Shown: in pieces, positions 1-64,000 of the stretch
Position numbering within the stretch: position 1 is the stretch's first letter
Layout: each line of letters starts with the position of its first letter
NCBI GenBank assembly: GCA_943788895.1
Contig: CALSRZ010000002.1
Location: 62,001-126,000, forward strand
Source: an uncultured Pseudomonadales bacterium
Lineage (GTDB): Bacteria; Pseudomonadota; Gammaproteobacteria; Pseudomonadales; Porticoccaceae
Length of the DNA stretch: 64,000 nt
Reading direction: 5' to 3'
Notes under the pieces: generated by a model
Told to the model about the DNA's origin: nothing
Database searches by the model: none
What the model saw: the letters and a program-made list of their open reading frames with translations, nothing else
Program-made: the position numbers and the translations under genes

Positions 1-2
1 AA

Positions 3-2024
3 CGCGAGCGTGAGATTCGCGCCTTTATACCCGAAGAATACTGGACTGTTCAGGCCGATCTTGAAGCCAATGCTGATCGCGATGCAGACGCCGCAGATCA
101 AACCAAGATTCGCTTCGACGTCAAAAAACATCTTGGCAAAGCTTTTCGCCCGTCCAATAAGGCTCAGACCGATACCGCGCTGGCTGCACTGCAGACCTCC
201 GGTTACAGCGTTACCAAGCGTGAAGACAAGCCGACCTCATCCAAGCCATCTGCACCTTTTATTACCTCGACGCTTCAGCAAGCGGCGAGCACGCGACTGG
301 GCTTTGGCGTAAAGAAAACCATGATGATGGCTCAGCGTCTCTATGAAGCTGGCTATATCACCTATATGCGAACCGACTCGACCAACCTCAGTGAGGATGC
401 GGTCAATGCCTGTCGCGAATATATTAAAGTACGCCACGGCGATCGCTACCTGCCCGAAGAGCCCAAGGTCTATGGCAGTAAGTCGGGTGCCCAGGAAGCG
501 CACGAAGCGATCCGCCCCTCGAATATTGATATAGCGCCCGGCAGTCTCGGCGATATGGAAGTTGATGCACGCAAACTCTATCAGTTGATCTGGCAGCAGT
601 TTGTCGCCTGCCAGATGACCCCAGCACAGTTTACCGCCACATCAATCACGGTTACCGCCGGTGACTATGAGATGGTCGCCAAAGGCCGTGTAACTCGCTT
701 TGATGGTTATCTGGCGGTGATGCCAGCCAGCCGCAAGAATGATGATGACGGCGAGCTGCCCGATCTTCAAAAAGGCGATCAGATGAATATGTTGGTGCTT
801 ATACCACAGCAGCATTTCACCAAGCCAATCGCGCGATTCTCTGAAGCCTCACTGGTAAAAGAACTGGAAAAGCGCGGTATAGGTCGACCCTCGACTTACG
901 CAGCGATTATTTCCACCATCCAGGATCGCGGCTATGTGCGCATTGAGAACAAGCGTATCTTTGCCGAGAAGATCGGCGATGTGGTCACCGACCGTTTAAG
1001 TGAGAACTTTAACGACCTAATGGATTATGGCTTTACCGCCACCATGGAAGAGCACCTCGATGAGATTGCCAGCGGCACCCTCAAGTGGAAAGATTTGCTC
1101 AATCGTTTTTACCGCGACTTTAGCCAGAAAGTTGAAAGTGCTAAAGAAGCCGATGCTGGTATGCGTCCAAATACCCCCACTGAGACCGATATTGCCTGTA
1201 CTCTGTGTGGGCGTCCAATGATGATTCGCACCGCCGGTACCGGCGTATTTCTCGGCTGTTCAGGCTATGCCTTGCCGCCAAAAGAGCGCTGCAAGCAGAC
1301 CATCAATCTCACCCCTGGTGATGAAGCGGTCAATATCGACGAAGATGATGAAGCCGAATCCAAGCTGTTGATGCACAAGCATCGCTGCAAAATCTGTAAC
1401 ACCTCGATGGACAGCTACCTGATCGATGAAAAGCGCAAGCTGCATGTCTGCGGTAACAACCCGGACTGTAGTGGCTTTGAAGTAGAAGAGGGGCAGTATG
1501 TTATCAAGGGCTACGAGGGCCCGGTTCTGGAATGTGATAAATGTTCCAGCGAGATGCAGCTTAAAACTGGCCGCTTTGGTAAGTATTTCGGCTGTACCGG
1601 CGAGACCGCTCCCGGAGAGCCCTGTAAAAATACCCGCAAATTACTCCGCAGTGGCGAAGCCGCACCACCGAAGGTCGACCCCATCGCCATGCCTGAACTG
1701 CGCTGCTTGAAAGTCGAAGATCACTATGTGTTGCGCGATGGTGCATCCGGTCTGTTCCTAGCCGCCAGCCAGTTTCCCAAGCACCGTGAAACTCGTGCGC
1801 CAACGGTTCAGGAACTGCTGCCCTACAAAGATCAGATTGATCAAAAGTATCAGTTCTTGCTGAAAGCACCGCAGACAGATCCCGATGGTCTGCCGACCAT
1901 TGTGCGCTATAGCAGAAAGACCAAAGAGCAGTATGTGCGCAGTGAAAAGGATGGCAAGCCTTCAGGCTGGAGTGCGTTTTACAATAAAGGAAAGTGGGTC
2001 GCTGCAGAAAAGGGCAGTAAGTAA
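3..2024 (+). CDS. topA: DNA topoisomerase I (5' truncated by window edge)
   Basis: Type IA topoisomerase that relaxes negative supercoils behind RNA polymerase and replication forks. The reading frame is open from base 3, so the N-terminal TOPRIM part lies outside the window. The active-site tyrosine sits in the motif [10 protein letters not shown] (Tyr codon at 363-365). It is followed by the central GIGRPSTYA region and three C-terminal four-cysteine zinc ribbons (CTLCGRP..., CKICNTS..., CDKCSSE...). The TAA stop at 2022-2024 lies 4 bases before the GTG of the next gene, suggesting co-transcription. Identity is certain; only the start is missing. Confidence 0.97.
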
Positions 2025-2028
2025 AGCA

Positions 2029-2532
2029 GTGGTTACAACCTATCTTTCAGCGGTAAATCAAAAGCTGTTGTTTGCGCGACAGCTTTTATCTTATGTCTCT
2101 GAGGCCAATCCTAAAAAGACTCAGCACAGCACAGTCCTGACCCAGTCAGTGGCTGTTCAGTTGCATCAGGCCTGGTTGTGGCACTGCCGCAATATCGCCG
2201 AAAATTACAAGTTGCAGGAGCTCGAGGCTGTCGACTGCGCCAATACTCTGGTTGAATTGTTGGCCGCACAGGGCAAGACGCCCGGCGAAGCCACAGAGCT
2301 GCAGAACCTGCAAAACGATCCCCACTCCTGGCTCAGTGAGCTGCTTAAAGCCCATCACTATATTTATCGACTGCCAACGGTTCGCAAGGCCGAGATGGAT
2401 GTGGATCGCTTGCCGATGATTTCACTCGACGCCCCTGAAGCGGTTGATTGGAGTCTTGAACGCGCCGAGTTATGGCTGAGTAATATGCAGGAATTGGTCG
2501 AGAGACAACGCGAGATGATGGTCGAGTTTTAA
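2029..2532 (+). CDS. DUF6586 family protein
   Basis: Small soluble protein of about 167 residues, mostly helical, with no catalytic motif I can name. I place the start at GTG 2029, four bases after the topA stop, because the protein from VVTTYLSAVNQ onward looks like the family. The longer open frame reaching back into topA is only an overlapping frame. A DUF6586 gene directly after topA is the arrangement I recall from Pseudomonas (near PA3010). Function unknown; the family assignment is from memory of sequence and context. Confidence 0.75.
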   Translation: MVTTYLSAVNQKLLFARQLLSYVSEANPKKTQHSTVLTQSVAVQLHQAWLWHCRNIAENYKLQELEAVDCANTLVELLAAQGKTPGEATELQNLQNDPHSWLSELLKAHHYIYRLPTVRKAEMDVDRLPMISLDAPEAVDWSLERAELWLSNMQELVERQREMMVEF

Positions 2533-2655
2533 TAATCTTCAGGCAAACGGTTAACAGCACCTGCCGCAACTGCTAAACTTTCACCCCTAGAACAAGATAT
2601 GTAAACCAACTATCCCCGGTTATTTCCCGGTTAATGATAAACAGAGAAATTATTT

Positions 2656-2868
2656 ATGCCCCTAGCAGAATTCGAATTAGTTATGTTGGAAAGTGGTGAA
2701 GTTGCCCTGCAGCGCGCTGGTTCTGACGAGACTCTGGTGCGTATCAACTTTGCACCTGAAGTGCTGACCTATCTGGATGGCAGGCATGTCGAAGTGGCCA
2801 AGACCATGATGGATGCCGGTCTGCAAAAAGCTTTTGATGTGGGTGAAGAACCGGTTCCTCAAGTCTGA
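2656..2868 (+). CDS. conserved hypothetical protein, 70 aa
   Basis: Short acidic soluble protein beginning MPLAEFELVML and ending EEPVPQV. No signal peptide, membrane segment or metal motif is visible. The ATG follows an AGAGAAATTATTT leader with a weak purine-rich site. It lies between the DUF6586 gene and a ferredoxin-like gene on the same strand, a topA-lexA interval that holds small hypothetical genes in relatives. Codon use resembles its neighbours, so it is probably real. I do not recognise a function. Confidence 0.7.
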   Translation: MPLAEFELVMLESGEVALQRAGSDETLVRINFAPEVLTYLDGRHVEVAKTMMDAGLQKAFDVGEEPVPQV

Positions 2869-2935
2869 GGGTGGCGAGACCAAGTCCCATACTCTGCACT
2901 AAGTACATTAGCCTCATTTGGCAGCGCCTAATTAA

Positions 2936-3298
2936 ATGATTTCCGACGATATTCTTAATCACCTCAGCGAACAGCGCAAACTCAGCAGCTACAGGCAGCA
3001 CCTATTTCTGTGCACCGCTGGAAAGTGCGCGCCTCAGGGCGCTGCGGATCAGTCATGGGAATATTTAAAGCGTCGTATCAAAGAGCTTGAGCTCTACGAT
3101 GTGGAGGAGGGGGTTTACAGATCCAAGGCCGACTGTCTGCGTATCTGTGCCCAGGGGCCGATTATGGTCAGCTACCCCGATGGCACCTGGTACCATAGCT
3201 GCACACCGGAAGTGATAGAGCGTATTTTGCAAGAACATGTAATCGGTGGAATACCGGTTGCAGATTACAGTTTTGCGACCAACCCAATGCAGGGTTGA
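2936..3298 (+). CDS. thioredoxin-like [2Fe-2S] ferredoxin-type protein
   Basis: 120-residue soluble protein of the thioredoxin-fold [2Fe-2S] ferredoxin group (NuoE-like / Shethna type). The cluster ligands are visible as [15 protein letters not shown] near residues 26-31 and [12 protein letters not shown] near residues 70-74, giving the spacing C-x4-C ... C-x3-[14 protein letters not shown] follows, as in family members. Such proteins are small electron carriers; the partner here is unknown. It ends 17 bases before the convergent lexA stop. Confidence 0.85.
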
Positions 3299-3314
3299 TT
3301 GAGGCTGTTAGCAG

Positions 3315-3921
3315 CTACATTGCGACTCGAACTACACCCACCGCAAGACCTTCAATCGAAAACTCCTGAGCGCGTAAATCCACTACTATAGGTGAGTAAT
3401 CGCGATTTTCCGGCAGCAGCTGTATCTCGTGTTTACGGCTGGTGTGCTTAAGTCTTTTCACGGTTACCTCACCGTCAACCCGGGCTACCACAATCTGCTG
3501 ATTTTCAGCGGTTGGCTGCTGGTGAACCGCGAGCAGGTCGCCATCCATAATGCCGACATCCATCATGCTCTGTCCCTGAACGCGCAAGAAGTAATCGGCG
3601 TGGGGCTGGAAGGTACTTGAAGGAACCTCCTGATAATCTTCAATATGTTGCTCGGATAAAATCGGCTCGCCGGCGGCGACGCTGCCAACAATTGGAATCC
3701 CTGAATACTGCTCAACAATTCGAATGCCTCGCGAGGCACCGGGAATCATCTCGATCACGCCTTTGCGGGCCAGAGCGCGCAAGTGATCTTCAGCTGCATT
3801 GGCTGAACGAAAACCCAGTGTTTTGAGCAATCTCGGCACGGGTTGGCGGGTAGCCGGTCTCGTCGAGATTGTCGCGAATCAGGTCAAAGATTTGTTGCTG
3901 TCGGGCAGTTAGACGTTCCAT
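3315..3921 (-). CDS. lexA: LexA repressor (reading frame broken by one surplus base)
   Basis: SOS-response repressor and self-cleaving serine protease. From ATG 3921 the minus strand encodes the winged-helix start ([15 protein letters not shown], then [12 protein letters not shown]). The frame then shifts at the A run corresponding to plus bases 3821-3824. After removing one base it resumes as [20 protein letters not shown] and runs to the end. The Ala-Gly cleavage site (VAAGEP), the nucleophile in QGQSMMDVG and the lysine in VTVKRLK are all intact. Read literally, the ATG frame stops after about 46 codons and a GTG at 3839 could start a headless protein lacking DNA-binding helices. A sequence error is more likely. 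A perfect SOS box lies upstream. Confidence 0.9.
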
Positions 3922-3944
3922 AGGGCTTTCCTCAAAACAGTTAC

Positions 3945-3960
3945 CTGTAATTATATACAG
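3945..3960. promoter_or_regulatory. SOS box (LexA operator) upstream of lexA
   Basis: CTGTAATTATATACAG matches the gammaproteobacterial LexA consensus CTGT-N8-ACAG exactly, with an AT-rich spacer. It lies 24 bases upstream of the lexA ATG and about 54 bases upstream of the divergent LOG-family gene at 4014. It should mediate lexA autoregulation and may also affect the divergent gene. Confidence 0.9.
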
Positions 3961-4013
3961 TAATCGCTGTTGCGCAAGTTAAACTATGTTTAAGGTAAAC
4001 AAAAGGAATTTTT

Positions 4014-4689
4014 ATGCTTGAATCAAAGGTGCAGGAAGCTTGGAGAGTACTGCGTATACAGTCTGAATTAGTCGATGGTACAGATAAATTATTAAAGCTG
4101 GGTGTTGCGGTAACCGTGTTTGGCGGCGCCAGGCTGGATGAGGGGAATCGCTACTACCGTCAGGCTGAGGAGCTTGGGCAAGCTGTTGGGTGAGGAGCAG
4201 ATTCCGGTAATCACCGGAGGCGGCCCAGGTATTATGGAGGGCGCTAATCGCGGCTGTTTTGCCACACCGACGCCTTCAGTGGGGTTAAATATTGATCTGC
4301 CTTTTGAGCAGGCACCAAATCCCTATCAGGATATCGGTCTCGACTTCCGCTACTTTTTTGTCCGTAAATACCTGTTTGTAAAACACGCGGTTGGCTTTGT
4401 TATTTTTCCCGGTGGCTTTGGTACTCTGGATGAGTTGTTCGAGGCGCTGACGCTGGTGCAAACCCGTAAAGTTGAGGCCTTTCCTATAGTATTGGTCGGC
4501 GTTTCTTTTTGGAGTGGGCTTATTGAGTGGATGCAGCAGCGGATGATCGCGGAAGGCTGTATTACTGAATCTGAGCTCAACCTTTTTGAAATTGTCGATG
4601 ATGCCGGCGAGGCGGCCAAAGTGATACTGCGGCACATTCGTATGAGTGAGCGCATGGGTGAGAATTTGGATCTGGAAGAGCCCGATTGA
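4014..4689 (+). CDS. LOG-family (TIGR00730) nucleotide hydrolase, frame broken by one surplus base
   Basis: Rossmann-fold protein of the lysine-decarboxylase-like LOG family; many members hydrolyse nucleoside 5'-monophosphates to release the base. Both family motifs are present: GGGPGIMEGANRG and PGGFGTLDELFE. The start is ATG 4014, after AAAAGGAA. The N-terminal part (VAVTVFGGARLDEGNRYYRQ, AEELG) is read in one frame up to the GGG at 4176-4178. Dropping one G continues into KLLGEEQIPVITGGG. Without correction there is a stop at 4191, and only a TTG-initiated 189-residue fragment from 4120 remains. The neighbouring lexA and nagZ genes show the same kind of defect. Confidence 0.85.
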
Positions 4690-4694
4690 GTTGT

Positions 4695-4719
4695 GCAGTG
4701 CTGCTGGTGGCAGCACTGC
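4695..4719 (+). terminator. hairpin after the LOG-family gene, possible terminator
   Basis: Perfect 10-bp stem GCAGTGCTGC / GCAGCACTGC with a TGGTG loop, six bases after the stop codon. The following bases are only moderately T-rich (TTGTTGAGTTGGAGCTTTTT), so intrinsic termination is plausible but not certain. Confidence 0.5.
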
Positions 4720-4789
4720 TTGTTGAGTTGGAGCTTTTTAGTAGAGACTCTTTAATAAGGCTCTTTTATAAGATAGCTTAGTCGAACAG

Positions 4790-5155
4790 TTAAAATTCAT
4801 CCCAGCCAAATAGATAGTCAGCGGCTTTAATAGTGTCCATAGAGCTGCTATCTGGATTGGGCATTACTATATTGTCACCGAACATCAGTGAATCTGCGCC
4901 TATGCCAATTGCACTGCGCCAATCCTCTGGTGCGCGGGCGGGAACAACAACCATCTGTGACCAGTCATCAAAGCTTATTACATCCAGTCCGCTGTTTTCA
5001 TCACTGCCGCCGCTATACGTGCCATTTTCATAAGTGGGATCTGCATAACGGATATCGATAAGGGCTGAATATTCATCAACTGCGATGACTTCAAAGAGTC
5101 TTTTTTCAGCTATATTTTGGTACCACTGATTGATAGTAGGAACACTTTTACCCAT
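4790..5155 (-). CDS. DUF6763-like hypothetical protein, 121 aa
   Basis: Acidic soluble protein (MGKSVPTINQWYQNI..., ends LFGWDEF). The segment FEVIAVDEYSALIDIRYADPT resembles the core of small gammaproteobacterial DUF6763 proteins, in which an acidic FEVVAVDE-type strand precedes an IEIQY strand. That match is from memory. The start is well defined: a near-perfect Shine-Dalgarno (GAAGGAGGTGAAAG, plus 5156-5169) sits just before ATG 5155, unusually strong for this window. No function can be assigned. Confidence 0.7.
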   Translation of the reverse strand: MGKSVPTINQWYQNIAEKRLFEVIAVDEYSALIDIRYADPTYENGTYSGGSDENSGLDVISFDDWSQMVVVPARAPEDWRSAIGIGADSLMFGDNIVMPNPDSSSMDTIKAADYLFGWDEF

Positions 5156-5460
5156 CTTTCACCTCCTTCTTCGAAACCGAAAATATCACTTTATTGCTCA
5201 GCCTGCATGGCGCTGATTTTTGCTTTTGATTATCCAGTTGCGAGAATAAGCAAAAGCTCTGGTTGAACTATTACTGATAACTAACTGGAAAATAAAAGGA
5301 TAATTTTTAACTTTAGATAAGCGTTTTTCAGGTAAAATTTCTTTATGGAATAGCGCGGCTTTGTGAAAGAATAAACTTGTCTAAAAACTGACTGAAACTT
5401 TTTAGCCAACAGCTTTTTGTTTGATAATTAACCCGGTACTCAAACCTGTCTCTGGAAACT
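5156..5460. other. AT-rich intergenic region between DUF6763-like gene and nagZ
   Basis: About 300 bases without a credible gene. Its left edge is the strong ribosome-binding site of the leftward gene; the rest should hold the divergent promoters. I see no tRNA, strong terminator or clear operator. Confidence 0.5.
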
Positions 5461-6482
5461 ATGATGCCCAATAAATTACACGGACGACTAATGCTCGATC
5501 TTGGCTGGCACAGTCGTTGGCTGAGGATGAAGTGGAACTACTGCAAAACCCCCAGGTGGGCGGGGTTATCCTGTTTGCCCGCAATGTGCAGAGCCGCGAG
5601 CAGGTTGCGGCGCTGGTGGCGCAGATAAGAGCGGTAGCCGCACATCTGTTGATTGCGGTTGACCAGGAGGGCGGTCGGGTGCGTAGATTCCGCGAGGGGT
5701 TTAGTCCACTGCCTGCCATGCAACAGTTGGGTGATCTCTGTTTAAAGGATAGAGAGGCCGGGCTGGCTCTAAGTCGCGATACAGGCTGGTTGATGGCTGC
5801 TGAAGTGATTGCCTGCGGGCTGGATATCAGCTTTGCCCCGGTACTGGATGTGGATCGCGATACCAGCAGCATTATTGGCGACAGGGCATTTTCTGATCAG
5901 CCGCAGCTGGTTATAGATGTCGCAGCTGCGTTTATTCAGGGTATGAACGAAGCCGGAATGGCGGCGACTGGCAAGCACTTTCCCGGCCATGGCGGTATTT
6001 TTGCCGACAGCCATCTCGAGGCACCAGTCGATCAGCGTGACTGGCAGCAGCTTTGGGAACACGATCTGCGGCCCTTTGTCGCGCTCTGTCCGGCGCTGGG
6101 TGGCATTATGCCAGCGCATATAACCTTTCCTGCGATTGACCCGGACTCGGTGGGCTTTTCACCTTTTTGGTTGCGCGAGATTCTCCGCGACAAACTCGGC
6201 TTTAGCGGCGTGATCTTCAGCGATGATCTGGCCATGAAGGGTGCCGATGTGGCCGGTGGCTATCAGCGCAAGGCTGAGCTTGCCCTGCAGGCTGGTTGCG
6301 ATATGATTTTGGTCTGTAATGATCGCAGTGGGGCGCTTGAGGTTTTGGACTATATGGACGCAGAGAAAATTTCTGGCAGTAAAAGAATAGGCGCTATGCT
6401 CAGAACAAAATCTACCCCCTGGCTAGAACTAGAGAATGATGCGCGAAGAGTTGATACCATAGCGCGTCTTAAAAAATTATAA
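5461..6482 (+). CDS. nagZ: beta-N-acetylhexosaminidase NagZ (N-terminal frame disturbed)
   Basis: Cytoplasmic family-3 glycosidase that removes GlcNAc from anhydromuropeptides in peptidoglycan recycling. Clear signatures are VDQEGGRVRRFR, the catalytic-loop motif TGKHFPGHGG and the SDDLAMKGA segment carrying the nucleophile aspartate. The ATG pair at 5461/5464 gives the expected MPNKLHGRLMLDL. The next bases need two surplus Gs removed (near 5503-5504 and 5519-5520) to read AGTVVAEDEVELLQNPQVGG. A TTG at 5517 opens the uninterrupted remainder but would omit the first barrel strand. The nagZ-to-mfd order agrees with the Pseudomonas-like neighbourhood. Confidence 0.9.
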
Positions 6483-6516
6483 GTAATCAATAACAGGTTA
6501 AACAATAGGTCGCGTA

Positions 6517-7633
6517 ATGGGCAAAGTAGAAAGCTGGTTGGTCAATTTAACAGGTGAGCAATATCTATGGATGCTTGAGCTTATTTCTGATTGTGGTTGT
6601 CGCTCTAAGTCTTGGTTATCTGGTCAATCGGATTATCGACAGACTTGAAGTGCACACCGCAAAAACCCTGACGGTCTGGGACGATGCCTTAATTGAGGCG
6701 TGCCGCAAGCCACTGATTTGGCTGGTGTGGATTCTGGGTATTAACTTTGCCGCCGGTATTGCCGCGCAAAAGATGGACTCCGGTCTCTATGCGCTGGTGG
6801 ATCCGATCAATCGCATTGCCTTGATCTTCCTCGGCTCGCTATTCTTAACCAACTTTATCAGGCGTGCCGAACGCAATCTGGTTCATCCCGACTATATCTC
6901 CAAGCCACTGGATGCAACCACGGTTCGCGCCGTTGGTAAGCTGTTGCGCGCGGCGGTGATTATTACTGCGGTGCTGATTGCTATGCAGCTGTTTGGCTAC
7001 AGTATCTCTGGGTTACTGGCCTTTGGTGGCATTGGCGGTATCGCTATGGGTTTTGCCGCAAAAGACCTGCTGGCAAATTTCTTTGGCGGCCTGATGATCT
7101 ATCTGGATCGCCCATTCTCTGTGGGTGACTGGGTGCGCTCACCGGATAAAGAAATTGAAGGCACAGTTGAAGATATCGGCTGGCGACTGACTCGGATTCG
7201 CACCTTTGATAAGCGCCCGCTGTATATTCCCAATGCGGTGTTCGCCAATATTTCCGTGGAGAACCCCTCGCGGATGAGCAACCGCCGAATCTATGAAACC
7301 CTGGGTATTCGCTACGACGACCTGCACAAGATGGATGCCATTGCCGATCAGGTAAAAACCATGTTGAGCGAGCACCCGGCGATCGATACCAATTTAATTA
7401 TGATGGTCAACTTCAATAAGTTTGCCGCCAGCTCGCTGGACTTTTTTATCTATGTGTTTACCAAGACCACCGACTGGGCTGAGTATCATGTGATCAAACA
7501 GGATGTGCTGTTAAAAGTCGCGGCTATTATTGAAGCCAACCAGGCCGAGATCGCCTTCCCGACATCCACATTGCAAGTGCCCAATGGCATTGAGCTCAGC
7601 GGCAATCTGAATGCTGTGGAAAAGCAGCAGTAG
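6517..7633 (+). CDS. MscS-family mechanosensitive channel (start region frameshifted)
   Basis: Small-conductance mechanosensitive ion channel of the YnaI/YbdG-like type in the inner membrane. It has N-terminal membrane helices, then the pore-lining segment GLLAFGGIGGIAMGFAAKDL (about residues 150-170), then the beta domain FFGGLMIYLDRPFSVGDWV and the cytosolic cage. The likely start ATG 6517 encodes MGKVESWLVNLTGEQYLWM. It reaches the main frame only if one T of the TTT near 6583-6585 is removed, giving ELILIVVVALSLGYLVNRI. GTG 6554 opens the remaining 359-residue frame. The position after nagZ on the same strand allows co-transcription. Confidence 0.85.
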
Positions 7634-7820
7634 GCGGCACTAGCGGCACAGATAAAATATGGAATAGTCGGCAAAGATTGGCTACAGTTTTAAAGGAGCT
7701 AAATAACAACAGGGATGAAAGAGGGATTGCATAGGCCTAAATGATTTAGGTGCAGGATAAGGAGATCATGTCATGGATTTGACGAATTTTTTTAAGCAGG
7801 TAGACGCCTGCCTTTTTTTG

Positions 7821-7928
7821 GCTCAGGGCTTTTGTTTCGCTCAGGGCTTTTGTTTCGCTCAGGGCTTTTGTTCCGCTCAAGGCTGTTATTCCGCTCAGGG
7901 CTTTTGTTCTGCTCAAGGCTGTTTCCCC
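7821..7928. repeat. 18-bp minisatellite, six tandem copies
   Basis: Six consecutive 18-base units based on GCTCAGGGCTTTTGTTTC, the first two identical and the rest drifting by 1-6 bases. A degenerate seventh begins at 7929. Because 18 is divisible by three, every frame reads as a six-residue repeat (AQGFCF, FRSGLL; KSPERN on the minus strand). It sits between a good ribosome-binding site (AAGGAG at 7758-7763, ATG 7773) and the first convincing codon of the membrane protein at 7952. Confidence 0.85.
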
Positions 7929-7951
7929 GCTCGCGGCACTGGGTGTCGCAA

Positions 7952-8932
7952 ATGATCCAAACCCTAGTGCGTGCGTTACTAGTACTGATTGTGGTCAATG
8001 CCTGGTTTCTGCTCGGCATCGTGGTTTGCGACTATCTGTTTGGTAATCTTCTCGGTTTATTCACCACTTCGATATACAGTCAGGCATGGGCTATTTTGCT
8101 GCTGGTGGCACTTTCATTTTCTCCGCCCTTAAAGGCCACACAGCTAAATATTAAACAGTGGTGCTCGACCACTGGTGTCGGAATTTACCTGATTGGATCT
8201 CTGGTTAGGTATCAGGCTATTGCGGCACGAATTCTGCACAGTCTGTATATCAATCTCTATTTGCTCGCCGATGTGGTTTTCTGTGTCGGTGCGCCGCTGC
8301 TGATTATCACTGCGACCGCTGGCTGGTGGCTGCTTGAAGAGGTCAGCTATGTGGCTCTGCTCGGATACTGCTGTTTGATTTCGGTGATTGTTTTTACCGG
8401 TTTCTACAGTAATCTGATGCGCTTATTATCTCTGGGTTACTTTTTTGGCTACTGGTTACTGTCTGAGGATATGCTGCTCTATTCATTCGCCGCACCAGCA
8501 CTGGTGCAGAAAAACATTGTTATTATGCTTAGCGATTCTGCCAATAGCTGGTTGCCGTTTGTTGGCCTGGTGTTGATTGTCTATCTGTTAGTGCGCAAGG
8601 GCAGTGCTGCTATTGATGTTGGTGCTGAGAGCAAGGCGGATGCAGCTGATTCACGGGGCTCCCTGGTTTCTTTTTCAGCGCTATCCAGATTATTTTCCAA
8701 GCCCCTTAACCGTCAATTATTTGGCAACTACCTGTCACTGTTTTGCCTGCTGATGGCTGCACCTCTGGGTATATTGTTGCTTAATAGTATTATTACTTAT
8801 CTCAATCCCCATGTTCTGTTTGCCGGCTTTGCAATCTGGATAATGGACAGGCTCTGGCAGTCAGATGTGGCTGATGAACCGGCCTTATCCACGGATTTTC
8901 GATATTTTGCCAATCTGATCTGGAAGCACTAG
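7952..8932 (+). CDS. hypothetical polytopic membrane protein
   Basis: About 326 residues with at least seven hydrophobic segments (for example ALLVLIVVNAWFLLGIVV at the N-terminus and LFCLLMAAPLGILLLNSII near the C-terminus). It should be an inner-membrane protein. I do not recognise the family. The frame stays open upstream through the 18-bp repeat to 7832, but the repeat-encoded FRSGLL stretch is unlikely to be a natural N-terminus. ATG 7952 (MIQTLVRALLV) is my choice, although its ribosome-binding site is weak. A better-placed RBS precedes ATG 7773 in another frame, so the true start may involve the repeat or a frame error in the T7 run at 7813-7819. Confidence 0.6.
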   Translation: MIQTLVRALLVLIVVNAWFLLGIVVCDYLFGNLLGLFTTSIYSQAWAILLLVALSFSPPLKATQLNIKQWCSTTGVGIYLIGSLVRYQAIAARILHSLYINLYLLADVVFCVGAPLLIITATAGWWLLEEVSYVALLGYCCLISVIVFTGFYSNLMRLLSLGYFFGYWLLSEDMLLYSFAAPALVQKNIVIMLSDSANSWLPFVGLVLIVYLLVRKGSAAIDVGAESKADAADSRGSLVSFSALSRLFSKPLNRQLFGNYLSLFCLLMAAPLGILLLNSIITYLNPHVLFAGFAIWIMDRLWQSDVADEPALSTDFRYFANLIWKH

Positions 8933-9020
8933 CGAGAGTTTAAATGCTCTTGAGTTAATTCTTTCCCGGGTAGAGCTTTGCTCTATAATTCCGGCCTTAT
9001 TATTTATCGAGGTTTGTGTT

Positions 9021-9620
9021 TTGCTCAAGGTCTTACTTTCACTATCAGTTCCCGCTCTATGCACTATTCTACTCACTGGCTGTCTGGGTTCGCCGCAAGG
9101 GGTGGTGGCTATTGATGGTTTTGATAAGCAGCGCTATCTGGGTCGCTGGTATGAGGTGGCGCGCCTCGACCACTCTTTTGAGCGCGGGCTTAGCAATGTG
9201 ACGGCAGATTATTCAATTCGCGAAGATGGTGGGATCAGGGTGATCAACCGTGGCTATTCAATGCAAGAGGCTGCCTGGCAGGAAGCGGAGGGCAGGGCCT
9301 ATTTTATTGACGATGAGCAGCGCGGGCATTTAAAGGTTTCATTTTTCGGTCCCTTTTACGGCTCGTATATTATTTTTGAAATGGATAAGCTGGATTATCA
9401 ATACGCCTTTGTTGCCGGTAATAGTACCGACTATCTCTGGCTGTTGGCGAGAACTCCAACCATTGATCCTGAGTTGCGCGAGCACTTTATAAAGCGGGTT
9501 GGTGAGCTGGGTTTTAACCCGGGGGCGTTAATCTTTGTGGACCAAGCTTTTTATGGGCCACAGGCGCTTAATGGGCCACAGGCCGCGCCTAATGGGCCGC
9601 AGGCGCTTCTAGTAAATTAA
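9021..9620 (+). CDS. blc: outer-membrane lipoprotein lipocalin (Blc family)
   Basis: Bacterial lipocalin, a membrane-anchored beta-barrel that binds lipids such as lysophospholipids. A lipoprotein signal ends at LLTGC (Cys21), followed by the lipocalin signature YLGRWYEVARLDHSFERG and late strands (DYLWLLARTPTIDP). I use TTG 9021, after CGAGG, because it gives the complete signal peptide. The C-terminus carries an added tail of three imperfect GPQALN/GPQAAPN/GPQALL repeats, which I do not recall from Blc proteins. It probably arose by local DNA duplication (9556-9612). Confidence 0.9.
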   Translation: MLKVLLSLSVPALCTILLTGCLGSPQGVVAIDGFDKQRYLGRWYEVARLDHSFERGLSNVTADYSIREDGGIRVINRGYSMQEAAWQEAEGRAYFIDDEQRGHLKVSFFGPFYGSYIIFEMDKLDYQYAFVAGNSTDYLWLLARTPTIDPELREHFIKRVGELGFNPGALIFVDQAFYGPQALNGPQAAPNGPQALLVN

Positions 9621-9623
9621 GCT

Positions 9624-10739
9624 TTAATTGCTTGCAGTTTGCGTGCTGCTGGTGGGTTCCAATTCCTCTTCTAGAGGATTGGTTATCTCGACTTCGTGGG
9701 GTTTGATTATAACCAATATGCCCATTTTCGGGTGGTCGAGATAATAGCTCTGCTGTTCTTCCAGGCGCTTTGACTGGTCAAAGACCCATAGGCTTGAAAG
9801 CGGATAGCGGGTTGCTTGCACGAGCTCTTCTTGATTAGTCTCTTCTTGTTCAATCTCTATGATTTCGCTTGTCGCAGTGCCAATAAAGAAATTCTCCAGA
9901 TCCGCTTCATCTATCGATACTTCCAGACTTTTCAGGTTTTCCTGGCCATCGCTTAGGCTGGGTTCCGGGATAGAGGGAAAGGCCGGCAGCTCAATCCATT
10001 GTGTTGGTTTTGTAGAACTATCTGCAAAGTTTGCCAGCCACAGATCAGATTGAAAATGCAGAAAGCGTGATTTGTAGAAGCGCAGGCTACCTTCGATTTC
10101 GAAGCGATCCTCGAACTGCTTGCCGGCTTGGATAATCACCCAGGGATCAGCGGCATTATTATCGGCGCCAAAACGCCAGGCTTCGTGAAAGACCACATTG
10201 TATTTTGCGCGACGATCCAGAGCTCTGGCACTGTCATTAAGGTCACGTAATTCCCGATCCAGTTTTATAAAGGGCTTCTCATATTCCGGAATATAAACGG
10301 GTTCTGGTTCTGCCCCTTTCTCAATAGAGGGCTCATTAGAGAGCTCAATAGATTGCGCCGCAGACATTAGGTTGGGGTTGTTAGTCGCAATATTGGCAAG
10401 AAGAGGGGTTAGCAGTGGTTCAGGCTCGCTAACTTCAGCGCCAAAAGCGGCAGTGGCAAAAGCCAGTGCAGGATCTTCAACCTCAACCACCGGTATGGCG
10501 CGCTCAGGCTCCGGGGCGTTAAAGTCAATTAGCGGATAGTTATGGCCAATATAGTCAGTGTCGACCAGCTGCAAAATATTGTCCGGAAAGTCGAGGCTGT
10601 ATTTACGCGGTGGCTTTTCACTGCCGTCGTATCCCTGCTGGGTAAAGATAACCACTTCCACCTGATACCAGGAGAGTAGCTGAGGATCATTGTTCTCTTC
10701 GGCAATAGTTGGGTTGATAGCGACTGTTGAGCCGAGCAT
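9624..10739 (-). CDS. csiV: CsiV family protein
   Basis: 371-residue protein of the CsiV family, described in Vibrio as periplasmic and peptidoglycan-binding. The family core WYQVEVVIFTQQG lies near residue 25, and the C-terminus has SYYLDHPKMGILVIIKP. It lies upstream of mfd's stop on the same strand, as in Pseudomonas (PA3003/mfd order, from memory). The N-terminus is uncertain. ATG 10739 gives a poor signal peptide without positive charges, yet the in-frame upstream sequence encodes PPRRAKCLWNLACA, a plausible signal n-region. A well-spaced AAAGGAA plus ATG (about 10829) is out of frame by one base. Confidence 0.85.
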   Translation of the reverse strand: MLGSTVAINPTIAEENNDPQLLSWYQVEVVIFTQQGYDGSEKPPRKYSLDFPDNILQLVDTDYIGHNYPLIDFNAPEPERAIPVVEVEDPALAFATAAFGAEVSEPEPLLTPLLANIATNNPNLMSAAQSIELSNEPSIEKGAEPEPVYIPEYEKPFIKLDRELRDLNDSARALDRRAKYNVVFHEAWRFGADNNAADPWVIIQAGKQFEDRFEIEGSLRFYKSRFLHFQSDLWLANFADSSTKPTQWIELPAFPSIPEPSLSDGQENLKSLEVSIDEADLENFFIGTATSEIIEIEQEETNQEELVQATRYPLSSLWVFDQSKRLEEQQSYYLDHPKMGILVIIKPHEVEITNPLEEELEPTSSTQTASN

Positions 10740-10869
10740 GGCGCAGGCAAGATTCCACAGGCACTTTGCGCGCCGCGGAGGATTCTGCTGATAATCTCTG
10801 TTTATACCGGCTTGTTCATACTTGTGCTTATTCCTTTACAGCTATGCTTTTAATGCTATTGAATGCTAT

Positions 10870-13800
10870 TTATTCAGCTGATTGCGGCAGTAACTGACTG
10901 AGAATTTCGCTTACCCCGTCAACACGCTCTGCCGCGCTTTCCATAGGCATAGTGAAACTCAGTTGATCATTGTTTTGCAAGCGGAAAATGCCCGGATGTG
11001 CCTGTACCATTTGGATAATGGTCATCGGCTCAACACTGGTGCCGGAACTGAATTTCAGTCGGCCACCATTGGGGCCGGCTTCAATTTTTAACAGTCCGAG
11101 CTGCTCGCCAGTCTGGCGCAGCTTGGCCAGTTCAAACAGGGTTTTGACCGGATCGGGTAACAGGCCGAAGCGGTCGATCATTTCAACCTGCAGTTCATGG
11201 AGCTGTCTGTCGGTCTCGCAGTTGGCCAGACGCTTGTAGAGCGTCAGGCGCATATTGACATCTGGCAGGTAGTCATCCGGTATCAGGGCTGGCAGATGCA
11301 GGTTAACCTCTATACCCTGATCCAATCCGGCACCCAGTTCTGGCTGCTTACCTTCCTTGATTGTCTTAACCGCGCGCTCGAGCATTTCCATATACAGGGT
11401 AAAACCGATCGCCTGAATATGGCCGCTCTGTTCCTCGCCGAGCAGTTCTCCGGCACCACGAATTTCCAGATCGTTGGTCGCCAGGGTAAAGCCGGAACCC
11501 AAATGATCTGCCGCAGAGATAGCGTCGAGACGTTTTTTGGAATCCTCAGTCATCGCTTTGGGATGGGGTGTCAGCAGATAGGCGTAGGCCTGATGATGAG
11601 AGCGACCGACACGACCGCGCAGCTGGTGCAGTTGTGCCAGGCCAAATTTGTCGGCGCGCTCGATAAGAATGGTATTGGCACTGGGAATATCGATGCCGGT
11701 TTCAATAATGGTTGTGCACACCAAGACATTAAAACGCTGGTGATAGAAATCTGACATCACCTGTTCCAGTTGGCGCTCACGCATCTGCCCGTGGGCAACA
11801 TTAATTCGCGCCTCGGGCACCAGCTGTTGCAGTTCATCGGCAATACGCTGAATATTTTTCACATCATTGTGCAGGAAGTAGACCTGACCACCGCGCAAAA
11901 TCTCACGAAGTATGGCCTCGCGAGTAACCCGATCTTCCTGCTGGCGAATAAAGGTTTTTACCGACAGGCGGCGCGCCGGGGGTGTGGCGATTATCGACAG
12001 ATCGCGAACCGCATGCATCGACATATTCAGGGTGCGTGGAATAGGGGTGGCGGTCATGGCGAGAATATCCACCGAGGTGCGCAGGGATTTGATCTTGTCT
12101 TTCTGGCGCACACCAAAGCGGTGTTCTTCATCAATAATCAGCAGGCCGAGTCGTCTAAAGTCGATTTTGGCATGGAGTAATTTATGGGTGCTGATAAGGA
12201 TATCCACCTTGCCATTCTCGGCATCGGCAATCACCTGATCCTGCTCCTGAGCTGTGCGGAAGCGCGATAGCTCTTCAACGACTACCGGCCAGTTGGCAAA
12301 GCGGTCGCGGAAGTTTTGCAAATGTTGATGAGCCAGCAGGGTGGTTGGTACTAGCACCACAACCTGTTTGCCGCTGGCGACCGCGGTAAAGGCCGCGCGC
12401 ATCGCCACTTCAGTTTTACCAAAGCCAACATCACCACAGACCAGACGATCCATCGGCTGCGGGCTGAGCAGATCGCGGCGCACTGCTTCGATGGCCTCGT
12501 ACTGATCGCCGGTTTCCTCAAACGGGAAATCGCTGCTGAATTTTCTGTAGTCCTCTTCGTTATCCGCGCAGGCAAAGCCTATTTTAGCCGCCCGCCGAGC
12601 ATAGATATCGAGCAGTTCGGCAGCGGTATCGCGCACCTGTTTAACGGCTTTCTCCTTTGCCTTAACCCATTTATCACTGCCGAGTTTATGCAGTGGGGCC
12701 ATGGATTGATCGCCGCCGCCAAAGCGGCTGATTAAATGCAGTGAGGAGACCGGTACATAGAGTTTTGCATCGTTGGCATAGACCAGCATCAAAAACTCCT
12801 GGGGAGATTTATCCATATCCAGGGTCACCAGGCCCTGGTAGCGACCAACCCCGTGATCCATATGCACCACCGGAGCGCCGTGCTCGAGTTCGGCGAGACT
12901 TTTGAAAATATAATCTGGCGACTCGGATGCCTTGGAGCGACGGCGGCGCTGCATAACCTGCTGGCCAAATAATTCGCCTTCGGTAATCAGGCAGATTCCC
13001 TGCTCTGGGCAGTAGACACCCTGGTCGATCGGATAGGTGGTGATTGCGTATTGGTCGTCGCTGTCGAGGAATTCTTGCCAGTGCTGTACTTCGCTGGTGA
13101 CCAGATCAATCTTCTTTAGCATGCCGGCTAGTACTTCACGGCGCCCGGCAGACTCTGCACAGAACAAAACTCGGCCATTAAAGCTCTGCAGAAACTCTTC
13201 GAGCTTCGACATTGGATTGCTCAATTTGGCATTGACGGCGATATCGGGAACGGCGCGCAGATTGATATTTTGACTGCCGACTTTAGGGGCAACGCTCTGT
13301 CTATCAATCTCGGTGCGGGGTAATTTTTTAATCTGCTGAAAGACTTCATCGACCGCCAGAAAGAGCTGTTTAGGCGGCAGAATAGGGCGCGTGGGATCGA
13401 CGCCGTATTCAGTGTAACGGGCCTTGGCATCCTGCCAAAAAGTCTCTGCGGCCTGCTCTATACCCACATGGCTGAATAGCTGGGTATTTTCCGGCAGATA
13501 GTCGAAGAGGGTGGCGGTCTGCTCAAAGAACAGGCTTAAATAGTACTCGATGCCCTGAGGGGCAATGCCATCATTGATATCCCGGTAGACCGGACACTTC
13601 CCGGCATCAGTATCAAAGTTATCATGCCAGTTATTGAGGAAAAGATTGGTTGCCTGTTTGTCGAGGGGAAATTCCCTTGCCGGCAGCAACTGGATTTGCG
13701 AGACATTTTCCGAGGTGCGTTGGGACTCGGCATCAAACAGCCGCAGTGTTTCAATTTCATCGTCGAGTAGATCAATCCGCAGGGGCTGTTTTTCACCCAT

Positions 13801-14325
13801 TGGGAAGATATCGATCAGTGATCCGCGAAAGGCGTATTCACCGTGCTCATAGACCGTGTCCACGCGCTTATAGCCAGCTTTCGACAGCTGGTCTTTGAGC
13901 TTGTCGCGATCCAGGTCTTCACCGACTTGATAGGAGAAGGTTCGCGAGGCGATAAACTCGCTAGGTGCCAGCCGGTGCAGCAGGGTTGGCAGCGGTACTA
14001 TTAATAGCGCCTGTTTGGCATTGGGCAGGTTGGCCAGGGTTTGCACTCGCGCCGAGATAATGTCCTGGTGGGGTGAGAAGATATCGTAGGGCAGGGTCTC
14101 CCAGTCGGGGAAACTTAAAATTTGCAGGTTCTGCTCGGCGCTAAAAAATTTTAGGGTTCTGCTCTGTGCCGCTGCCTCACGGGCAGTTTCGGTAATCAGA
14201 ACACTGAGACCATCGTGCTGAAGGGCAGCCTCGGCTATAGCCAGTGCGCGACCGGCGGCTTGAAGCTCGCCCCAGTGATTCTTATCCCCTGGTTGAGCGG
14301 CTGTATTGAGATTGAGAACTGTCAT
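10870..14325 (-). CDS. mfd: transcription-repair coupling factor Mfd
   Basis: 1151-residue ATP-dependent translocase that removes stalled RNA polymerase from DNA lesions and recruits UvrA. Domains in order: the UvrB-like N-terminal module, an RNA-polymerase-interaction domain (HMDHGVGRYQGLVTLDM), helicase domain 1 with Walker A GFGKTEVA near residue 630 and DEEHRFG, domain 2 with TATPIPRTL and RGRVGRSHHQAYAYLL, and the C-terminal TRCF domain. Length is normal for the family and no frame defect is seen. It is divergent from gap. Confidence 0.98.
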   Translation of the reverse strand: MTVLNLNTAAQPGDKNHWGELQAAGRALAIAEAALQHDGLSVLITETAREAAAQSRTLKFFSAEQNLQILSFPDWETLPYDIFSPHQDIISARVQTLANLPNAKQALLIVPLPTLLHRLAPSEFIASRTFSYQVGEDLDRDKLKDQLSKAGYKRVDTVYEHGEYAFRGSLIDIFPMGEKQPLRIDLLDDEIETLRLFDAESQRTSENVSQIQLLPAREFPLDKQATNLFLNNWHDNFDTDAGKCPVYRDINDGIAPQGIEYYLSLFFEQTATLFDYLPENTQLFSHVGIEQAAETFWQDAKARYTEYGVDPTRPILPPKQLFLAVDEVFQQIKKLPRTEIDRQSVAPKVGSQNINLRAVPDIAVNAKLSNPMSKLEEFLQSFNGRVLFCAESAGRREVLAGMLKKIDLVTSEVQHWQEFLDSDDQYAITTYPIDQGVYCPEQGICLITEGELFGQQVMQRRRRSKASESPDYIFKSLAELEHGAPVVHMDHGVGRYQGLVTLDMDKSPQEFLMLVYANDAKLYVPVSSLHLISRFGGGDQSMAPLHKLGSDKWVKAKEKAVKQVRDTAAELLDIYARRAAKIGFACADNEEDYRKFSSDFPFEETGDQYEAIEAVRRDLLSPQPMDRLVCGDVGFGKTEVAMRAAFTAVASGKQVVVLVPTTLLAHQHLQNFRDRFANWPVVVEELSRFRTAQEQDQVIADAENGKVDILISTHKLLHAKIDFRRLGLLIIDEEHRFGVRQKDKIKSLRTSVDILAMTATPIPRTLNMSMHAVRDLSIIATPPARRLSVKTFIRQQEDRVTREAILREILRGGQVYFLHNDVKNIQRIADELQQLVPEARINVAHGQMRERQLEQVMSDFYHQRFNVLVCTTIIETGIDIPSANTILIERADKFGLAQLHQLRGRVGRSHHQAYAYLLTPHPKAMTEDSKKRLDAISAADHLGSGFTLATNDLEIRGAGELLGEEQSGHIQAIGFTLYMEMLERAVKTIKEGKQPELGAGLDQGIEVNLHLPALIPDDYLPDVNMRLTLYKRLANCETDRQLHELQVEMIDRFGLLPDPVKTLFELAKLRQTGEQLGLLKIEAGPNGGRLKFSSGTSVEPMTIIQMVQAHPGIFRLQNNDQLSFTMPMESAAERVDGVSEILSQLLPQSAE

Positions 14326-14533
14326 AAAACCTGCATTTTAAGTTTTGCGCTTGTATCCGCCATCGAGCAGCGGATATTTAAACGTGGGCATTTTACTCGG
14401 CTGGGACTATCGATAATAGGAATATTCTCAATGCGCTGAAGTTAATCAGAAAGCCTGCTTTCAATGTCTATACTTATTGGGCGTGACTTAGGATTTATAT
14501 GATTTCTTAAAATGGAAAAAAGGACCCCTCATA

Positions 14534-16066
14534 GTGACAGAAGAAAATCGCCCCACACCCAAAGATTTTTTCAAAGACTGGAAGCAGCGTGAAGCGCTTG
14601 CTGAAGGCATGATCCCGATTATTGGCAAACTCTATCGCGAGCGCAATGTCTCAACCTATATGTATGGCAGCAGTATGGTAAACAAGTCGGTCATCGACTT
14701 GATGAAGGCACACCGCAGAGTGCGCCAGGTCGAGCAAAATGAACTGTCCGAGTTTGACTCGTCGCCAATGATTGAAGCTATCGCCAAACTGCAGCTGGGT
14801 CCCGCCCATCTGGATCTGGGTAAAATGGTCGTGAAATATCAGAGTATTGGCAACGGCCGCAGTATCGAGGAATTTGTTCGGGATGAGCTGCAAGATATTA
14901 TTGGCTCGGATATCAAACCGCTGCCCCAGCCTCAGGATGTGGTGCTTTATGGTTTTGGAAGGATAGGCCGTCTGGTCGCACGTATTCTGGTGGACAAAGC
15001 CGGTGGTGGTGATGTGTTGCGCCTGCGCGCTATCGTTATTCGCAAGAGCAAAAATGATCACGATCTGGAAAAGCGCGCAGCTCTTTTGCGGCGCGACTCG
15101 GTGCATGGTTCCTTTAAAGGTACTATTCGCGTGCTCGAGAATGAAAATACATTGGTAATCAACGGCAATCCGGTCAAGGTGATCTACGCCAACTCGCCCG
15201 AAGAGATTGATTACACTGAATACGGCATCAACAATGCGCTGATTGTCGATAACACCGGTGTCTGGAAAGATAACGCCGGCCTCGGTGGCCATCTGCGTCC
15301 CGGTGCGGCAAAAGTCCTGCTGACAGCACCGGCCGGAGATGATATTCCAAATATTGTCTACGGTGTCAATCACGCTGAAATCACCCCGGAGCGCAAAATT
15401 ATCTCTGCGGCTTCCTGCACCACCAACGCCATTGTGCCGGTCTTAAAATGTCTGCTCGATGAATACGGTGTCACCAGCGGCCATGTTGAAACTGTTCATG
15501 CCTACACCAATGACCAGAACCTGATCGACAACTATCATAGCGGTGATCGCCGCGGTCGCAGTGCGGCGTTAAATATGGTGCTGACTTCAACCGGAGCTGC
15601 CAAGGCGGTAGCCAAGGCGATTCCCGAGTTAAAGGGCAAACTGACCGGCAATGCGATTCGCGTGCCGACACCGAATGTTTCCATGGCGATTCTCAATTTG
15701 CAGCTGGGTCGCGAGACCAGTGTCGATGAGCTCAATGAGTTTATGCGCCAGAAGGCGCTGCATTCAGAGTTGCAGCAGCAGATTGGCTACACCATCTCTA
15801 CCGAGGCGGTCTCAACTGACTTTGTCGGCTCCCGTCAGGCCTGTGTGCTGGATTCCCAGGCGACGATTGTCGATGGCAAAAGCTGTGTTCTCTACTGCTG
15901 GTATGACAATGAGTTTGGCTACAGCTGTCAGGTCGTGCGCTGTCTAGAGAAATTTGCCGGAGTTATCTGGCCCAGCTATCCCAGACAGAGCTTATTAGAT
16001 GAGAGTACAAAGAATGGCGCTACAGTAAAGCGCGCAGAGCAGGATGTCCTGTTAAATCAGGTCTAG
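14534..16066 (+). CDS. gap: glyceraldehyde-3-phosphate dehydrogenase, long form
   Basis: NAD-dependent GAPDH of glycolysis/gluconeogenesis. The protein is 510 residues because about 130 residues precede the Rossmann motif VLYGFGRIGRLVARIL. This long form is familiar from Pseudomonas PA3001 and other marine gammaproteobacteria. The catalytic cysteine lies in SAASCTTNAIVPVLK near residue 295, and WYDNEFGYSCQVVR closes the catalytic domain. The start is GTG 14534, after AAAAAGGACC. Immediately followed by a strong terminator. Confidence 0.96.
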   Translation: MTEENRPTPKDFFKDWKQREALAEGMIPIIGKLYRERNVSTYMYGSSMVNKSVIDLMKAHRRVRQVEQNELSEFDSSPMIEAIAKLQLGPAHLDLGKMVVKYQSIGNGRSIEEFVRDELQDIIGSDIKPLPQPQDVVLYGFGRIGRLVARILVDKAGGGDVLRLRAIVIRKSKNDHDLEKRAALLRRDSVHGSFKGTIRVLENENTLVINGNPVKVIYANSPEEIDYTEYGINNALIVDNTGVWKDNAGLGGHLRPGAAKVLLTAPAGDDIPNIVYGVNHAEITPERKIISAASCTTNAIVPVLKCLLDEYGVTSGHVETVHAYTNDQNLIDNYHSGDRRGRSAALNMVLTSTGAAKAVAKAIPELKGKLTGNAIRVPTPNVSMAILNLQLGRETSVDELNEFMRQKALHSELQQQIGYTISTEAVSTDFVGSRQACVLDSQATIVDGKSCVLYCWYDNEFGYSCQVVRCLEKFAGVIWPSYPRQSLLDESTKNGATVKRAEQDVLLNQV

Positions 16067-16078
16067 CTTTTAAGCTGT

Positions 16079-16123
16079 AAAAATACCCGCCGGTTTAGAG
16101 AGCAGCCTGCGGGTATTTTTTTG
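16079..16123 (+). terminator. intrinsic terminator of gap
   Basis: AAATACCCGC (16081-16090) pairs with GCGGGTATTT (16109-16118) and runs into an unbroken T tract. It lies 13 bases after the gap stop codon. Confidence 0.85.
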
Positions 16124-16440
16124 CTCTGGGTTTCAGATATCCGCAAGTCACTTCAGTTAATAAAAGCACTTATAAAACAGATTATTTCCAGTAAATCCCA
16201 TCCGCCAAGATTATTTGCATCTGATATTGAAAACTTTAGCTTTTCTACCCCTTTTTAAACTGGAATCAACGGCCCTAGACCTTTATAATGCCGCCCGATC
16301 TTTTTCGGTGAAAATAACACGTCATCTGTGTGTCGACACAAAAACTAAAAGGGCTCAACGTCTGAACACAGACTGTTCAGATCGAGGTTCCTGTTAGTTG
16401 TGCAACCCAAACGTTAATTATTGAGTATTAGGTATTTCCT
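16124..16440 (+). other. leader/promoter region of the nqr operon
   Basis: About 317 bases between the gap terminator and nqrA with no convincing gene; a 60-codon frame inside lacks a ribosome-binding site and family resemblance. It holds the candidate promoter at 16261-16289, so the nqr transcript would have a leader of roughly 145 bases. Confidence 0.55.
16261..16289 (+). promoter_or_regulatory. candidate sigma-70 promoter of the nqr operon
   Basis: A perfect -10 hexamer TATAAT (16284-16289) lies 17 bases after TGGAAT (16261-16266), a weak -35. It is the best promoter-like sequence in the intergenic region. Confidence 0.5.
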
Positions 16441-17781
16441 ATGATAAAAATCCGTCGCGGATTGGACCTGCCCATAGCTGGGAAACCAGAGCAGGTTATT
16501 CACGATGGCCCAGTGATAAGCCAGGTTGCGGTAGTCGGTTCTGACTACCCAGGTATGAAGCCAACCATGGCCGTGCGCGAAGGGGATCGCGTTGCATTGG
16601 GTCAACTACTGTTTACTGATAAAAAAACCGCTGGGGTTAAGTACACCGCTCCTGCATCAGGTGTCGTGGTTGCGGTTAACCGCGGCGAACGTCGAGTGTT
16701 TCAATCCCTAGTGATTGATGTTGACGGCAGCGAAAAAGAACAGTTTGCCAGCTATCAGCCAGATCAGCTCGCCGCGCTAGAGCGCAGTGCTGTGGTTGAA
16801 AACCTGGTTAACTCTGGGCAGTGGGTCGCTCTGCGTACTCGCCCCTATGCCAAGGTGCCAGCCCCAGAGGCGACGCCGGCATCAATTTTTGTTACCGCTA
16901 TGGATACCAATCCACTGGCGGCTGATCCGGAAGTTATTATTGCCCAGCGCAGTGAAGACTTTGCCAATGGCTTAAAGCTGTTGACCCGTCTGACTGACGG
17001 CCCGGTGCATCTTTGTGCTGCACCCAATACAATGGTTCCCGGTGCCGATCTCGATGGCGTTCAGGGACATATTTTCTCTGGCCCGCACCCCGCAGGTCTC
17101 GCCGGTACCCATATTCACCATATTGATCCAGTCAATGTCGACAAATCTGTCTGGACGATTGGCTATCAGGATGTGATTGCGTTTGGTTCGCTGTTTACCA
17201 CTGGTGTGGTCGACGACAGCCGCGTAGTTGCTCTGGGTGGACCACAGGTAAATAAACCGCGTCTGCTTAAGACAAGACTGGGTGCAAACCTCAATCAGTT
17301 AGTGATTGGCGAATTAAACAACGATGAGAACCGCGTAATTTCCGGTTCAGTTCTCTCCGGCCGCAAGGCCGCTGGTGTATTTGCATTCCTCGGCCGCTAC
17401 CACAGTCAGGTATCTGTGATCCGCGAGGGACGTGAGCGCACCTTGCTGCACTACTTGCGCCCCGGTGTGAACAACCATTCATCACTGCCTATCTATATCT
17501 CCTCATTGACCAAGAAATTGTTCAATATGACCTCCAGCACCAACGGTAGCGAGCGCGCTATGGTTCCGGTCGGTGGTTATGAGAAAGTCACTGCTCTGGA
17601 TATCCTGCCTATTCAATTGCTGCGTTCACTGATCGTTGGCGATACAGATATGGCCCAGAAGCTTGGCTGCCTGGAGTTGGACGAAGACGACGTTGGCCTG
17701 TACACCTATGTCTGTGTGGGTAAATACGAGTACGGCTCGATCCTGCGTGATAATTTGACCAGAATCGAGAAGGAGGGCTAA
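16441..17781 (+). CDS. nqrA: Na+-translocating NADH:quinone reductase subunit A
   Basis: Peripheral cytoplasmic subunit A of Na+-NQR, the sodium-pumping respiratory complex, implicated in quinone binding. 446 residues, normal length. It begins [18 protein letters not shown], the family's conserved N-terminus, and contains [19 protein letters not shown]. It is the first of nine co-directional genes with gaps of a few bases or overlaps, so this is the head of the operon. Confidence 0.98.
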
Positions 17782-17785
17782 GACG

Positions 17786-18979
17786 ATGATTCGCAATCTT
17801 CTAGATAAAGTAGAGCCACATTTTCACAAAGGCGGTAAGTGGGAAAAGATGTATGCCCTCTACGAAGCCATTGATACAGGCCTGTTTAAGCCTGCAGATG
17901 TGACCAAAAACAGTTCCCATGTTCGCGATGCGATCGATCTTAAGCGCGTGATGATCACCGTTTGGCTAGCAACTTTCCCAACCATGTTCTTCGGTATGTG
18001 GAATGTCGGTTTTCAGGCCAACACGATTATGGCTGAGATGGGCATGGTCTCGCAGGAAGGTCTGCGCGGTCTGTTTATCAATATGCTCGCCGGTTATGAC
18101 CCAACCTGTATCTGGGACAATATGGTTCACGGTGCTGCCTACTTTGTACCTATTTATATGGTTACTTTTATTGTTGGTGGATTCTGGGAAGTACTGTTCG
18201 CCAGTGTTCGCGGCCACGAAGTTAACGAAGGTTTCTTTGTTACCTCGGTACTCTTCGCCCTCTGCTGTCCTCCGGATCTGCCGCTGTGGATGGTCGCTGT
18301 CGGTATCACCTTTGGTATTGTGATCGGTAAAGAAGTGTTTGGCGGTACTGGCAAAAACTTCCTTAACCCAGCACTGACCGGTCGCGCATTCCTCTACTTT
18401 GCCTACCCAGCCTATATGTCTGGCGATATGGTATGGACTGCTGTCGATGGCTACACCGGCGCAACCATGCTGTCTGTCGCTGCCACTGCTGGCGTTGCTG
18501 CGCTAGAGCAGGGCACTAGCTGGATGCAGGCCTTTGTCGGTACTATCCACGGCTCAATTGGTGAGACTTCAACCCTAGCTATCCTTATCGGTGCAGCAAT
18601 GCTGCTGGTGATGAAGATCGCTTCCTGGAGAATTATTGCCGGTGTACTGCTAGGCTCAGCACTGCTCTCACTACTGTTTAACAGCATTGAATCAACTAAT
18701 CCCATGTTTGCTCTGCCATTCTACTGGCACTGGGTAATCGGTGGTTTTGCCTTTGGTGCAATCTTTATGGCCACTGACCCCGTATCAGCTTCGATGACCA
18801 ACACCGGTAAGCTGTGGTACGGCATACTGATTGGTGTGATGGTTATTCTGATTCGTGTGGTTAACCCCGCATTCCCAGAGGGCATGATGCTGGCGATTCT
18901 GTTTGCCAATCTATTTGCGCCGCTGATCGATCACGTAGTGGTTCAAGCAAATATCAAAAGGAGACTTGCCCGTGGCTAA
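17786..18979 (+). CDS. nqrB: Na+-NQR subunit B
   Basis: Membrane subunit carrying riboflavin and a covalently bound FMN. 397 residues with multiple transmembrane helices. The flavinylation threonine lies in the DGYTGATML motif near residue 225, the ApbE target. It starts 4 bases after nqrA and overlaps the start of nqrC by 8 bases. Confidence 0.98.
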
Positions 18980-19739
18980 TGACTCTATTAAGAAAACCTT
19001 TGGCGTTGCAGCACTGCTCTGTGTAGTCTGCGCGATTGTGGTATCCACTGCCGCAGTGATGCTGCGTCCTGCGCAACAGGCCAATAAACTACTCGACCTT
19101 AAAACCAATATCCTTGCCTCGGCGGGATTGCTGCAAGCTGGTGTTGATGTTGAGACTCAGTTTGAGCAGATCACCACGCGTATTGTCGATATGGAAACCG
19201 GTCGCTTTACCGATGCGGTTGATGTGGCGACTTACGATCAGCGAAAAGCGTCGAAAGATCCTGCGCTCTCAGTTGAACTGACTGGTGACGAAGATATCGC
19301 CAAGATCAAGCGTCGCGCCAAATACTCCAGCGTCTATATAGTAGAAGGCGAGCAGGGTATCGAAAAACTCATTCTGCCAATTAAAGGTTACGGCCTGTGG
19401 TCAACCATGTATGGATTTCTGGCTCTTGAGTCAGACCTGCAGACGGTCGCCGGGATTGGCTTTTATGAACATGCTGAGACTCCAGGTCTGGGTGGCGAAA
19501 TCGACAACCCAAACTGGAAAACCAGTTGGGTTGGCAAGCAAGCCTACAACCAGGGTGATCTGGTACTCAGCGTGATTAAAGGCCGAGTGGATACTGAAAG
19601 AGCGGGGTCTGAGTCGCAGATCGACGGTCTTGCCGGTGCCACATTGACCACCCGCGGTGTCGACAAGCTGATTAAATACTGGCTTGGCGAGCAGGGCTTT
19701 CAGCCGCTTATCAGCTACTTGAAATCAGGGGAGGCCTAA
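18972..19739 (+). CDS. nqrC: Na+-NQR subunit C
   Basis: Single-span membrane subunit with a periplasmic FMN-binding domain. The covalent FMN threonine is in [10 protein letters not shown] near residue 225; the N-terminal helix is [21 protein letters not shown] start at GTG 18972 (MANDSIKK) because GGAG lies eight bases upstream; a TTG at 18966 is too close to that site. Confidence 0.97.
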
Positions 19740-19742
19740 TCC

Positions 19743-20405
19743 ATGTCAAAAATTAAAGACACGTTGCTCGAACCCGTAGCCAACAATAACCCCATCGCCC
19801 TACAGATGCTCGGTATCTGTTCGGCGCTGGCGGTAACCTCAAGTATGAAAGTTGCCTTCGTGATGTGCCTGGCACTGACCACTGTATGTGCATTTTCAAA
19901 CCTTTTTGTTTCGGTAATACGAAACCATATACCCAACAGCATCCGTATTATTGTGCAGATGACCATTATCGCATCCCTGGTAATTGTGGTTGATCAGATC
20001 CTCAAGGCAGTTGCCTACGATATCAGTAAGCAGTTATCGGTATTTGTTGGCCTGATTATCACCAACTGTATTGTGATGGGTCGCGCTGAAGCCTTCGCCA
20101 TGAAAAACCCGCCGCTGCCAAGTTTTGTCGACGGTGTGGGTAACGGTCTCGGCTACAGTGTAATTCTGCTGGTTGTCGCGTTCTTCCGCGAACTGTTTGG
20201 TACAGGCAAGCTCTGGGGTGTGGAAGTCTTGGCGGTTAGCACCGAAGGTGGCTGGTATGTTGCCAACGGTATGATGCTGATGGCACCAAGCGCCTTCTTC
20301 CTGATCGGCCTGATTATCTGGGCACTGCGAACCTGGAAGAAAACCCAGGTTGAAAAGCCCGATTTTAAAATTACTGCCAACAGCCGACCTAGCGAGGTAG
20401 CGTAA
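19743..20405 (+). CDS. nqrD: Na+-NQR subunit D
   Basis: Integral membrane subunit of Na+-NQR, paralogous to NqrE, with about six helices forming the central channel and an intramembrane iron-sulfur site. Typical stretches are [18 protein letters not shown] and [17 protein letters not shown], the latter including the conserved cysteine. The 220-residue length is normal. Its TAA shares one base with the nqrE ATG, indicating translational coupling. Confidence 0.97.
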
Positions 20406-21013
20406 TGGAACATTATTTAAGTCTGCTCGTCAGATCGATCTTTATTGATAATATCGCCCTGAGCATGTTTTTGGGCATGTGTACCTTTGTCGCACTGTCG
20501 AAGAAAATTGATGCGGCTATTGGTCTGGGTATTGCGGTTGTTGTAGTACAGACGATCACTGTACCAGTGAACAATCTGCTGCTCGGTTACCTGCTGTCGG
20601 AAGGCGCATTGGCCTGGGCCGGTCTGCCGGATGTGGATCTGAGCTTCCTGGTCTATCTGTGCTTTATCGGTGTTATCGCGGCGATTGTACAGATACTGGA
20701 AATGGTATTGGACAAGTATGTCCCTGCGCTCTACAACGCGCTGGGAGTATTCCTGCCACTGATTACGGTGAACTGTGCAATTCTCGGTGGCTCACTGTTG
20801 ATGGCAGAGCGCGGCTATAACTTTTCCGAATCCGTAGTCTACGGCTTGGGTTCGGGTATATCCTGGGCGCTGGCGATTGCGGTACTCGCAGGGATTCGTG
20901 AAAAACTCAAATACAGCGATATTCCCGATGGCCTGCAGGGTCTCGGTATCGTATTTATTACTGTAGGCCTGATCTCATTAGGCTTTATGTCCTTTGGCGG
21001 CATCGACCTCTGA
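20405..21013 (+). CDS. nqrE: Na+-NQR subunit E
   Basis: Membrane subunit E, 202 residues, paralogue of NqrD. It contains the conserved [13 protein letters not shown] and [17 protein letters not shown] segments, both with the cysteines expected to ligate the intramembrane iron-sulfur centre shared with NqrD. ATG 20405 overlaps the nqrD stop by one base. Confidence 0.97.
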
Positions 21014-21033
21014 TAACGGAGAAGTAATCACCC

Positions 21034-22257
21034 ATGAGTATTGAAATTTTCCTTGGCGTCGGCATGTTTACTGTTGTAATTCTTGCTCTGGTCGCCTTTA
21101 TCTTGGCGGCGCGGAGCAAGCTTGTAGCATCCGGTAACGTCAGTATTGAAATCAATGGTGAAAAGACCATTACTGTTGCCGCTGGTGACAAGCTTCTGCA
21201 GACATTGTCGAATGCGGGCCTGTTCCTACCCTCTGCCTGTGGTGGCGGTGGTACCTGCGCGCAGTGTAAATGCATTATTTCCGATGGCGGTGGCTCTATG
21301 CTGCCAACTGAGGAATCGCACTTTAATCGCCGCGAAGCCAACGAAGGCTGGAGACTCTCCTGTCAGGCAGCGGTAAAGCAGGATATGAAAATCGAAGTTC
21401 CTGAAGAAGTGTTTGGCGTTAAGCGTTGGGAATGTGAAGTTGAATCAAACCACAATGTTGCCACCTTTATTAAGGAATTAACCCTAAAGCTGCCCGAAGG
21501 CGAAGATGTCGCTTTCCGCGCCGGTGGTTATGTGCAGCTTGAATGTCCGCCTCATCACATTAAATATTCTGACTTTGATATCGAAGAGCAGTATCGCGGC
21601 GACTGGGAACACTTCGGCTTTTTTAAGCACGAGTCAATTGTTACCGAACCAGTGATTCGCGCCTATTCAATGGCCAACTATCCAGACGAGAAGGGCATTG
21701 TTAAATTCAATATCCGTATCGCCACGCCACCGCCGAGATCAGAAGGTATACCGCCAGGACAGATGTCCTCGTACACCTTTGGCTTAAAGCCCGGCGACAA
21801 GATTACCGTCTACGGCCCATTTGGTGAGTTCTTCGCCAAAGAAACTGAAAATGAAATGGTCTTTATTGGTGGTGGTGCAGGTATGGCGCCAATGCGCTCG
21901 CATATCTTCGATCAGCTCAAGCGCATCAAATCCGATCGCAAGATCAGCTTTTGGTACGGCGCACGTTCACTGCGCGAATGCTTTTACGACGATGAATATG
22001 ACGCACTGGCCGCTGAAAACGACAACTTTGACTGGCATTTGGCACTCTCTGATCCACAGCCAGAAGACAACTGGGAAGGCCTGACCGGGTTTATTCACAA
22101 TGTCTTGTATGAGCAGTACCTGAAGGACCACGAAGCGCCTGAAGACTGTGAGTTCTATATGTGCGGGCCGCCAATGATGAACGCCGCTGTAGTGAAGTTA
22201 CTGCAGGATCTGGGTGTCGAGGACGAGAATATCTTCCTTGATGACTTTGGCGGGTAA
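21034..22257 (+). CDS. nqrF: Na+-NQR subunit F (NADH-oxidising)
   Basis: NADH dehydrogenase subunit, 407 residues. One N-terminal helix, a [2Fe-2S] ferredoxin domain with [14 protein letters not shown] near residue 70, the FAD motif RAYSMANYP, and a NAD(H)-binding domain with [12 protein letters not shown] and the C-terminal [10 protein letters not shown]. All cofactor motifs are intact, so the pump encoded here should be complete. Confidence 0.98.
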
Positions 22258-22265
22258 AGGCTTTT

Positions 22266-23318
22266 ATGAAGTTGCATAGAACAAACACAACGGGGCTTGA
22301 GAAAGCCTCGTTTTTGTTTTTCCTGCTGGTCAGTTTTTCACTGCTCAGCGGCTGTGATCACGCCCCGGAAATTATCAAAATCTCCGGTAGCAAAATGGGC
22401 ACCACATACCATGTGACCATCGTTGCCGATCAGCCAGCCCCGGCGAATCTTGCTGAACAGATCGATCAGGTACTCAGTGCCGTTGATCAATCCATGTCCA
22501 CCTACAAAAGCCAATCCGAACTCAGCCAGTTTAATAGACTGCCAGAGGCTGTGCAGGTTAAAGCTTCAGATCAGTTCTGGACTGTATTGCAAACCAGCGA
22601 AAAAATCTGGCAGCAGAGCAATGGTGCCTTTGATCCCAGTGTTGGCCCAGTGGTCGATCTCTGGGGCTTTGGTCCCAAGACTGGCGAAGATCGCATCCCT
22701 GAAGATGAAGAGATTGCCGCAGCACTGGCAAATAGCGGCTTTGAAAACCTGCTGTTCAACCGTTCAGAGCAGGCAATCAGTAAACAAAAACCCATAGCAG
22801 TGGATCTCTCCGCCGTCGCCAAAGGCTATGCCGTCGATCAGGTTGCAGAGCTTTTAGAGATGTTAGCTCTGCCAGATTATCTGGTGGAAGTGGGCGGTGA
22901 AATGCGTCTCAGTGGCAGCAACCCAGAGGGCAAGCCCTGGCGTGTCGCCATCGAACTGCCGAGCCTGATGCCTCAGGTACAGGAAGTGATTGCCATTCAC
23001 AGTGGCGCTGTGGCAACCTCAGGAGACTATCGCAACTACTTTGAAAAAGACGGTCAGCGCTACTCCCATACAATAGATCCGCGCAGTGGTAGACCAATTA
23101 CCCACAGCTTGGCATCCGTTACCGTGATAGCAGATCACTGTGCCGACGCCGATGCCTGGGCCACCGCACTGATGGTGCTAGGCGAGGAAGAGGGCATGCG
23201 CATTGCCAATCAGTATTCCATTGCTGCCTATATGCTGGTTAGAGGTGGCGAAGATTTTCGCGTAATCAGCAGCGCGGCATTCCAACCCTATTTACCCAAT
23301 GCTGAAAACGAGATTTAA
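22266..23318 (+). CDS. apbE: FAD:protein FMN transferase
   Basis: Periplasmic lipoprotein (lipobox LLSGC, Cys30) that uses FAD to attach FMN covalently to threonines of NqrB and NqrC. Family motifs include SGSKMGTTYHVT, GAFDPSVGPVVDLWGFG and AVDLSAVAKGYAVDQ, with the C-terminal metal-site region ADADAWATALMV. Placed in the nqr operon 8 bases after nqrF, which fits its maturation role. Confidence 0.96.
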   Translation: MKLHRTNTTGLEKASFLFFLLVSFSLLSGCDHAPEIIKISGSKMGTTYHVTIVADQPAPANLAEQIDQVLSAVDQSMSTYKSQSELSQFNRLPEAVQVKASDQFWTVLQTSEKIWQQSNGAFDPSVGPVVDLWGFGPKTGEDRIPEDEEIAAALANSGFENLLFNRSEQAISKQKPIAVDLSAVAKGYAVDQVAELLEMLALPDYLVEVGGEMRLSGSNPEGKPWRVAIELPSLMPQVQEVIAIHSGAVATSGDYRNYFEKDGQRYSHTIDPRSGRPITHSLASVTVIADHCADADAWATALMVLGEEEGMRIANQYSIAAYMLVRGGEDFRVISSAAFQPYLPNAENEI

Positions 23319-23321
23319 GCT

Positions 23322-23552
23322 ATGGCCGAATTACTACTAACCGTTGTTATATTAGCCCTGATCATTGCCGGCATGGCAATCGGTGCGATTTTACAAAACA
23401 AACCTATTACCGGCTCTTGCGGTGGTGTGGGTGCCGCTCTGGGTGAAGAAAATTACAACTGTGATATTTGTGGTGGAGACCCAAATAAATGTGATGAACA
23501 GGAAGACTCGAATTTAGCTTATAACGCATCGTCTGAGGACAAACAACAATAA
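23322..23552 (+). CDS. nqrM: Na+-NQR maturation protein NqrM
   Basis: 76-residue membrane-anchored protein required for Na+-NQR assembly and thought to deliver iron to the NqrD/E site. It has one N-terminal helix and four cysteines in GSCGGVG and [15 protein letters not shown]. Its stop overlaps the sthA start by one base. The apbE-nqrM order is the usual one. Confidence 0.95.
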
Positions 23553-24979
23553 TGAAAGAGACACACTACGATTTAATCGTAATTGGGAGTGGCCCCGCTG
23601 GAGAAGGCGCGGCAATGAATGCAATAAAACAGGGATGGCGAGTAGCGGTGGTCGATGAGCGACCAATGGCCGGCGGCAACTGTACTCATCTCGGTACCAT
23701 CCCCTCAAAGGCACTGCGTCAGTCAGTGCGTCGTATGATGCAATACAACACCATGCCGATGTTTCGCGCCGTCGGTGAGCCGCGCTGGTTCTCCTTCCCG
23801 GAAGTGATGAAAGCCGCAGGCAATGTTATTACCAAGCAGGTAGAGGGTCGCACCAAAGGCTATGCCCGCAATAGAGTGCATATGCATACAGGTCGCGCCA
23901 AGTTTATTGGCACTCATGAAATTGCCGTGACCGGCAGCGACGACAAAGTGATTACTCTAAGAGCCAAAAACTTTCTTTTAGCCACAGGTTCGAGCCCCTA
24001 CAGACCAGATGATATCGACTTCGATCATCCAAATATTTTTGATAGCGATTCGATTTTATCCCTCGACCACACACCGCGAAATATTATTATTTACGGTGCT
24101 GGTGTTATCGGTTGTGAATACGCCTCAATCTTTTCCGGCCTCGACACCAGAGTCGACCTAATCAATACCAGAGAATGGCTGATGAGCTTTCTCGACGATG
24201 AAATCTCCGATGCCCTTAGCTACCACCTGCGCGATCTCAATGTGATGGTGCGTCACAATGAAGAGTATAAATCGGTAACCACCAATGAAAACGGTGTCAC
24301 CATCGAGCTTATGTCAGGCAAGCGGGTTCATGGTGAAGCACTACTCTGGTCCAATGGCCGCAGTGGTAATACCAAAAATCTCGGTCTCGAAGAAGTCGGG
24401 CTGGAGGTTGACCAGCGCGGTCAGATTAAAGTTAACAAAGACTACCAGACCGCAGTTCCGCATATTTATGCTGCCGGTGATGTAATCGGCTGGCCAGCAC
24501 TGGCCGGTGCCGCCTATGATCAGGGCCGTTTTGCCGCCTCACATATGTGCGGCGTAGACGATCAGTATCGAGTAGAGGACGTTGCTACTGGTATCTGGAC
24601 GATCCCAGAAATCAGCTTTGTCGGTAAAAACGAAAGAGAGTTAACCGAACAAAAGATTCCCTATGAAATTGGTCGCGCCTACTTTAAAGATACGGCTCGA
24701 GCGCATATCTCCGGTGAAGAGGTGGGCATGCTAAAAATTCTTTTTCATCAGGAAACCCTAGAGATATTGGGAATTCATTGCTTTGGTGCCGAAGCCGCCG
24801 AGATTATCCATATTGGCCAGGCGATTATGAATCAGGAAGGTGAAGCCAACAGCATCAAATACTTTGCTCGCACCACCTTTAACTACCCGACAATGGCCGA
24901 GGCCTATCGAATAGCCTCGGTGAATGGTTTAAATAGAATCAGCCGCGAACGCCGCCATTTTGAAGGCAAGCGTTACTAG
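23552..24979 (+). CDS. sthA: soluble pyridine nucleotide transhydrogenase
   Basis: FAD-dependent soluble transhydrogenase that equilibrates NADPH + NAD+ with NADP+ + NADH. 475 residues. The FAD Rossmann motif is [14 protein letters not shown], with [14 protein letters not shown] where related disulfide reductases have a two-cysteine motif; only one cysteine is present, the expected SthA feature. Also NAD-binding [14 protein letters not shown] and [13 protein letters not shown]. The start codon overlaps nqrM's stop, so it is translationally coupled to the nqr operon, linking the NADPH pool to Na+ pumping. Its end overlaps a convergent gene by 4 bases. Confidence 0.96.
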
Positions 24980-25285
24980 TCCTGCGGATTATTAGATGGG
25001 TGCTTTACCACCGAGTAGAGCACCCAGTTATCCTCGAAATAGACCACATAATCTGCGTAAATCCACTGACTGATCGGCGGCTCGCCCACTGCATCGGTGA
25101 TTTCCTGTGGGTCGCCGAAATCCCTTCGTACATCCTGTTTGTTCATGCTGCGCACGGGCATATCCAGATCAGACTTTACGTGTCTGTTCGCCTAGGGGCA
25201 GGGTGATTGTCTCTGCCGTGGTGACGGGTGTGATTAGAAATAGGCTGAAGAGAGTGATCAAGGAGCCTGTGATAAGTTTATTCAT
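24976..25285 (-). CDS. small exported protein, SmpA/BamE-like core, frameshifted
   Basis: From ATG 25285, preceded by AGGA, the minus strand encodes a signal peptide ([18 protein letters not shown], then [19 protein letters not shown]). It then hits a stop unless one base near 25174 is dropped. The restored protein continues [20 protein letters not shown] and ends [15 protein letters not shown]. That layout (signal, conserved RGM/RSM-x-Q-x-V-xx-xFG, then a YxxF-VYFE strand) is common in small gammaproteobacterial periplasmic proteins. Function unknown. Confidence 0.7.
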
Positions 25286-25435
25286 AGCCAAAATCCTGTT
25301 TGGTCGTTATCAATAAATTGTTGATAGTTTAAATAATAGATAGGCTAATTGTAGGTCAAACAATCGCGGATAACCCTGTTTGATTATCAGTACTGTTATC
25401 CAATGATTGGTTTATATCCTCATGCTGGCGTAGGG

Positions 25436-25515
25436 ACGACACCCCGGGCAGGCCGGGGCCAGTATCTCTATGGCTCGCGGCGTAATTCTATAGATCCCAG
25501 CCTTCGCTGGGATGT
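25436..25515. repeat. extragenic palindromic repeat unit upstream of lolC
   Basis: Two hairpins: CCCCGG/CCGGGG (25442-25447 with 25453-25458) and ATCCCAGC-CTTC-GCTGGGAT (25494-25513). The second resembles the dispersed repeats of GATCCC-type hairpins frequent between genes in many bacteria. Probably a mobile extragenic palindrome rather than an operator, although it sits in the lolC leader. Confidence 0.6.
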
Positions 25516-25581
25516 GGTTACTCCACTGTAAATACCCCGCCGATTGTTGTGTGTCACGCGGCTTTCGGGTTTAATCCCTGC

Positions 25582-26832
25582 ATGTTATCCAACCTCCCGC
25601 TTTTTATCGGCTTACGCTATACCCGCAGCAAACGCAGTGAAGGATTTGTCTCCTTTATCTCGGGGTTTTCCCTGTGCGCTATGGCCTTGGGTGTCACTGC
25701 ATTAATTATCGTGCTGTCGGTAATGAATGGCTTTGATCGCGAAATTAAATCCCGCCTGTTAAAAGTTGTTCCCCATATCACGCTCACCAGCTCCCAGGGT
25801 TTTAATCCGGCGCAGATTGCCGATCTACAAAACCAGTTTATAAGCGATCAGTCGGTTATCTCCGTGGTGCCAATATTGCAGAGCTTTGTCATGATCTCCC
25901 ATAAGGAGCAGCAGACCGGGGTGGTTTTGCAGGGCATAGATCCACAGTTAGCAAGCGCTGAAAAACTCGCCGACAATATGCTCACAGGCCATATTCAACA
26001 GCTTGCTGAAGGTGGGTTTGGCATTATTCTCGGTAGCCAGTTAGCGCGCAAACTGGATGTGTTTGTCGGTGACAGGCTGCAACTAACATTACCCAAAGTC
26101 AGTGTAACCCCCGCCGGTATCTTTCCTCGCATCAAGCGGGTGACTGTGGTGGGTATCTTCCAGGTAGGCGCCCAAGTGGATGCCTCAGTAGCGTTTATCA
26201 ATCATCGCGATGGCCAAAAACTGTTGCAGATGGGGGAGCGCTACCAGGGTGTACAGATAGAACTCTCTGACCCCTTTTTGGCCGATAGCTGGCTGTTGCA
26301 GCATAAGGGACAACTAACTGCTGATTCCACTCAATGGCGTACCTGGATGGATGATATGGGTTCGCTGTTTCAGGCGATGCGTATGGAGAAGGTGATTGTT
26401 AGCCTGCTGCTGTCGGTGATTATTGCGGTTGCTGCGTTTAATATTGTCGCCAGCTTGGTATTGATGGTCTCGGACAAGCGCAAGGATATTGCTGTGGTTC
26501 GAACTCTGGGTGCATCCTCAGCGACGGTAATTAAGATCTTTATAATTCAGGGGTTGGCGGTAGGGGCCCTAGGTATTGTTAGCGGTACGATTCTCGGTTG
26601 CCTGCTGGCCTTTTTTATTGGCGATATTGTCGCCGCAATTGAAAGCCTGAGTGGCTTTTATATGTTTGATCCATCGGTCTATCTTATCAGTGCGCTGCCA
26701 TCGCGAATTCTTATTGGCGATGTACTGATAGTGGTTGGCGGTGCATTTTTAATCAGTTTTCTCGCTACCCTGTATCCGGCGTGGCGAGCTGGAAAAGTTT
26801 TACCTGCGGAGGCTTTACGCTATGACCAATAA
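25582..26832 (+). CDS. lolC: lipoprotein-releasing ABC transporter permease LolC
   Basis: Inner-membrane subunit of the LolCDE complex that extracts lipoproteins for transfer to LolA. The protein starts MLSNLPLFIGLRYTRSKRS from ATG 25582 (the upstream in-frame GTG adds an atypical MCHAAFGFNPC). It has the first helix and MNGFDREIKSRLLKVVPHI, a periplasmic domain, and three C-terminal helices ending [19 protein letters not shown]. lolD begins 11 bases before its stop. Confidence 0.95.
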   Translation: MLSNLPLFIGLRYTRSKRSEGFVSFISGFSLCAMALGVTALIIVLSVMNGFDREIKSRLLKVVPHITLTSSQGFNPAQIADLQNQFISDQSVISVVPILQSFVMISHKEQQTGVVLQGIDPQLASAEKLADNMLTGHIQQLAEGGFGIILGSQLARKLDVFVGDRLQLTLPKVSVTPAGIFPRIKRVTVVGIFQVGAQVDASVAFINHRDGQKLLQMGERYQGVQIELSDPFLADSWLLQHKGQLTADSTQWRTWMDDMGSLFQAMRMEKVIVSLLLSVIIAVAAFNIVASLVLMVSDKRKDIAVVRTLGASSATVIKIFIIQGLAVGALGIVSGTILGCLLAFFIGDIVAAIESLSGFYMFDPSVYLISALPSRILIGDVLIVVGGAFLISFLATLYPAWRAGKVLPAEALRYDQ

Positions 26833-27556
26833 CAGTCCCTTTGTCTTGGAGGCCATGAATATAGGTCGTGATTACTCACAGGGCGAAACGCTGCTACCGG
26901 TGTTACGCGATCTGAATATTACTGTGACAGGCGGTGAAAAGCTGGCTGTGGTCGGTGTCTCTGGCTCGGGTAAAACCACGTTACTCAATCTGCTCGGTGG
27001 TCTCGATGATCCCACTGCAGGCAATGTAAATGTCTGTGGTCAGGACTGGAAAGGCGTAGATGCCTCAGCGCGGGCCCAGTGGCGAAATAAGCATGTGGGT
27101 TTTGTCTATCAGTTTCATCATCTGCTTGGCGAGTTTTCGGCACTGGAAAATGTCGCGCTTCCCTGTCTGATTGGTGGTGCCTCGGTTGCTGAATCCCAGC
27201 AGCGAGCCACTGAACTGTTAGCCAAGGTTGGTCTGGCCGATCGAGTTGATCATAAGCCGGCAGAGCTCTCTGGTGGTGAACGACAGCGTGTGGCTATTGC
27301 CCGTGCATTGGTAACCTCTCCGTCGGTGGTATTGATGGATGAGCCGACCGGCAATCTTGATCCCCATACTGCCGGGATTATATTGGATCTGTTACTAGAG
27401 CTTAATCAGTCGCTGAAAATTTCCTTTGTGGTGGTGACCCATGACCCTGCTATAGCAGGGCGAATGGATCGCATTGTTAAATTAGTTGAAGGAAAGTTAG
27501 TTGACGCTCAGTTGGTTGATGGCCAGTTGATAGAGGCGGAGCCAGCTGTTGTTTAA
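26822..27556 (+). CDS. lolD: lipoprotein-releasing ABC transporter ATPase LolD
   Basis: Cytoplasmic ATPase of LolCDE. Walker [17 protein letters not shown], the Q-loop region [18 protein letters not shown], signature [15 protein letters not shown] and Walker [13 protein letters not shown] are intact. 244 residues, slightly longer than usual because of a C-terminal tail with a repeated [16 protein letters not shown] sequence. Overlaps both lolC and lolE, indicating one translationally coupled operon. Confidence 0.96.
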
Positions 27557-28787
27557 ACCCATTCCACTTTTTCTAGGACTGCGTTACTTTTTCTCAGGGA
27601 GCCGCAGTGCTTCCAGTGGCCAAAATAATCGATTGGTGTCGTTTATTTCGACATTGGCAATCTCTGGGCTGGTATTAGGTGTTGGCCTGCTAGTAGTTGT
27701 TCTCTCGGTGATGAATGGTTTTGATCGCGAGTTGCGGGAACGCATTCTTGCGGTGGTTCCCCATGTACAAATTATTCATAACAGTGGTGTGGAAAACTGG
27801 CAGCAGCAGGCTGCGGCTATTGCGGCGCAACCAGCGGTCTCTGAAGTAAGCCCCTACAATGAGGTCAATGGTCTAATTAATTTCCGTCGCGACAGCAGAC
27901 CGGTGCAGCTACTGGGACTGACCCCGGAGGCGCTGCCAGCAGGTATTGCCACGGTGTTTAAAGAGGCTGGAGTAGAGTTACCTCCAGCGGGCCAGCTGCT
28001 GCTCTCGGAGGTTATAGCAAGTAATCTTAATATTACCCTGGGCCAGCGGGTGACGATTATTATTCCTGCTGCTACAGGCCCGACAAAAGCGGTTTCTCTA
28101 AAGGTAGCAGGCCTGTTCTCAACCCATACCGAGGTTGATCAGCTATTGGCGATTGCCAATCTCGAGCAGGTGGCGGAGATCGCTAATTTGCCAGCAGCTC
28201 AGGTAAAGGGCTTTCGCGTGCAGATCGAAGATCAATTTAATGCCCGTCAACAGGGCTATCAGCTTCTTGAGCAGTTGCCCTATGGCTATGGATTTCGCGA
28301 CTGGTTTCAAACCCATGGCAACCTTTATCAGGCGATTCAGTTATCGCGCAATATGGTTGGCCTGTTGATCTTTATGATTATTGCCATTGCGGCTTTTAAT
28401 GTTATTTCAATGCTAATGATGTCGGTGATCGATAAGCGTCGAGATATTGCGATTCTGCAAACTCTGGGGCTCTCGCGTCCGGATATTCTGCGTCTGTTTT
28501 TAATTCAGGGGGCTTTTATTGGCCTGTTTGGTATTGCTATTGGGGTAGGGCTGGGTGTGCTGGGTTCTATCTGGGTGGCGGATCTGGTCGGCTTTATGGA
28601 GTCGCTACTGGGTTTGAGCTTTTTAAATACCGAGGTCTATCCGATCGATTATATTCCCGTGGATTTGCGCTGGTCTGATGTGTTGATGGTGGCTGGAGCG
28701 GCGTTGCTTCTCAATCTGCTGGCAACTCTGTACCCGGCGTTGCGTGCCAGCCGTATGGTGCCTGCCGAAGAGCTTCGTTACGAATAA
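27549..28787 (+). CDS. lolE: lipoprotein-releasing permease LolE (LolC/E family)
   Basis: Second permease of the Lol complex, a LolC paralogue (MNGFDRELRERILAVVPHV; C-terminus LYPALRASRMVPAEELRYE). It starts with TTG 27549 inside the end of lolD (8-base overlap). 412 residues, four predicted membrane helices around a large periplasmic domain. Position after lolD makes LolE the best name. Confidence 0.94.
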   Translation: MFKPIPLFLGLRYFFSGSRSASSGQNNRLVSFISTLAISGLVLGVGLLVVVLSVMNGFDRELRERILAVVPHVQIIHNSGVENWQQQAAAIAAQPAVSEVSPYNEVNGLINFRRDSRPVQLLGLTPEALPAGIATVFKEAGVELPPAGQLLLSEVIASNLNITLGQRVTIIIPAATGPTKAVSLKVAGLFSTHTEVDQLLAIANLEQVAEIANLPAAQVKGFRVQIEDQFNARQQGYQLLEQLPYGYGFRDWFQTHGNLYQAIQLSRNMVGLLIFMIIAIAAFNVISMLMMSVIDKRRDIAILQTLGLSRPDILRLFLIQGAFIGLFGIAIGVGLGVLGSIWVADLVGFMESLLGLSFLNTEVYPIDYIPVDLRWSDVLMVAGAALLLNLLATLYPALRASRMVPAEELRYE

Positions 28788-28804
28788 TCTTGTCACTAAG
28801 AGCT

Positions 28805-29335
28805 TTATTTGTTTATCTGCAAAAGACGCGCCTGTTTGCGCTTTTCCCAGTTGCGAATCACTTTCCAGCGCCATAGATAGTTGATGGCAAAGTATCCACA
28901 GCTGGCAAATACTAAGCCGCACAGCAGGCTCCCTGTCATTAATGGCAGCAGGATCTGTGCGCCGATATTGGAAAACCATTCCCAGGTTAGAGAGACGGTA
29001 AAGTTTATGGGGTCGCTGCCGAGTAAAAAACTGCCAAAGCGGTGCGTTAGATAAAACATCGGGGCAATGGTCAGCGGATTGCTAATCCAGATTGTCAGTA
29101 CCGATATTGGCAGGTTGGCATGCCACCAAAAAGCCAGTGCAGCGGCAATAAAGGTTTGCCCTGGCAGTGGCATAAAGGCGGAAAAAATACCGATAAATAC
29201 CGCCAGTGAAACTGACTCCCTATTGATATGCAGAAGATTGGGGTCGCGAATCAGTGGCTCAGTCCATCCCAATGAGGGATGTTTTAGGACTTTGGCAAAG
29301 TCGGGCAGTATTCGGCGAATGGTTTTTCTGGGCAT
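28805..29335 (-). CDS. DUF2062 domain-containing membrane protein
   Basis: 176-residue inner-membrane protein with the DUF2062 pattern: HPSLGWTEPLIRDPNLLHIN, then ESVSLAVFIGIFSAFMPLPG and WISNPLTIAPMFYLTHRFG. Biochemical role unknown. It runs convergent to lolE with a gap of 17 bases; a DUF2062 gene beside lolCDE is familiar from other gammaproteobacteria. Confidence 0.9.
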   Translation of the reverse strand: MPRKTIRRILPDFAKVLKHPSLGWTEPLIRDPNLLHINRESVSLAVFIGIFSAFMPLPGQTFIAAALAFWWHANLPISVLTIWISNPLTIAPMFYLTHRFGSFLLGSDPINFTVSLTWEWFSNIGAQILLPLMTGSLLCGLVFASCGYFAINYLWRWKVIRNWEKRKQARLLQINK

Positions 29336-29543
29336 GCTTTTTAACAGGGGCGGTCAACTTGGGGTGGGTATTATGCCCTCAATAATTGTGGTGAACTACT
29401 CTTATATACTGTTGGCCGTTTAATTTGGCTCAGGCGATCTAAAAAATTTAACCATCAGTAATAATCAGAGACGGACTTATCCCTATTGCGCGGCTACAAT
29501 AGTCGGCATTAATTAAATTAATTCGAATTAAAGGAATCACAGA

Positions 29544-30479
29544 ATGCAACCGGCACTCGCCATCAGTCAGTTGAATAAAACCTATGAAGGAAATTTCCAG
29601 GCGCTAAAAGGCATATCCCTGGAAGTGCAGCCCGGAGACTTCTTTGCACTACTCGGCCCCAACGGTGCCGGTAAATCCACCACCATTGGCATTATTTGTT
29701 CGCTGGTTTTAAAGACCAGTGGCACGGTAAGTATCTTTGGTTGCGATATAGATACGGACTTTTCACAGGCCAAACAACATGTTGGCGTGGTGCCTCAGGA
29801 ATTTAATTTTAATCAGTTTGAAAAGCCGGTCGATATCCTGATTAACCAGGCCGGTTACTTTGGTATCCCCCGAGAAATAGCTGCCGAGCGCGCTGAAAAG
29901 TACCTGCGTCAGCTGGGCCTCTGGGATAAGAGCCATGTGCCATCGCGCACACTTTCCGGTGGTATGAAACGTCGCCTGATGATTGCTCGTGCATTGATTC
30001 ATGAACCTAAACTATTGGTTCTCGATGAGCCTACAGCCGGCGTGGATATTGAGCTGCGCCGTTCCATGTGGGAGTTTCTTCGCGAGATCAATGCTCAGGG
30101 AACAACGATTATTTTAACCACACATTATCTCGAAGAGGCCGAAAGCCTGTGTCGCAATGTGGCGATTATTGACCATGGCGAGATTATCCAAAACACCAGT
30201 ATCCGCGCCTTATTACAGCAGCTTAATAAAGAGCTGTTTGTTCTGGATATTCGTGAACAGTTAAGCGAATGCCCGAGTATTGAAGGCTATCCAATAACCC
30301 TGGTCGACGACCATACATTAGAGGTCGAAGTCGAGAAGTCCCAGTCGATCAATGAACTTTTTGATGCCCTGAGCAGCGCGGGTATTCATGTGTTGAGTAT
30401 GCGCAATAAAACCAATCGCCTGGAAGAGCTGTTCTTTGATCTGGTGGAGAAGAATTTATCAGGAGATAAAAATGACTAA
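29544..30479 (+). CDS. ABC transporter ATP-binding protein (YadG-like)
   Basis: ATPase of an ABC-2 type exporter. Walker A GPNGAGKSTTIGII, signature LSGGMKRRLMIARALIHEPK and Walker B LLVLDEPTAGVDIELR are intact; 311 residues including the C-terminal extension common in YadG/CcmA-type ATPases. It overlaps its permease by 8 bases. Substrate unknown; a drug/lipid/polysaccharide exporter label would be a guess. Confidence 0.92.
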   Translation: MQPALAISQLNKTYEGNFQALKGISLEVQPGDFFALLGPNGAGKSTTIGIICSLVLKTSGTVSIFGCDIDTDFSQAKQHVGVVPQEFNFNQFEKPVDILINQAGYFGIPREIAAERAEKYLRQLGLWDKSHVPSRTLSGGMKRRLMIARALIHEPKLLVLDEPTAGVDIELRRSMWEFLREINAQGTTIILTTHYLEEAESLCRNVAIIDHGEIIQNTSIRALLQQLNKELFVLDIREQLSECPSIEGYPITLVDDHTLEVEVEKSQSINELFDALSSAGIHVLSMRNKTNRLEELFFDLVEKNLSGDKND

Positions 30480-31245
30480 TCGTGAAAAATGGATTGCCTT
30501 TGAAACAATCGTGCGCCGTGAGATCCACCGCTTTTTGCGTATCTGGCCGCAGACATTGTTGCCGCCGGTTATCACTATCGTGCTCTATTTTGTAATTTTT
30601 GGCACCTTGATCGGCTCGCGAATTGGCGAGATGTCCGGGCTGCCTTATATCCAATTTGTCGCCCCGGGTCTGATCATGATGTCGGTGATCACCAACTCCT
30701 ATTCCAATGTAGTGTCGTCGTTCTTTGGCTCCAAATTCCAGCGCAATATTGAAGAGCTACTGGTCTCGCCCACGCCCAATTGGATAATCCTGCTTGGCTT
30801 TGTAGTAGGGGGCATGTGTCGCGGTCTGGGTGTTGGTCTTATAGTCACAGTGCTATCACTCTATTTTGCTGACTTTAGTATTCACAGCCTGCCGGTTACC
30901 GTTGGTATTGTGCTGATGACCTCGCTGATGTTTTCACTGGCTGGTCTAATTAATGCGGTATTTGCCCGTAACTTTGATGATATCTCGATTATCCCCACTT
31001 TTGTTTTAACCCCCTTGACCTATCTGGGTGGGGTGTTTTATTCCATCGAACTGCTGGGTGATTTCTGGAGTAAAGTCTCAATGATCAATCCGGTACTCTA
31101 TATGGTTAATGCCTTCCGTTACGGTATTGCTGGGATTAGCGACATTCCTGTCTACTGGGCGTTTGGCATGGTTGGAATGTTCTCAGTAGTGCTGTTTTTT
31201 GTTGCTCTTAATCTGCTTGAGAAAGGTTCGAGGTTGCGCAGCTAA
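30472..31245 (+). CDS. ABC-2 type transporter permease (YadH-like)
   Basis: Six-helix permease partner of the preceding ATPase. ATG 30472 (MTNREKWIAFETIVRREI) follows AGGAGATAAAA, so I prefer it to a longer in-frame start at 30436. Family motifs are EELLVSPTPNWIILLGFVVG and PLTYLGGVFYSIELL. The last base of its stop is the first base of queF, so the ABC pair and queF are expressed together. Confidence 0.92.
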   Translation: MTNREKWIAFETIVRREIHRFLRIWPQTLLPPVITIVLYFVIFGTLIGSRIGEMSGLPYIQFVAPGLIMMSVITNSYSNVVSSFFGSKFQRNIEELLVSPTPNWIILLGFVVGGMCRGLGVGLIVTVLSLYFADFSIHSLPVTVGIVLMTSLMFSLAGLINAVFARNFDDISIIPTFVLTPLTYLGGVFYSIELLGDFWSKVSMINPVLYMVNAFRYGIAGISDIPVYWAFGMVGMFSVVLFFVALNLLEKGSRLRS

Positions 31246-32063
31246 TGGCCGATTATTCCGATACAGAACTGGGTCGTGAAACCAGTTACAGCGATCAGTA
31301 CGATGCTTCGCTGTTAGATCCAATTCCGCGTACCAAAGCCCGTGAAGAGTCGACCGATGCAGCAGCTTTTATCGGTGTGGATTTGTGGACGGCCTTTGAA
31401 ATATCCTGGCTAAATAATGATGGTCTGCCCCAGGTGGCCATAGGTGAATTTATTTTCCCCTGCACCAGTAATGCGATTATTGAATCCAAGTCATTTAAGT
31501 TATATCTAAACTCATTTAACCAGAGTCACTTTCCATCAATGGAAGCACTGAGCGAGATAATGCGCGCTGATCTATCCGCAGCCTCTGGCTCCACTGTCGA
31601 TGTTATCCTCTATCAGATAGGTGAATACAATGGCTTTAAGCCGATCTCAGAGCCAGATGCTATCTGCCTGGATCAGCGGCCAGTGGCCACAGATACCTAT
31701 GAGCCTGATGCGAGTTTTTTGCAGCTTGGCAATCAGGTTGAAGCCGACGAAACCCTCTGTTCACATCTGTTGCGAACCAACTGTCCGGTAACCGACCAGC
31801 CGGATTGGGCCTCGGTATATATAACCTACAAAGGTGCGCAGATTGATCGCGATGGGCTGCTTAAATACCTGGTTTCATTTCGCCAGCATCAGGATTTTCA
31901 CGAGCAGTGTGTGGAGAAAATATTCAGCGATATTATGGCCCGCTGCCAACCATCCGAGTTAAGTGTCTATGCGCGTTATATGCGTCGTGGTGGCTTGGAT
32001 ATTAATCCCTATCGCAGCACGGTGTATAAGATGCCCCCGGCTTATCGGCAGGTGAGGCAGTAG
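31245..32063 (+). CDS. queF: NADPH-dependent 7-cyano-7-deazaguanine reductase
   Basis: Reduces preQ0 to preQ1 in queuosine biosynthesis. This is the long (about 270-residue, tandem-fold) form. The nucleophile lies in RTNCPVTDQPDWASV, and the QueF motif IIESKSFKLYLNS is present near residues 85-97. Start ATG overlaps the upstream permease stop by one base. Ends 4 bases before a convergent cyclase gene. Confidence 0.95.
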   Translation: MADYSDTELGRETSYSDQYDASLLDPIPRTKAREESTDAAAFIGVDLWTAFEISWLNNDGLPQVAIGEFIFPCTSNAIIESKSFKLYLNSFNQSHFPSMEALSEIMRADLSAASGSTVDVILYQIGEYNGFKPISEPDAICLDQRPVATDTYEPDASFLQLGNQVEADETLCSHLLRTNCPVTDQPDWASVYITYKGAQIDRDGLLKYLVSFRQHQDFHEQCVEKIFSDIMARCQPSELSVYARYMRRGGLDINPYRSTVYKMPPAYRQVRQ

Positions 32064-32067
32064 AAGA

Positions 32068-33339
32068 TCAGACCACAGCCTTCCGTTTCTTAGGTTGGCT
32101 GCTGGCAAGATTTTTATGCAGATCAATAACACTAAAAACATTGATCGGCTCAGCAAAGCCCTTAACCAAAATCTGCCCCTTATCTGTGCATTTCACTGCA
32201 TCCTTAATCAGATCATAGGTATCTTTAGAGACCAAAATCTCATGGCTCTGAGCCGATGATTCAAGGCGGCTGGCAAGGTTAACCGCACGTCCGAGCAGCG
32301 TATAGTCCAAACGATTTTCCGTGCCAAAATTGCCCACCTTGCAGACGCCACTATTGATCCCCATGCGCAGAGCCGGAGGGTTTGCTATACCCTCAACTGC
32401 CCAGCGTGCCTGCAGCTCCTTCATAGATTTTTTCATCGCCAGAGCCATAGAGACACAGCTAATGGCATCGGAGCGTACCCCGCGGCTCTCAGGGTCGCCA
32501 AAAAACACCATAATCGAATCGCCAATGACCTTGTCTACCGTGCCGCCAAAACGAAAGGCAATCTCTGACATCTCGGTTAGATAGGTATTGAGTAATGCAG
32601 TCAGTTGTTCGGGATCGAGATTTTCTGCCAATTTGGTAAAGCCTTCCATATCGGAGAAAAACACTGTCAGAGTTTTTTCCTGAGTCCCAGCCTTAACATC
32701 CTTGCCGGTAAGAATAGCTTTGCGCAGGGCAGGGGAGAGATATTTGGATAAATGAAATGTACGCAATGTCAGCCAGTCATTCTGGCGCATAACGGATTCA
32801 TGCTGAGCGGCCAATAAAAAGTGTGTATGCCGAGCCATATTGGTATTAAGCAGGCAGTAGGCAAAAGAGATAACCAGGATCATCAGCTGTATACCGGCAG
32901 ATGGATCAATAGTAATAGGTAGTAACCAGTAACCGAGCAGCGCACCTGACAATATTCCGGTTATATCCAGCGGTGCTGTGAGCTTCATAGAGCCGACAAC
33001 GGTAATCAAGAAGGTTACGCCAAGAGCCAGCGTTATCAATGGATCAAAGCCAGTCAGTGCCATTAGGGTTCCGGCAATTAAGCCATCGCTAAACTCCATG
33101 CAGATCGACAATGCCTGTTTTTTACTTTTGGAAATAAGCCGACTTTTAGTGAGATACCCGCTCGTTAAATAGCTGCCAAATTGATAGATAAACAGGAATG
33201 GGATAACCGTCAGCAGCCCCCAGTGATAGTCGAGGTCCTGCCAGGCGCCAAGCAAAATGGTCGCACCACAAATACACAGGGCTAAGCGGTATAGCTCCTG
33301 CAGCTTTGGCGACGGGTATATAAACTCTTTCCATGTCAT
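32068..33339 (-). CDS. membrane-anchored class III adenylate/guanylate cyclase
   Basis: 423 residues. The N-terminal half has several hydrophobic helices (about residues 15-175). The C-terminal half is a class III nucleotidyl cyclase domain: VFFSDMEGFTKLAENL with the metal aspartate, GGTVDKVIGDSIMVFFGDPE with the second, and LLGRAVNLASRLE with transition-state residues. It should make cAMP or cGMP at the inner membrane in response to an unknown signal. The N-terminus resembles MASE-type sensor modules, but I cannot name the subtype. Confidence 0.88.
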   Translation of the reverse strand: MTWKEFIYPSPKLQELYRLALCICGATILLGAWQDLDYHWGLLTVIPFLFIYQFGSYLTSGYLTKSRLISKSKKQALSICMEFSDGLIAGTLMALTGFDPLITLALGVTFLITVVGSMKLTAPLDITGILSGALLGYWLLPITIDPSAGIQLMILVISFAYCLLNTNMARHTHFLLAAQHESVMRQNDWLTLRTFHLSKYLSPALRKAILTGKDVKAGTQEKTLTVFFSDMEGFTKLAENLDPEQLTALLNTYLTEMSEIAFRFGGTVDKVIGDSIMVFFGDPESRGVRSDAISCVSMALAMKKSMKELQARWAVEGIANPPALRMGINSGVCKVGNFGTENRLDYTLLGRAVNLASRLESSAQSHEILVSKDTYDLIKDAVKCTDKGQILVKGFAEPINVFSVIDLHKNLASSQPKKRKAVV

Positions 33340-33401
33340 AAAACTTAGTTTAGCACCGGTATTCCCGCCCCACCGGATATTATCTGCCAGGCCCTTTCCA
33401 A

Positions 33402-33430
33402 TTGCTTTTGAGCGATGGTTTGTGTAAAGT
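33402..33430 (+). promoter_or_regulatory. candidate promoter for tRNA-Ser
   Basis: TTGCTT (33402-33407), 17 bases, TAAAGT (33425-33430), followed by a GC-containing segment. A transcript from here would carry the first tRNA fragment and its hairpins before the intact tRNA at 33684. Confidence 0.4.
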
Positions 33431-33477
33431 TCACGCCCTTCAAAAAGGCTGATTACTCAGCTATTTTGGAGATCAAA

Positions 33478-33632
33478 GCACGCCGTGCTCCTGACTAGTT
33501 AATAGAACAGAAAACGGCAGCAGTTTATGGAGAGGTGTCCGAGTGGCTGACAAAACACATTGTGTTTTGGTCGCACGGAGGGCGGTCTCGAAGAGACAAG
33601 AGATATGGCTCTGCCATAGCTCGCAACAACGA
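33478..33632 (+). repeat. 155-bp unit with truncated tRNA-Ser 5' end and multi-hairpin element
   Basis: Bases 33478-33550 are a near copy of 33633-33705, the leader plus first 22 bases of the real tRNA-Ser (GGAGAGGTGTCCGAGTGGCT...). In the left copy the tRNA breaks off in the D arm at 33550. A hairpin-rich insert follows: CAAAACACA/TGTGTTTTG (33551-33569), the linker GCACGGAGGGCG, GTCTC-GAA-GAGAC (33585-33597), TATGGC-TCT-GCCATA (33604-33618) and GAGCACG/CGTGCTC (33631-33645). The insert's architecture matches the element at 33814-33948. Confidence 0.8.
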
Positions 33633-33683
33633 GCACGTCGTGCTCCTGACTAGTTAATAGAACAGAAAACGGCAACAGGTTAT

Positions 33684-33774
33684 GGAGAGGTGTCCGAGTG
33701 GCTGAAGGAGCACGCCTGGAAAGTGTGTAAGCGTTTATAGCGTTTCGAGGGTTCGAATCCCTCTCTCTCCGCCA
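33684..33774 (+). tRNA. tRNA-Ser (anticodon GGA)
   Basis: 91-base class II tRNA with a long variable arm. The acceptor stem GGAGAGG pairs with TCTCTCC (one G-U). D arm GTCCGAGTGGC, anticodon loop CTGGAAA with GGA (reads UCC/UCU), T arm GAGGGTTCGAATCCCTC, discriminator G, and CCA encoded in the DNA at 33772-33774. Confidence 0.96.
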
Positions 33775-33780
33775 AAATCA

Positions 33781-33814
33781 ATCCCCCGCATCGTAGATGC
33801 GGGGGATTTTTTTT
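33781..33814 (+). terminator. intrinsic terminator of tRNA-Ser
   Basis: Perfect 12-bp stem (ATCCCCCGCATC / GATGCGGGGGAT, loop GTA) followed by eight Ts, six bases after the encoded CCA. Confidence 0.93.
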
Positions 33815-33948
33815 GGCGGAGAAAGAAGGGTGAGATCCCTAGCTGGGTTCGACAAAATGCGACAGCATTTTGGACGCACGCAGGGCGGTCCGCAGGACTG
33901 CTTATGAGCCTTCAGGCTAATAAGCATCAATCCCTTCCATCACCACCA
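33814..33948 (+). repeat. tRNA-linked multi-hairpin element with TGG...CCA inverted ends
   Basis: The left end TGGCGGAGAAAGAAGGG resembles the reverse complement of the tRNA-Ser 3' end (TGGCGGAGAGAGAGGG). The right end AATCCCTTCC...CCACCA mirrors it. Inside, after GGGTTCGA, are hairpins CAAAATGC-GACA-GCATTTTG (33853-33872), linker GCACGCAGGGCG, GTCC-GCA-GGAC (33888-33898) and GCTTATGAGCCT/AGGCTAATAAGC (33900-33925). Same order of parts as the unit at 33551-33632 and the array beside tRNA-Arg. Confidence 0.75.
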
Positions 33949-34092
33949 TCCCAACTTTTTTCGCCACTGAATAAAAAGCGTCGCAGGTGCGGTGAGCAAG
34001 AGATCCTTCGGCTTCACTCAGGATGACAAATGATGACATTGAAGGCACTCGAGATAACAAGTTTGTAGCTTAAATCTCACCATAGCCCGATA
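33949..34092. other. intergenic segment with an extragenic repeat
   Basis: No gene seen. It contains GAGATCCTTCGGCTTCACTC followed by AGGATGACA, a common form of dispersed bacterial repeat (about 34000-34028). Confidence 0.4.
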
Positions 34093-34449
34093 ATGATTCT
34101 ACAACCAAAAAATCTAATATCAGGAACCAACTTGCTCCACATACTCTTACACTTCCTAACCCCCGCACTAGTAGCCACTACCTTCTTCCGCAGCAACTGG
34201 AAGCAAGCCTACCTACTAATGCTAGCCACCCTAGCAGTAGACCTAGACCACTTGCTAGCCAATCCCATCTACGACCCAAATCGCTGCAGCATCGGCTTTC
34301 ACCCATTGCATCAGCCTGCTTTTATCATGCTATATCTAGCCCTCTGCCTATTCCCTAAAACCAGAATTATCGGCATTGGTTTAGTGCTGCATATGGCGCT
34401 GGATAGCATAGATTGCCAGATCACCAATGGACTGTGGGTTATGGGATAA
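34093..34449 (+). CDS. DUF6122 family membrane protein
   Basis: 118-residue protein with three or four hydrophobic helices and the histidine/aspartate-rich motifs LHFLTPALVATTFF, AVDLDHLLANPIYDPNRCSI, GFHPLHQPA and HMALDSIDC. This pattern is shared with DUF6122 proteins (metal-dependent-hydrolase-like membrane proteins, function unknown). The Asp/His set suggests a metal site. Leucine codons are mostly CTA and codons often end in C or A, unlike the CTG-rich neighbours, so it may have been acquired horizontally. Confidence 0.8.
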   Translation: MILQPKNLISGTNLLHILLHFLTPALVATTFFRSNWKQAYLLMLATLAVDLDHLLANPIYDPNRCSIGFHPLHQPAFIMLYLALCLFPKTRIIGIGLVLHMALDSIDCQITNGLWVMG

Positions 34450-34491
34450 ATCTGATTAGATGCGCATCAGGAAGTGCGCCAAGAGAAAGTT

Positions 34492-34845
34492 TTATTGAAC
34501 AATCTCAATACCCAGCAGCTCACTAGCATTACCCAAACCACCAGCATTAATAACATTGGTATATCCGAGACTATCCATAATTATCTTAGCCTGCCCAGAT
34601 CTGTTACCACTTCGGCAGTACAGATAAACCTGCTGATCCTTATTCACCACCAATGCCTCTATAGACTCCGCCACTAAATCCAGTTGCAGATGCTGTGCTG
34701 TGGCAAGATGCCCGGCATTCCATTCATCTAAGGTTCTAACATCAATAATCACGCTTTCGTCTCCAGTCGCCATGGCAGGGGTTGCCATAGCAGTTATAGA
34801 TATAAATATTGCTGCAAATAGTAATGCGCTGAGTTGTTGCTTCAT
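34492..34845 (-). CDS. periplasmic rhodanese-like protein
   Basis: 117 residues: a signal peptide (MKQQLSALLFAAIFISITAM, then ATPAMA) followed by a single rhodanese domain (VIIDVRTLDEWNAGHLATAQ). The active-site loop YCRSGNRS carries the catalytic cysteine. Size and export fit PspE-type thiosulfate sulfurtransferases. The physiological substrate is not predictable. Confidence 0.9.
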   Translation of the reverse strand: MKQQLSALLFAAIFISITAMATPAMATGDESVIIDVRTLDEWNAGHLATAQHLQLDLVAESIEALVVNKDQQVYLYCRSGNRSGQAKIIMDSLGYTNVINAGGLGNASELLGIEIVQ

Positions 34846-34891
34846 GGGCTTAATCCTTCATAGCAAATTGTAAAATAACTATAACCCTGCT

Positions 34892-35245
34892 TTAGAAAAT
34901 ATTCCGCACAATAACCACCGAAGACAGGCCGATCCACAGGGTATTAAAGGCGACCATTGTTGGAAGTAATTTTCGCTCAGACACCCAGATCAGCAGACCT
35001 GAGGTAAACAGCGTTACCAGGTGCAACTGCCAGATTTCTTTTTGCCAGATTAGTCCGGGCAGAATAACAGCGGCCTTTGCCAGCCAGGCTGCGGCTTCTA
35101 CTACATTGTAGTTTACCCAGTATCCGTCTTCGAACCAAAGTCGGTAGCTGCTGGCAATATTGCCATAGCCGACTCTAAAATAAACAAAGGCGGTTATGGT
35201 AAAAAAACATATTGCCGAAAGAATAATTTCCAAAAAAAACTCCAA
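34892..35245 (-). CDS. hypothetical membrane protein, 117 aa
   Basis: About four hydrophobic segments (ILSAICFFTITAFVYF, AAAWLAKAAVILPGLIW, LVTLFTSGLLIWV, FNTLWIGLSSVVIV). I do not recognise the family. It lies 46 bases upstream of the rhodanese gene on the same strand and may share its transcript. Confidence 0.65.
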   Translation of the reverse strand: MEFFLEIILSAICFFTITAFVYFRVGYGNIASSYRLWFEDGYWVNYNVVEAAAWLAKAAVILPGLIWQKEIWQLHLVTLFTSGLLIWVSERKLLPTMVAFNTLWIGLSSVVIVRNIF

Positions 35246-35503
35246 TACAAGATTTTATACCCAAGAAAGCTTACGTTACCGGAAGTGGACTAGATTAACT
35301 ATCTATTTAGACTGCTATATCAGTGACAAAACCAATCTTTAAGGTTTTTATATTCGTAGGCATGGTGGTACTATCAGGGATGTTTAGCACATAATTATTA
35401 CAATAAAAATAAACGCCTATAGAAGCGATTACACCTTATTTCTATCTCGACGCCTTCAGGTTGCTGTTGGCTAAAAACTCTGTCAGGTGTAACTGGATAA
35501 AAA

Positions 35504-36298
35504 ATGAATCAGTCTCTATCACATACTGTTGATAACGCGCTGCGTGAATTTGATACTCACGCATTGAAGGATATCGGTACGTTAAAATTGATGGATCGGG
35601 TTGATAGCAAGTTTGTTATTCCTGCGGAACTGCTGCCATTTCTACTACAGGAATCCCGACGTCAATATTCTCTGCTGAGTATTGATGGTGTCGTGCGCAG
35701 CGATTACTCAAATGTATATTTTGATACCGATGGGTTTAATTATTACCTTATGCACCACAACGGTAAGTTAAATCGCGTCAAGGTTCGCCACCGCCACTAT
35801 GTGGATACCGCGACTGCCTTTATAGAATTGAAATTCAAAAATAATAAGGGGCGAACCCTGAAGACGCGTATTCAGGCGAATCTGGATGCAGATATAGCTA
35901 TAGCCGAGCATAGAGACTTTCTCGCGGTTCATGGAATTTCTCAGGACCGTCAATTGCAGCCCAGCCAGATCAGTGCTTACCAGCGAATATGTCTCGCTAA
36001 CCAGAGTCTCGGAGAGCGCATCACCATAGATACCAACCCGAGTTTTACCGCGCCGGATTCTGGCTCAAAAGTGATTCTGGATGATGCGATTATTGTTGAG
36101 ATAAAACAGCGCCGTATCGATCGGCAATCGCCTTTTTACCGTCTTGTTCGTTCACTCGGACTACGACCGCAATCTTTTAGTAAATACTGTGTCGGTGTTT
36201 CCCTGACGATGCAGGATAGAATTAAAACCAATCGCTTTCAGCGCGATATTAGAAAAGTTGCCAAATTCAGCAACGTATTGAGGACTATTTCGGCATGA
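35504..36298 (+). CDS. VTC-domain polyphosphate polymerase
   Basis: 264-residue cytosolic protein of the VTC/CYTH-like superfamily; characterised bacterial and yeast members make polyphosphate from nucleoside triphosphate. Basic tunnel motifs are visible: LMDRVDSKFVIP near residue 30, LNRVKVRHRHY, TAFIELKFKNNKGR and ILDDAIIVEIKQRRIDR, with QSFSKYCVGVSL near the end. The next gene's ATG overlaps this stop by four bases. Together with DUF4956 and a phosphate-porin homologue it forms a likely phosphate/polyphosphate operon. Confidence 0.88.
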   Translation: MNQSLSHTVDNALREFDTHALKDIGTLKLMDRVDSKFVIPAELLPFLLQESRRQYSLLSIDGVVRSDYSNVYFDTDGFNYYLMHHNGKLNRVKVRHRHYVDTATAFIELKFKNNKGRTLKTRIQANLDADIAIAEHRDFLAVHGISQDRQLQPSQISAYQRICLANQSLGERITIDTNPSFTAPDSGSKVILDDAIIVEIKQRRIDRQSPFYRLVRSLGLRPQSFSKYCVGVSLTMQDRIKTNRFQRDIRKVAKFSNVLRTISA

Positions 36299-36960
36299 CC
36301 ACAAGTTTGTTTAATGTTCATTTTTTATCACTTCTCCTGATTAACCTGTTTTCGGTGCTGGTTTTGATGCGTGGTATTTATTACCGCTATTCGAGCAATC
36401 GTGACTCGCTGCTCGGGCTGACAATGTTTGGTGTCGGCGTGTTTTTGGTCGTCCATCTACTTCATGATATTGAAATGTCCATGGGCTTTGCCTTTGGTTT
36501 GTTTGCGGTATTTTCCATGTTGCGTTACCGCACCGAGTCGATCTCGATTCGCGATATGACCTATCTGTTTTTAGTCATTGTTATCGCGTTGATAACCGCG
36601 GTTGTTCCTGCTTCAGCGCTGGAAATTCTGTTTATTAATATGTCGGTTTGTCTGTTGGCCCGATTGGCAGAGACCCAGCTACTGGCACCGCGAACCCATG
36701 ATAAGCCGGTGGTCTATGAAAATATTGAAAATATAAAACCTGAGAATCACCAGCGCCTGATTGAAGATCTGGTGGAGCGCACGGGTCTGGATGTCTACAG
36801 ATTTGAGATAGAGCATATCGACTTCCTTAAAGATACTGCGCATCTTCGGGTTTTTTATCATGAGAATGCGGTTAAAGAGAATGCAGTTGCTAAGAGCGTC
36901 ACACTATCCAGTTTGGATTCGGCAGATTCTCCGACACAGCAGATAAAAAAAGAGGGGTAA
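36295..36960 (+). CDS. DUF4956 membrane protein
   Basis: 221 residues with an N-terminal membrane part of about four helices (LLLINLFSVLVLMRGIYY, GFAFGLFAVFSMLRYRTE, YLFLVIVIALITAVVPA) and a soluble C-terminal ferredoxin-fold-like region. DUF4956 proteins are repeatedly found next to VTC-type polyphosphate polymerases. By context it could anchor the polymerase or move polyphosphate across the inner membrane; that is inference. The frame overlaps the polymerase gene by four bases. Confidence 0.88.
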   Translation: MTTSLFNVHFLSLLLINLFSVLVLMRGIYYRYSSNRDSLLGLTMFGVGVFLVVHLLHDIEMSMGFAFGLFAVFSMLRYRTESISIRDMTYLFLVIVIALITAVVPASALEILFINMSVCLLARLAETQLLAPRTHDKPVVYENIENIKPENHQRLIEDLVERTGLDVYRFEIEHIDFLKDTAHLRVFYHENAVKENAVAKSVTLSSLDSADSPTQQIKKEG

Positions 36961-36963
36961 GAG

Positions 36964-38112
36964 ATGAAAAATATTGGTAAGTACTCTGTACTTTTAACAG
37001 CACTCTTTAGTGCAGGCCAGGCTTTCGCTGAAATCGATAATATTGAATACGGTGGCAGTGTTTTCTTCGACGTTGATTCCTTCGATGGGGCCTACAATGC
37101 GCAGGGTGCAGAGACTGTCGAGAGTGCTGATGTTGAACGAGACACTGTCTCTGAGTTACGCCGTGCCCAGCTCTATCTCAAGCTTGATCTAGCTGAGAAT
37201 TGGTCGTCTAAGCTGCAGTTAGGCTACAGCGAGAAAAGCAGTGAGGCTAAAGTTAAGGATGCTTATGTTCGCTACAAGGGATGGGATTTTGCCGATATTA
37301 CTATTGGTCAGGATAAAGAGCCTTTTAGTCTGGGTCTAATGACCTCGCTAAAAAACAGTAACGCTATTGAAAGAAATATCGCCAGTCAGGCATTTAGATT
37401 GGGACGCAATCTGGGTATTAATTTGGCTGCAGCCAAAAAGGATTATTCCTGGACTATTGGGCTCTATGAAGTGGGTGAGTACGGCAGTGATACCACTCAG
37501 GGCGGTGGTGGCAAGCTGGCGGTAACTGGTCGCTTTTCCCTAACGCCTATCAATACTAAAAGCCAGGTGCTCCACCTTGGTACCTCTTTCTCTCTACGTG
37601 ATTTGGATGGTGCTGAATTCGAAGTCGAGAGCAATGCTGAAGTTCATGGTTCAGTGGATGTCCTTGATACGCGAAACTTTCAGGCCGATTCTCTCAATCA
37701 GTATGCCTTGGAGTCCGCGTGGATCAAGGATCGTTTAGCCCTAGTTGGCGAGGCTTACTATCAGGATGTCGACGGAACGGTTGATAGTGATAGTGCTCTA
37801 TACACAGGCTATTACCTTGAGGGCAGCTACTTTCTGACTAATGATTCACTGCGCTATAAGAAAGGGCGCTTTGCCGCTGTTAAACCGAGTGCCGATTCAG
37901 GTGCCTGGCAGTTGGTGCTAAGACACAGCTACCTGGATGCAGAGGATAATCTGGATGGGATGGAAGTAACCAATTCAATGCTCGGTATTAATTACTATCG
38001 AAAAGCGATTAAGTTGATGGTTAATTTTACCCGCACAGAATTGGCTGGTTATGATGTTGAGGAGCTGGACAGTGGCGATTCGATTTCTTTCCGTGCCCAA
38101 TACCGTTTCTAA
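36964..38112 (+). CDS. OprO/OprP-family phosphate-selective porin
   Basis: Outer-membrane beta-barrel, 382 residues. It has a signal peptide (MKNIGKYSVLLTALFSAGQA ending FAEID), barrel strands such as LRRAQLYLKLDLAENWSSKL, and a C-terminal aromatic residue (RAQYRF). The pattern SFGLG/DITIGQDKEPFSLG is typical of phosphate/pyrophosphate porins. It starts 4 bases after DUF4956, so it would supply phosphate or pyrophosphate to the same system. Confidence 0.85.
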   Translation: MKNIGKYSVLLTALFSAGQAFAEIDNIEYGGSVFFDVDSFDGAYNAQGAETVESADVERDTVSELRRAQLYLKLDLAENWSSKLQLGYSEKSSEAKVKDAYVRYKGWDFADITIGQDKEPFSLGLMTSLKNSNAIERNIASQAFRLGRNLGINLAAAKKDYSWTIGLYEVGEYGSDTTQGGGGKLAVTGRFSLTPINTKSQVLHLGTSFSLRDLDGAEFEVESNAEVHGSVDVLDTRNFQADSLNQYALESAWIKDRLALVGEAYYQDVDGTVDSDSALYTGYYLEGSYFLTNDSLRYKKGRFAAVKPSADSGAWQLVLRHSYLDAEDNLDGMEVTNSMLGINYYRKAIKLMVNFTRTELAGYDVEELDSGDSISFRAQYRF

Positions 38113-38151
38113 TAGCGTACAATTGCGCCTCGTAAAACAGGCGCATAGACA

Positions 38152-38328
38152 ATGAAAAAAATCCTCGCAATTATCCTTTTAAGCATATCCCAGTCTGGCT
38201 GCCTGATTGCCGCCGCTGTCGACGGTGTCACCGATGTTGCCATTGCAGTGGTCACGGCCCCGGTTAAGGTCGGAGCTGCAGTCGTCGATGCTGCTATTGG
38301 CGATGATGAGGACGAAGAAGAAAATTAA
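38152..38328 (+). CDS. small lipoprotein, 58 aa (NF038104-like)
   Basis: MKKILAIILLSISQSGC is a lipoprotein signal with the modified cysteine at 17. A short Ala/Val-rich stretch (VDGVTDVAIAVVTAPVKVGA) follows, then an acidic tail DDEDEEEN. The shape fits the NF038104 family of tiny lipoproteins (from memory). It lies 39 bases after the porin and may belong to the same transcript. Function unknown. Confidence 0.75.
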   Translation: MKKILAIILLSISQSGCLIAAAVDGVTDVAIAVVTAPVKVGAAVVDAAIGDDEDEEEN

Positions 38329-38377
38329 TTTGCTTCAGTGTTTATGTTTTAAGCTTCTATAGAGACTTATTATTAGG

Positions 38378-40031
38378 TTATTTATTTTCAAGCAGGCTTA
38401 AAGCCACAGCCTCGGCAACCTTAATACCATCAATTCCCGCAGATAATATTCCTCCGGCATACCCGGCACCTTCGCCAGCAGGGTAGAGTCCAGTCGTATT
38501 GATACTCTGATAATAGCGATCGCGTTTAATGCTTACAGGCGCCGATGTGCGCGTCTCTACGCCGGTCATAATGGCATCGGCCATGGCATAGCCCTTTACC
38601 TGCTTATCAAAGGCAGGGATGGCTTCACGAATAGCCTCAATAGCAAACTCTGGCAGTGCCTTGGAGAGATCGCCCAGAGTGATTCCCGGCTTGTAGGAGG
38701 GGGTTACGCTGGCCAGTTCTGTCGAGGGGCGATTGTTTAAAAAATCGCCGACAAGCTGTGCCGGTGCATTGTAGTTTTCGCCGCCAAGCTCATAGGCCAA
38801 TGATCTCCAATTTACGCTGAAGATCAATACCGGCAAGGGGATGGTCGGGAAAGTCCTGCTCTGGTGAAATGCCCACCACTATAGCGGCATTGGCATTGCG
38901 TTCATTGCGTGAGTATTGCGACATACCATTGGTGACAACACGACCTTCTTCAGAGGTCGCAGCAACCACGGTGCCACCGGGGCACATACAGAAACTGTAG
39001 ACACTGCGGCCACTTTTGCAGTGATGCACCAGCTTGTATTCTGCGGCTCCCAAGATAGGGTGCCCAGCCTGTTGGCCAAAGCGTGCACGGTCAATGGTCG
39101 ACTGTGGATGCTCAATACGAAAGCCAATCGAGAAGGGTTTGGCTTCTATATAAACCCCCTGATCGTAGAGCATCTGAAAGCTGTCGCGGGCGCTATGACC
39201 AATGGCGAGAATAATATGCCGGCTGTGCAGGGTTTCCCCACTGCTTAGAGTGATACCGGTAATCTGGCCATGGCTTTCGCTATCAGCCTCGCCATGATTT
39301 TCGCGAAGAATACTGTCGACCTTTTGCTCAAAGCGTATTTCACCACCTAGGCGAATAATCTCGGCACGCATATTCTCGACCATGGTGACCAGCTTAAAGG
39401 TGCCAATATGGGGCCTACTCTCGGTGAGGATTTCTTCCGGCGCACCGGCGATGACAAATTCTTTTAATACTTTGCGTCCCAGATGGCGGCGGTCTTTGAC
39501 CTGACTCCAGAGTTTGCCATCGGAAAAGGTGCCGGCACCGCCTTCGCCAAATTGCACATTGGAGTCGCTATCTAATTTGCGCTTGCGCCAAAAGCCCCAG
39601 GTGTCCTGGGTGCGCTGGCGCACTTCGCGGCCGCGTTCGACAACGATGGGTTTTAAGCCCATCTGTGCCAGTACCAGTGCGGCGAGTATTCCGCAGGGGC
39701 CAAAGCCGATAATAATTGGTCGCTGTTGATTGCTGGCGGGAAACTCTGTGGCCGCCTGGGCAACAAATTTATAGTTGGTATCCGGGCTGGGGCCGACACG
39801 GGGCAGGGCGGGGGTTGTTTCCAGAATGCGCTTTTCGACACTGTCACTGAGTTCAATATCAAGCTGATAGATCAGCATAATATTGCCTTTTTTACGGGCA
39901 TCATAGCTGCGCTTATAGATGTTAAAACCGAGCAATTCTTGCGCAGAGATTTTTAAGGTTCTTAGAATTGCCTCAGGTAAATCATTCTCTGTGTGATTGA
40001 GGGGTAGTTTGATTTCACTGAGTCTTAGCAT
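38378..40031 (-). CDS. FAD-dependent dehydrogenase (COG2509 type), frameshifted
   Basis: NAD(P)/FAD-dependent oxidoreductase. The N-terminal ferredoxin-like region (LNHTENDLPEAILRTL) is followed by the FAD motif IIIGFGPCGILAALVLAQMG near residue 105 and GEGGAGTFSDGKL. The frame breaks at plus 38799-38812. Dropping one base in the AAATTGG run (minus strand) joins AGIDLQRK to W(R)SLAYELGGENYNAPAQLV and restores the C-terminus (GLYPAGEGAGYAGGILSAGI). Uncorrected, it is two overlapping pieces (38790-40031 and 38378-38836). Substrate unknown. Confidence 0.85.
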
Positions 40032-40132
40032 GGTTGCTTGGCTTATAGGCTGGCGGTTAAGACTCAGATTTTATCATGAATAGGGACGCTTGTTCCCCTG
40101 AGGTTAAATGTTTCACCGCTGGCTAATGGTGG

Positions 40133-42214
40133 CTAAAAATAGTGCTTAGCCTCGGCCAGAACGCCCCGTCTTTCTCCGACAAAGTAGCGATAGCTGCCAA
40201 AGGCAAAATCGGCGCGATCGGCAATGCGCTTATCGCCAAGATTGGTTGCCCGCAGGCGCAGATCCCAGCGTTCAAAACTCTGCCGCAGACTCAGGTTAAG
40301 TACATTGTGGCCGGGATATTGGTGGTTGTTGGCGGCATCGAGAAAATAGCGGCCGAGATAGAGCCATTCAAGTTCGGCAGTTATGCGCTCAGAGGGCTGG
40401 TAACGTAGTTGTGCGCTGCCCTGATAGCGAGGAGCTGTATCTATATCATTGCCATTAACCGAGACGCCATTGAGCGGGCTGCTGTTGCTGTAGAGATGTT
40501 TGGCCCATGCGCCCGCTGTGGCAATTTGCCAGTCAGGGTTGAGCGCATAACCCAGTTGCCACTCTATTCCCCGGTGGCTGGTTTCTCCATCGTTGACCAA
40601 AAAGCCATTGGAATCTTTGAGGATGACTTGCTTTTTATTTATCCGATAAAAGTTGAGTTCGGCACTTAGGGCATTTTTATAAAAGCGCAAACCGGCTTCA
40701 ACACTTTTTAGCTGTACGGGTTTGATATCGTTGATTTGCTGTTCTCGCTGCAGGCGATACAGTTCATTGATCTGCGGTGCGCGGTAGGCGCTGGCTACAC
40801 GGCTATAGGCGGATAGTGCCGGGCTGATCTGGTAGTTAACTCCGAGATGAAAGTTGAAGTTATCGTTGCTGTCGGAGCGATCGGCCGGGCGAAAGTAACG
40901 GCAGCTACCGTCACTTGAATTACAGGCACTGCCATCATCTCTGGTGGTGCCAGCAAGCATATTGTTTTGGTAGTCATAGTTAATGTATTCAACTCGCACA
41001 CCGGCTTCGGACGTCAGTTTTGAGCTGAGGTTTGATTCCAGATTGGCAAAGGCGGCGAACTGTTGGCTATCCACCTCAAAGTCATAATGTTGACCCTGAT
41101 AGCGGACATTATCGGCAGTCCCAAGGACGTTGGCCTGAAATTCCTCGACCCACATACTTGCCCATTCAAGATCGGCACCCAGCCATAGGCTGGTACTGTT
41201 ATTTAAAGACTGCTTGAAATTGGACTGAATACCGCCACTGGTCTGGCCATTTTTCTCTTCGGCTTGACCGGGCAGATAGTGCTGTAAAAAAGTCATACTA
41301 CTATGGCGCAGATAGGGGATTATCTGCCATTCGCTCGAATTACTATTGCTGCCAGAGAGGTGGCTAGACAGCCTAAATGCCTGTGCATCTCTAAAGGCTT
41401 CCGGATTGGGGTTGGTTTTCCATAACAGCGGATCCCGGTAGGCATTTTCACCGCGAATAAAACCGGCGGTTTCCTGGTTTAGATTAACCGCAGAGAAGTG
41501 GGTATCACTGCTGATCTCGGTACCAGTCCACTGATGTTTTAGGGACAGTTTCTGTTGATCAAAACCAGAGTCGTCTTTAAAGCCCGCATCTTTTACCCCG
41601 TTGGCTGCGATCTGCCACTGCTGCTGATTCCAGCCGAGTTTAATACGGTTGTAATCGTTGCTGGCGGTTTCAAGGGAGAGATAGTTGCGGTCGATCTGTG
41701 GTGAAAGATTATTGATCACACCGTGCAGGGCATTGGAGCCGTAGAACACGGTGCCCGGCCCACGCCAGACTTCAAGCCCGGAGGCTTGCTCGCTGTTGAC
41801 TTCAAATAGCTGGTTAACATTGCACATCCCGGTGGGGCGAATCGGCAGGCTATCTTCACTGGTCTGGATCTCGCCACAGCTGCCAGCGCCGGTAAATACT
41901 GGCGAGCGCACGGCGGCAAGCAGTTCCTGGCCATTGCCACGGCTCAACCAGACCCCGGGAAGACGGGCGGTTGCCTGGTTGATATGGGCATGTCCGATTA
42001 AGTCCAGTTCGTTACTGGTGACTCGTCCTGCAGCGCCAATAAGCTTGTCAATAGATTGGTTGTCACGGCGACCGGTAACAATAATGCTTTCAATGCTGTT
42101 AGTAAGGCCAATATTTGCCTCTGTAGTCTGCTCATCTGCATAGGTTGGGATAGACAATAGGGTGCTTGCCAATAGGAGCGGAGCAGGAGGGAGTAGCCGG
42201 GCAACAAATATCAT
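40133..42214 (-). CDS. TonB-dependent receptor
   Basis: 693-residue outer-membrane ligand-gated channel. It has a signal peptide (LLLASTLLSIPTYADEQ), a TonB-box-like segment (SIESIIVTGRRDNQ), a plug with LEVWRGPGTVFYGSNALHGV, and a 22-strand-type barrel ending RGVLAEAKHYF. The plug holds a CGEI...CNVN cysteine pair. No substrate-specific neighbour is evident; siderophores, vitamin B12 or carbohydrates are all possible. Confidence 0.92.
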   Translation of the reverse strand: MIFVARLLPPAPLLLASTLLSIPTYADEQTTEANIGLTNSIESIIVTGRRDNQSIDKLIGAAGRVTSNELDLIGHAHINQATARLPGVWLSRGNGQELLAAVRSPVFTGAGSCGEIQTSEDSLPIRPTGMCNVNQLFEVNSEQASGLEVWRGPGTVFYGSNALHGVINNLSPQIDRNYLSLETASNDYNRIKLGWNQQQWQIAANGVKDAGFKDDSGFDQQKLSLKHQWTGTEISSDTHFSAVNLNQETAGFIRGENAYRDPLLWKTNPNPEAFRDAQAFRLSSHLSGSNSNSSEWQIIPYLRHSSMTFLQHYLPGQAEEKNGQTSGGIQSNFKQSLNNSTSLWLGADLEWASMWVEEFQANVLGTADNVRYQGQHYDFEVDSQQFAAFANLESNLSSKLTSEAGVRVEYINYDYQNNMLAGTTRDDGSACNSSDGSCRYFRPADRSDSNDNFNFHLGVNYQISPALSAYSRVASAYRAPQINELYRLQREQQINDIKPVQLKSVEAGLRFYKNALSAELNFYRINKKQVILKDSNGFLVNDGETSHRGIEWQLGYALNPDWQIATAGAWAKHLYSNSSPLNGVSVNGNDIDTAPRYQGSAQLRYQPSERITAELEWLYLGRYFLDAANNHQYPGHNVLNLSLRQSFERWDLRLRATNLGDKRIADRADFAFGSYRYFVGERRGVLAEAKHYF

Positions 42215-42343
42215 AATAAATAATCAGTGATTTGGTTCGATCATTATAATTAGCTTATTGGCTTTGGGTAGTAGCAACCCAATTTTCCCTGCAGAGCGTA
42301 TTTAAAAATTATATAACTGTGGAAATTGAAAAGGATTGTTATT

Positions 42344-42649
42344 TTGACCATTGCACTGTCGAAGCTGGAAAAATATTTTTTTGTGGAAAAGCTGGTTTTT
42401 CACTCTGTGGATTTAAGTCTCTATCAGGCCTCGGCGATTATTGATGGGCAAGAGCATTTTATTATCGATAATAAAGGTGCGCTGTTGCGCTCCAGAAGCT
42501 TGGTTGAGCTACATAAGCAGTTGCGCGAAGTCTCAGCTAACCAATCCGTGCTGCGCCATACCAGCGCCTATGATGAAATGATTGGCGGCGCTGATAAGCC
42601 TGCGACTAATGCCCTCGAAGTGCCTCTGACAGATAACCAGCTTTACTGA
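42344..42649 (+). CDS. DUF6482-like small protein
   Basis: About 101 residues. Core ASAIIDGQEHFIIDNKGALLRSRS followed by SAYDEMIGG resembles the DUF6482 pattern (from memory). I choose TTG 42344 because AGGA lies eight bases upstream; an alternative TTG at 42326 would add six residues without a proper site. Soluble, function unknown. A small hairpin follows the stop. Confidence 0.65.
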   Translation: MTIALSKLEKYFFVEKLVFHSVDLSLYQASAIIDGQEHFIIDNKGALLRSRSLVELHKQLREVSANQSVLRHTSAYDEMIGGADKPATNALEVPLTDNQLY

Positions 42650-42678
42650 GTAGTGTTATTATTGCTGGGTAATTTTCC

Positions 42679-42704
42679 GACTCTGCTTGCGGAGTCTTTT
42701 ATTT
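42679..42704 (+). terminator. short hairpin with T-rich tail, probable terminator
   Basis: GACTC-TGCTTGCG-GAGTC followed by TTTTATTTTATTT, 29 bases after the preceding stop. Confidence 0.55.
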
Positions 42705-42725
42705 TATTTCCAGAGAGTTTCTAAA

Positions 42726-42914
42726 ATGCCCTTTTTTCTTGTTCCGCTATTAGTGATCGGCGGTTTGTTTTTAATTTTATATACCATTGATCTGGCCAAG
42801 AGAGTCAAAAAAATGGAGGCGCAATTTGCCGAGTTCAGAAAGCAGACTCACAAGGTGATTGTCTCTCATAAAGAGCAGATTGAACTGTTGCGAAGTGATA
42901 ATACTGCGGGTTAA
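42726..42914 (+). CDS. small single-span membrane protein, 62 aa
   Basis: MPFFLVPLLVIGGLFLILYT forms one transmembrane helix, followed by a charged coiled-coil-like tail (KRVKKMEAQFAEFRKQTHKV). The open frame extends upstream to 42687 through the terminator hairpin, so ATG 42726 is the better start. It resembles small phage-shock/envelope accessory proteins only in layout; I cannot name it. Confidence 0.6.
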   Translation: MPFFLVPLLVIGGLFLILYTIDLAKRVKKMEAQFAEFRKQTHKVIVSHKEQIELLRSDNTAG

Positions 42915-43006
42915 AGCAATCGCAGAGTGGCAAAATTTTAGTGTCGCACTATTTTAGTGTCGCACCATTCTATTGTCGCACTCTGCGAAGATTAGCTTTT
43001 AAACTT

Positions 43007-45088
43007 TTATAAAGGCCCGTTCTGTTCAGAAGGGTTGCTCTCTATTTGAGACCATAGAGCAGAATAGACTGAGCTGCCATTGATAAAGTAGACCGCATCG
43101 CCATCGAATACTGAACGCTGCAAACTATTCCACCATGAAGACTTGGCACTGATATGCCCGACCTCAATAATTGAGCTGAGCTCCGGTGTATCCTTACTGT
43201 CGATCTCAAATAGATAGAGTCGATCCTCTTCCCTATAACCCTCAGTTTCATCATTTAAACCCAACGATAGGGGAATAGAGAATCGGTCTGTACTTTCACT
43301 GATCGGCTGATAGGTAAAGGCGTGGTGATTGTAGCGCGCTTCAGAGTGACTCCATGAAGCTTCGGGTGCCAGGGTAACGGTGCCGAGAGAGATGGGGTCA
43401 CTAATCAAGGCGACATTAAACAGCTCTAGTTTTACCGCACGGTTTTCATCCTGGCCGAGACCCAATAATAAATCGCTGCTGACCGGATGCAGAAAATCGG
43501 AGAATCCGGGAACGCTAAGCTCGCCGGCAATCAGTGGATCTGTTGCATTGGAGAGATCGAGCACATACAGCGGGTCGGTGCGTTCAAAGGTTACCAGATA
43601 GAGTGTATCGCCAAGGAAGCGCACACCGTAGAGGTCTTCATTGGGCTTGCCGATTTCAGCGGGACGCTCTGCATTGGGCAGTGTTGCCACCACATTGAGC
43701 TCAGCTGCAGAGGCTGATTGTTCTAATACAAACAGTTGATGGTCGAGTCGATCACTGGAATCATCGGTAAATTCTGTGGTTACCAGACGCAGATGGTCGG
43801 CGTGTTCGTTAATACGGAAATCACTGCTGCTGCCATTGATAGTTCCTTGAACAACGCCGGAACCTGAATAGCTGATTTCTTCGTCTAGCAAATATTTATG
43901 AACAAAGGTTCTGGTTTCTGAGCTGCTGTAATCGGCCTGAGTCAGGTAGATAGCATTTTCCGAGACATAAACACCGGAAGTCGGTTCCATATAGCAGACC
44001 GCCTGGCTTACCACCGGCTGTCCATCGGTTGATGGCCCCAGATCAATAGCGATCAGCAAGGTCATGGTTGCGCTATAGGAGGCGCTTGGCGAGCTGCTGT
44101 GCTCTGAGTCGGCAATACTGCAATCTGTGGCTCCGAGTAATGGGCTCTCGCTGCCATTGATGGATACCTTGGGCAATATATCTTCAATGCTTAAAGCATC
44201 CAGAGTCGCCGTGTTTTCGGCGGCCATCTCATCGTCGCTAGGGTAATAGTGCAGAGCCTCTGCTCTTGGGGTATGACGGGCGACCAGATAGACCGTATCG
44301 CCTTTTTTACGGCTGCTGATAAAGCCGCCTTCAATCTCAATCTGCCAGTCGAGGGTTGGATTGGCTGTATCGCTAATATTGTAAACGGCCAGACCGGTGC
44401 TTTGATCCTGCCAGGTGCGCGGGCTGATAAAAGCCTCGCCGTAGAGTCCCCACCAGCCGGAGCTATTAATAGAGACCAGCTGTGAGTTATCAATATACAG
44501 CCCTTCGATACTGCGGTTGCTATCGACGGCTATGCTGCCAACCTGAGTGGCACCAGCTTGCTCGGGATCTGTGGCGAGAATACGAATGCTGTGCTCATCG
44601 CTCTCGATTACACCATCTTCAGGGGCCATGATCGCATCATTGGCAATCATCATATCGTCTTCAAGGACAAAATCATCGACAATAAAGCAGCAATCCATAC
44701 TGCGGCTTGGAGCGATAAACAGATGTTCCCCATCGTATTTAACGGCGTCGTGTTCATCTATACCTCTCTCAAGGGTATAGGTTGTGGTAAAACTTCTTGA
44801 GCTGGCGCTATCGCCACTGGTGGCCTCGGCTAACGGTGCCTGGACTGCTCCATCCTCGACGGCGACTAGATCTGTCGCTGCAATTGTCTGGGCAAACCCC
44901 TGGCGAAACGAGTCGACTAATTGCTCCTGAGTTTCTACGGGTATTAACAGTCCGGTCGTCACTGGTTCATCTACCGGGTTTGGGGTTGGCGTTGTGCTCT
45001 CACCGCCACCGCCACAGGATGCCAGTGCAATTGAGACTGCTATAAGTGAATATTTTAAGCTGTATTGGAAACAACGCTGCAAGTGCAT
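43007..45088 (-). CDS. secreted beta-propeller lipoprotein (Beta_propel family)
   Basis: 693 residues. Lipoprotein signal ending SIALASCGGGGES, then a low-complexity linker (TPTPNPVDEP). The large beta-propeller is of the PF09826 type, recognised by ERGIDEHDAVKYDGEHLFIA and repeated blades such as EDLYGVRFLGDTLYLVTFER. Cysteines occur in SMDCCFIVDD. Probably outer-membrane or surface attached; function unknown, possibly binding or proteolysis-related. Confidence 0.85.
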   Translation of the reverse strand: MHLQRCFQYSLKYSLIAVSIALASCGGGGESTTPTPNPVDEPVTTGLLIPVETQEQLVDSFRQGFAQTIAATDLVAVEDGAVQAPLAEATSGDSASSRSFTTTYTLERGIDEHDAVKYDGEHLFIAPSRSMDCCFIVDDFVLEDDMMIANDAIMAPEDGVIESDEHSIRILATDPEQAGATQVGSIAVDSNRSIEGLYIDNSQLVSINSSGWWGLYGEAFISPRTWQDQSTGLAVYNISDTANPTLDWQIEIEGGFISSRKKGDTVYLVARHTPRAEALHYYPSDDEMAAENTATLDALSIEDILPKVSINGSESPLLGATDCSIADSEHSSSPSASYSATMTLLIAIDLGPSTDGQPVVSQAVCYMEPTSGVYVSENAIYLTQADYSSSETRTFVHKYLLDEEISYSGSGVVQGTINGSSSDFRINEHADHLRLVTTEFTDDSSDRLDHQLFVLEQSASAAELNVVATLPNAERPAEIGKPNEDLYGVRFLGDTLYLVTFERTDPLYVLDLSNATDPLIAGELSVPGFSDFLHPVSSDLLLGLGQDENRAVKLELFNVALISDPISLGTVTLAPEASWSHSEARYNHHAFTYQPISESTDRFSIPLSLGLNDETEGYREEDRLYLFEIDSKDTPELSSIIEVGHISAKSSWWNSLQRSVFDGDAVYFINGSSVYSALWSQIESNPSEQNGPL

Positions 45089-45306
45089 TCGGATAACTCC
45101 CCGGGTGTAGGTACAGTTTTAATAATTATATTTGCGGCTATTATTGCTGATTACAGCTGGCAATACTACTTGCTTTTTAATAGATCTGAGATGGCTTTTA
45201 CCGGGGTTGCTTGGATAATTGATCGGTAACCAGGGTTAAAACGTACTACAAATATAATAAAGCGCACTGCTAGATCAGTCCGCCAAAATAATAAAAGTAC
45301 ATAATT

Positions 45307-47172
45307 ATGAATCGCATTCTGATAACAATGGTCTTTCTGTCGATAGCTTCCTGTGCGCTGTTTGCGCCCCAGGAGCCTGTAATTGAGTTACTTAATAAGC
45401 ATAAGATCGTTACTGATAGTGGCACTGTTCAGGGCCAGTTCGCTGAATATAACGCCGATTCCAGCCCGGCCTCCACTGTGGTTAACTGGTTGGATATTCC
45501 CTATGCCCAGCCGCCGGTTGGCGATCTGCGCTGGCGAGCGCCGCGTCCACTGCAAGCCGCGGACGCGGTAATTGAAACCCAGGGCGGTATAGTCTGCGTC
45601 CAGCCCGCCAACGATTATGGTGGTGCCACTGCAATAAATGGTGAGTCGGTTGTGGGCCTAGAGGACTGCCTATATCTGGATGTAAGCGCCCCAAAGGATT
45701 TCGCCGAAAGTAATTACCCGGTGATGTTTTGGATACATGGCGGCGGTAATACTACCGGCAGCAAAAATTATTATGATTTTACTAAGCTGGTAGAGAGCCA
45801 AAAAGTTGTTGTGGTAACCATTAATTATCGGCTGGGTGCTCTCGGCTGGTTTACCCATCCGGCCATTCAGAATATGCAGGCTGGAGTGGTTGGATTAGAG
45901 CAGTTAGATGGCGCATCCAATTTTGGCACTCTGGATATTATTCAAGCACTGCAATGGGTACAGGATAATATTGGCCAGTTTGGTGGCGACGCCAACAATG
46001 TGACTATTTTTGGTGAGTCCGCCGGTGGTCACAATGTCTATACCATGCTCGCTTCACCGCTTGCCAAGGGCCTTTTTCACAAGGCGATTGCCCAGTCGGG
46101 ATACACCATTAGCAATAGCCTTGAAAACGCTTACAACGATAAAGCGGCCAATAGCTATGTGACCAAGGGTTCATGGCAGGTGGTTGAGGATCTGTTGGTT
46201 AAGCAGCAGGGCAGCAGCCAGCAGTCCTATTCCATAGAACAGCTACACCGACTGCTTAAAAATGTCGATGGCCGAGAATTTATCGGCCTGTATAACCGGG
46301 GCGATAAGATTGACTATATTCCCCTGACCACTGCTGATGGCATTGTTATTCCCAAGCAGGGGTTGCTGGCGACACTGGCTGACCCTCAATACGCAAAAGA
46401 TATTCCGGTTATCTCCGGAGCCAATAAAGATGAGGTAACTCTTTGGCTGGGACTGCATCGTTACTTTATTGATGTCGGCTATCCACTGACCAGGTTGTTG
46501 CCACCGCGAATGACCATAAAAGATCCCCAGCTCTACAGCTTCTGGGTTCGGGTTCGGTCCCAGGCATGGAAGGCGCGTGGTGTAGATGAACCGCTGGATG
46601 CACTGGAACTTGCCGGGTATAAGAACCTCTATGCTTATAGATTCGATTGGGATGATCAGGTGAAATCATTTTTTGCCGATTTCCCGAATATTATTGGCGC
46701 AGCCCACGGCACTGATATCTCTTTTGTCACCGGTGATTTTAAGTATGGGCCTATTACCTCCTATATCTATCCTGAAGGTGCAGAGCGAGACCAGATGCAG
46801 CGTACGGTGATGAATATCTGGGCAGACTTTGCCGAGTCTGCGACACCGGATAAGTCCCTGCCTTTCCAGTGGCAGGCTTACAACAGTGCGGATAAAGCTT
46901 ATGTGCATCTCGACAAGGATGAGTTTCTGGCGCTGGATTTTGAAACTCAAACCCTCGATAGCCTGCTGGCCAGCGTTGCTAGCTTTAGTGATGCCAGTTA
47001 TGCGGAGAAATGTATTCTCGTCTGGGAGACGTTAATTAATATTGGCGATGCGGATATCCCTGGCTACAAGTCTTGGAACAATGGCCAATGTGCAACCTTT
47101 GATGCCCGTGCCGAGCAGGATAAAATTGCTAAAAAGCTAATAGAGAAATACGGCAGTCCGTCGGTTATCTAA
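45307..47172 (+). CDS. type-B carboxylesterase/lipase lipoprotein
   Basis: 621-residue alpha/beta hydrolase. The lipoprotein signal ends FLSIASC (Cys16). Type-B esterase motifs are WLDIPYAQPPVGDLRWRAP, EDCLYLDV, the oxyanion region WIHGGG and the nucleophile elbow FGESAGGHNV; the catalytic Glu/His follow downstream (near DEVTLWLG and GAAHGTDI). It hydrolyses carboxylic esters outside the cytoplasm, substrate unknown. Larger than usual because of C-terminal additions. Confidence 0.92.
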   Translation: MNRILITMVFLSIASCALFAPQEPVIELLNKHKIVTDSGTVQGQFAEYNADSSPASTVVNWLDIPYAQPPVGDLRWRAPRPLQAADAVIETQGGIVCVQPANDYGGATAINGESVVGLEDCLYLDVSAPKDFAESNYPVMFWIHGGGNTTGSKNYYDFTKLVESQKVVVVTINYRLGALGWFTHPAIQNMQAGVVGLEQLDGASNFGTLDIIQALQWVQDNIGQFGGDANNVTIFGESAGGHNVYTMLASPLAKGLFHKAIAQSGYTISNSLENAYNDKAANSYVTKGSWQVVEDLLVKQQGSSQQSYSIEQLHRLLKNVDGREFIGLYNRGDKIDYIPLTTADGIVIPKQGLLATLADPQYAKDIPVISGANKDEVTLWLGLHRYFIDVGYPLTRLLPPRMTIKDPQLYSFWVRVRSQAWKARGVDEPLDALELAGYKNLYAYRFDWDDQVKSFFADFPNIIGAAHGTDISFVTGDFKYGPITSYIYPEGAERDQMQRTVMNIWADFAESATPDKSLPFQWQAYNSADKAYVHLDKDEFLALDFETQTLDSLLASVASFSDASYAEKCILVWETLINIGDADIPGYKSWNNGQCATFDARAEQDKIAKKLIEKYGSPSVI

Positions 47173-47220
47173 GCTATTAAGCTACAGGCTATATAGTTAA
47201 ATTGTACAGGGTGGGTAACG

Positions 47221-47658
47221 ATGAACGCATCTAATCGGCAGGGGACATTGGTAGGGTTCTTTGAGTTTCCGGCAAGTCGGATTAAAACATTTTTCCTGAT
47301 TCTACTGAGTCTGTTCTTTACCTATGCGGGTATAGATCATCTGATCTCGCCGGATTTCTATGTCAGCATTATGCCGCCGTGGTTACCCTGGCATCTGGAG
47401 CTGGTCTATATCAGTGGTGTGTTTGAAGTTATGGGCGGTGTCGGTGTCTTGTTTCCGCGCTTTCGCGCCGCAGCCGGAGCAGGGTTGGTGGCGCTGTTAA
47501 TTGCCGTCTATCCAGCCAATCTGCATATGGCTTTCAATCCCCATCTATTTCCCACTATTCCCCTTGCTGCACTCTATGTCCGCTTGGCCCTGCAGTTTTT
47601 AGCCTTCTACTGGGCCTGGACTGTAACCAGACCAGAGCGGTTTCAGACCAGCGGTTAA
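47221..47658 (+). CDS. DoxX-like membrane protein
   Basis: 145 residues with four membrane helices. Typical DoxX-family features are LLSLFFTYAGIDHLISPDFY, YISGVFEVMGGVGVLFPRFR and LHMAFNPHLFP. These proteins are integral membrane oxidoreductase-associated subunits of uncertain function. It lies between the esterase and the radical SAM gene on the same strand, 53 bases from the latter. Confidence 0.87.
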   Translation: MNASNRQGTLVGFFEFPASRIKTFFLILLSLFFTYAGIDHLISPDFYVSIMPPWLPWHLELVYISGVFEVMGGVGVLFPRFRAAAGAGLVALLIAVYPANLHMAFNPHLFPTIPLAALYVRLALQFLAFYWAWTVTRPERFQTSG

Positions 47659-47711
47659 TAATTTATGATAAGTCCTTGAGTAGTTATTTAATTTAACTGG
47701 CTGGGCTAACA

Positions 47712-48659
47712 ATGAGCTTTGACGCTTCTTCTGATAATAATAAATTTTCTGACCCCTTTATCACCTCTGATGGTTCCACCAGAGCCAGTGTGACGCTCAA
47801 TCAGCTTAATACCCTTTGGTTTAATACCGGCACTCTGTGCAATCTCGCCTGTACTAACTGCTATATAGAATCTACCCCGACCAATGATCGCCTCGAATAT
47901 ATCCGTCTGAGCGAGGTACAGCCGTTTCTAGATGAGATACAGGCTCAGGCTCTAGGTACCAAGGAAATAGGCCTTACCGGCGGTGAGCCGTTTATGAACC
48001 CGGATATTATTCCGATTATGGGGGCTATATTGCGCCGTGGTTTCCAGCTGTTGGTGCTGACCAATGCTATGCGTCCCATGGCCAAGCTTGCTGATCAGCT
48101 GCTAAAGCTGCAAGAGCTCTATCCCCAGCAGCTAACAATACGTGTCTCTGTGGATCACTACCGCCCTGAATTGCATGAGGAGGAGCGTGGTACTCGCTCA
48201 TGGCAACCTATGTTAGATGGGCTCTGCTGGCTATCCAATAATGGCTTTAATCTCGATGTAGCGGGGCGCACCCTGTGGGGCGGCGATGAGCAGAGTTTAC
48301 GTGAAGGCTTTGCGGCGCTGTTTAAGCACAATAATATAGCCGTAGATGCGCTGGATAAAAAACAGCTGGTGTTGTTTCCCGAGATGGCCGAGGGCAAGCC
48401 GGTGCCGGAAATTACCACTGCCTGCTGGGATATTCTCGATGTTAAACCGGATGCGATGATGTGTGCATCATCGCGGATGGTGGTCAAGCGCAAAGGCGAT
48501 ACTGCACCCAGTGTGATGGCCTGTACTCTATTGGCTTATGACCAGCAGTTTAATCTGGGTAGCAGCCTTGCTGAGGCGGCGAAGACTGTACAGCTTAATC
48601 ATCCTCATTGCGCGGCATTCTGTGTGCTGGGGGGTGGGAGTTGCTCTGTAGAGGCATGA
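47712..48659 (+). CDS. radical SAM enzyme beside a glycosyltransferase pair
   Basis: 315-residue radical SAM protein. The [4Fe-4S] motif is CNLACTNC (Cys43, Cys47, Cys50), with LTGGEPFMNPDII as the GGE/SAM motif. The C-terminal part has further cysteines (ACW, MCASS, VMACTLL, HPHCAAFCVLGGGSC), suggesting an auxiliary cluster as in SPASM-like proteins. It faces genes for TIGR04282- and TIGR04283-type proteins and a thio-purine nucleoside phosphorylase. That set resembles arsenosugar loci, where ArsS is the radical SAM enzyme. This protein is not a close ArsS match by its motif context, so the product is uncertain. Confidence 0.85.
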   Translation: MSFDASSDNNKFSDPFITSDGSTRASVTLNQLNTLWFNTGTLCNLACTNCYIESTPTNDRLEYIRLSEVQPFLDEIQAQALGTKEIGLTGGEPFMNPDIIPIMGAILRRGFQLLVLTNAMRPMAKLADQLLKLQELYPQQLTIRVSVDHYRPELHEEERGTRSWQPMLDGLCWLSNNGFNLDVAGRTLWGGDEQSLREGFAALFKHNNIAVDALDKKQLVLFPEMAEGKPVPEITTACWDILDVKPDAMMCASSRMVVKRKGDTAPSVMACTLLAYDQQFNLGSSLAEAAKTVQLNHPHCAAFCVLGGGSCSVEA

Positions 48660-48690
48660 TTGCAGGTTTAATATTTATTTAAAGTGAATT

Positions 48691-49383
48691 CTATTTAAAC
48701 TCTCTAACTATATAATTTAAAAGTATTTTCTGGCTTTTATTTCTAAGATTTTCTGCTGGTAGCTCGCGCTTTAATTCGTTTATATCTTCAATGGTATCGA
48801 CATCGGTCATCGGCTCTAAAATTGCTGCTTTGGAGGGTAATTGGGCGAGTAGTTGCTCAGCAGTATGTGCTGTACTGTAAGTCACATTGGTCCAGATATC
48901 TTTGGCAATCGGTGCTCTTCCTGCCAATAAATAGTAACCCCCATCCACTGCGGGCCCCAGAGTAAAGCTATTGTTATCCAAGCTATGGCTATCCAGAGCC
49001 TCTATGGCATTGTTTAGATGCCTTGAGGAGAGTTGTGGTGAATCGGCACCGATTAGAATAACCCGTTGATATCTGGCCAGAAGGCTCTGGTAGATATGGT
49101 GCTGGCGCTGGCCAAGCCCCCCTTCACCGGTATGTAGAGTTTCAAAACCCTGCCACATTGGGTGGGATAGTCCGGCTTCTTCGCCCACCGCCCAAAATGG
49201 CACTATATCCAGTGTTTTCGAGGCTGTTTCCAGAGTTTCTTGAATAGCCTCTGTGCACAGCTTATAAAATTGTTCCGCAGCAGCAGTGCCTGTGGTTGCC
49301 GCCAGACGGGTTTTGACTGGCGATATTCCGGGAGTCTTCACAAATACCGCAATGGCAGTGGCGTTTAGAATCTTGCTAGTCAT
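48691..49383 (-). CDS. TIGR04282-type (DUF2064) glycosyltransferase-like protein
   Basis: 230 residues with a nucleotide-diphospho-sugar transferase fold. FVKTPGISPVKTRLAATTG is the N-terminal nucleotide motif and RVILIGADSPQLSS the metal/nucleotide site; GPAVDGGYYLLAGR follows. TIGR04282 proteins are annotated as arsenosugar-associated glycosyltransferases. Six bases separate it from the upstream TIGR04283-type gene, so the two form an operon with the phosphorylase. Confidence 0.88.
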   Translation of the reverse strand: MTSKILNATAIAVFVKTPGISPVKTRLAATTGTAAAEQFYKLCTEAIQETLETASKTLDIVPFWAVGEEAGLSHPMWQGFETLHTGEGGLGQRQHHIYQSLLARYQRVILIGADSPQLSSRHLNNAIEALDSHSLDNNSFTLGPAVDGGYYLLAGRAPIAKDIWTNVTYSTAHTAEQLLAQLPSKAAILEPMTDVDTIEDINELKRELPAENLRNKSQKILLNYIVREFK

Positions 49384-49389
49384 TGGATG

Positions 49390-50034
49390 CTACTCATAAA
49401 GAGCTCTGATACGTATCGCGATAAGTTTTAGCAGCTGTGGAGCTGACATGAGTATCCAGCGCCACTGGTAGAGCAGGGATAATTTTAGCCAACCCTGCTG
49501 CTGATATTTGCGACCGCTGGTTAGCAGTGTTGAAGGGATACGACGCAATTTAATGCGCGCCTGATGAGCCTGCCAGACAAACAGCAAATCTTCGCCGTAG
49601 GCAGTGTCTTCGCAGTAGCAGCCAAGCTTGTTAAACAGGGATTTTTTAATACAGAAGCCCTGATCACCAAAGGGGATACCCAGTAACCTTGAACGCAGAT
49701 TGGCACCTAGGGCATTGCCGCTTAAAAACTGCTGATCAAAGGCCAGATCGAAGTAGTGCAGGGCATCCGGGTATTTTTCGAGACTTTGTTCTAGCGCTTG
49801 GAGATTATCTGCGCTGATGCGACTGTCTGCATGAACAAACCATAACCATTCGCCGCTGGCCTCTGCTGCACCATTGTTAAGGCTCTTTGCGCGGGTTTGG
49901 TTTGAGCGGGGGATGATCTCTACTTGGTGCTGGCCGTGGCTGTGAAGATCGGCAATCAGCTGGTTGTGTTCGGTTTCCTCGCTTGCAAGGGGAATAATAA
50001 TGCTGAGCTGTTCTAGAACTGAGGGACGGCTCAC
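49390..50034 (-). CDS. TIGR04283-type family 2 glycosyltransferase
   Basis: About 214 residues, GT-A fold. LSIIIPLASEE opens the nucleotide-binding region, WLWFVHADSRIS is the metal-binding site and PFGDQGFCIKKSLF the acceptor region. I start at GTG 50034, which overlaps the phosphorylase stop as GTGA, typical of translational coupling; an in-frame GTG at 50055 would add seven residues. TIGR04283 and TIGR04282 proteins usually occur together. Confidence 0.88.
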   Translation of the reverse strand: MSRPSVLEQLSIIIPLASEETEHNQLIADLHSHGQHQVEIIPRSNQTRAKSLNNGAAEASGEWLWFVHADSRISADNLQALEQSLEKYPDALHYFDLAFDQQFLSGNALGANLRSRLLGIPFGDQGFCIKKSLFNKLGCYCEDTAYGEDLLFVWQAHQARIKLRRIPSTLLTSGRKYQQQGWLKLSLLYQWRWILMSAPQLLKLIAIRIRALYE

Positions 50035-50879
50035 CGTTGCAAAATCTCCAGCCACTTTTTTTGCTCGGGCTTTAGATGGGCTTCAGGAGTCATAAGCGCT
50101 GTTTGCAGTGCGTTTCTAATATCCTCTGGTGTCTCAGTGGCTGGGACTGATAACAACTGATTGACCAGGCCTATAGCTTTTTCCAAAGTCCCTGAATAGA
50201 CCTCAAAGAATTTGTCGACGCTAACATGCTGGCTGGGGTCATCCATCCAGCAGTCATAGTCTGTTACCAGACACATTGAGCAATAGGCGAGCTGTGCTTC
50301 TCGAGCTAAAAAGGCCTCGGGAATATTGGTCATGCCGACCAGATCGCAGTTGGCCGCAGTGCGTAAAAAATGACTCTCGGCACGGGTGCCCAATCGCGGG
50401 CCCTCGACGCAGGCATAGGTTTTATCTGTATGCAGTGGTTGCTCAATCTGCGCTGCCGCCGTCTGAATATCTTTGCTCAGTGCAGGGCAGGCGGGATTGG
50501 CTGTAGAGATATGGGCGACAACACCATTGCCAAAGAATGACTTTTCACGCTGTCCACGGGTGTGATCAAAGTATTGCGAGACCAGTGCCAGATCACCGGG
50601 CTTAATATCCTCACGCAAACTGCCGGCGGCGGAGAGGGAAAAGATTCGCCGCGCGCCGAGTTTTTTTAGCGCGAAGATATTCGCTCTGTAGTTAACCTCA
50701 TGGGGCAGTAGCTGGTGGGCTGTACCGTGGCGGGCAAGAAATAAAATCGGCTGGCCTAGATATACACCAGTAAAAATAGGTGCTGAGGGGCTGCCAAAGG
50801 GCGTTGAGACCTCAAGCTGTTGGTCAATCTCAAGACCTTTGAGTTGGTAGAGTCCAGAACCACCTATCAGTGCTAGCAT
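50031..50879 (-). CDS. S-methyl-5'-thioinosine/thioadenosine phosphorylase
   Basis: 282-residue purine-nucleoside phosphorylase family enzyme that splits MTA or methylthioinosine into base and 5-methylthioribose-1-phosphate. Motifs are LIGGSGLYQL, LARHGTAHQLLPHEVNYRAN, YACVEGPRLGTRAE and VGMTNIPEAFLAREAQLAY. The Pseudomonas homologue in this gene neighbourhood (PA3004) is a methylthioinosine phosphorylase. Here it is the first gene of the operon with the two glycosyltransferases and may also act on deoxyadenosyl adducts made by the nearby radical SAM enzyme (inference). Confidence 0.88.
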   Translation of the reverse strand: MLALIGGSGLYQLKGLEIDQQLEVSTPFGSPSAPIFTGVYLGQPILFLARHGTAHQLLPHEVNYRANIFALKKLGARRIFSLSAAGSLREDIKPGDLALVSQYFDHTRGQREKSFFGNGVVAHISTANPACPALSKDIQTAAAQIEQPLHTDKTYACVEGPRLGTRAESHFLRTAANCDLVGMTNIPEAFLAREAQLAYCSMCLVTDYDCWMDDPSQHVSVDKFFEVYSGTLEKAIGLVNQLLSVPATETPEDIRNALQTALMTPEAHLKPEQKKWLEILQR

Positions 50880-51035
50880 GCAATTCCCTCGAATGTTTTT
50901 TATGCGCTAATGTTACAGGGTAAATCTGTCTTTGGGGTAGACCAATTGGTCATCTATTGGGGTTTACAGAAAAATGGGATTGGGCGTTAAATAACTGAAA
51001 GCCTAGAGCATCTAATTATTGCAGGGAGAGAGTCG

Positions 51036-52814
51036 GTGAGTATCTATGTTGTACCCCAGAGGGAACTGTCATTTATCTTTGATGAAATTATTGACTACAA
51101 GCAGCATTGCCAAATGCCCGGTTTTGAAGAGGCCAGTGCCGATCTGGTTGAGGTTATTCTGCCGGAAGCGGCGAAATTTTTTGAGCAGGTTGTCGCGCCG
51201 ACCAATCCTCAGGGGGACAGATCCCCAGCCCATTTAAAAGATGGCGAGGTGGTTGTTTCCCCGGGCTTAGATGGTGTCTATAGCAAGATGGTCGACGCCG
51301 GCTGGTGCTGCCTAAATGGCGACGCCGCTTATGGTGGTGCAGGTTTCCCCAGCGTTGTCGATCTGGCTGTTCAGGAGATGTCCCAGTCGGCGAATCTGGG
51401 CTTTAGTCTATTGCCGATGCTGAGCAGGGGTGTGGTTCATGCGCTGGGTCTGTACGGCACTGAGCAGCAAAAAGACATCTATCTGGAAAAGCTTATCTCC
51501 GGTGCCTGGTCGGGCACCATGAATCTTACCGAGCCTCAGGCTGGCAGTGATCTATCGGCAGTGCGAACCAAGGCGGTGGCCAATGGCGATCACTATTTAA
51601 TTAGTGGCCAGAAAATTTATATCACCTGGGGCGACCACAGCTGTGCCAAGAATATTATTCATCTGGTGCTGGCGCGTAAACCCGATTCGCCTGAGGGCAA
51701 TCAGGGTATCTCTCTGTTTTTAGTGCCGAAGTTTTTAGTTGATGCAGATGGCAATCCCGGCGAGCGCAACGATGTTAAAACGGTCGGTGTCGAACATAAG
51801 CTGGGTATTCACAGCAGTCCCACCTGCACCCTGCAGTTTGGTGATAAGGGCGGCGCTGTCGGCTATCTGGTCGGTGAAGAAAATCACGGCCTGCAAAATA
51901 TGTTTACCATGATGAACAATGCTCGCCTCGCGGTCGGCCATCAGGGTGTCGCCGTAAGCGAGCGCGCCTACCAACAGGCCGTCGCCTATGCCCGGGATCG
52001 AGTCCAGGGTCGCGTGGATGGCATTGAGGGTGGTGCAGCGATTATTCACCACCCAGATGTGCAGCGTATGCTGATGCAGATGCGCGCCCAGACGGAAGCG
52101 GGCAGGGCTATGTCGTTCTATGCTATTGCTGCCGAGGATCGCAGCTTTCACCATCCGGATCAGCAGGTTAGAACTGAGAGTGCAAGATTGGTTGAGGTAT
52201 TAACGCCTCTGGTTAAAGGCTGGTGTACCGAGGTGGCGATGGAGACCACTTCTCTGGGTGTTCAGGTTCACGGTGGTATGGGCTTTATCGAGGAGACCGG
52301 CGCTGCCCAACATATGCGCGATGCGCGGATTCTGCCGATCTATGAGGGCACCAATGGTATTCAGGCGCTAGATTTTATCGGCCGCAAATGTCTGCGCGAT
52401 GGCGGTGAGGGATTATCGGCATTACTGGCCGAGATGAGCCTGACCGCTTCTGTCACCTCTACATCTCCGCAAATACACAGCCTGCTCAGGTCTCTCGAGA
52501 TGGCAATCACCCAGTGTCGAGAGGCGCTCGATTCAGTGTTAGCCAACCCTGAGCACTCGGCCTATACGGCCTATGGATATATGATGCTGTTTGGTAATTC
52601 GGTGTCTTACTGGCTGCTGGTCAAACTGGCTATAGCGGCGCAAAAGCAGTTAGATCAGGGTTCCCAAGAGCGTTTTTACCAGCAGAAAATGTCTACCGCG
52701 CAGTTCTTTGCGACCCAACTTTTAACCCGCAATTATGCATACCTTGCAGCTGTTACCGATGGTGCAGACTATTTGCAGTCTGTTGAGGATAAGGATTTTA
52801 CAACCCTACACTAA
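51036..52814 (+). CDS. acyl-CoA dehydrogenase, 592-aa DmdC-like type
   Basis: FAD enzyme that introduces a 2,3-double bond into acyl-CoA. The large form (about 590 residues) with an N-terminal SIYVVPQRELSFIFDEI segment includes methylmercaptopropionyl-CoA dehydrogenase (DmdC) and long-chain enzymes. FAD/substrate motifs are WSGTMNLTEPQAGSDLSAV and QVHGGMGFIEETGAAQHMRD; the catalytic glutamate lies in ILPIYEGTNGIQALDF. GTG 51036 follows AGGGAGAG. DMSP catabolism is possible in a marine bacterium, but no DmdB/DmdD is in view. Confidence 0.9.
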   Translation: MSIYVVPQRELSFIFDEIIDYKQHCQMPGFEEASADLVEVILPEAAKFFEQVVAPTNPQGDRSPAHLKDGEVVVSPGLDGVYSKMVDAGWCCLNGDAAYGGAGFPSVVDLAVQEMSQSANLGFSLLPMLSRGVVHALGLYGTEQQKDIYLEKLISGAWSGTMNLTEPQAGSDLSAVRTKAVANGDHYLISGQKIYITWGDHSCAKNIIHLVLARKPDSPEGNQGISLFLVPKFLVDADGNPGERNDVKTVGVEHKLGIHSSPTCTLQFGDKGGAVGYLVGEENHGLQNMFTMMNNARLAVGHQGVAVSERAYQQAVAYARDRVQGRVDGIEGGAAIIHHPDVQRMLMQMRAQTEAGRAMSFYAIAAEDRSFHHPDQQVRTESARLVEVLTPLVKGWCTEVAMETTSLGVQVHGGMGFIEETGAAQHMRDARILPIYEGTNGIQALDFIGRKCLRDGGEGLSALLAEMSLTASVTSTSPQIHSLLRSLEMAITQCREALDSVLANPEHSAYTAYGYMMLFGNSVSYWLLVKLAIAAQKQLDQGSQERFYQQKMSTAQFFATQLLTRNYAYLAAVTDGADYLQSVEDKDFTTLH

Positions 52815-52938
52815 GGATTTTGCCACAGGGCTGTGCTATCAATAATAAAGATAAAACTATAAAAAAAATCAGCAATAAAAATAAATATTAGTTGTGCTAC
52901 TGAAGTCATGTGGCTGGAGTGCGTCTTGTTTAGGAGTG

Positions 52939-52991
52939 GTTAGTCGTTTTTAACGACGGCTAACTGTTTTTGTTAGCGGGTAGCCGCTAAC
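52939..52991 (+). promoter_or_regulatory. two consecutive hairpins in the TonB receptor leader
   Basis: GTTAG-TCGTT-TTT-AACGA-CGG-CTAAC (52939-52964) and GTTAGCGG-GTAG-CCGCTAAC (52972-52991) share the GTTAG/CTAAC arms, so the two could also pair with each other in alternative forms. The second ends a few bases before the GGGGAG ribosome-binding site of the receptor at 53014. Confidence 0.45.
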
Positions 52992-53013
52992 TACCAACAG
53001 GGGAGCAACTACA

Positions 53014-55383
53014 ATGAAAAATATCTTATCCAGGTCTATTTTATCACTGGCAATTGCGGTTCCGGCGGGGATTGCCCATTCTGTTGTGCTCGACGAAATT
53101 ATTGTCACAGCGCAACAGCGTGCCGAATCACTTCAGGACGTACCGGTTTCAGTGGCGGCAGTAACCGCTGAAAAAATATTTGATGCAGGGGTCGTTGATC
53201 TTCAAGGGCTTTCCGAGTACGTGCCCAACTTCACTATTAATGAAACCGGTATTTCTACCACTATCTCCATTCGCGGAATCAGTTCGGGTATTAACCCGGG
53301 GTTTGAACAGTCGGTGGGTATGTATAACGACGGTCTTTTTTACGGTCGAGGGCAGCTGGCGCGTATTCCAATGATCGATATGGAGCGGGTAGAGGTGCTG
53401 CGTGGCCCTCAGGGTATTTTGTTTGGCAAAAACAGTATTGCCGGTGCGGTAAGTCAGATTACCGCCAAGCCCACCGATGAGTTCGAGGGGTCAGTTACTG
53501 CACTGTATGAGCCTGATCACGGTGAGGAAGATCTGCGATTGGTTCTCTCCGGTCCACTGACAGATAATCTTAGTGGCCGCCTTGCTGTATTGACCCGGGA
53601 TTTGGATGGCTATATTAAAAACACTTTCACCGGTGAAGATGAACAGCAGGAGTCGGAAGAAGCTATCCGCGCTTCTCTGCGTTGGAATATCAATGAGGAT
53701 ATGACAGCTGATCTAAAAGTTTCACGTTCCACCTTTGATGTTATAGGTCGAAATCTCGAGGTCCATAACAGTGTTGGTACACCAGACCATATCACTGTGC
53801 TGAATTCCCTTCAGGGATTTGAGGTTGATGCCGAGCTCAATTATATCGGCGATAACAATGGTCACTTCAGCAATAACGAAGTCAATAATGCAACACTGAC
53901 TGTCGACTGGGATCTCAACGGTCTTACTCTTACCTCGACCACTGGCTATGTGGATTACGAGTTTTCGGAAAACTGTGACTGCGACTTTACCGGCGCGGCG
54001 ATATTTGATGCGGCAGGGCAGGAGGAGTACCGCCAGTTTAGTCAGGAATTCCGTTTTGTCTCAGATGTTGATGGCGACTTTAACTACATTGCCGGAGTCT
54101 TTTTCCAGTCAACCGATCTTGAATATACCGACCAGATTATTTTACCCGATCCAACAGTGATCACCGCGGCATTGGTCGGCGCTGGTGCAGGTTCATTGGC
54201 ACCTCTGGCAGCCGGTTCTTCAACCAACCGTGAACTTAATCAAGAGGGCGATATCTGGGCGGTGTTTGCGCAGACTACCTGGTCAATTGCCAACAATATG
54301 CGCCTGACTGTCGGTGGTCGTTACTCCCAAGAAACTAAAGATGCCGATCGTCTGCAGCAGCATATCTCCAGTCCTACTTCGCCCTTTGGTGGTGCAACGC
54401 TGCCTGTGGGTATAGCCACTGATCCCTACAACTTGCTGTACGGTATTTTTGCGATCGAGCCCTATGAAAAGATCACCGGTGAACTTGATGATGATTCATT
54501 TACACCAGTGATTACTCTGGAATGGGACCTCAGCGAAGATACTATGACCTATGCAACATGGACCAAGGGCCACAAGTCAGGTGGTTTTGATGCGCGCTCC
54601 AATGGCCATCCTGATGCCGCCGTTATGAATGCGATCAATCCATTGACCAGTGCGTCTATTACCGGTAGCTGGGAATTTGATCGTGAAGAGACAACCAGTA
54701 TTGAACTGGGGTCAAAAATGCGTCTGGCGGATGGCGCCGCCGAACTCAGTCTGGCGTTCTATCTGACGGAATATACCGATCTGCAGGTGTCGCAGTTTGA
54801 TGGCACTCTGGGTTTTAATGTCACCAATGCCGGTGAGGCGACGGTGCAGGGTCTCGAGGTCGATGGTCGCTGGGCGGTATCTGAAAAAGTCACGCTGACT
54901 GGCTCTGCCGCCTATCTGGATTTTAACTACGACAGGTTCCCTAATTCACAGTGCTATTTTGGTCAGGTGCCAAACTCGCCGGACTTCCCGGGGCTCTGTG
55001 ATGTGGCTGGTGAGCGCAAGGAATATACCCCTGAGTTTCAGGCCAATATTGGTGCTGCCTGGTCAGATACTGTCGCGGATAATTTGCTGATGAGTGCGTC
55101 TCTGGATCTGAGCTACGTGGGAGACTATATCTATACCCCAAACCTTGATCCGCGCACCGAGCAGGACGCTTATACATTGGTCAATGCCCGCGTTGCGCTG
55201 TCTAGCTCTGAGGGCGATTGGCAAGTAGCCCTAATCGGTCGCAACCTTAGCGATGAGACAGTGATTAATTTTGGTGGCAATACACCGCTGGCTGGAACTC
55301 TGACTGGTGGTGCTGGTAATTCCTACTACGCGTTTGTTAATCGGCCACGAAATGTTGCCCTGCAGGCGACATACAGTTTTTAA
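53014..55383 (+). CDS. TonB-dependent receptor
   Basis: 789-residue outer-membrane receptor. The signal peptide (SILSLAIAVPAGIAHS) is followed by a TonB box (VLDEIIVTAQQRAESLQDVP), the plug (MERVEVLRGPQGILFGKNSI) and a large barrel with the standard C-terminal aromatic residue (LQATYSF). The form resembles the large receptor family that expands in marine and sphingomonad-like bacteria; ligand unknown. A clear terminator follows. Confidence 0.93.
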   Translation: MKNILSRSILSLAIAVPAGIAHSVVLDEIIVTAQQRAESLQDVPVSVAAVTAEKIFDAGVVDLQGLSEYVPNFTINETGISTTISIRGISSGINPGFEQSVGMYNDGLFYGRGQLARIPMIDMERVEVLRGPQGILFGKNSIAGAVSQITAKPTDEFEGSVTALYEPDHGEEDLRLVLSGPLTDNLSGRLAVLTRDLDGYIKNTFTGEDEQQESEEAIRASLRWNINEDMTADLKVSRSTFDVIGRNLEVHNSVGTPDHITVLNSLQGFEVDAELNYIGDNNGHFSNNEVNNATLTVDWDLNGLTLTSTTGYVDYEFSENCDCDFTGAAIFDAAGQEEYRQFSQEFRFVSDVDGDFNYIAGVFFQSTDLEYTDQIILPDPTVITAALVGAGAGSLAPLAAGSSTNRELNQEGDIWAVFAQTTWSIANNMRLTVGGRYSQETKDADRLQQHISSPTSPFGGATLPVGIATDPYNLLYGIFAIEPYEKITGELDDDSFTPVITLEWDLSEDTMTYATWTKGHKSGGFDARSNGHPDAAVMNAINPLTSASITGSWEFDREETTSIELGSKMRLADGAAELSLAFYLTEYTDLQVSQFDGTLGFNVTNAGEATVQGLEVDGRWAVSEKVTLTGSAAYLDFNYDRFPNSQCYFGQVPNSPDFPGLCDVAGERKEYTPEFQANIGAAWSDTVADNLLMSASLDLSYVGDYIYTPNLDPRTEQDAYTLVNARVALSSSEGDWQVALIGRNLSDETVINFGGNTPLAGTLTGGAGNSYYAFVNRPRNVALQATYSF

Positions 55384-55413
55384 CAAGTAAGTCATTTTTT
55401 AGTCAACGAAAAC

Positions 55414-55447
55414 AAAAAGGGGCTGCAATATTTGCAGCCCCTTTTTT
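55414..55447 (+). terminator. intrinsic terminator after the TonB receptor
   Basis: GGGGCTGCAA (55419-55428) pairs with TTGCAGCCCC (55432-55441), flanked by five As and six Ts, so it may work in both directions between convergent genes. Confidence 0.92.
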
Positions 55448-55480
55448 AATTTTACGCTTTATTAAAAATCTCAATAATCT

Positions 55481-55726
55481 CTATCCGTTATTGCTCAGAA
55501 CTAATCCAACAACAGTCGCCATCGTAGCAATAAACAGCAGGGTAAAAACAAAGCCGCCAATAATAAAAGCCAGCGGGTTTCCCTCTTGGAAATCTCGCTC
55601 GCGATTCTTATTGCTCTGCACACCAATCGCTGCCGCTAGGATACTTTTAACCAGCGACCCGAGGCCGGGCTTTTTAGGTTTTGATTCTTCAGTCACAGTT
55701 ATTTCTTCGCTCTTTGTCGTTAGCAC
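55481..55726 (-). CDS. DUF2970 membrane protein
   Basis: 81 residues: a soluble N-terminal stretch, then SLVKSILAAAIGVQSNKNRERD and one C-terminal transmembrane helix (LAFIIGGFVFTLLFIATMAT). This is the DUF2970 layout. The GTG start directly abuts the metH stop codon with no gap, so it is co-expressed with metH. Role unknown. Confidence 0.88.
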   Translation of the reverse strand: MLTTKSEEITVTEESKPKKPGLGSLVKSILAAAIGVQSNKNRERDFQEGNPLAFIIGGFVFTLLFIATMATVVGLVLSNNG

Positions 55727-58700
55727 TTAATCATTAAGAATGGGCGTCAACCAGCGCTCAAGTTCTGGCGTTGAAAGACCTTTTCGCTCAGCCAATGATT
55801 CGACCTGATCGCCATCAATTTTTCCGGTATTAAAATACTTAGCATCTGGATGGCCAAAGTACCAGCCACTCACCGCCGCAGCCGGTGACATGGCGAAGCT
55901 ATCGGTTAATTCCAGGCCGATATTTTCAGTGACATTCAACAGTTCAAACAGCGTGCCTTTCTCTGTGTGGTCAGGACAGGCCGGGTAGCCCGGGGCAGGG
56001 CGAATACCGCGGTACTTCTCTTTGATCAGTGATTCATTGTCGAGCTGCTCATCAGCGGCATAGCCCCAGTGCTCGCGACGCACCTGCTCGTGGAGTCGCT
56101 CGGCAAAGGCCTCAGCCAGGCGATCGGCCAGGGCTTTGACCATGATCGCATTGTAGTCATCGTGCTGGGCTTCATATTCAGCCGCCAGCTCGTCGGCACC
56201 AATACCGGTGGTTACCGCAAAGGCACCAATATGATCGCGGATATCTGATTCTTTTGGCGCGACAAAATCGGCGAGAGATCTGAGCTCTTCACTGGCGCCA
56301 GGCTTTTGAATCTGCTGACGAATATGGTGCAGCGTGGCCAGAGTTTCGCCCTTTGAATCGTAGACTTCAATATCATCATGGTTAACCGTATTGGCTTCCC
56401 AAAGACCAAATACCGCACGCGCAGTCAGGCGCTTATTGTCGATAATATCTTTAAGCAGTTTCTGGGCATCAGCAAATAAATTCTGTGCCGCTTCGCCGAC
56501 CACTTCATCGTCGAAAATCTTTGGGTACTTGCCGACCAGATCCCAGGTGATAAAGAAGGGTGTCCAATCAATATAGGGCACCAGTGCCTCCAGCGGATAA
56601 TCATCCAGTACTGTCACACCCGGTTTTGCCGGCAGGGTTGGCTGATAGTCGCGCCAGTTAATCTGCGGTTTTTGTTTAACCGCATCCGAGTAGGCGTACA
56701 GCGTTCCCCTTGGTGTTCTATTGGCCGTGCGCAGTCGCACAGCGTCGTAATCGAGCTGTATCTCGGCGACAAAGGCATCGCGATTTTCTTTGCTGATCAG
56801 TTTACTGGCGACACCGACAGCGCGGGATGCATCAGAGACATAAATGGTCTGGTTGCGTTCGTAAGTGGGTGCAATCTTCACCGCAGTATGTGCCTTGGAT
56901 GTGGTGGCACCGCCAATCAATAGGGGTATGTCAAAACCCTGGCGCTCCATCTCTTTGCCCAGTGTGACCATCTCATCGAGTGAGGGGGTAATCAGGCCGG
57001 AGAGACCAATAATATCGACATTGTGTTCTCTGGCAGTCTGGAGAATTTTTTCTGCAGGCACCATCACGCCGAGATCAATCACCTCATAGTTATTGCACTG
57101 CAGAACAACGCCGACAATATTCTTGCCAATATCGTGAACATCGCCCTTAACCGTAGCCATCAGAATCTTACCATTGGTGCTGGCAGCTTCATCTTTTTCA
57201 TCTTCGATATAGGGCTGCAGATAGGCCACTGCCTGTTTCATCACTCGGGCAGACTTCACCACCTGAGGGAGAAACATTTTGCCGGAACCAAACAGGTCGC
57301 CGACAATATTCATACCGTCCATCAGTGCGCCTTCAATAACATGTAGAGGACGATCGGCTTGCTGACGGGCCTCTTCAGTATCTTCCTCAATAAAGGCAGT
57401 GATACCTTTAACCAGCGCATGTTCAAGGCGACGATTAACATTGGCCTCGCGCCAGCTTAAATCTTCAGTTTTGCTCTGGGTGGAACCGTCACCGCGATAT
57501 TTATCGGCAATCGCCAATAGATTTTCAGTACCCTCGGGCGTGCGGAACAGCACCACATCTTCCACAACATTGCGCAGCTCTTCCGGCAGGTCATCATAGA
57601 CTGCCAGCTGGCCGGCGTTAACAATACCCATGCTCAGTCCTTCGCGGATGGCATGGAAGAGAAACACCGAGTGAATCGCCTCGCGCACTGGATTATTGCC
57701 GCGGAACGAAAACGATACATTGGATATGCCACCACTAATCAGTGCATGGGGCAGGTTTTGCTTGATCCAGCTACAGGCCTGGATAAAGTCGAGACCGTAT
57801 CTATTGTGCTCTTCAATACCGGTAGCAACAGCGAATACATTGGGGTCGAAGATAATATCTTCCGCAGGGAAGCCGATCTGGTTGACCAGAATATCGTAGC
57901 TGCGCTGGCAGATCTGTTGCCGGCGTTCAAGGTTGTCCGCCTGGCCATCTTCATCAAAGGCCATCACCACAATTGCCGCACCGTGTTTTTTACACAGCTG
58001 GGCGCGCTCGATAAATTCCGCTTCACCTTCTTTAAGGCTGATCGAATTGACCACTGACTTGCCCTGAATACATTTAAGGCCGGCTTCAATAACATCCCAT
58101 TTTGAAGAGTCGACCATAATTGGCACGCGGGAAATATCCGGCTCGCTGGCAATCAGGTGTAAAAATTTCACCATGGCAGGCAGGGATTCAAGCATGCCTT
58201 CGTCCATATTGACGTCGATAATCTGCGCGCCATTAAGCACCTGCTGGCGGGCTACTTCGAGTGCCGCATCATAATTCTCTTCGAGAATCAGGCGCTTAAA
58301 TACCGCCGAGCCGGTGACATTGCAGCGCTCGCCAACATTCACAAACAGTGATTCGGCGGAGATGGTAAAGGGTTCAAGTCCCGACAGGCGACAGGCGGGC
58401 TCTATCTCGGGAATCTGGCGCACCGGGATAGCTGCCACAGCATCGGCAATGGCGCGAATATGTTCAGGGGTCGTACCACAGCAGCCACCGACAATATTTA
58501 ACAGTCCGGCACTGGCAAACTCTGCCACGGTTGCAGCCATATTTTCCGCATCCAGGTCATAGCCGCCAAACTCATTGGGCAGGCCGGCATTGGGATGGGC
58601 GCTGATCAATGTATCTGCAGTGTTGGATATCTCCAGCAGGTGAGGGCGCAGTTCCTTGGGTCCCAAAGCACAGTTAAGTCCAACACTGATCGGTTTGCTG

Positions 58701-59422
58701 TGTTTTACCGAGTTCCAGAATGCTTCCGGTGTCTGTCCGGATAGGGTGCGACCACTGGCATCGGTAATCGTGCCGGAGATCATAATTGGCAGCTCATATC
58801 CCTGCTGTTCAAAAACCAGCTGAACGGCAAACAGTGCAGCCTTGGCATTTAGCGTATCGAAAATGGTCTCAACCATAATCACATCCGAACCACCTTCAAT
58901 TAGCGCTTCGGTGGATTCCACATAGGCTTCTACCAGCTCATCAAAGGTCACATTGCGCGCACCGGGATCGTTAACATCCGGGGATAGGGAAGCGGTTCTG
59001 CTGGTCGGCCCGAGGATGCCGGCGACAAAACGCGGGCGCTCCGGTGTGGAGAATTCATCAGCGGCTTTGCGCGCGAGCTGAGCAGAGGCAACATTGATCT
59101 CGCGAGAAATCGCCTCCATCTGATAATCGGCCTGGGAGATGGTGGTGGAGTTAAAGGTGTTGGTCTCGATAATATCCGCACCGGCTTCAAGGTAGGCGCG
59201 GTGGATATCGCAGATAATCTCTGGCTGAGTAAGGCTCAGAAGGTCGTTGTTGCCCTTTAGATCGCTGTGCCAGTCGGCAAAGCGCTCACCGCGAAAGTGC
59301 TCTTCTTCGAGTGTATGGCGCTGAATCATTGTGCCCATAGCACCATCTAAAATCAGAATGCGCTGCTGAGCGGCATCCAATACGCGTTGCTTATGGGCTT
59401 GAGCTTTATCACACTGAGACAT
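55727..59422 (-). CDS. metH: cobalamin-dependent methionine synthase
   Basis: 1231 residues, full length. Homocysteine-binding module with zinc-ligand [18 protein letters not shown] near residue 320, the pterin module ([13 protein letters not shown]), a cobalamin-binding module with [15 protein letters not shown] carrying the axial histidine (about residue 765), and the C-terminal SAM-dependent reactivation domain ([17 protein letters not shown]). It needs B12. I see no cobalamin-riboswitch pattern in the 199-base leader shared with divergent nfuA. Confidence 0.97.
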
Positions 59423-59530
59423 AATGCTTGTCTACACCTTTGTTTAACTGTTGTATCAAAATATTTTGATGGATGCGCATCATACCAAAATAAATTTAAA
59501 AAGCGACCTTTAAAAGGTAAAAAGGGGCTA

Positions 59531-59558
59531 TTGCCGAAGGCCTGTAATAGCGTAAAAT
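59531..59558 (+). promoter_or_regulatory. candidate promoter of nfuA
   Basis: TTGCCG (59531-59536), 16 bases, TAAAAT (59553-59558). Positioned 63 bases before the nfuA ATG. Confidence 0.45.
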
Positions 59559-59575
59559 ACCCTAGTCTTTTACTC

Positions 59576-59596
59576 GGAATTAATTTGTTTAATTCC
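59576..59596 (+). promoter_or_regulatory. palindrome in the nfuA leader, possible operator
   Basis: Perfect arms GGAATTAA / TTAATTCC around TTTGT, just downstream of the candidate promoter. It does not match the IscR or Fur patterns I know. Confidence 0.4.
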
Positions 59597-59621
59597 ATTC
59601 TCAGGTTTTCAGGATATTAAT

Positions 59622-60203
59622 ATGCTCAATGTAACAATCACAGAATCGGCCCAGGAATATCTTGCTGGATTATTGGAAAAGCAAAATTGTGAAGGTATAG
59701 GTATTCGCATCTTTGTTTCCGATCCCGGCACTCCCAAGGCTGAAACCTGTATTGCCTACAGCCGTCCCGGCGAGCATAACGAAGAAGACCTTGTGGTTGA
59801 GTACGCAGCGTTTAAAGGTTACTTCGAGCAGCGCAGTATTCCTTTTCTGGATGAAGCTAAAGTCGATTTTGCCGAAGATAAGTTTGGCGGCCAGCTGACG
59901 ATTCGTGCTCCCAACTCAAGATTACCCAATGTTACCGATGACAGTCCGATTGAAGATCGTGTTAACTACCTGCTCTATAACGAGATTAATCCCGGCCTAG
60001 CTTCTCATGGTGGCGTGGTGTCACTGGCAGAAATGGCCGATGGTTTTGCGGTATTGGAGTTTGGTGGTGGTTGCCAGGGTTGTTCGGCAGTCGATCTGAC
60101 TCTCAAAGAGGGCGTTGAGAAAACTCTGATGGAAAAGATTCCGGAGTTGAAGGGTGTTAAGGACGTGACTGATCATACAGATACTTCTAACGCTTATATG
60201 TAA
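59622..60203 (+). CDS. nfuA: Fe-S biogenesis protein NfuA
   Basis: 193 residues: degenerate A-type N-terminal domain ([19 protein letters not shown]) plus an Nfu domain with the cluster-binding motif [15 protein letters not shown] near residue 149. It carries [4Fe-4S] clusters to target enzymes. Length is standard for the fused NfuA type. Confidence 0.95.
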
Positions 60204-60281
60204 CTTTTGGTCGAGTATTTAGCTCGCTCTAAAGCATTCTTCTTCTGGGAAAGGAAAACTTGAAAAAGGTAATACTCAATC

Positions 60282-61169
60282 GTGCATATTGGTGATCTAT
60301 ACGCCGCAGGATCGGCACTGGTCTGGTCTTTTTCATTGATACTAATGCGCGTTGTCGGCCATCAGATTCGGCCCATTCCGCTGACTTTTTTCAAAAACAC
60401 TGGCGCCTTTATTCTCATGGTTATTGCGCTGGTTGTCCTTGGTGAGCCCCTCTATATTGACCTGCAACCCTATGATTATTTTCGTTTAGTCATAAGTGCA
60501 GTTCTCGGTATTGCAGTTGCCGACACTATGATTGCAGCTGCACTCAATCGTTTGGGTGCCAGCCTGCAGGCACTTGCAGACTGTGCTTATGCGCCGTCTA
60601 TCGCCTTTGTTGGCTTTTTAATGTTTGGCGAGATACTCAGTACCTTTGAGATTATCGGCGGCATATTTGTTTTGTTTGGAGTTTTTGTCGGTGCCACTAT
60701 GACCGCAGAAATTAAAAACCCCAAGGATCTCTGGGTCGGTATTTTGCTGGCGGCAGGTGCCCATATTGTAATGGCGGTTGGCATTCTTATGGTGCGTGAT
60801 ATTTTTCGCCAGGAGTCACTGATCTGGGTTTGCAGCTTTCGCTTTTTAATTGGTGTTATTGCTATGTATATCTACGCAGTATTCAGATTCCCCGGCAGGC
60901 TTAAAGAGACATTGTTCATCGGGTTTCTGCGCCCGGATATGTGGCGCACCATGATTCCGATGACTGTGTTGGGCCCATTTTTGGCAACCTTGATGTGGGT
61001 GGCGGGTTTTAAGTATCTTGAAGCGGGCAGGGCGGCGATATTTAACCAGTTATCGACGGTATTTATTATTTTGCTGGCCTATTTTCTGTTGGGCGAACAG
61101 CTATCCAGACGCAAAGTAATCGGTGTCACACTTGCCTTAATTGGCGCTCTACTAGTAGCAACTCACTAG
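60282..61169 (+). CDS. DMT-family (EamA-like) transporter
   Basis: 295 residues with ten predicted helices arranged as two EamA repeats (AGSALVWSFSLILMRVVG...; and LWVGILLAAGAHIVMAVGIL...). Inner-membrane metabolite exporter or importer of unknown substrate. The start is GTG 60282; the family ending IGVTLALIGALLVATH is intact. Confidence 0.85.
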   Translation: MHIGDLYAAGSALVWSFSLILMRVVGHQIRPIPLTFFKNTGAFILMVIALVVLGEPLYIDLQPYDYFRLVISAVLGIAVADTMIAAALNRLGASLQALADCAYAPSIAFVGFLMFGEILSTFEIIGGIFVLFGVFVGATMTAEIKNPKDLWVGILLAAGAHIVMAVGILMVRDIFRQESLIWVCSFRFLIGVIAMYIYAVFRFPGRLKETLFIGFLRPDMWRTMIPMTVLGPFLATLMWVAGFKYLEAGRAAIFNQLSTVFIILLAYFLLGEQLSRRKVIGVTLALIGALLVATH

Positions 61170-61297
61170 GTTTATCGCTACCTATAGACTAGTTGCCCAA
61201 GTCAGTACAATTTTGTAATATCCTATAAAAATATATTCATAATTAAATAAATTAGATTATCCAACACCTTTCATATTTAAAAAACTATGGAGTTCAA

Positions 61298-61747
61298 ATG
61301 GATAAGACCAAGATTCTTTTTGTATGTACCTATTTCGGTGGACGGGCGAGGATTGCCGAGCTCTATGCCGGGCAAATGGGTTTAAAGCATATTGAAGTTG
61401 TAAGTTCAGGGTTTGAGGCAGGTGCTATTGGCGGGCTACCCCTTATGGTTATGGAGGAGGAGGGTTTTAGCTTTTCGACTGATCCTTTAGTTACTGTGTT
61501 TGATCGCTACTCGAATAGTGAAACCTTCGATTATGTTATTACTCTCTGTCACGATGCTTCGACTGAGCACTGCCCTATGTTTCGAGACAGTGTCGATTTG
61601 GTTTACGGACGTGATGCTCAGATTCTCGGCTGGTCGATACCAGACTTTCTGGCGTTAAAGGGCGTGCCAGTGGAGAAGCTTGAGGGCGCTCGGGAAATTC
61701 GAGATATGATTAAAGTAAAAGTATTGGCTCTACTATCGCAGCTTTAG
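61298..61747 (+). CDS. ArsC-like arsenate reductase / LMW phosphatase family protein
   Basis: 149-residue protein of the low-molecular-weight tyrosine phosphatase fold. The P-loop is CTYFGGRA (Cys10 to Arg16, CX5R) without the usual Asn and Ser. Two more cysteines (Cys84 and Cys92 in TLCHDASTEHCPMF) sit where thioredoxin-dependent ArsC enzymes carry the pair that completes reduction. That supports arsenate reductase over protein phosphatase. The general-acid DP motif of classic members is altered (WSIPDF). It is followed after two bases by the hydrolase reading frame. Confidence 0.7.
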   Translation: MDKTKILFVCTYFGGRARIAELYAGQMGLKHIEVVSSGFEAGAIGGLPLMVMEEEGFSFSTDPLVTVFDRYSNSETFDYVITLCHDASTEHCPMFRDSVDLVYGRDAQILGWSIPDFLALKGVPVEKLEGAREIRDMIKVKVLALLSQL

Positions 61748-61779
61748 CTATGATGGCTGGTTTTAAAAGGGTAGTAATT

Positions 61780-62550
61780 ATGAAGCTTGGCCATTTTCTA
61801 ATTAGCATAATCACCGGCACTGTTGCTTCTACTGCTGTGTGTCTGGATTCAGTTGGCGCCAGTCAGCAACCTGAAAGTCCCACTTATACCTATGTTCTTG
61901 TTCACGGTGCCAGCGGTGGCGGTTGGGACTGGAAATATATGGGCCAGCTGCTTAGTGCTAAGGGACATACTGTTTACCGTGCCACGCTGACTGGGCTAGG
62001 TGAAAGAGCTCACCTGGCCAGCCCGGATATCAATTTAACCACCCATATTAATGATGTTGCCAATCTGATTTTATTTGAAGAGCTGGAGCAGGTTGTACTG
62101 GTTGGCCATAGTTATGGTGGCATGGTGATCACCGGGGTGATGGATCGGATGCCGGAAAATATAAAACAGGTATTTTTTCTCGATGCTTTTGTTCCTGCTG
62201 GTGGAATGGCGGCGGTTGACCTCTGGGGTGATTTAGCTGGGCATAAGGTTGTCGACGGGTTGGTGCATTTTTCGTGGTTGGATTCGGGCGGGCCGGTGCC
62301 TGGGGATGTGCCTCAGTCTTATAAGACGCTTACTGAGCCAGTGTCGTTTGAAAATCCGTTGGCGCTGGAATTGCCGGTGACTTATGTGCCTTTTGTTGGA
62401 GGGGTTGTTGAGGGGAAGGTGCGGGCTGGTTTTGATCCTTCTTGGAAGCGTGCTGTTGCTAGGGGTTGGGCTGTTACGACGCTTGAGAGTGATCATAATG
62501 CGCAGCGTTCGCATCCTACTGAGTTGGCAGAGTTGTTGATGGGGTTTTGA
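61780..62550 (+). CDS. exported alpha/beta hydrolase (esterase family)
   Basis: About 256 residues with a signal-like N-terminus (MKLGHFLISIITGTVASTAV). Oxyanion and nucleophile motifs are LVHGASGGGWDWKY and VVLVGHSYGGMVITGV, with the catalytic histidine in ESDHNAQRS; the pattern is that of small plant-type/EstC esterases. ATG 61780 follows AAAAGGG; an in-frame ATG at 61750 would add ten residues and spoil the signal. The last 300 bases are markedly G/T-rich in third positions compared with the start. Confidence 0.82.
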   Translation: MKLGHFLISIITGTVASTAVCLDSVGASQQPESPTYTYVLVHGASGGGWDWKYMGQLLSAKGHTVYRATLTGLGERAHLASPDINLTTHINDVANLILFEELEQVVLVGHSYGGMVITGVMDRMPENIKQVFFLDAFVPAGGMAAVDLWGDLAGHKVVDGLVHFSWLDSGGPVPGDVPQSYKTLTEPVSFENPLALELPVTYVPFVGGVVEGKVRAGFDPSWKRAVARGWAVTTLESDHNAQRSHPTELAELLMGF

Positions 62551-62992
62551 GTAGGGGTGCGTGATTGAGGCGAAGCCCAAATTCCGCTGGAGCGGAATTA
62601 GTCGAACAAAGGTTCTCACCGGCTGTCGTTTTTTTATATATGGTGCACTCGGAAGGATTAACTCAAAACACCTTGAAGGTGTTTTAACCCCTGCGGGGCA
62701 TCGCCGCGTTGCGGCTTGGTTCAAATTTTGCTGGAGCAAAATTAGTCGAAGAAGGTTCTTACCTCCGTCGTAGCCATATAAAAAAACCCCACCGCATGCG
62801 GTGAGGTTTTTGTATATGGTGCACTCGGAAGGATTAACTCAAAACACCTTGAAGGTGTTTTAACCCCTGCGGGGCATCGCCGCGTTGCGGCTCGGTTCAA
62901 ATTTTGCTGGAGCAAAATTAGTCGAAGAAGGTTCTTACCTCCGTCGTAGCCATATAAAAAAACCCCACCGCATGCGGTGAGGTTTTTGTATA
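62550..62992 (-). repeat. tandem 176-bp units derived from tRNA-Arg 3' end
   Basis: Two direct repeats, 62641-62816 and 62817-62992, differ at a single base (62717/62893). A third, diverged unit lies at about 62550-62640. Each begins with the last 18-20 bases of tRNA-Arg (TGGTGCACTCGGAAGGATT on the plus strand). It contains hairpins AAAACACC/GGTGTTTT, CCCC-TGC-GGGG, GCCGC/GCGGC and AATTTTGC-TGGA-GCAAAATT, then an inverted tRNA-like end (CCTCCGTCGTAGCCATATA) and a copy of the tRNA terminator. Confidence 0.9.
62957..62988 (-). terminator. terminator of tRNA-Arg (also copied at 62781-62812)
   Basis: CACCGCATGCGGTG palindrome extended by AAAACCC and GGTTTTT arms, with a run of Ts on the minus strand. 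It stands directly downstream of the tRNA-Arg 3' end, and the identical copy is part of the 176-bp repeat. Confidence 0.85.
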
Positions 62993-63069
62993 TGGTGCAC
63001 TCGGAAGGATTCGAACCTTCGACCGCCCGGTTCGTAGCCGGGTACTCTATCCAGCTGAGCTACGAGTGC
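62993..63069 (-). tRNA. tRNA-Arg (anticodon ACG)
   Basis: 77 bases on the minus strand. Acceptor GCACTCG/CGAGTGC, D arm GCTCAGCTGGATAGAGT, anticodon loop CTACGAA with ACG, T arm GAAGGTTCGAATCCTTC, discriminator A and DNA-encoded CCA. Sequence close to other gammaproteobacterial tRNA-Arg(ACG). Confidence 0.96.
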
Positions 63070-63176
63070 TTTTAGGTCTCATTTCTGAGGTCGCGTACTA
63101 TAGGTGAGCAGGGCTGTTGAGTCAACAACTGCAGTTGTTGAAAACATTGTTTTTTGGAACTTTTTTAAGGGTTTTA

Positions 63177-63662
63177 TTAACTGTAGGCAATCGGTACCTT
63201 CATGGTTTCCTTTAACTCTTCCATTACCACGTAACTGGTGGATTCCTGAACGGCGGGAAGCTTGAGAATACTGCTGCCCAATAACTCTCTGTAGGCGCTC
63301 ATATCGGCAACCCTGGCTTTTAACAGGTAGTCATAGTTGCCTGATACAAGAAAGCAGCTCTGGACGTTTTGCAGGCTCATCACCGAGTCGCGAAACTCTT
63401 CAAAGTTTTCCTGGGAGGTGTGATTGAGCCGTATCTGCACAAAAACCACTAGCCCGGCCTCCAATAGCTGGGGATTGAGCGTTGCAGTGTAACCCTCGAT
63501 ATAGCCATTTTTTTCCAGCCGTTTTACCCGCTCTATACAGGGTGTTACCGAGAGTCCTACTTCACGAGCGAGGTCGGTATAGCTGATGCGCCCATCCTTT
63601 TGCAGTATGCGCAGGATATTGCGGTCTATTTTGCTGATCTTGACTGCCTGGCTTTCTTTCAT
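63177..63662 (-). CDS. Lrp/AsnC-family transcriptional regulator
   Basis: 161 residues with an N-terminal winged helix-turn-helix (ISYTDLAREVGLSVTPCIER) and a RAM ligand-binding domain (CFLVSGNYDYLLKARV). It is divergent from alanine dehydrogenase across a 154-base spacer. That arrangement suggests an amino-acid-responsive (Lrp/BkdR/AldR-type) activator of ald. Confidence 0.93.
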   Translation of the reverse strand: MKESQAVKISKIDRNILRILQKDGRISYTDLAREVGLSVTPCIERVKRLEKNGYIEGYTATLNPQLLEAGLVVFVQIRLNHTSQENFEEFRDSVMSLQNVQSCFLVSGNYDYLLKARVADMSAYRELLGSSILKLPAVQESTSYVVMEELKETMKVPIAYS

Positions 63663-63694
63663 AGTTATAAATTATCCTGTTTAAAGTTTAATAA

Positions 63695-63709
63695 TAGGAA
63701 AATATTCTA
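63695..63709. promoter_or_regulatory. Lrp-like binding site between lrp-type gene and ald
   Basis: TAGGAAAATATTCTA agrees with the E. coli Lrp consensus YAGHAWATTWTDCTR at 13 of 15 positions and is palindromic at its ends. A second similar sequence, TAAGAAATATTCATT, lies at about 63728-63742. Confidence 0.5.
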
Positions 63710-63816
63710 TCAAATTCCCTATTTAAATAAGAAATATTCATTATAAATCCTAAAATAACACTAATTAATAAGGTTAGCAGCTGTAATTTCATGGCTGTAA
63801 TTAAAGGAGTTGAGCT

Positions 63817-64000
63817 ATGTTAATTGGTGTTCCGAAAGAGATTAAAAACCATGAGTATCGGGTTGGCTTGACGCCATCGTCGGTGATGGAGCTGGTTGCT
63901 CGAGGTCACAGGGTAATGGTTGAAGTCGATGCCGGTGTGGCGATTGATTTCTCCAATGCTGAATATAGCGCCGCTGGTGCAGTAATCGTCAACAGCGCCG
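63817..64000 (+). CDS. ald: alanine dehydrogenase (3' truncated by window edge)
   Basis: The first 61 codons are present: MLIGVPKEIKNHEYRVGLTP is the unmistakable N-terminus of NAD-dependent alanine dehydrogenase, which interconverts alanine and pyruvate plus ammonia. ATG 63817 follows AAAGGAG. Divergent from the Lrp-type regulator, the usual control arrangement. Confidence 0.95.
   Translation, partial: MLIGVPKEIKNHEYRVGLTPSSVMELVARGHRVMVEVDAGVAIDFSNAEYSAAGAVIVNSA

Follow-up and report, generated by a model that had tools for sequence, protein, structure and literature searches.

At one edge of a 64,000-nt stretch of DNA from an uncultured Pseudomonadales bacterium (the window, in what follows), an intact tRNA-Arg(ACG) gene is followed by tandem repeats, and the question is what these repeats are and how they came to stand beside a tRNA gene. 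Positions 62631-62806 and 62807-62982 are direct 176-nt copies with 99% identity, and Tandem Repeats Finder reports a single array (62631-63011, period 176, 2.2 copies). An earlier note on this DNA had described 176-bp repeats differing by one base. The repeats stand, but in this frame they differ at two positions, 62636 and 62717, the former sitting at the outer edge of the frame; the count of one base holds if the unit is taken to start at TATATGG. Much else of that description was confirmed: the diverged third copy proved to be a truncated unit, the "last ~20 tRNA bases" are exactly the last 19 nt of tRNA-Arg, repeated without change in both full copies, and the inverted tRNA-like end, the multi-hairpin core (four hairpins, H2-H5) and a terminator copy, the palindrome TATAC...TATATGG, which occurs twice in the array, are all present (Table 1). 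At this locus Rfam returns only the tRNA at curated cut-offs and, apart from it, nothing near cut-off in a scan to E ≤ 10. Among the 20 of 137 plasmid records listed for a 536-nt query, the match is confined to the tRNA part (1-93). Frames running through the units span 31 to 168 aa and begin with TTG or GTG. An assembly artefact, a doubt raised in the earlier note, is out as a general cause, because repeats of this kind form arrays in the one-contig relatives G017 and G022, the former carrying four units at the same tRNA.

Table 1. Features of the two host loci in the window. R1 is the covariance model described in the text.
Feature	Positions	Strand	Evidence
Host gene tRNA-Arg(ACG), intact	62993-63069	-	ARAGORN; Rfam tRNA 67.5 bits
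Terminator-like palindrome 1 (TATACAAAAACC...TATATGG), from tRNA 3′ end to inverted repeat	62950-62992	-	Repeat comparison
Unit 1: inverted tRNA arm, T-loop motif, core, direct tRNA 3′ copy with CCA	62817-62949	-	R1 62826-62944, 79.3 bits (unit among the sequences used to build R1)
Core of unit 1 (hairpins H2-H5), between TTCGA (62922-62926) and AATCC	62836-62921	-	Alignment
Exact 19-nt tRNA-Arg 3′-end copy in unit 1	62817-62835	-	Sequence comparison
Terminator-like palindrome 2	62774-62816	-	Repeat comparison
Unit 2, anatomy as unit 1	62641-62773	-	R1 62650-62768, 75.9 bits
Core of unit 2	62660-62745	-	Sequence comparison
tRNA 3′ copy in unit 2	62641-62659	-	Sequence comparison
Third unit, truncated and diverged	62557-62630	-	R1 62557-62625, 19.3 bits, E 0.0011; direct repeat
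tRNA-Ser(GGA), intact, second host in the window	33684-33774	+	ARAGORN
3′ unit at tRNA-Ser(GGA)	33824-33938	+	R1 101.8 bits (unit was in the model)
5′ unit at tRNA-Ser(GGA)	33524-33620	+	R1 22.1 bits

Read in the sense of the tRNA, the order of parts is the tRNA with its CCA, the palindrome TATAC...TATATGG, an inverted copy of the tRNA arm into which the palindrome continues directly, TTCGA, the core, AATCC...CCA and the palindrome again. The inverted arm contains the motif TGAGAA (TAAGAA at the tRNA-Arg locus); the T-loop-like motif before the core reads GGTTCGA in most units and TTCTTCGA at the tRNA-Arg locus, and AATCC...CCA after the core is a direct copy of the tRNA 3′ end. The core stands in place of the T-loop interior of the copied tRNA 3′ end, TTCGA preceding it and AATCC...CCA following it. 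The earlier note had recognized the tRNA 3′ copies and the core, but had missed this placement as well as the 5′ copies interrupted in the D- or T-loop (see below). In an alignment of 11 units from 11 tRNA loci in five genomes, AGA, TT.GAC and AATC are invariant. The hairpins covary, with a double change in 25 of 41 pairs compared to 10-13 when the partners are slid, and none of 500 shuffles reached the real covariation score. Folding of the 520-nt region is 11.5 sd below 100 shuffles, largely owing to pairing between repeats; a single unit folds 2.7 sd below shuffles, one of 200 shuffles being equally good.

According to the earlier note, no named element has this structure. In fact the E. 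coli tyrT repeats, 178-bp repeats reportedly described in older work, and RtT RNA (RF00391) do have it, as revealed by R1, a covariance model for which 11 units from this family of genomes, and no RtT sequence, served as input. This genome supplied seven of them, chosen from places behind tRNA genes, and the relatives G017, G067, G075 and G090 supplied the other four. In the tyrT region of E. coli K-12, R1 finds all three repeats at the places given by RF00391 (26.4, 25.4 and 21.6 bits). It also matches at the RtT place in all 30 loci from other Gammaproteobacteria (16.6 to 56.3 bits), these being the best ones of RF00391. The E. coli repeats read GGATGAGAA...GGTTCGA, core, AATCCTTCCCCCACCACCA, and the copied tRNA 3′ end is exactly 19 nt long both there and in the tRNA-Arg array; the annotated end of E. 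coli RttR (171 nt) coincides exactly with the CCA of the 19-nt tRNA-Tyr copy. Tandem units 3′ of a tRNA, a 19-nt tRNA copy and a homologous structured core are found together at the tRNA-Arg locus. Since R1 recovers the E. coli repeats and all 30 RtT loci without RtT input, the tRNA-Arg repeats are, on sequence comparison, of the RtT (tyrT-repeat) kind, though they lie outside RF00391 as drawn by its curators. RF00391 (cut-off 45 bits) gives no match at the tRNA-Arg locus even at E ≤ 10, in this genome it gives one match, with E 0.36, and it has none at E ≤ 0.1 in 15 loci carrying units of this kind. Among 274 genomes of the class, it scores above cut-off in 18, and some match at E ≤ 1 is present in 88. 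So this is one family, and the curated model captures a minor share of it. Besides E. coli tyrT, RtT repeats have been recorded in many other E. coli tRNA operons and in Pasteurellaceae (PMC4986893).

The earlier note would have counted its reading as refuted had the genome carried no further copy away from this locus, which is not the case. R1, which leans towards tRNA ends because it includes the tRNA-like TTCGA and AATCC, has 20 matches in this genome (G000), and all 18 of those listed are found 3′ of a tRNA gene at a distance of no more than 700 bp, 17 of them on the same strand as the tRNA; the earlier question of whether copies gather at tRNA 3′ ends is thereby answered. Units adjoin 11 of the 31 tRNA genes of the genome: Arg-ACG, Arg-TCG, Lys, Leu-TAA, Leu-CAA, Ser-TGA, Ser-GCT, Ser-GGA, Ala-GGC (a weak match of 19.7 bits), Phe (on the opposite strand) and Cys (on the 5′ side). 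When the DNA of the core alone was used as a query, 23 of 143 genomes were matched, at tRNA-Arg and, with weaker matches, downstream of other tRNAs. With R1, scoring at most 100 candidates per genome, 26 of 36 relatives are positive at E ≤ 0.01. Across the phylum, with at most 12 candidates scored per genome, 46 of 299 genomes are positive at E ≤ 0.001, and 30 of these 46 lie outside the class, in two families. The motifs TGAGAA, TTCGAC and AATCC are conserved across the phylum. For 24 of 29 loci from the phylum search (L196-L224), a same-strand tRNA lies no more than 250 nt 5′ of the match, with hosts that are mostly Ser, plus Arg, Tyr, Asn and Glu; in one of the remaining loci all tRNAs are situated further downstream, and four contain no tRNA.

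Overall, 143 distinct matches were kept out of 155, the other 12 coming from overlapping loci (38 regions are match clusters of six genomes picked from the list of 36 relatives). Same-strand tRNAs are found within 700 nt on the 5′ side of 104 of the 143, two of which were counted from an interrupted tRNA-Val copy. The other 39 comprise 18 matches on the 5′ side of a tRNA, two on the opposite strand, one at 948 nt, three from E. coli whose tRNA is cut by the edge of the stretch but is seen in the E. coli K-12 tyrT region, four next to a tRNA 3′ end whose 5′ half is missing or which is itself cut (by eye), and 11 with no tRNA within the fetched stretch, three of which are dispersed copies in G039. 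Of 60 distinct first units, 56 begin 38-67 nt past the tRNA. Hosts in and out of the class include Arg, Ser, Leu, Lys, Pro, Asp, Val, Tyr, Gln, Asn and Cys. Empty sites, about which the earlier note had also asked, exist as well: R1 matches at 15 of 33 tRNA-Arg(ACG) loci and not at the other 18, figures that give no frequency, as six of the loci were fetched for their core match. Several of the empty loci have the tRNA and a palindromic terminator without a unit, and in one (L015, by eye) the inverted arm and the T-loop motif alone are left.

A few further features deserve mention. In this genome a tandem array of 121 bp in 5.6 copies lies 3′ of tRNA-Met (L071 1579-2251); it contains pieces of the T and acceptor arms of tRNA-Met (by eye), has no R1 match and is perhaps a second kind of tRNA-derived repeat. 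A common extra hairpin stretch, GGCAGATTTTTGCTCCTGCAAAATCTGC...TGCCATCC.TGGCA, can be recognized by eye at Leu-TAA of this genome (L085 970-1122) and Leu-CAG of G022 (L050 1471-1590). Sub-threshold matches of Rfam sX4 (RF02223) cover tRNA-Ser and its terminator in L066, L053 and L090, and the window contains short tandem repeats of 18 and 16 bp at 7821-7932 and 42935-42982, respectively. The three dispersed G039 copies (L154, L156 and L157) have like cores with other inverted arms and no tRNA in the stretch. G041 has 49 Y1_Tnp matches, many of them fragmentary, and an Arg and Ser tRNA cluster with one unit (L120).

On the 5′ side of tRNA genes, the join between tRNA and core is easier to see. 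Eighteen interrupted tRNA copies were found in eight loci, and in all eight an intact tRNA stands beside them. In G018, three tandem 60-nt copies of tRNA-Val, with zero or one mismatch, run to the T-loop, where the core begins, and are followed by the intact tRNA-Val; tRNA-Cys of this genome has one interrupted copy of 56 nt. At tRNA-Ser(GGA) in four genomes, including this one, and at tRNA-Ser(GCT) in two, the copy comprises the first 20-22 nt of the tRNA and breaks off in the D-loop, at or within two bases of GGCTGA. At the tRNA-Ser(GGA) locus of the window, the copy is identical to the first 22 nt of the tRNA (33529-33550), and the core breaks the D-loop directly after GGCTGA. Such copies are a warning for tRNA finders, since ARAGORN calls four tRNA-Val in the G018 array (L146 1453-2054), three of which are the copies broken by the core. 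Among the titles listed in literature searches, mostly of papers outside subscription, none concerned loop-broken tRNA copies or host-tailored arms.

Do the arms follow the tRNA beside which a unit stands? For 60 distinct first units, we compared both arms with 12 nt of the T-stem and acceptor 3′ strand of the host, using tRNAs of other amino acids as controls. The inverted arm has 7.78 of 12 matches with the host and 6.17 with the others, the direct arm 8.82 and 6.32, respectively, and in neither case did any of 500 permutations reach as high. The host outscores every other tRNA in 18 of the 60 inverted arms and in 29 of the 60 direct arms. By contrast, the T-stem 5′ half beside the core hardly follows the host (2.41 of 5 matches vs 2.06 with others), and in many units the outer arms are decayed. 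The resemblance of the arms to the host tRNA is thus partial. For the tRNA-Arg of the window, the direct arm matches at 12 of 12 positions and the inverted arm at six, the control being 6.1; with its inverted arm at control level, this locus makes the explanation preferred below slightly weaker and its RNA-based competitor slightly stronger.

Within a genome, the cores beside different tRNA genes resemble one another, with a listed range of 68-95%; examples are 79% over 160 nt and 83% over 109 nt in this genome, and 93% over 55 nt in G017. The tree of cores from 42 units, resting on 82 columns and with eight of its 39 branches starred, requires 20 changes of the host label compared to 32.1 for shuffled labels; the genome label requires 30. 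For the most part, a core keeps to its tRNA locus. On starred branches, however, at least four host changes for Ser-TGA and at least three for Arg-TCG are unavoidable, and Ser-TGA units are grouped with Arg-TCG units there. Movement of the core is likely, as judged by comparing sequences, with no insertion observed directly between near-identical strains. On balance, we lean slightly towards a scenario in which the core of these tRNA-linked, RtT-kind units would have been copied into tRNA loops, followed by tandem multiplication. The repeat is best read as non-autonomous.

In this scenario, a copy of the core would enter a tRNA gene at the T-loop (after TTCGA) or the D-loop (after GGCTGA), with duplication of the flanking part of the tRNA, and only products keeping one intact tRNA would survive, presumably because the tRNA is needed. 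The inverted arm may have been written by fold-back copying at the terminator hairpin, and would consequently resemble whichever tRNA hosts the unit. Copy number could then be altered by unequal exchange or slippage. Read-through RNA, if any, might be cut back to the copied CCA in the manner of a tRNA end, a suggestion that comes from where E. coli RttR is annotated to stop, and may be a by-product; we prefer to see here a DNA-level repeat with an occasional RNA by-product. More tentatively, and with somewhat less than even confidence, RtT could represent one branch of phylum-wide non-autonomous elements that target tRNA-gene loops (T or D), have arms tailored to each tRNA by fold-back copying and persist because an intact tRNA is always left next to them. 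Loop-broken copies and host-following arms give these repeats a testable origin, insertion into tRNA loops, and suggest that Rfam families now separate may belong together.

The main competitor, which we consider rather unlikely, is a functional small RNA of RtT type cut from tRNA read-through, with arms that mimic the acceptor and T-arm for release by tRNA-processing enzymes. It would account for the hairpin covariation and for the end of RttR at the copied CCA, the phylum-wide conservation of TGAGAA, TTCGAC and AATCC is equally expected of a functional RNA, and E. coli provides a precedent with a reported stringent-response effect (PMC4986893). The pairing itself is less RNA-like. G-U is preferred over A-C in H1 (44:10 and 16:2), which is the sole RNA-like excess; in H2-H5 it is barely above A-C (41:30 in A2, 39:18 in A3), a near-parity that is conservative given that model-fitted alignments lean to G-U, with H5 partly misaligned. 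The outer helix has no G-U preference (47:45 and 23:21), and tRNA stems from the same loci differ from the units with a ratio of 48:0. Moreover, each unit at the tRNA-Arg locus sits behind a terminator-like palindrome (the terminator scan flags only the + strand reading as terminator-like), and the presence of units differs between congeners. In a biofilm screen of E. coli MG1655, overexpression of RttR left biofilm at 97 ± 9%, with no other effect marked (PMC4606813).

Three further explanations concern the DNA itself. That palindromes grew locally at each tRNA end by template switching, without a shared moving core, would fit the terminator palindrome running on into the inverted tRNA copy and arms that partly follow the host. 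Yet different tRNA genes carry like cores, one model finds cores across the phylum and the core tree contains host switches, which makes this pure form improbable; like cores at different tRNA genes were the ground for rejecting local template switching alone. Template switching stands as a possible source of the arms, and of the two suggestions in the earlier note, a tRNA-targeting MITE-like element or a template-switching product, the tRNA-linked repeat is likewise retained, whereas the fixed ends of a MITE are not. A minimal integrative element, with a tyrosine integrase acting at a tRNA attB and the 19-nt direct copies as att sites, could explain the direct copies of tRNA 3′ ends, the tandem arrays and the T-loop position, but inverted arms inside the unit also partly follow the host, and we regard it as very improbable. 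Mobilisation of a REP-like element by a resident RAYT/Y1 transposase is scarcely credible and is disfavoured for the resident enzyme in particular, even though the hairpins show little strand preference, a REP has been listed within E. coli rttR (PMC12306157) and rtT-like elements are said to overlap BIMEs (PMC2965389). Y1_Tnp matches are present in 11 of 26 R1-positive and four of 10 R1-negative genomes; there are none in this genome (93% complete) or in the one-contig G022, despite 27 R1 matches in the latter, and a resident RAYT was rejected on these grounds; a past enzyme may have acted.

How do these units compare with known systems? MITEs are short and non-coding and have inverted ends. 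The units described here share these properties, but their ends are not fixed and vary with the host tRNA, so that the fixed terminal inverted repeats of a transposase family are not seen. REP/BIME sequences with RAYT are likewise multi-copy, non-coding palindromes, and rtT-like elements have been reported as belonging to BIMEs (PMC2965389); the units here differ in being tied to tRNA loops, in having partly host-specific arms and in requiring no resident Y1 transposase. Some similarity to AaHKsRNA22 (RF02902) of Aggregatibacter is indicated by scores of 34.9 and 34.2 bits on the Leu-TAA and Ser-TGA units of this genome, below the cut-off of 39.8. The closest parallel is E. coli tyrT/RttR, with its tandem ~178-bp units 3′ of a tRNA, an inverted tRNA arm with TGAGAA, a four-hairpin core between GGTTCGA and AATCC, and the 19-nt tRNA 3′ copy at the end. 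Unlike in E. coli tyrT, the hosts here are tRNA-Arg and many other tRNAs, a terminator-like palindrome precedes each unit, the core differs in sequence, and the tRNA-Arg locus has no RtT match.
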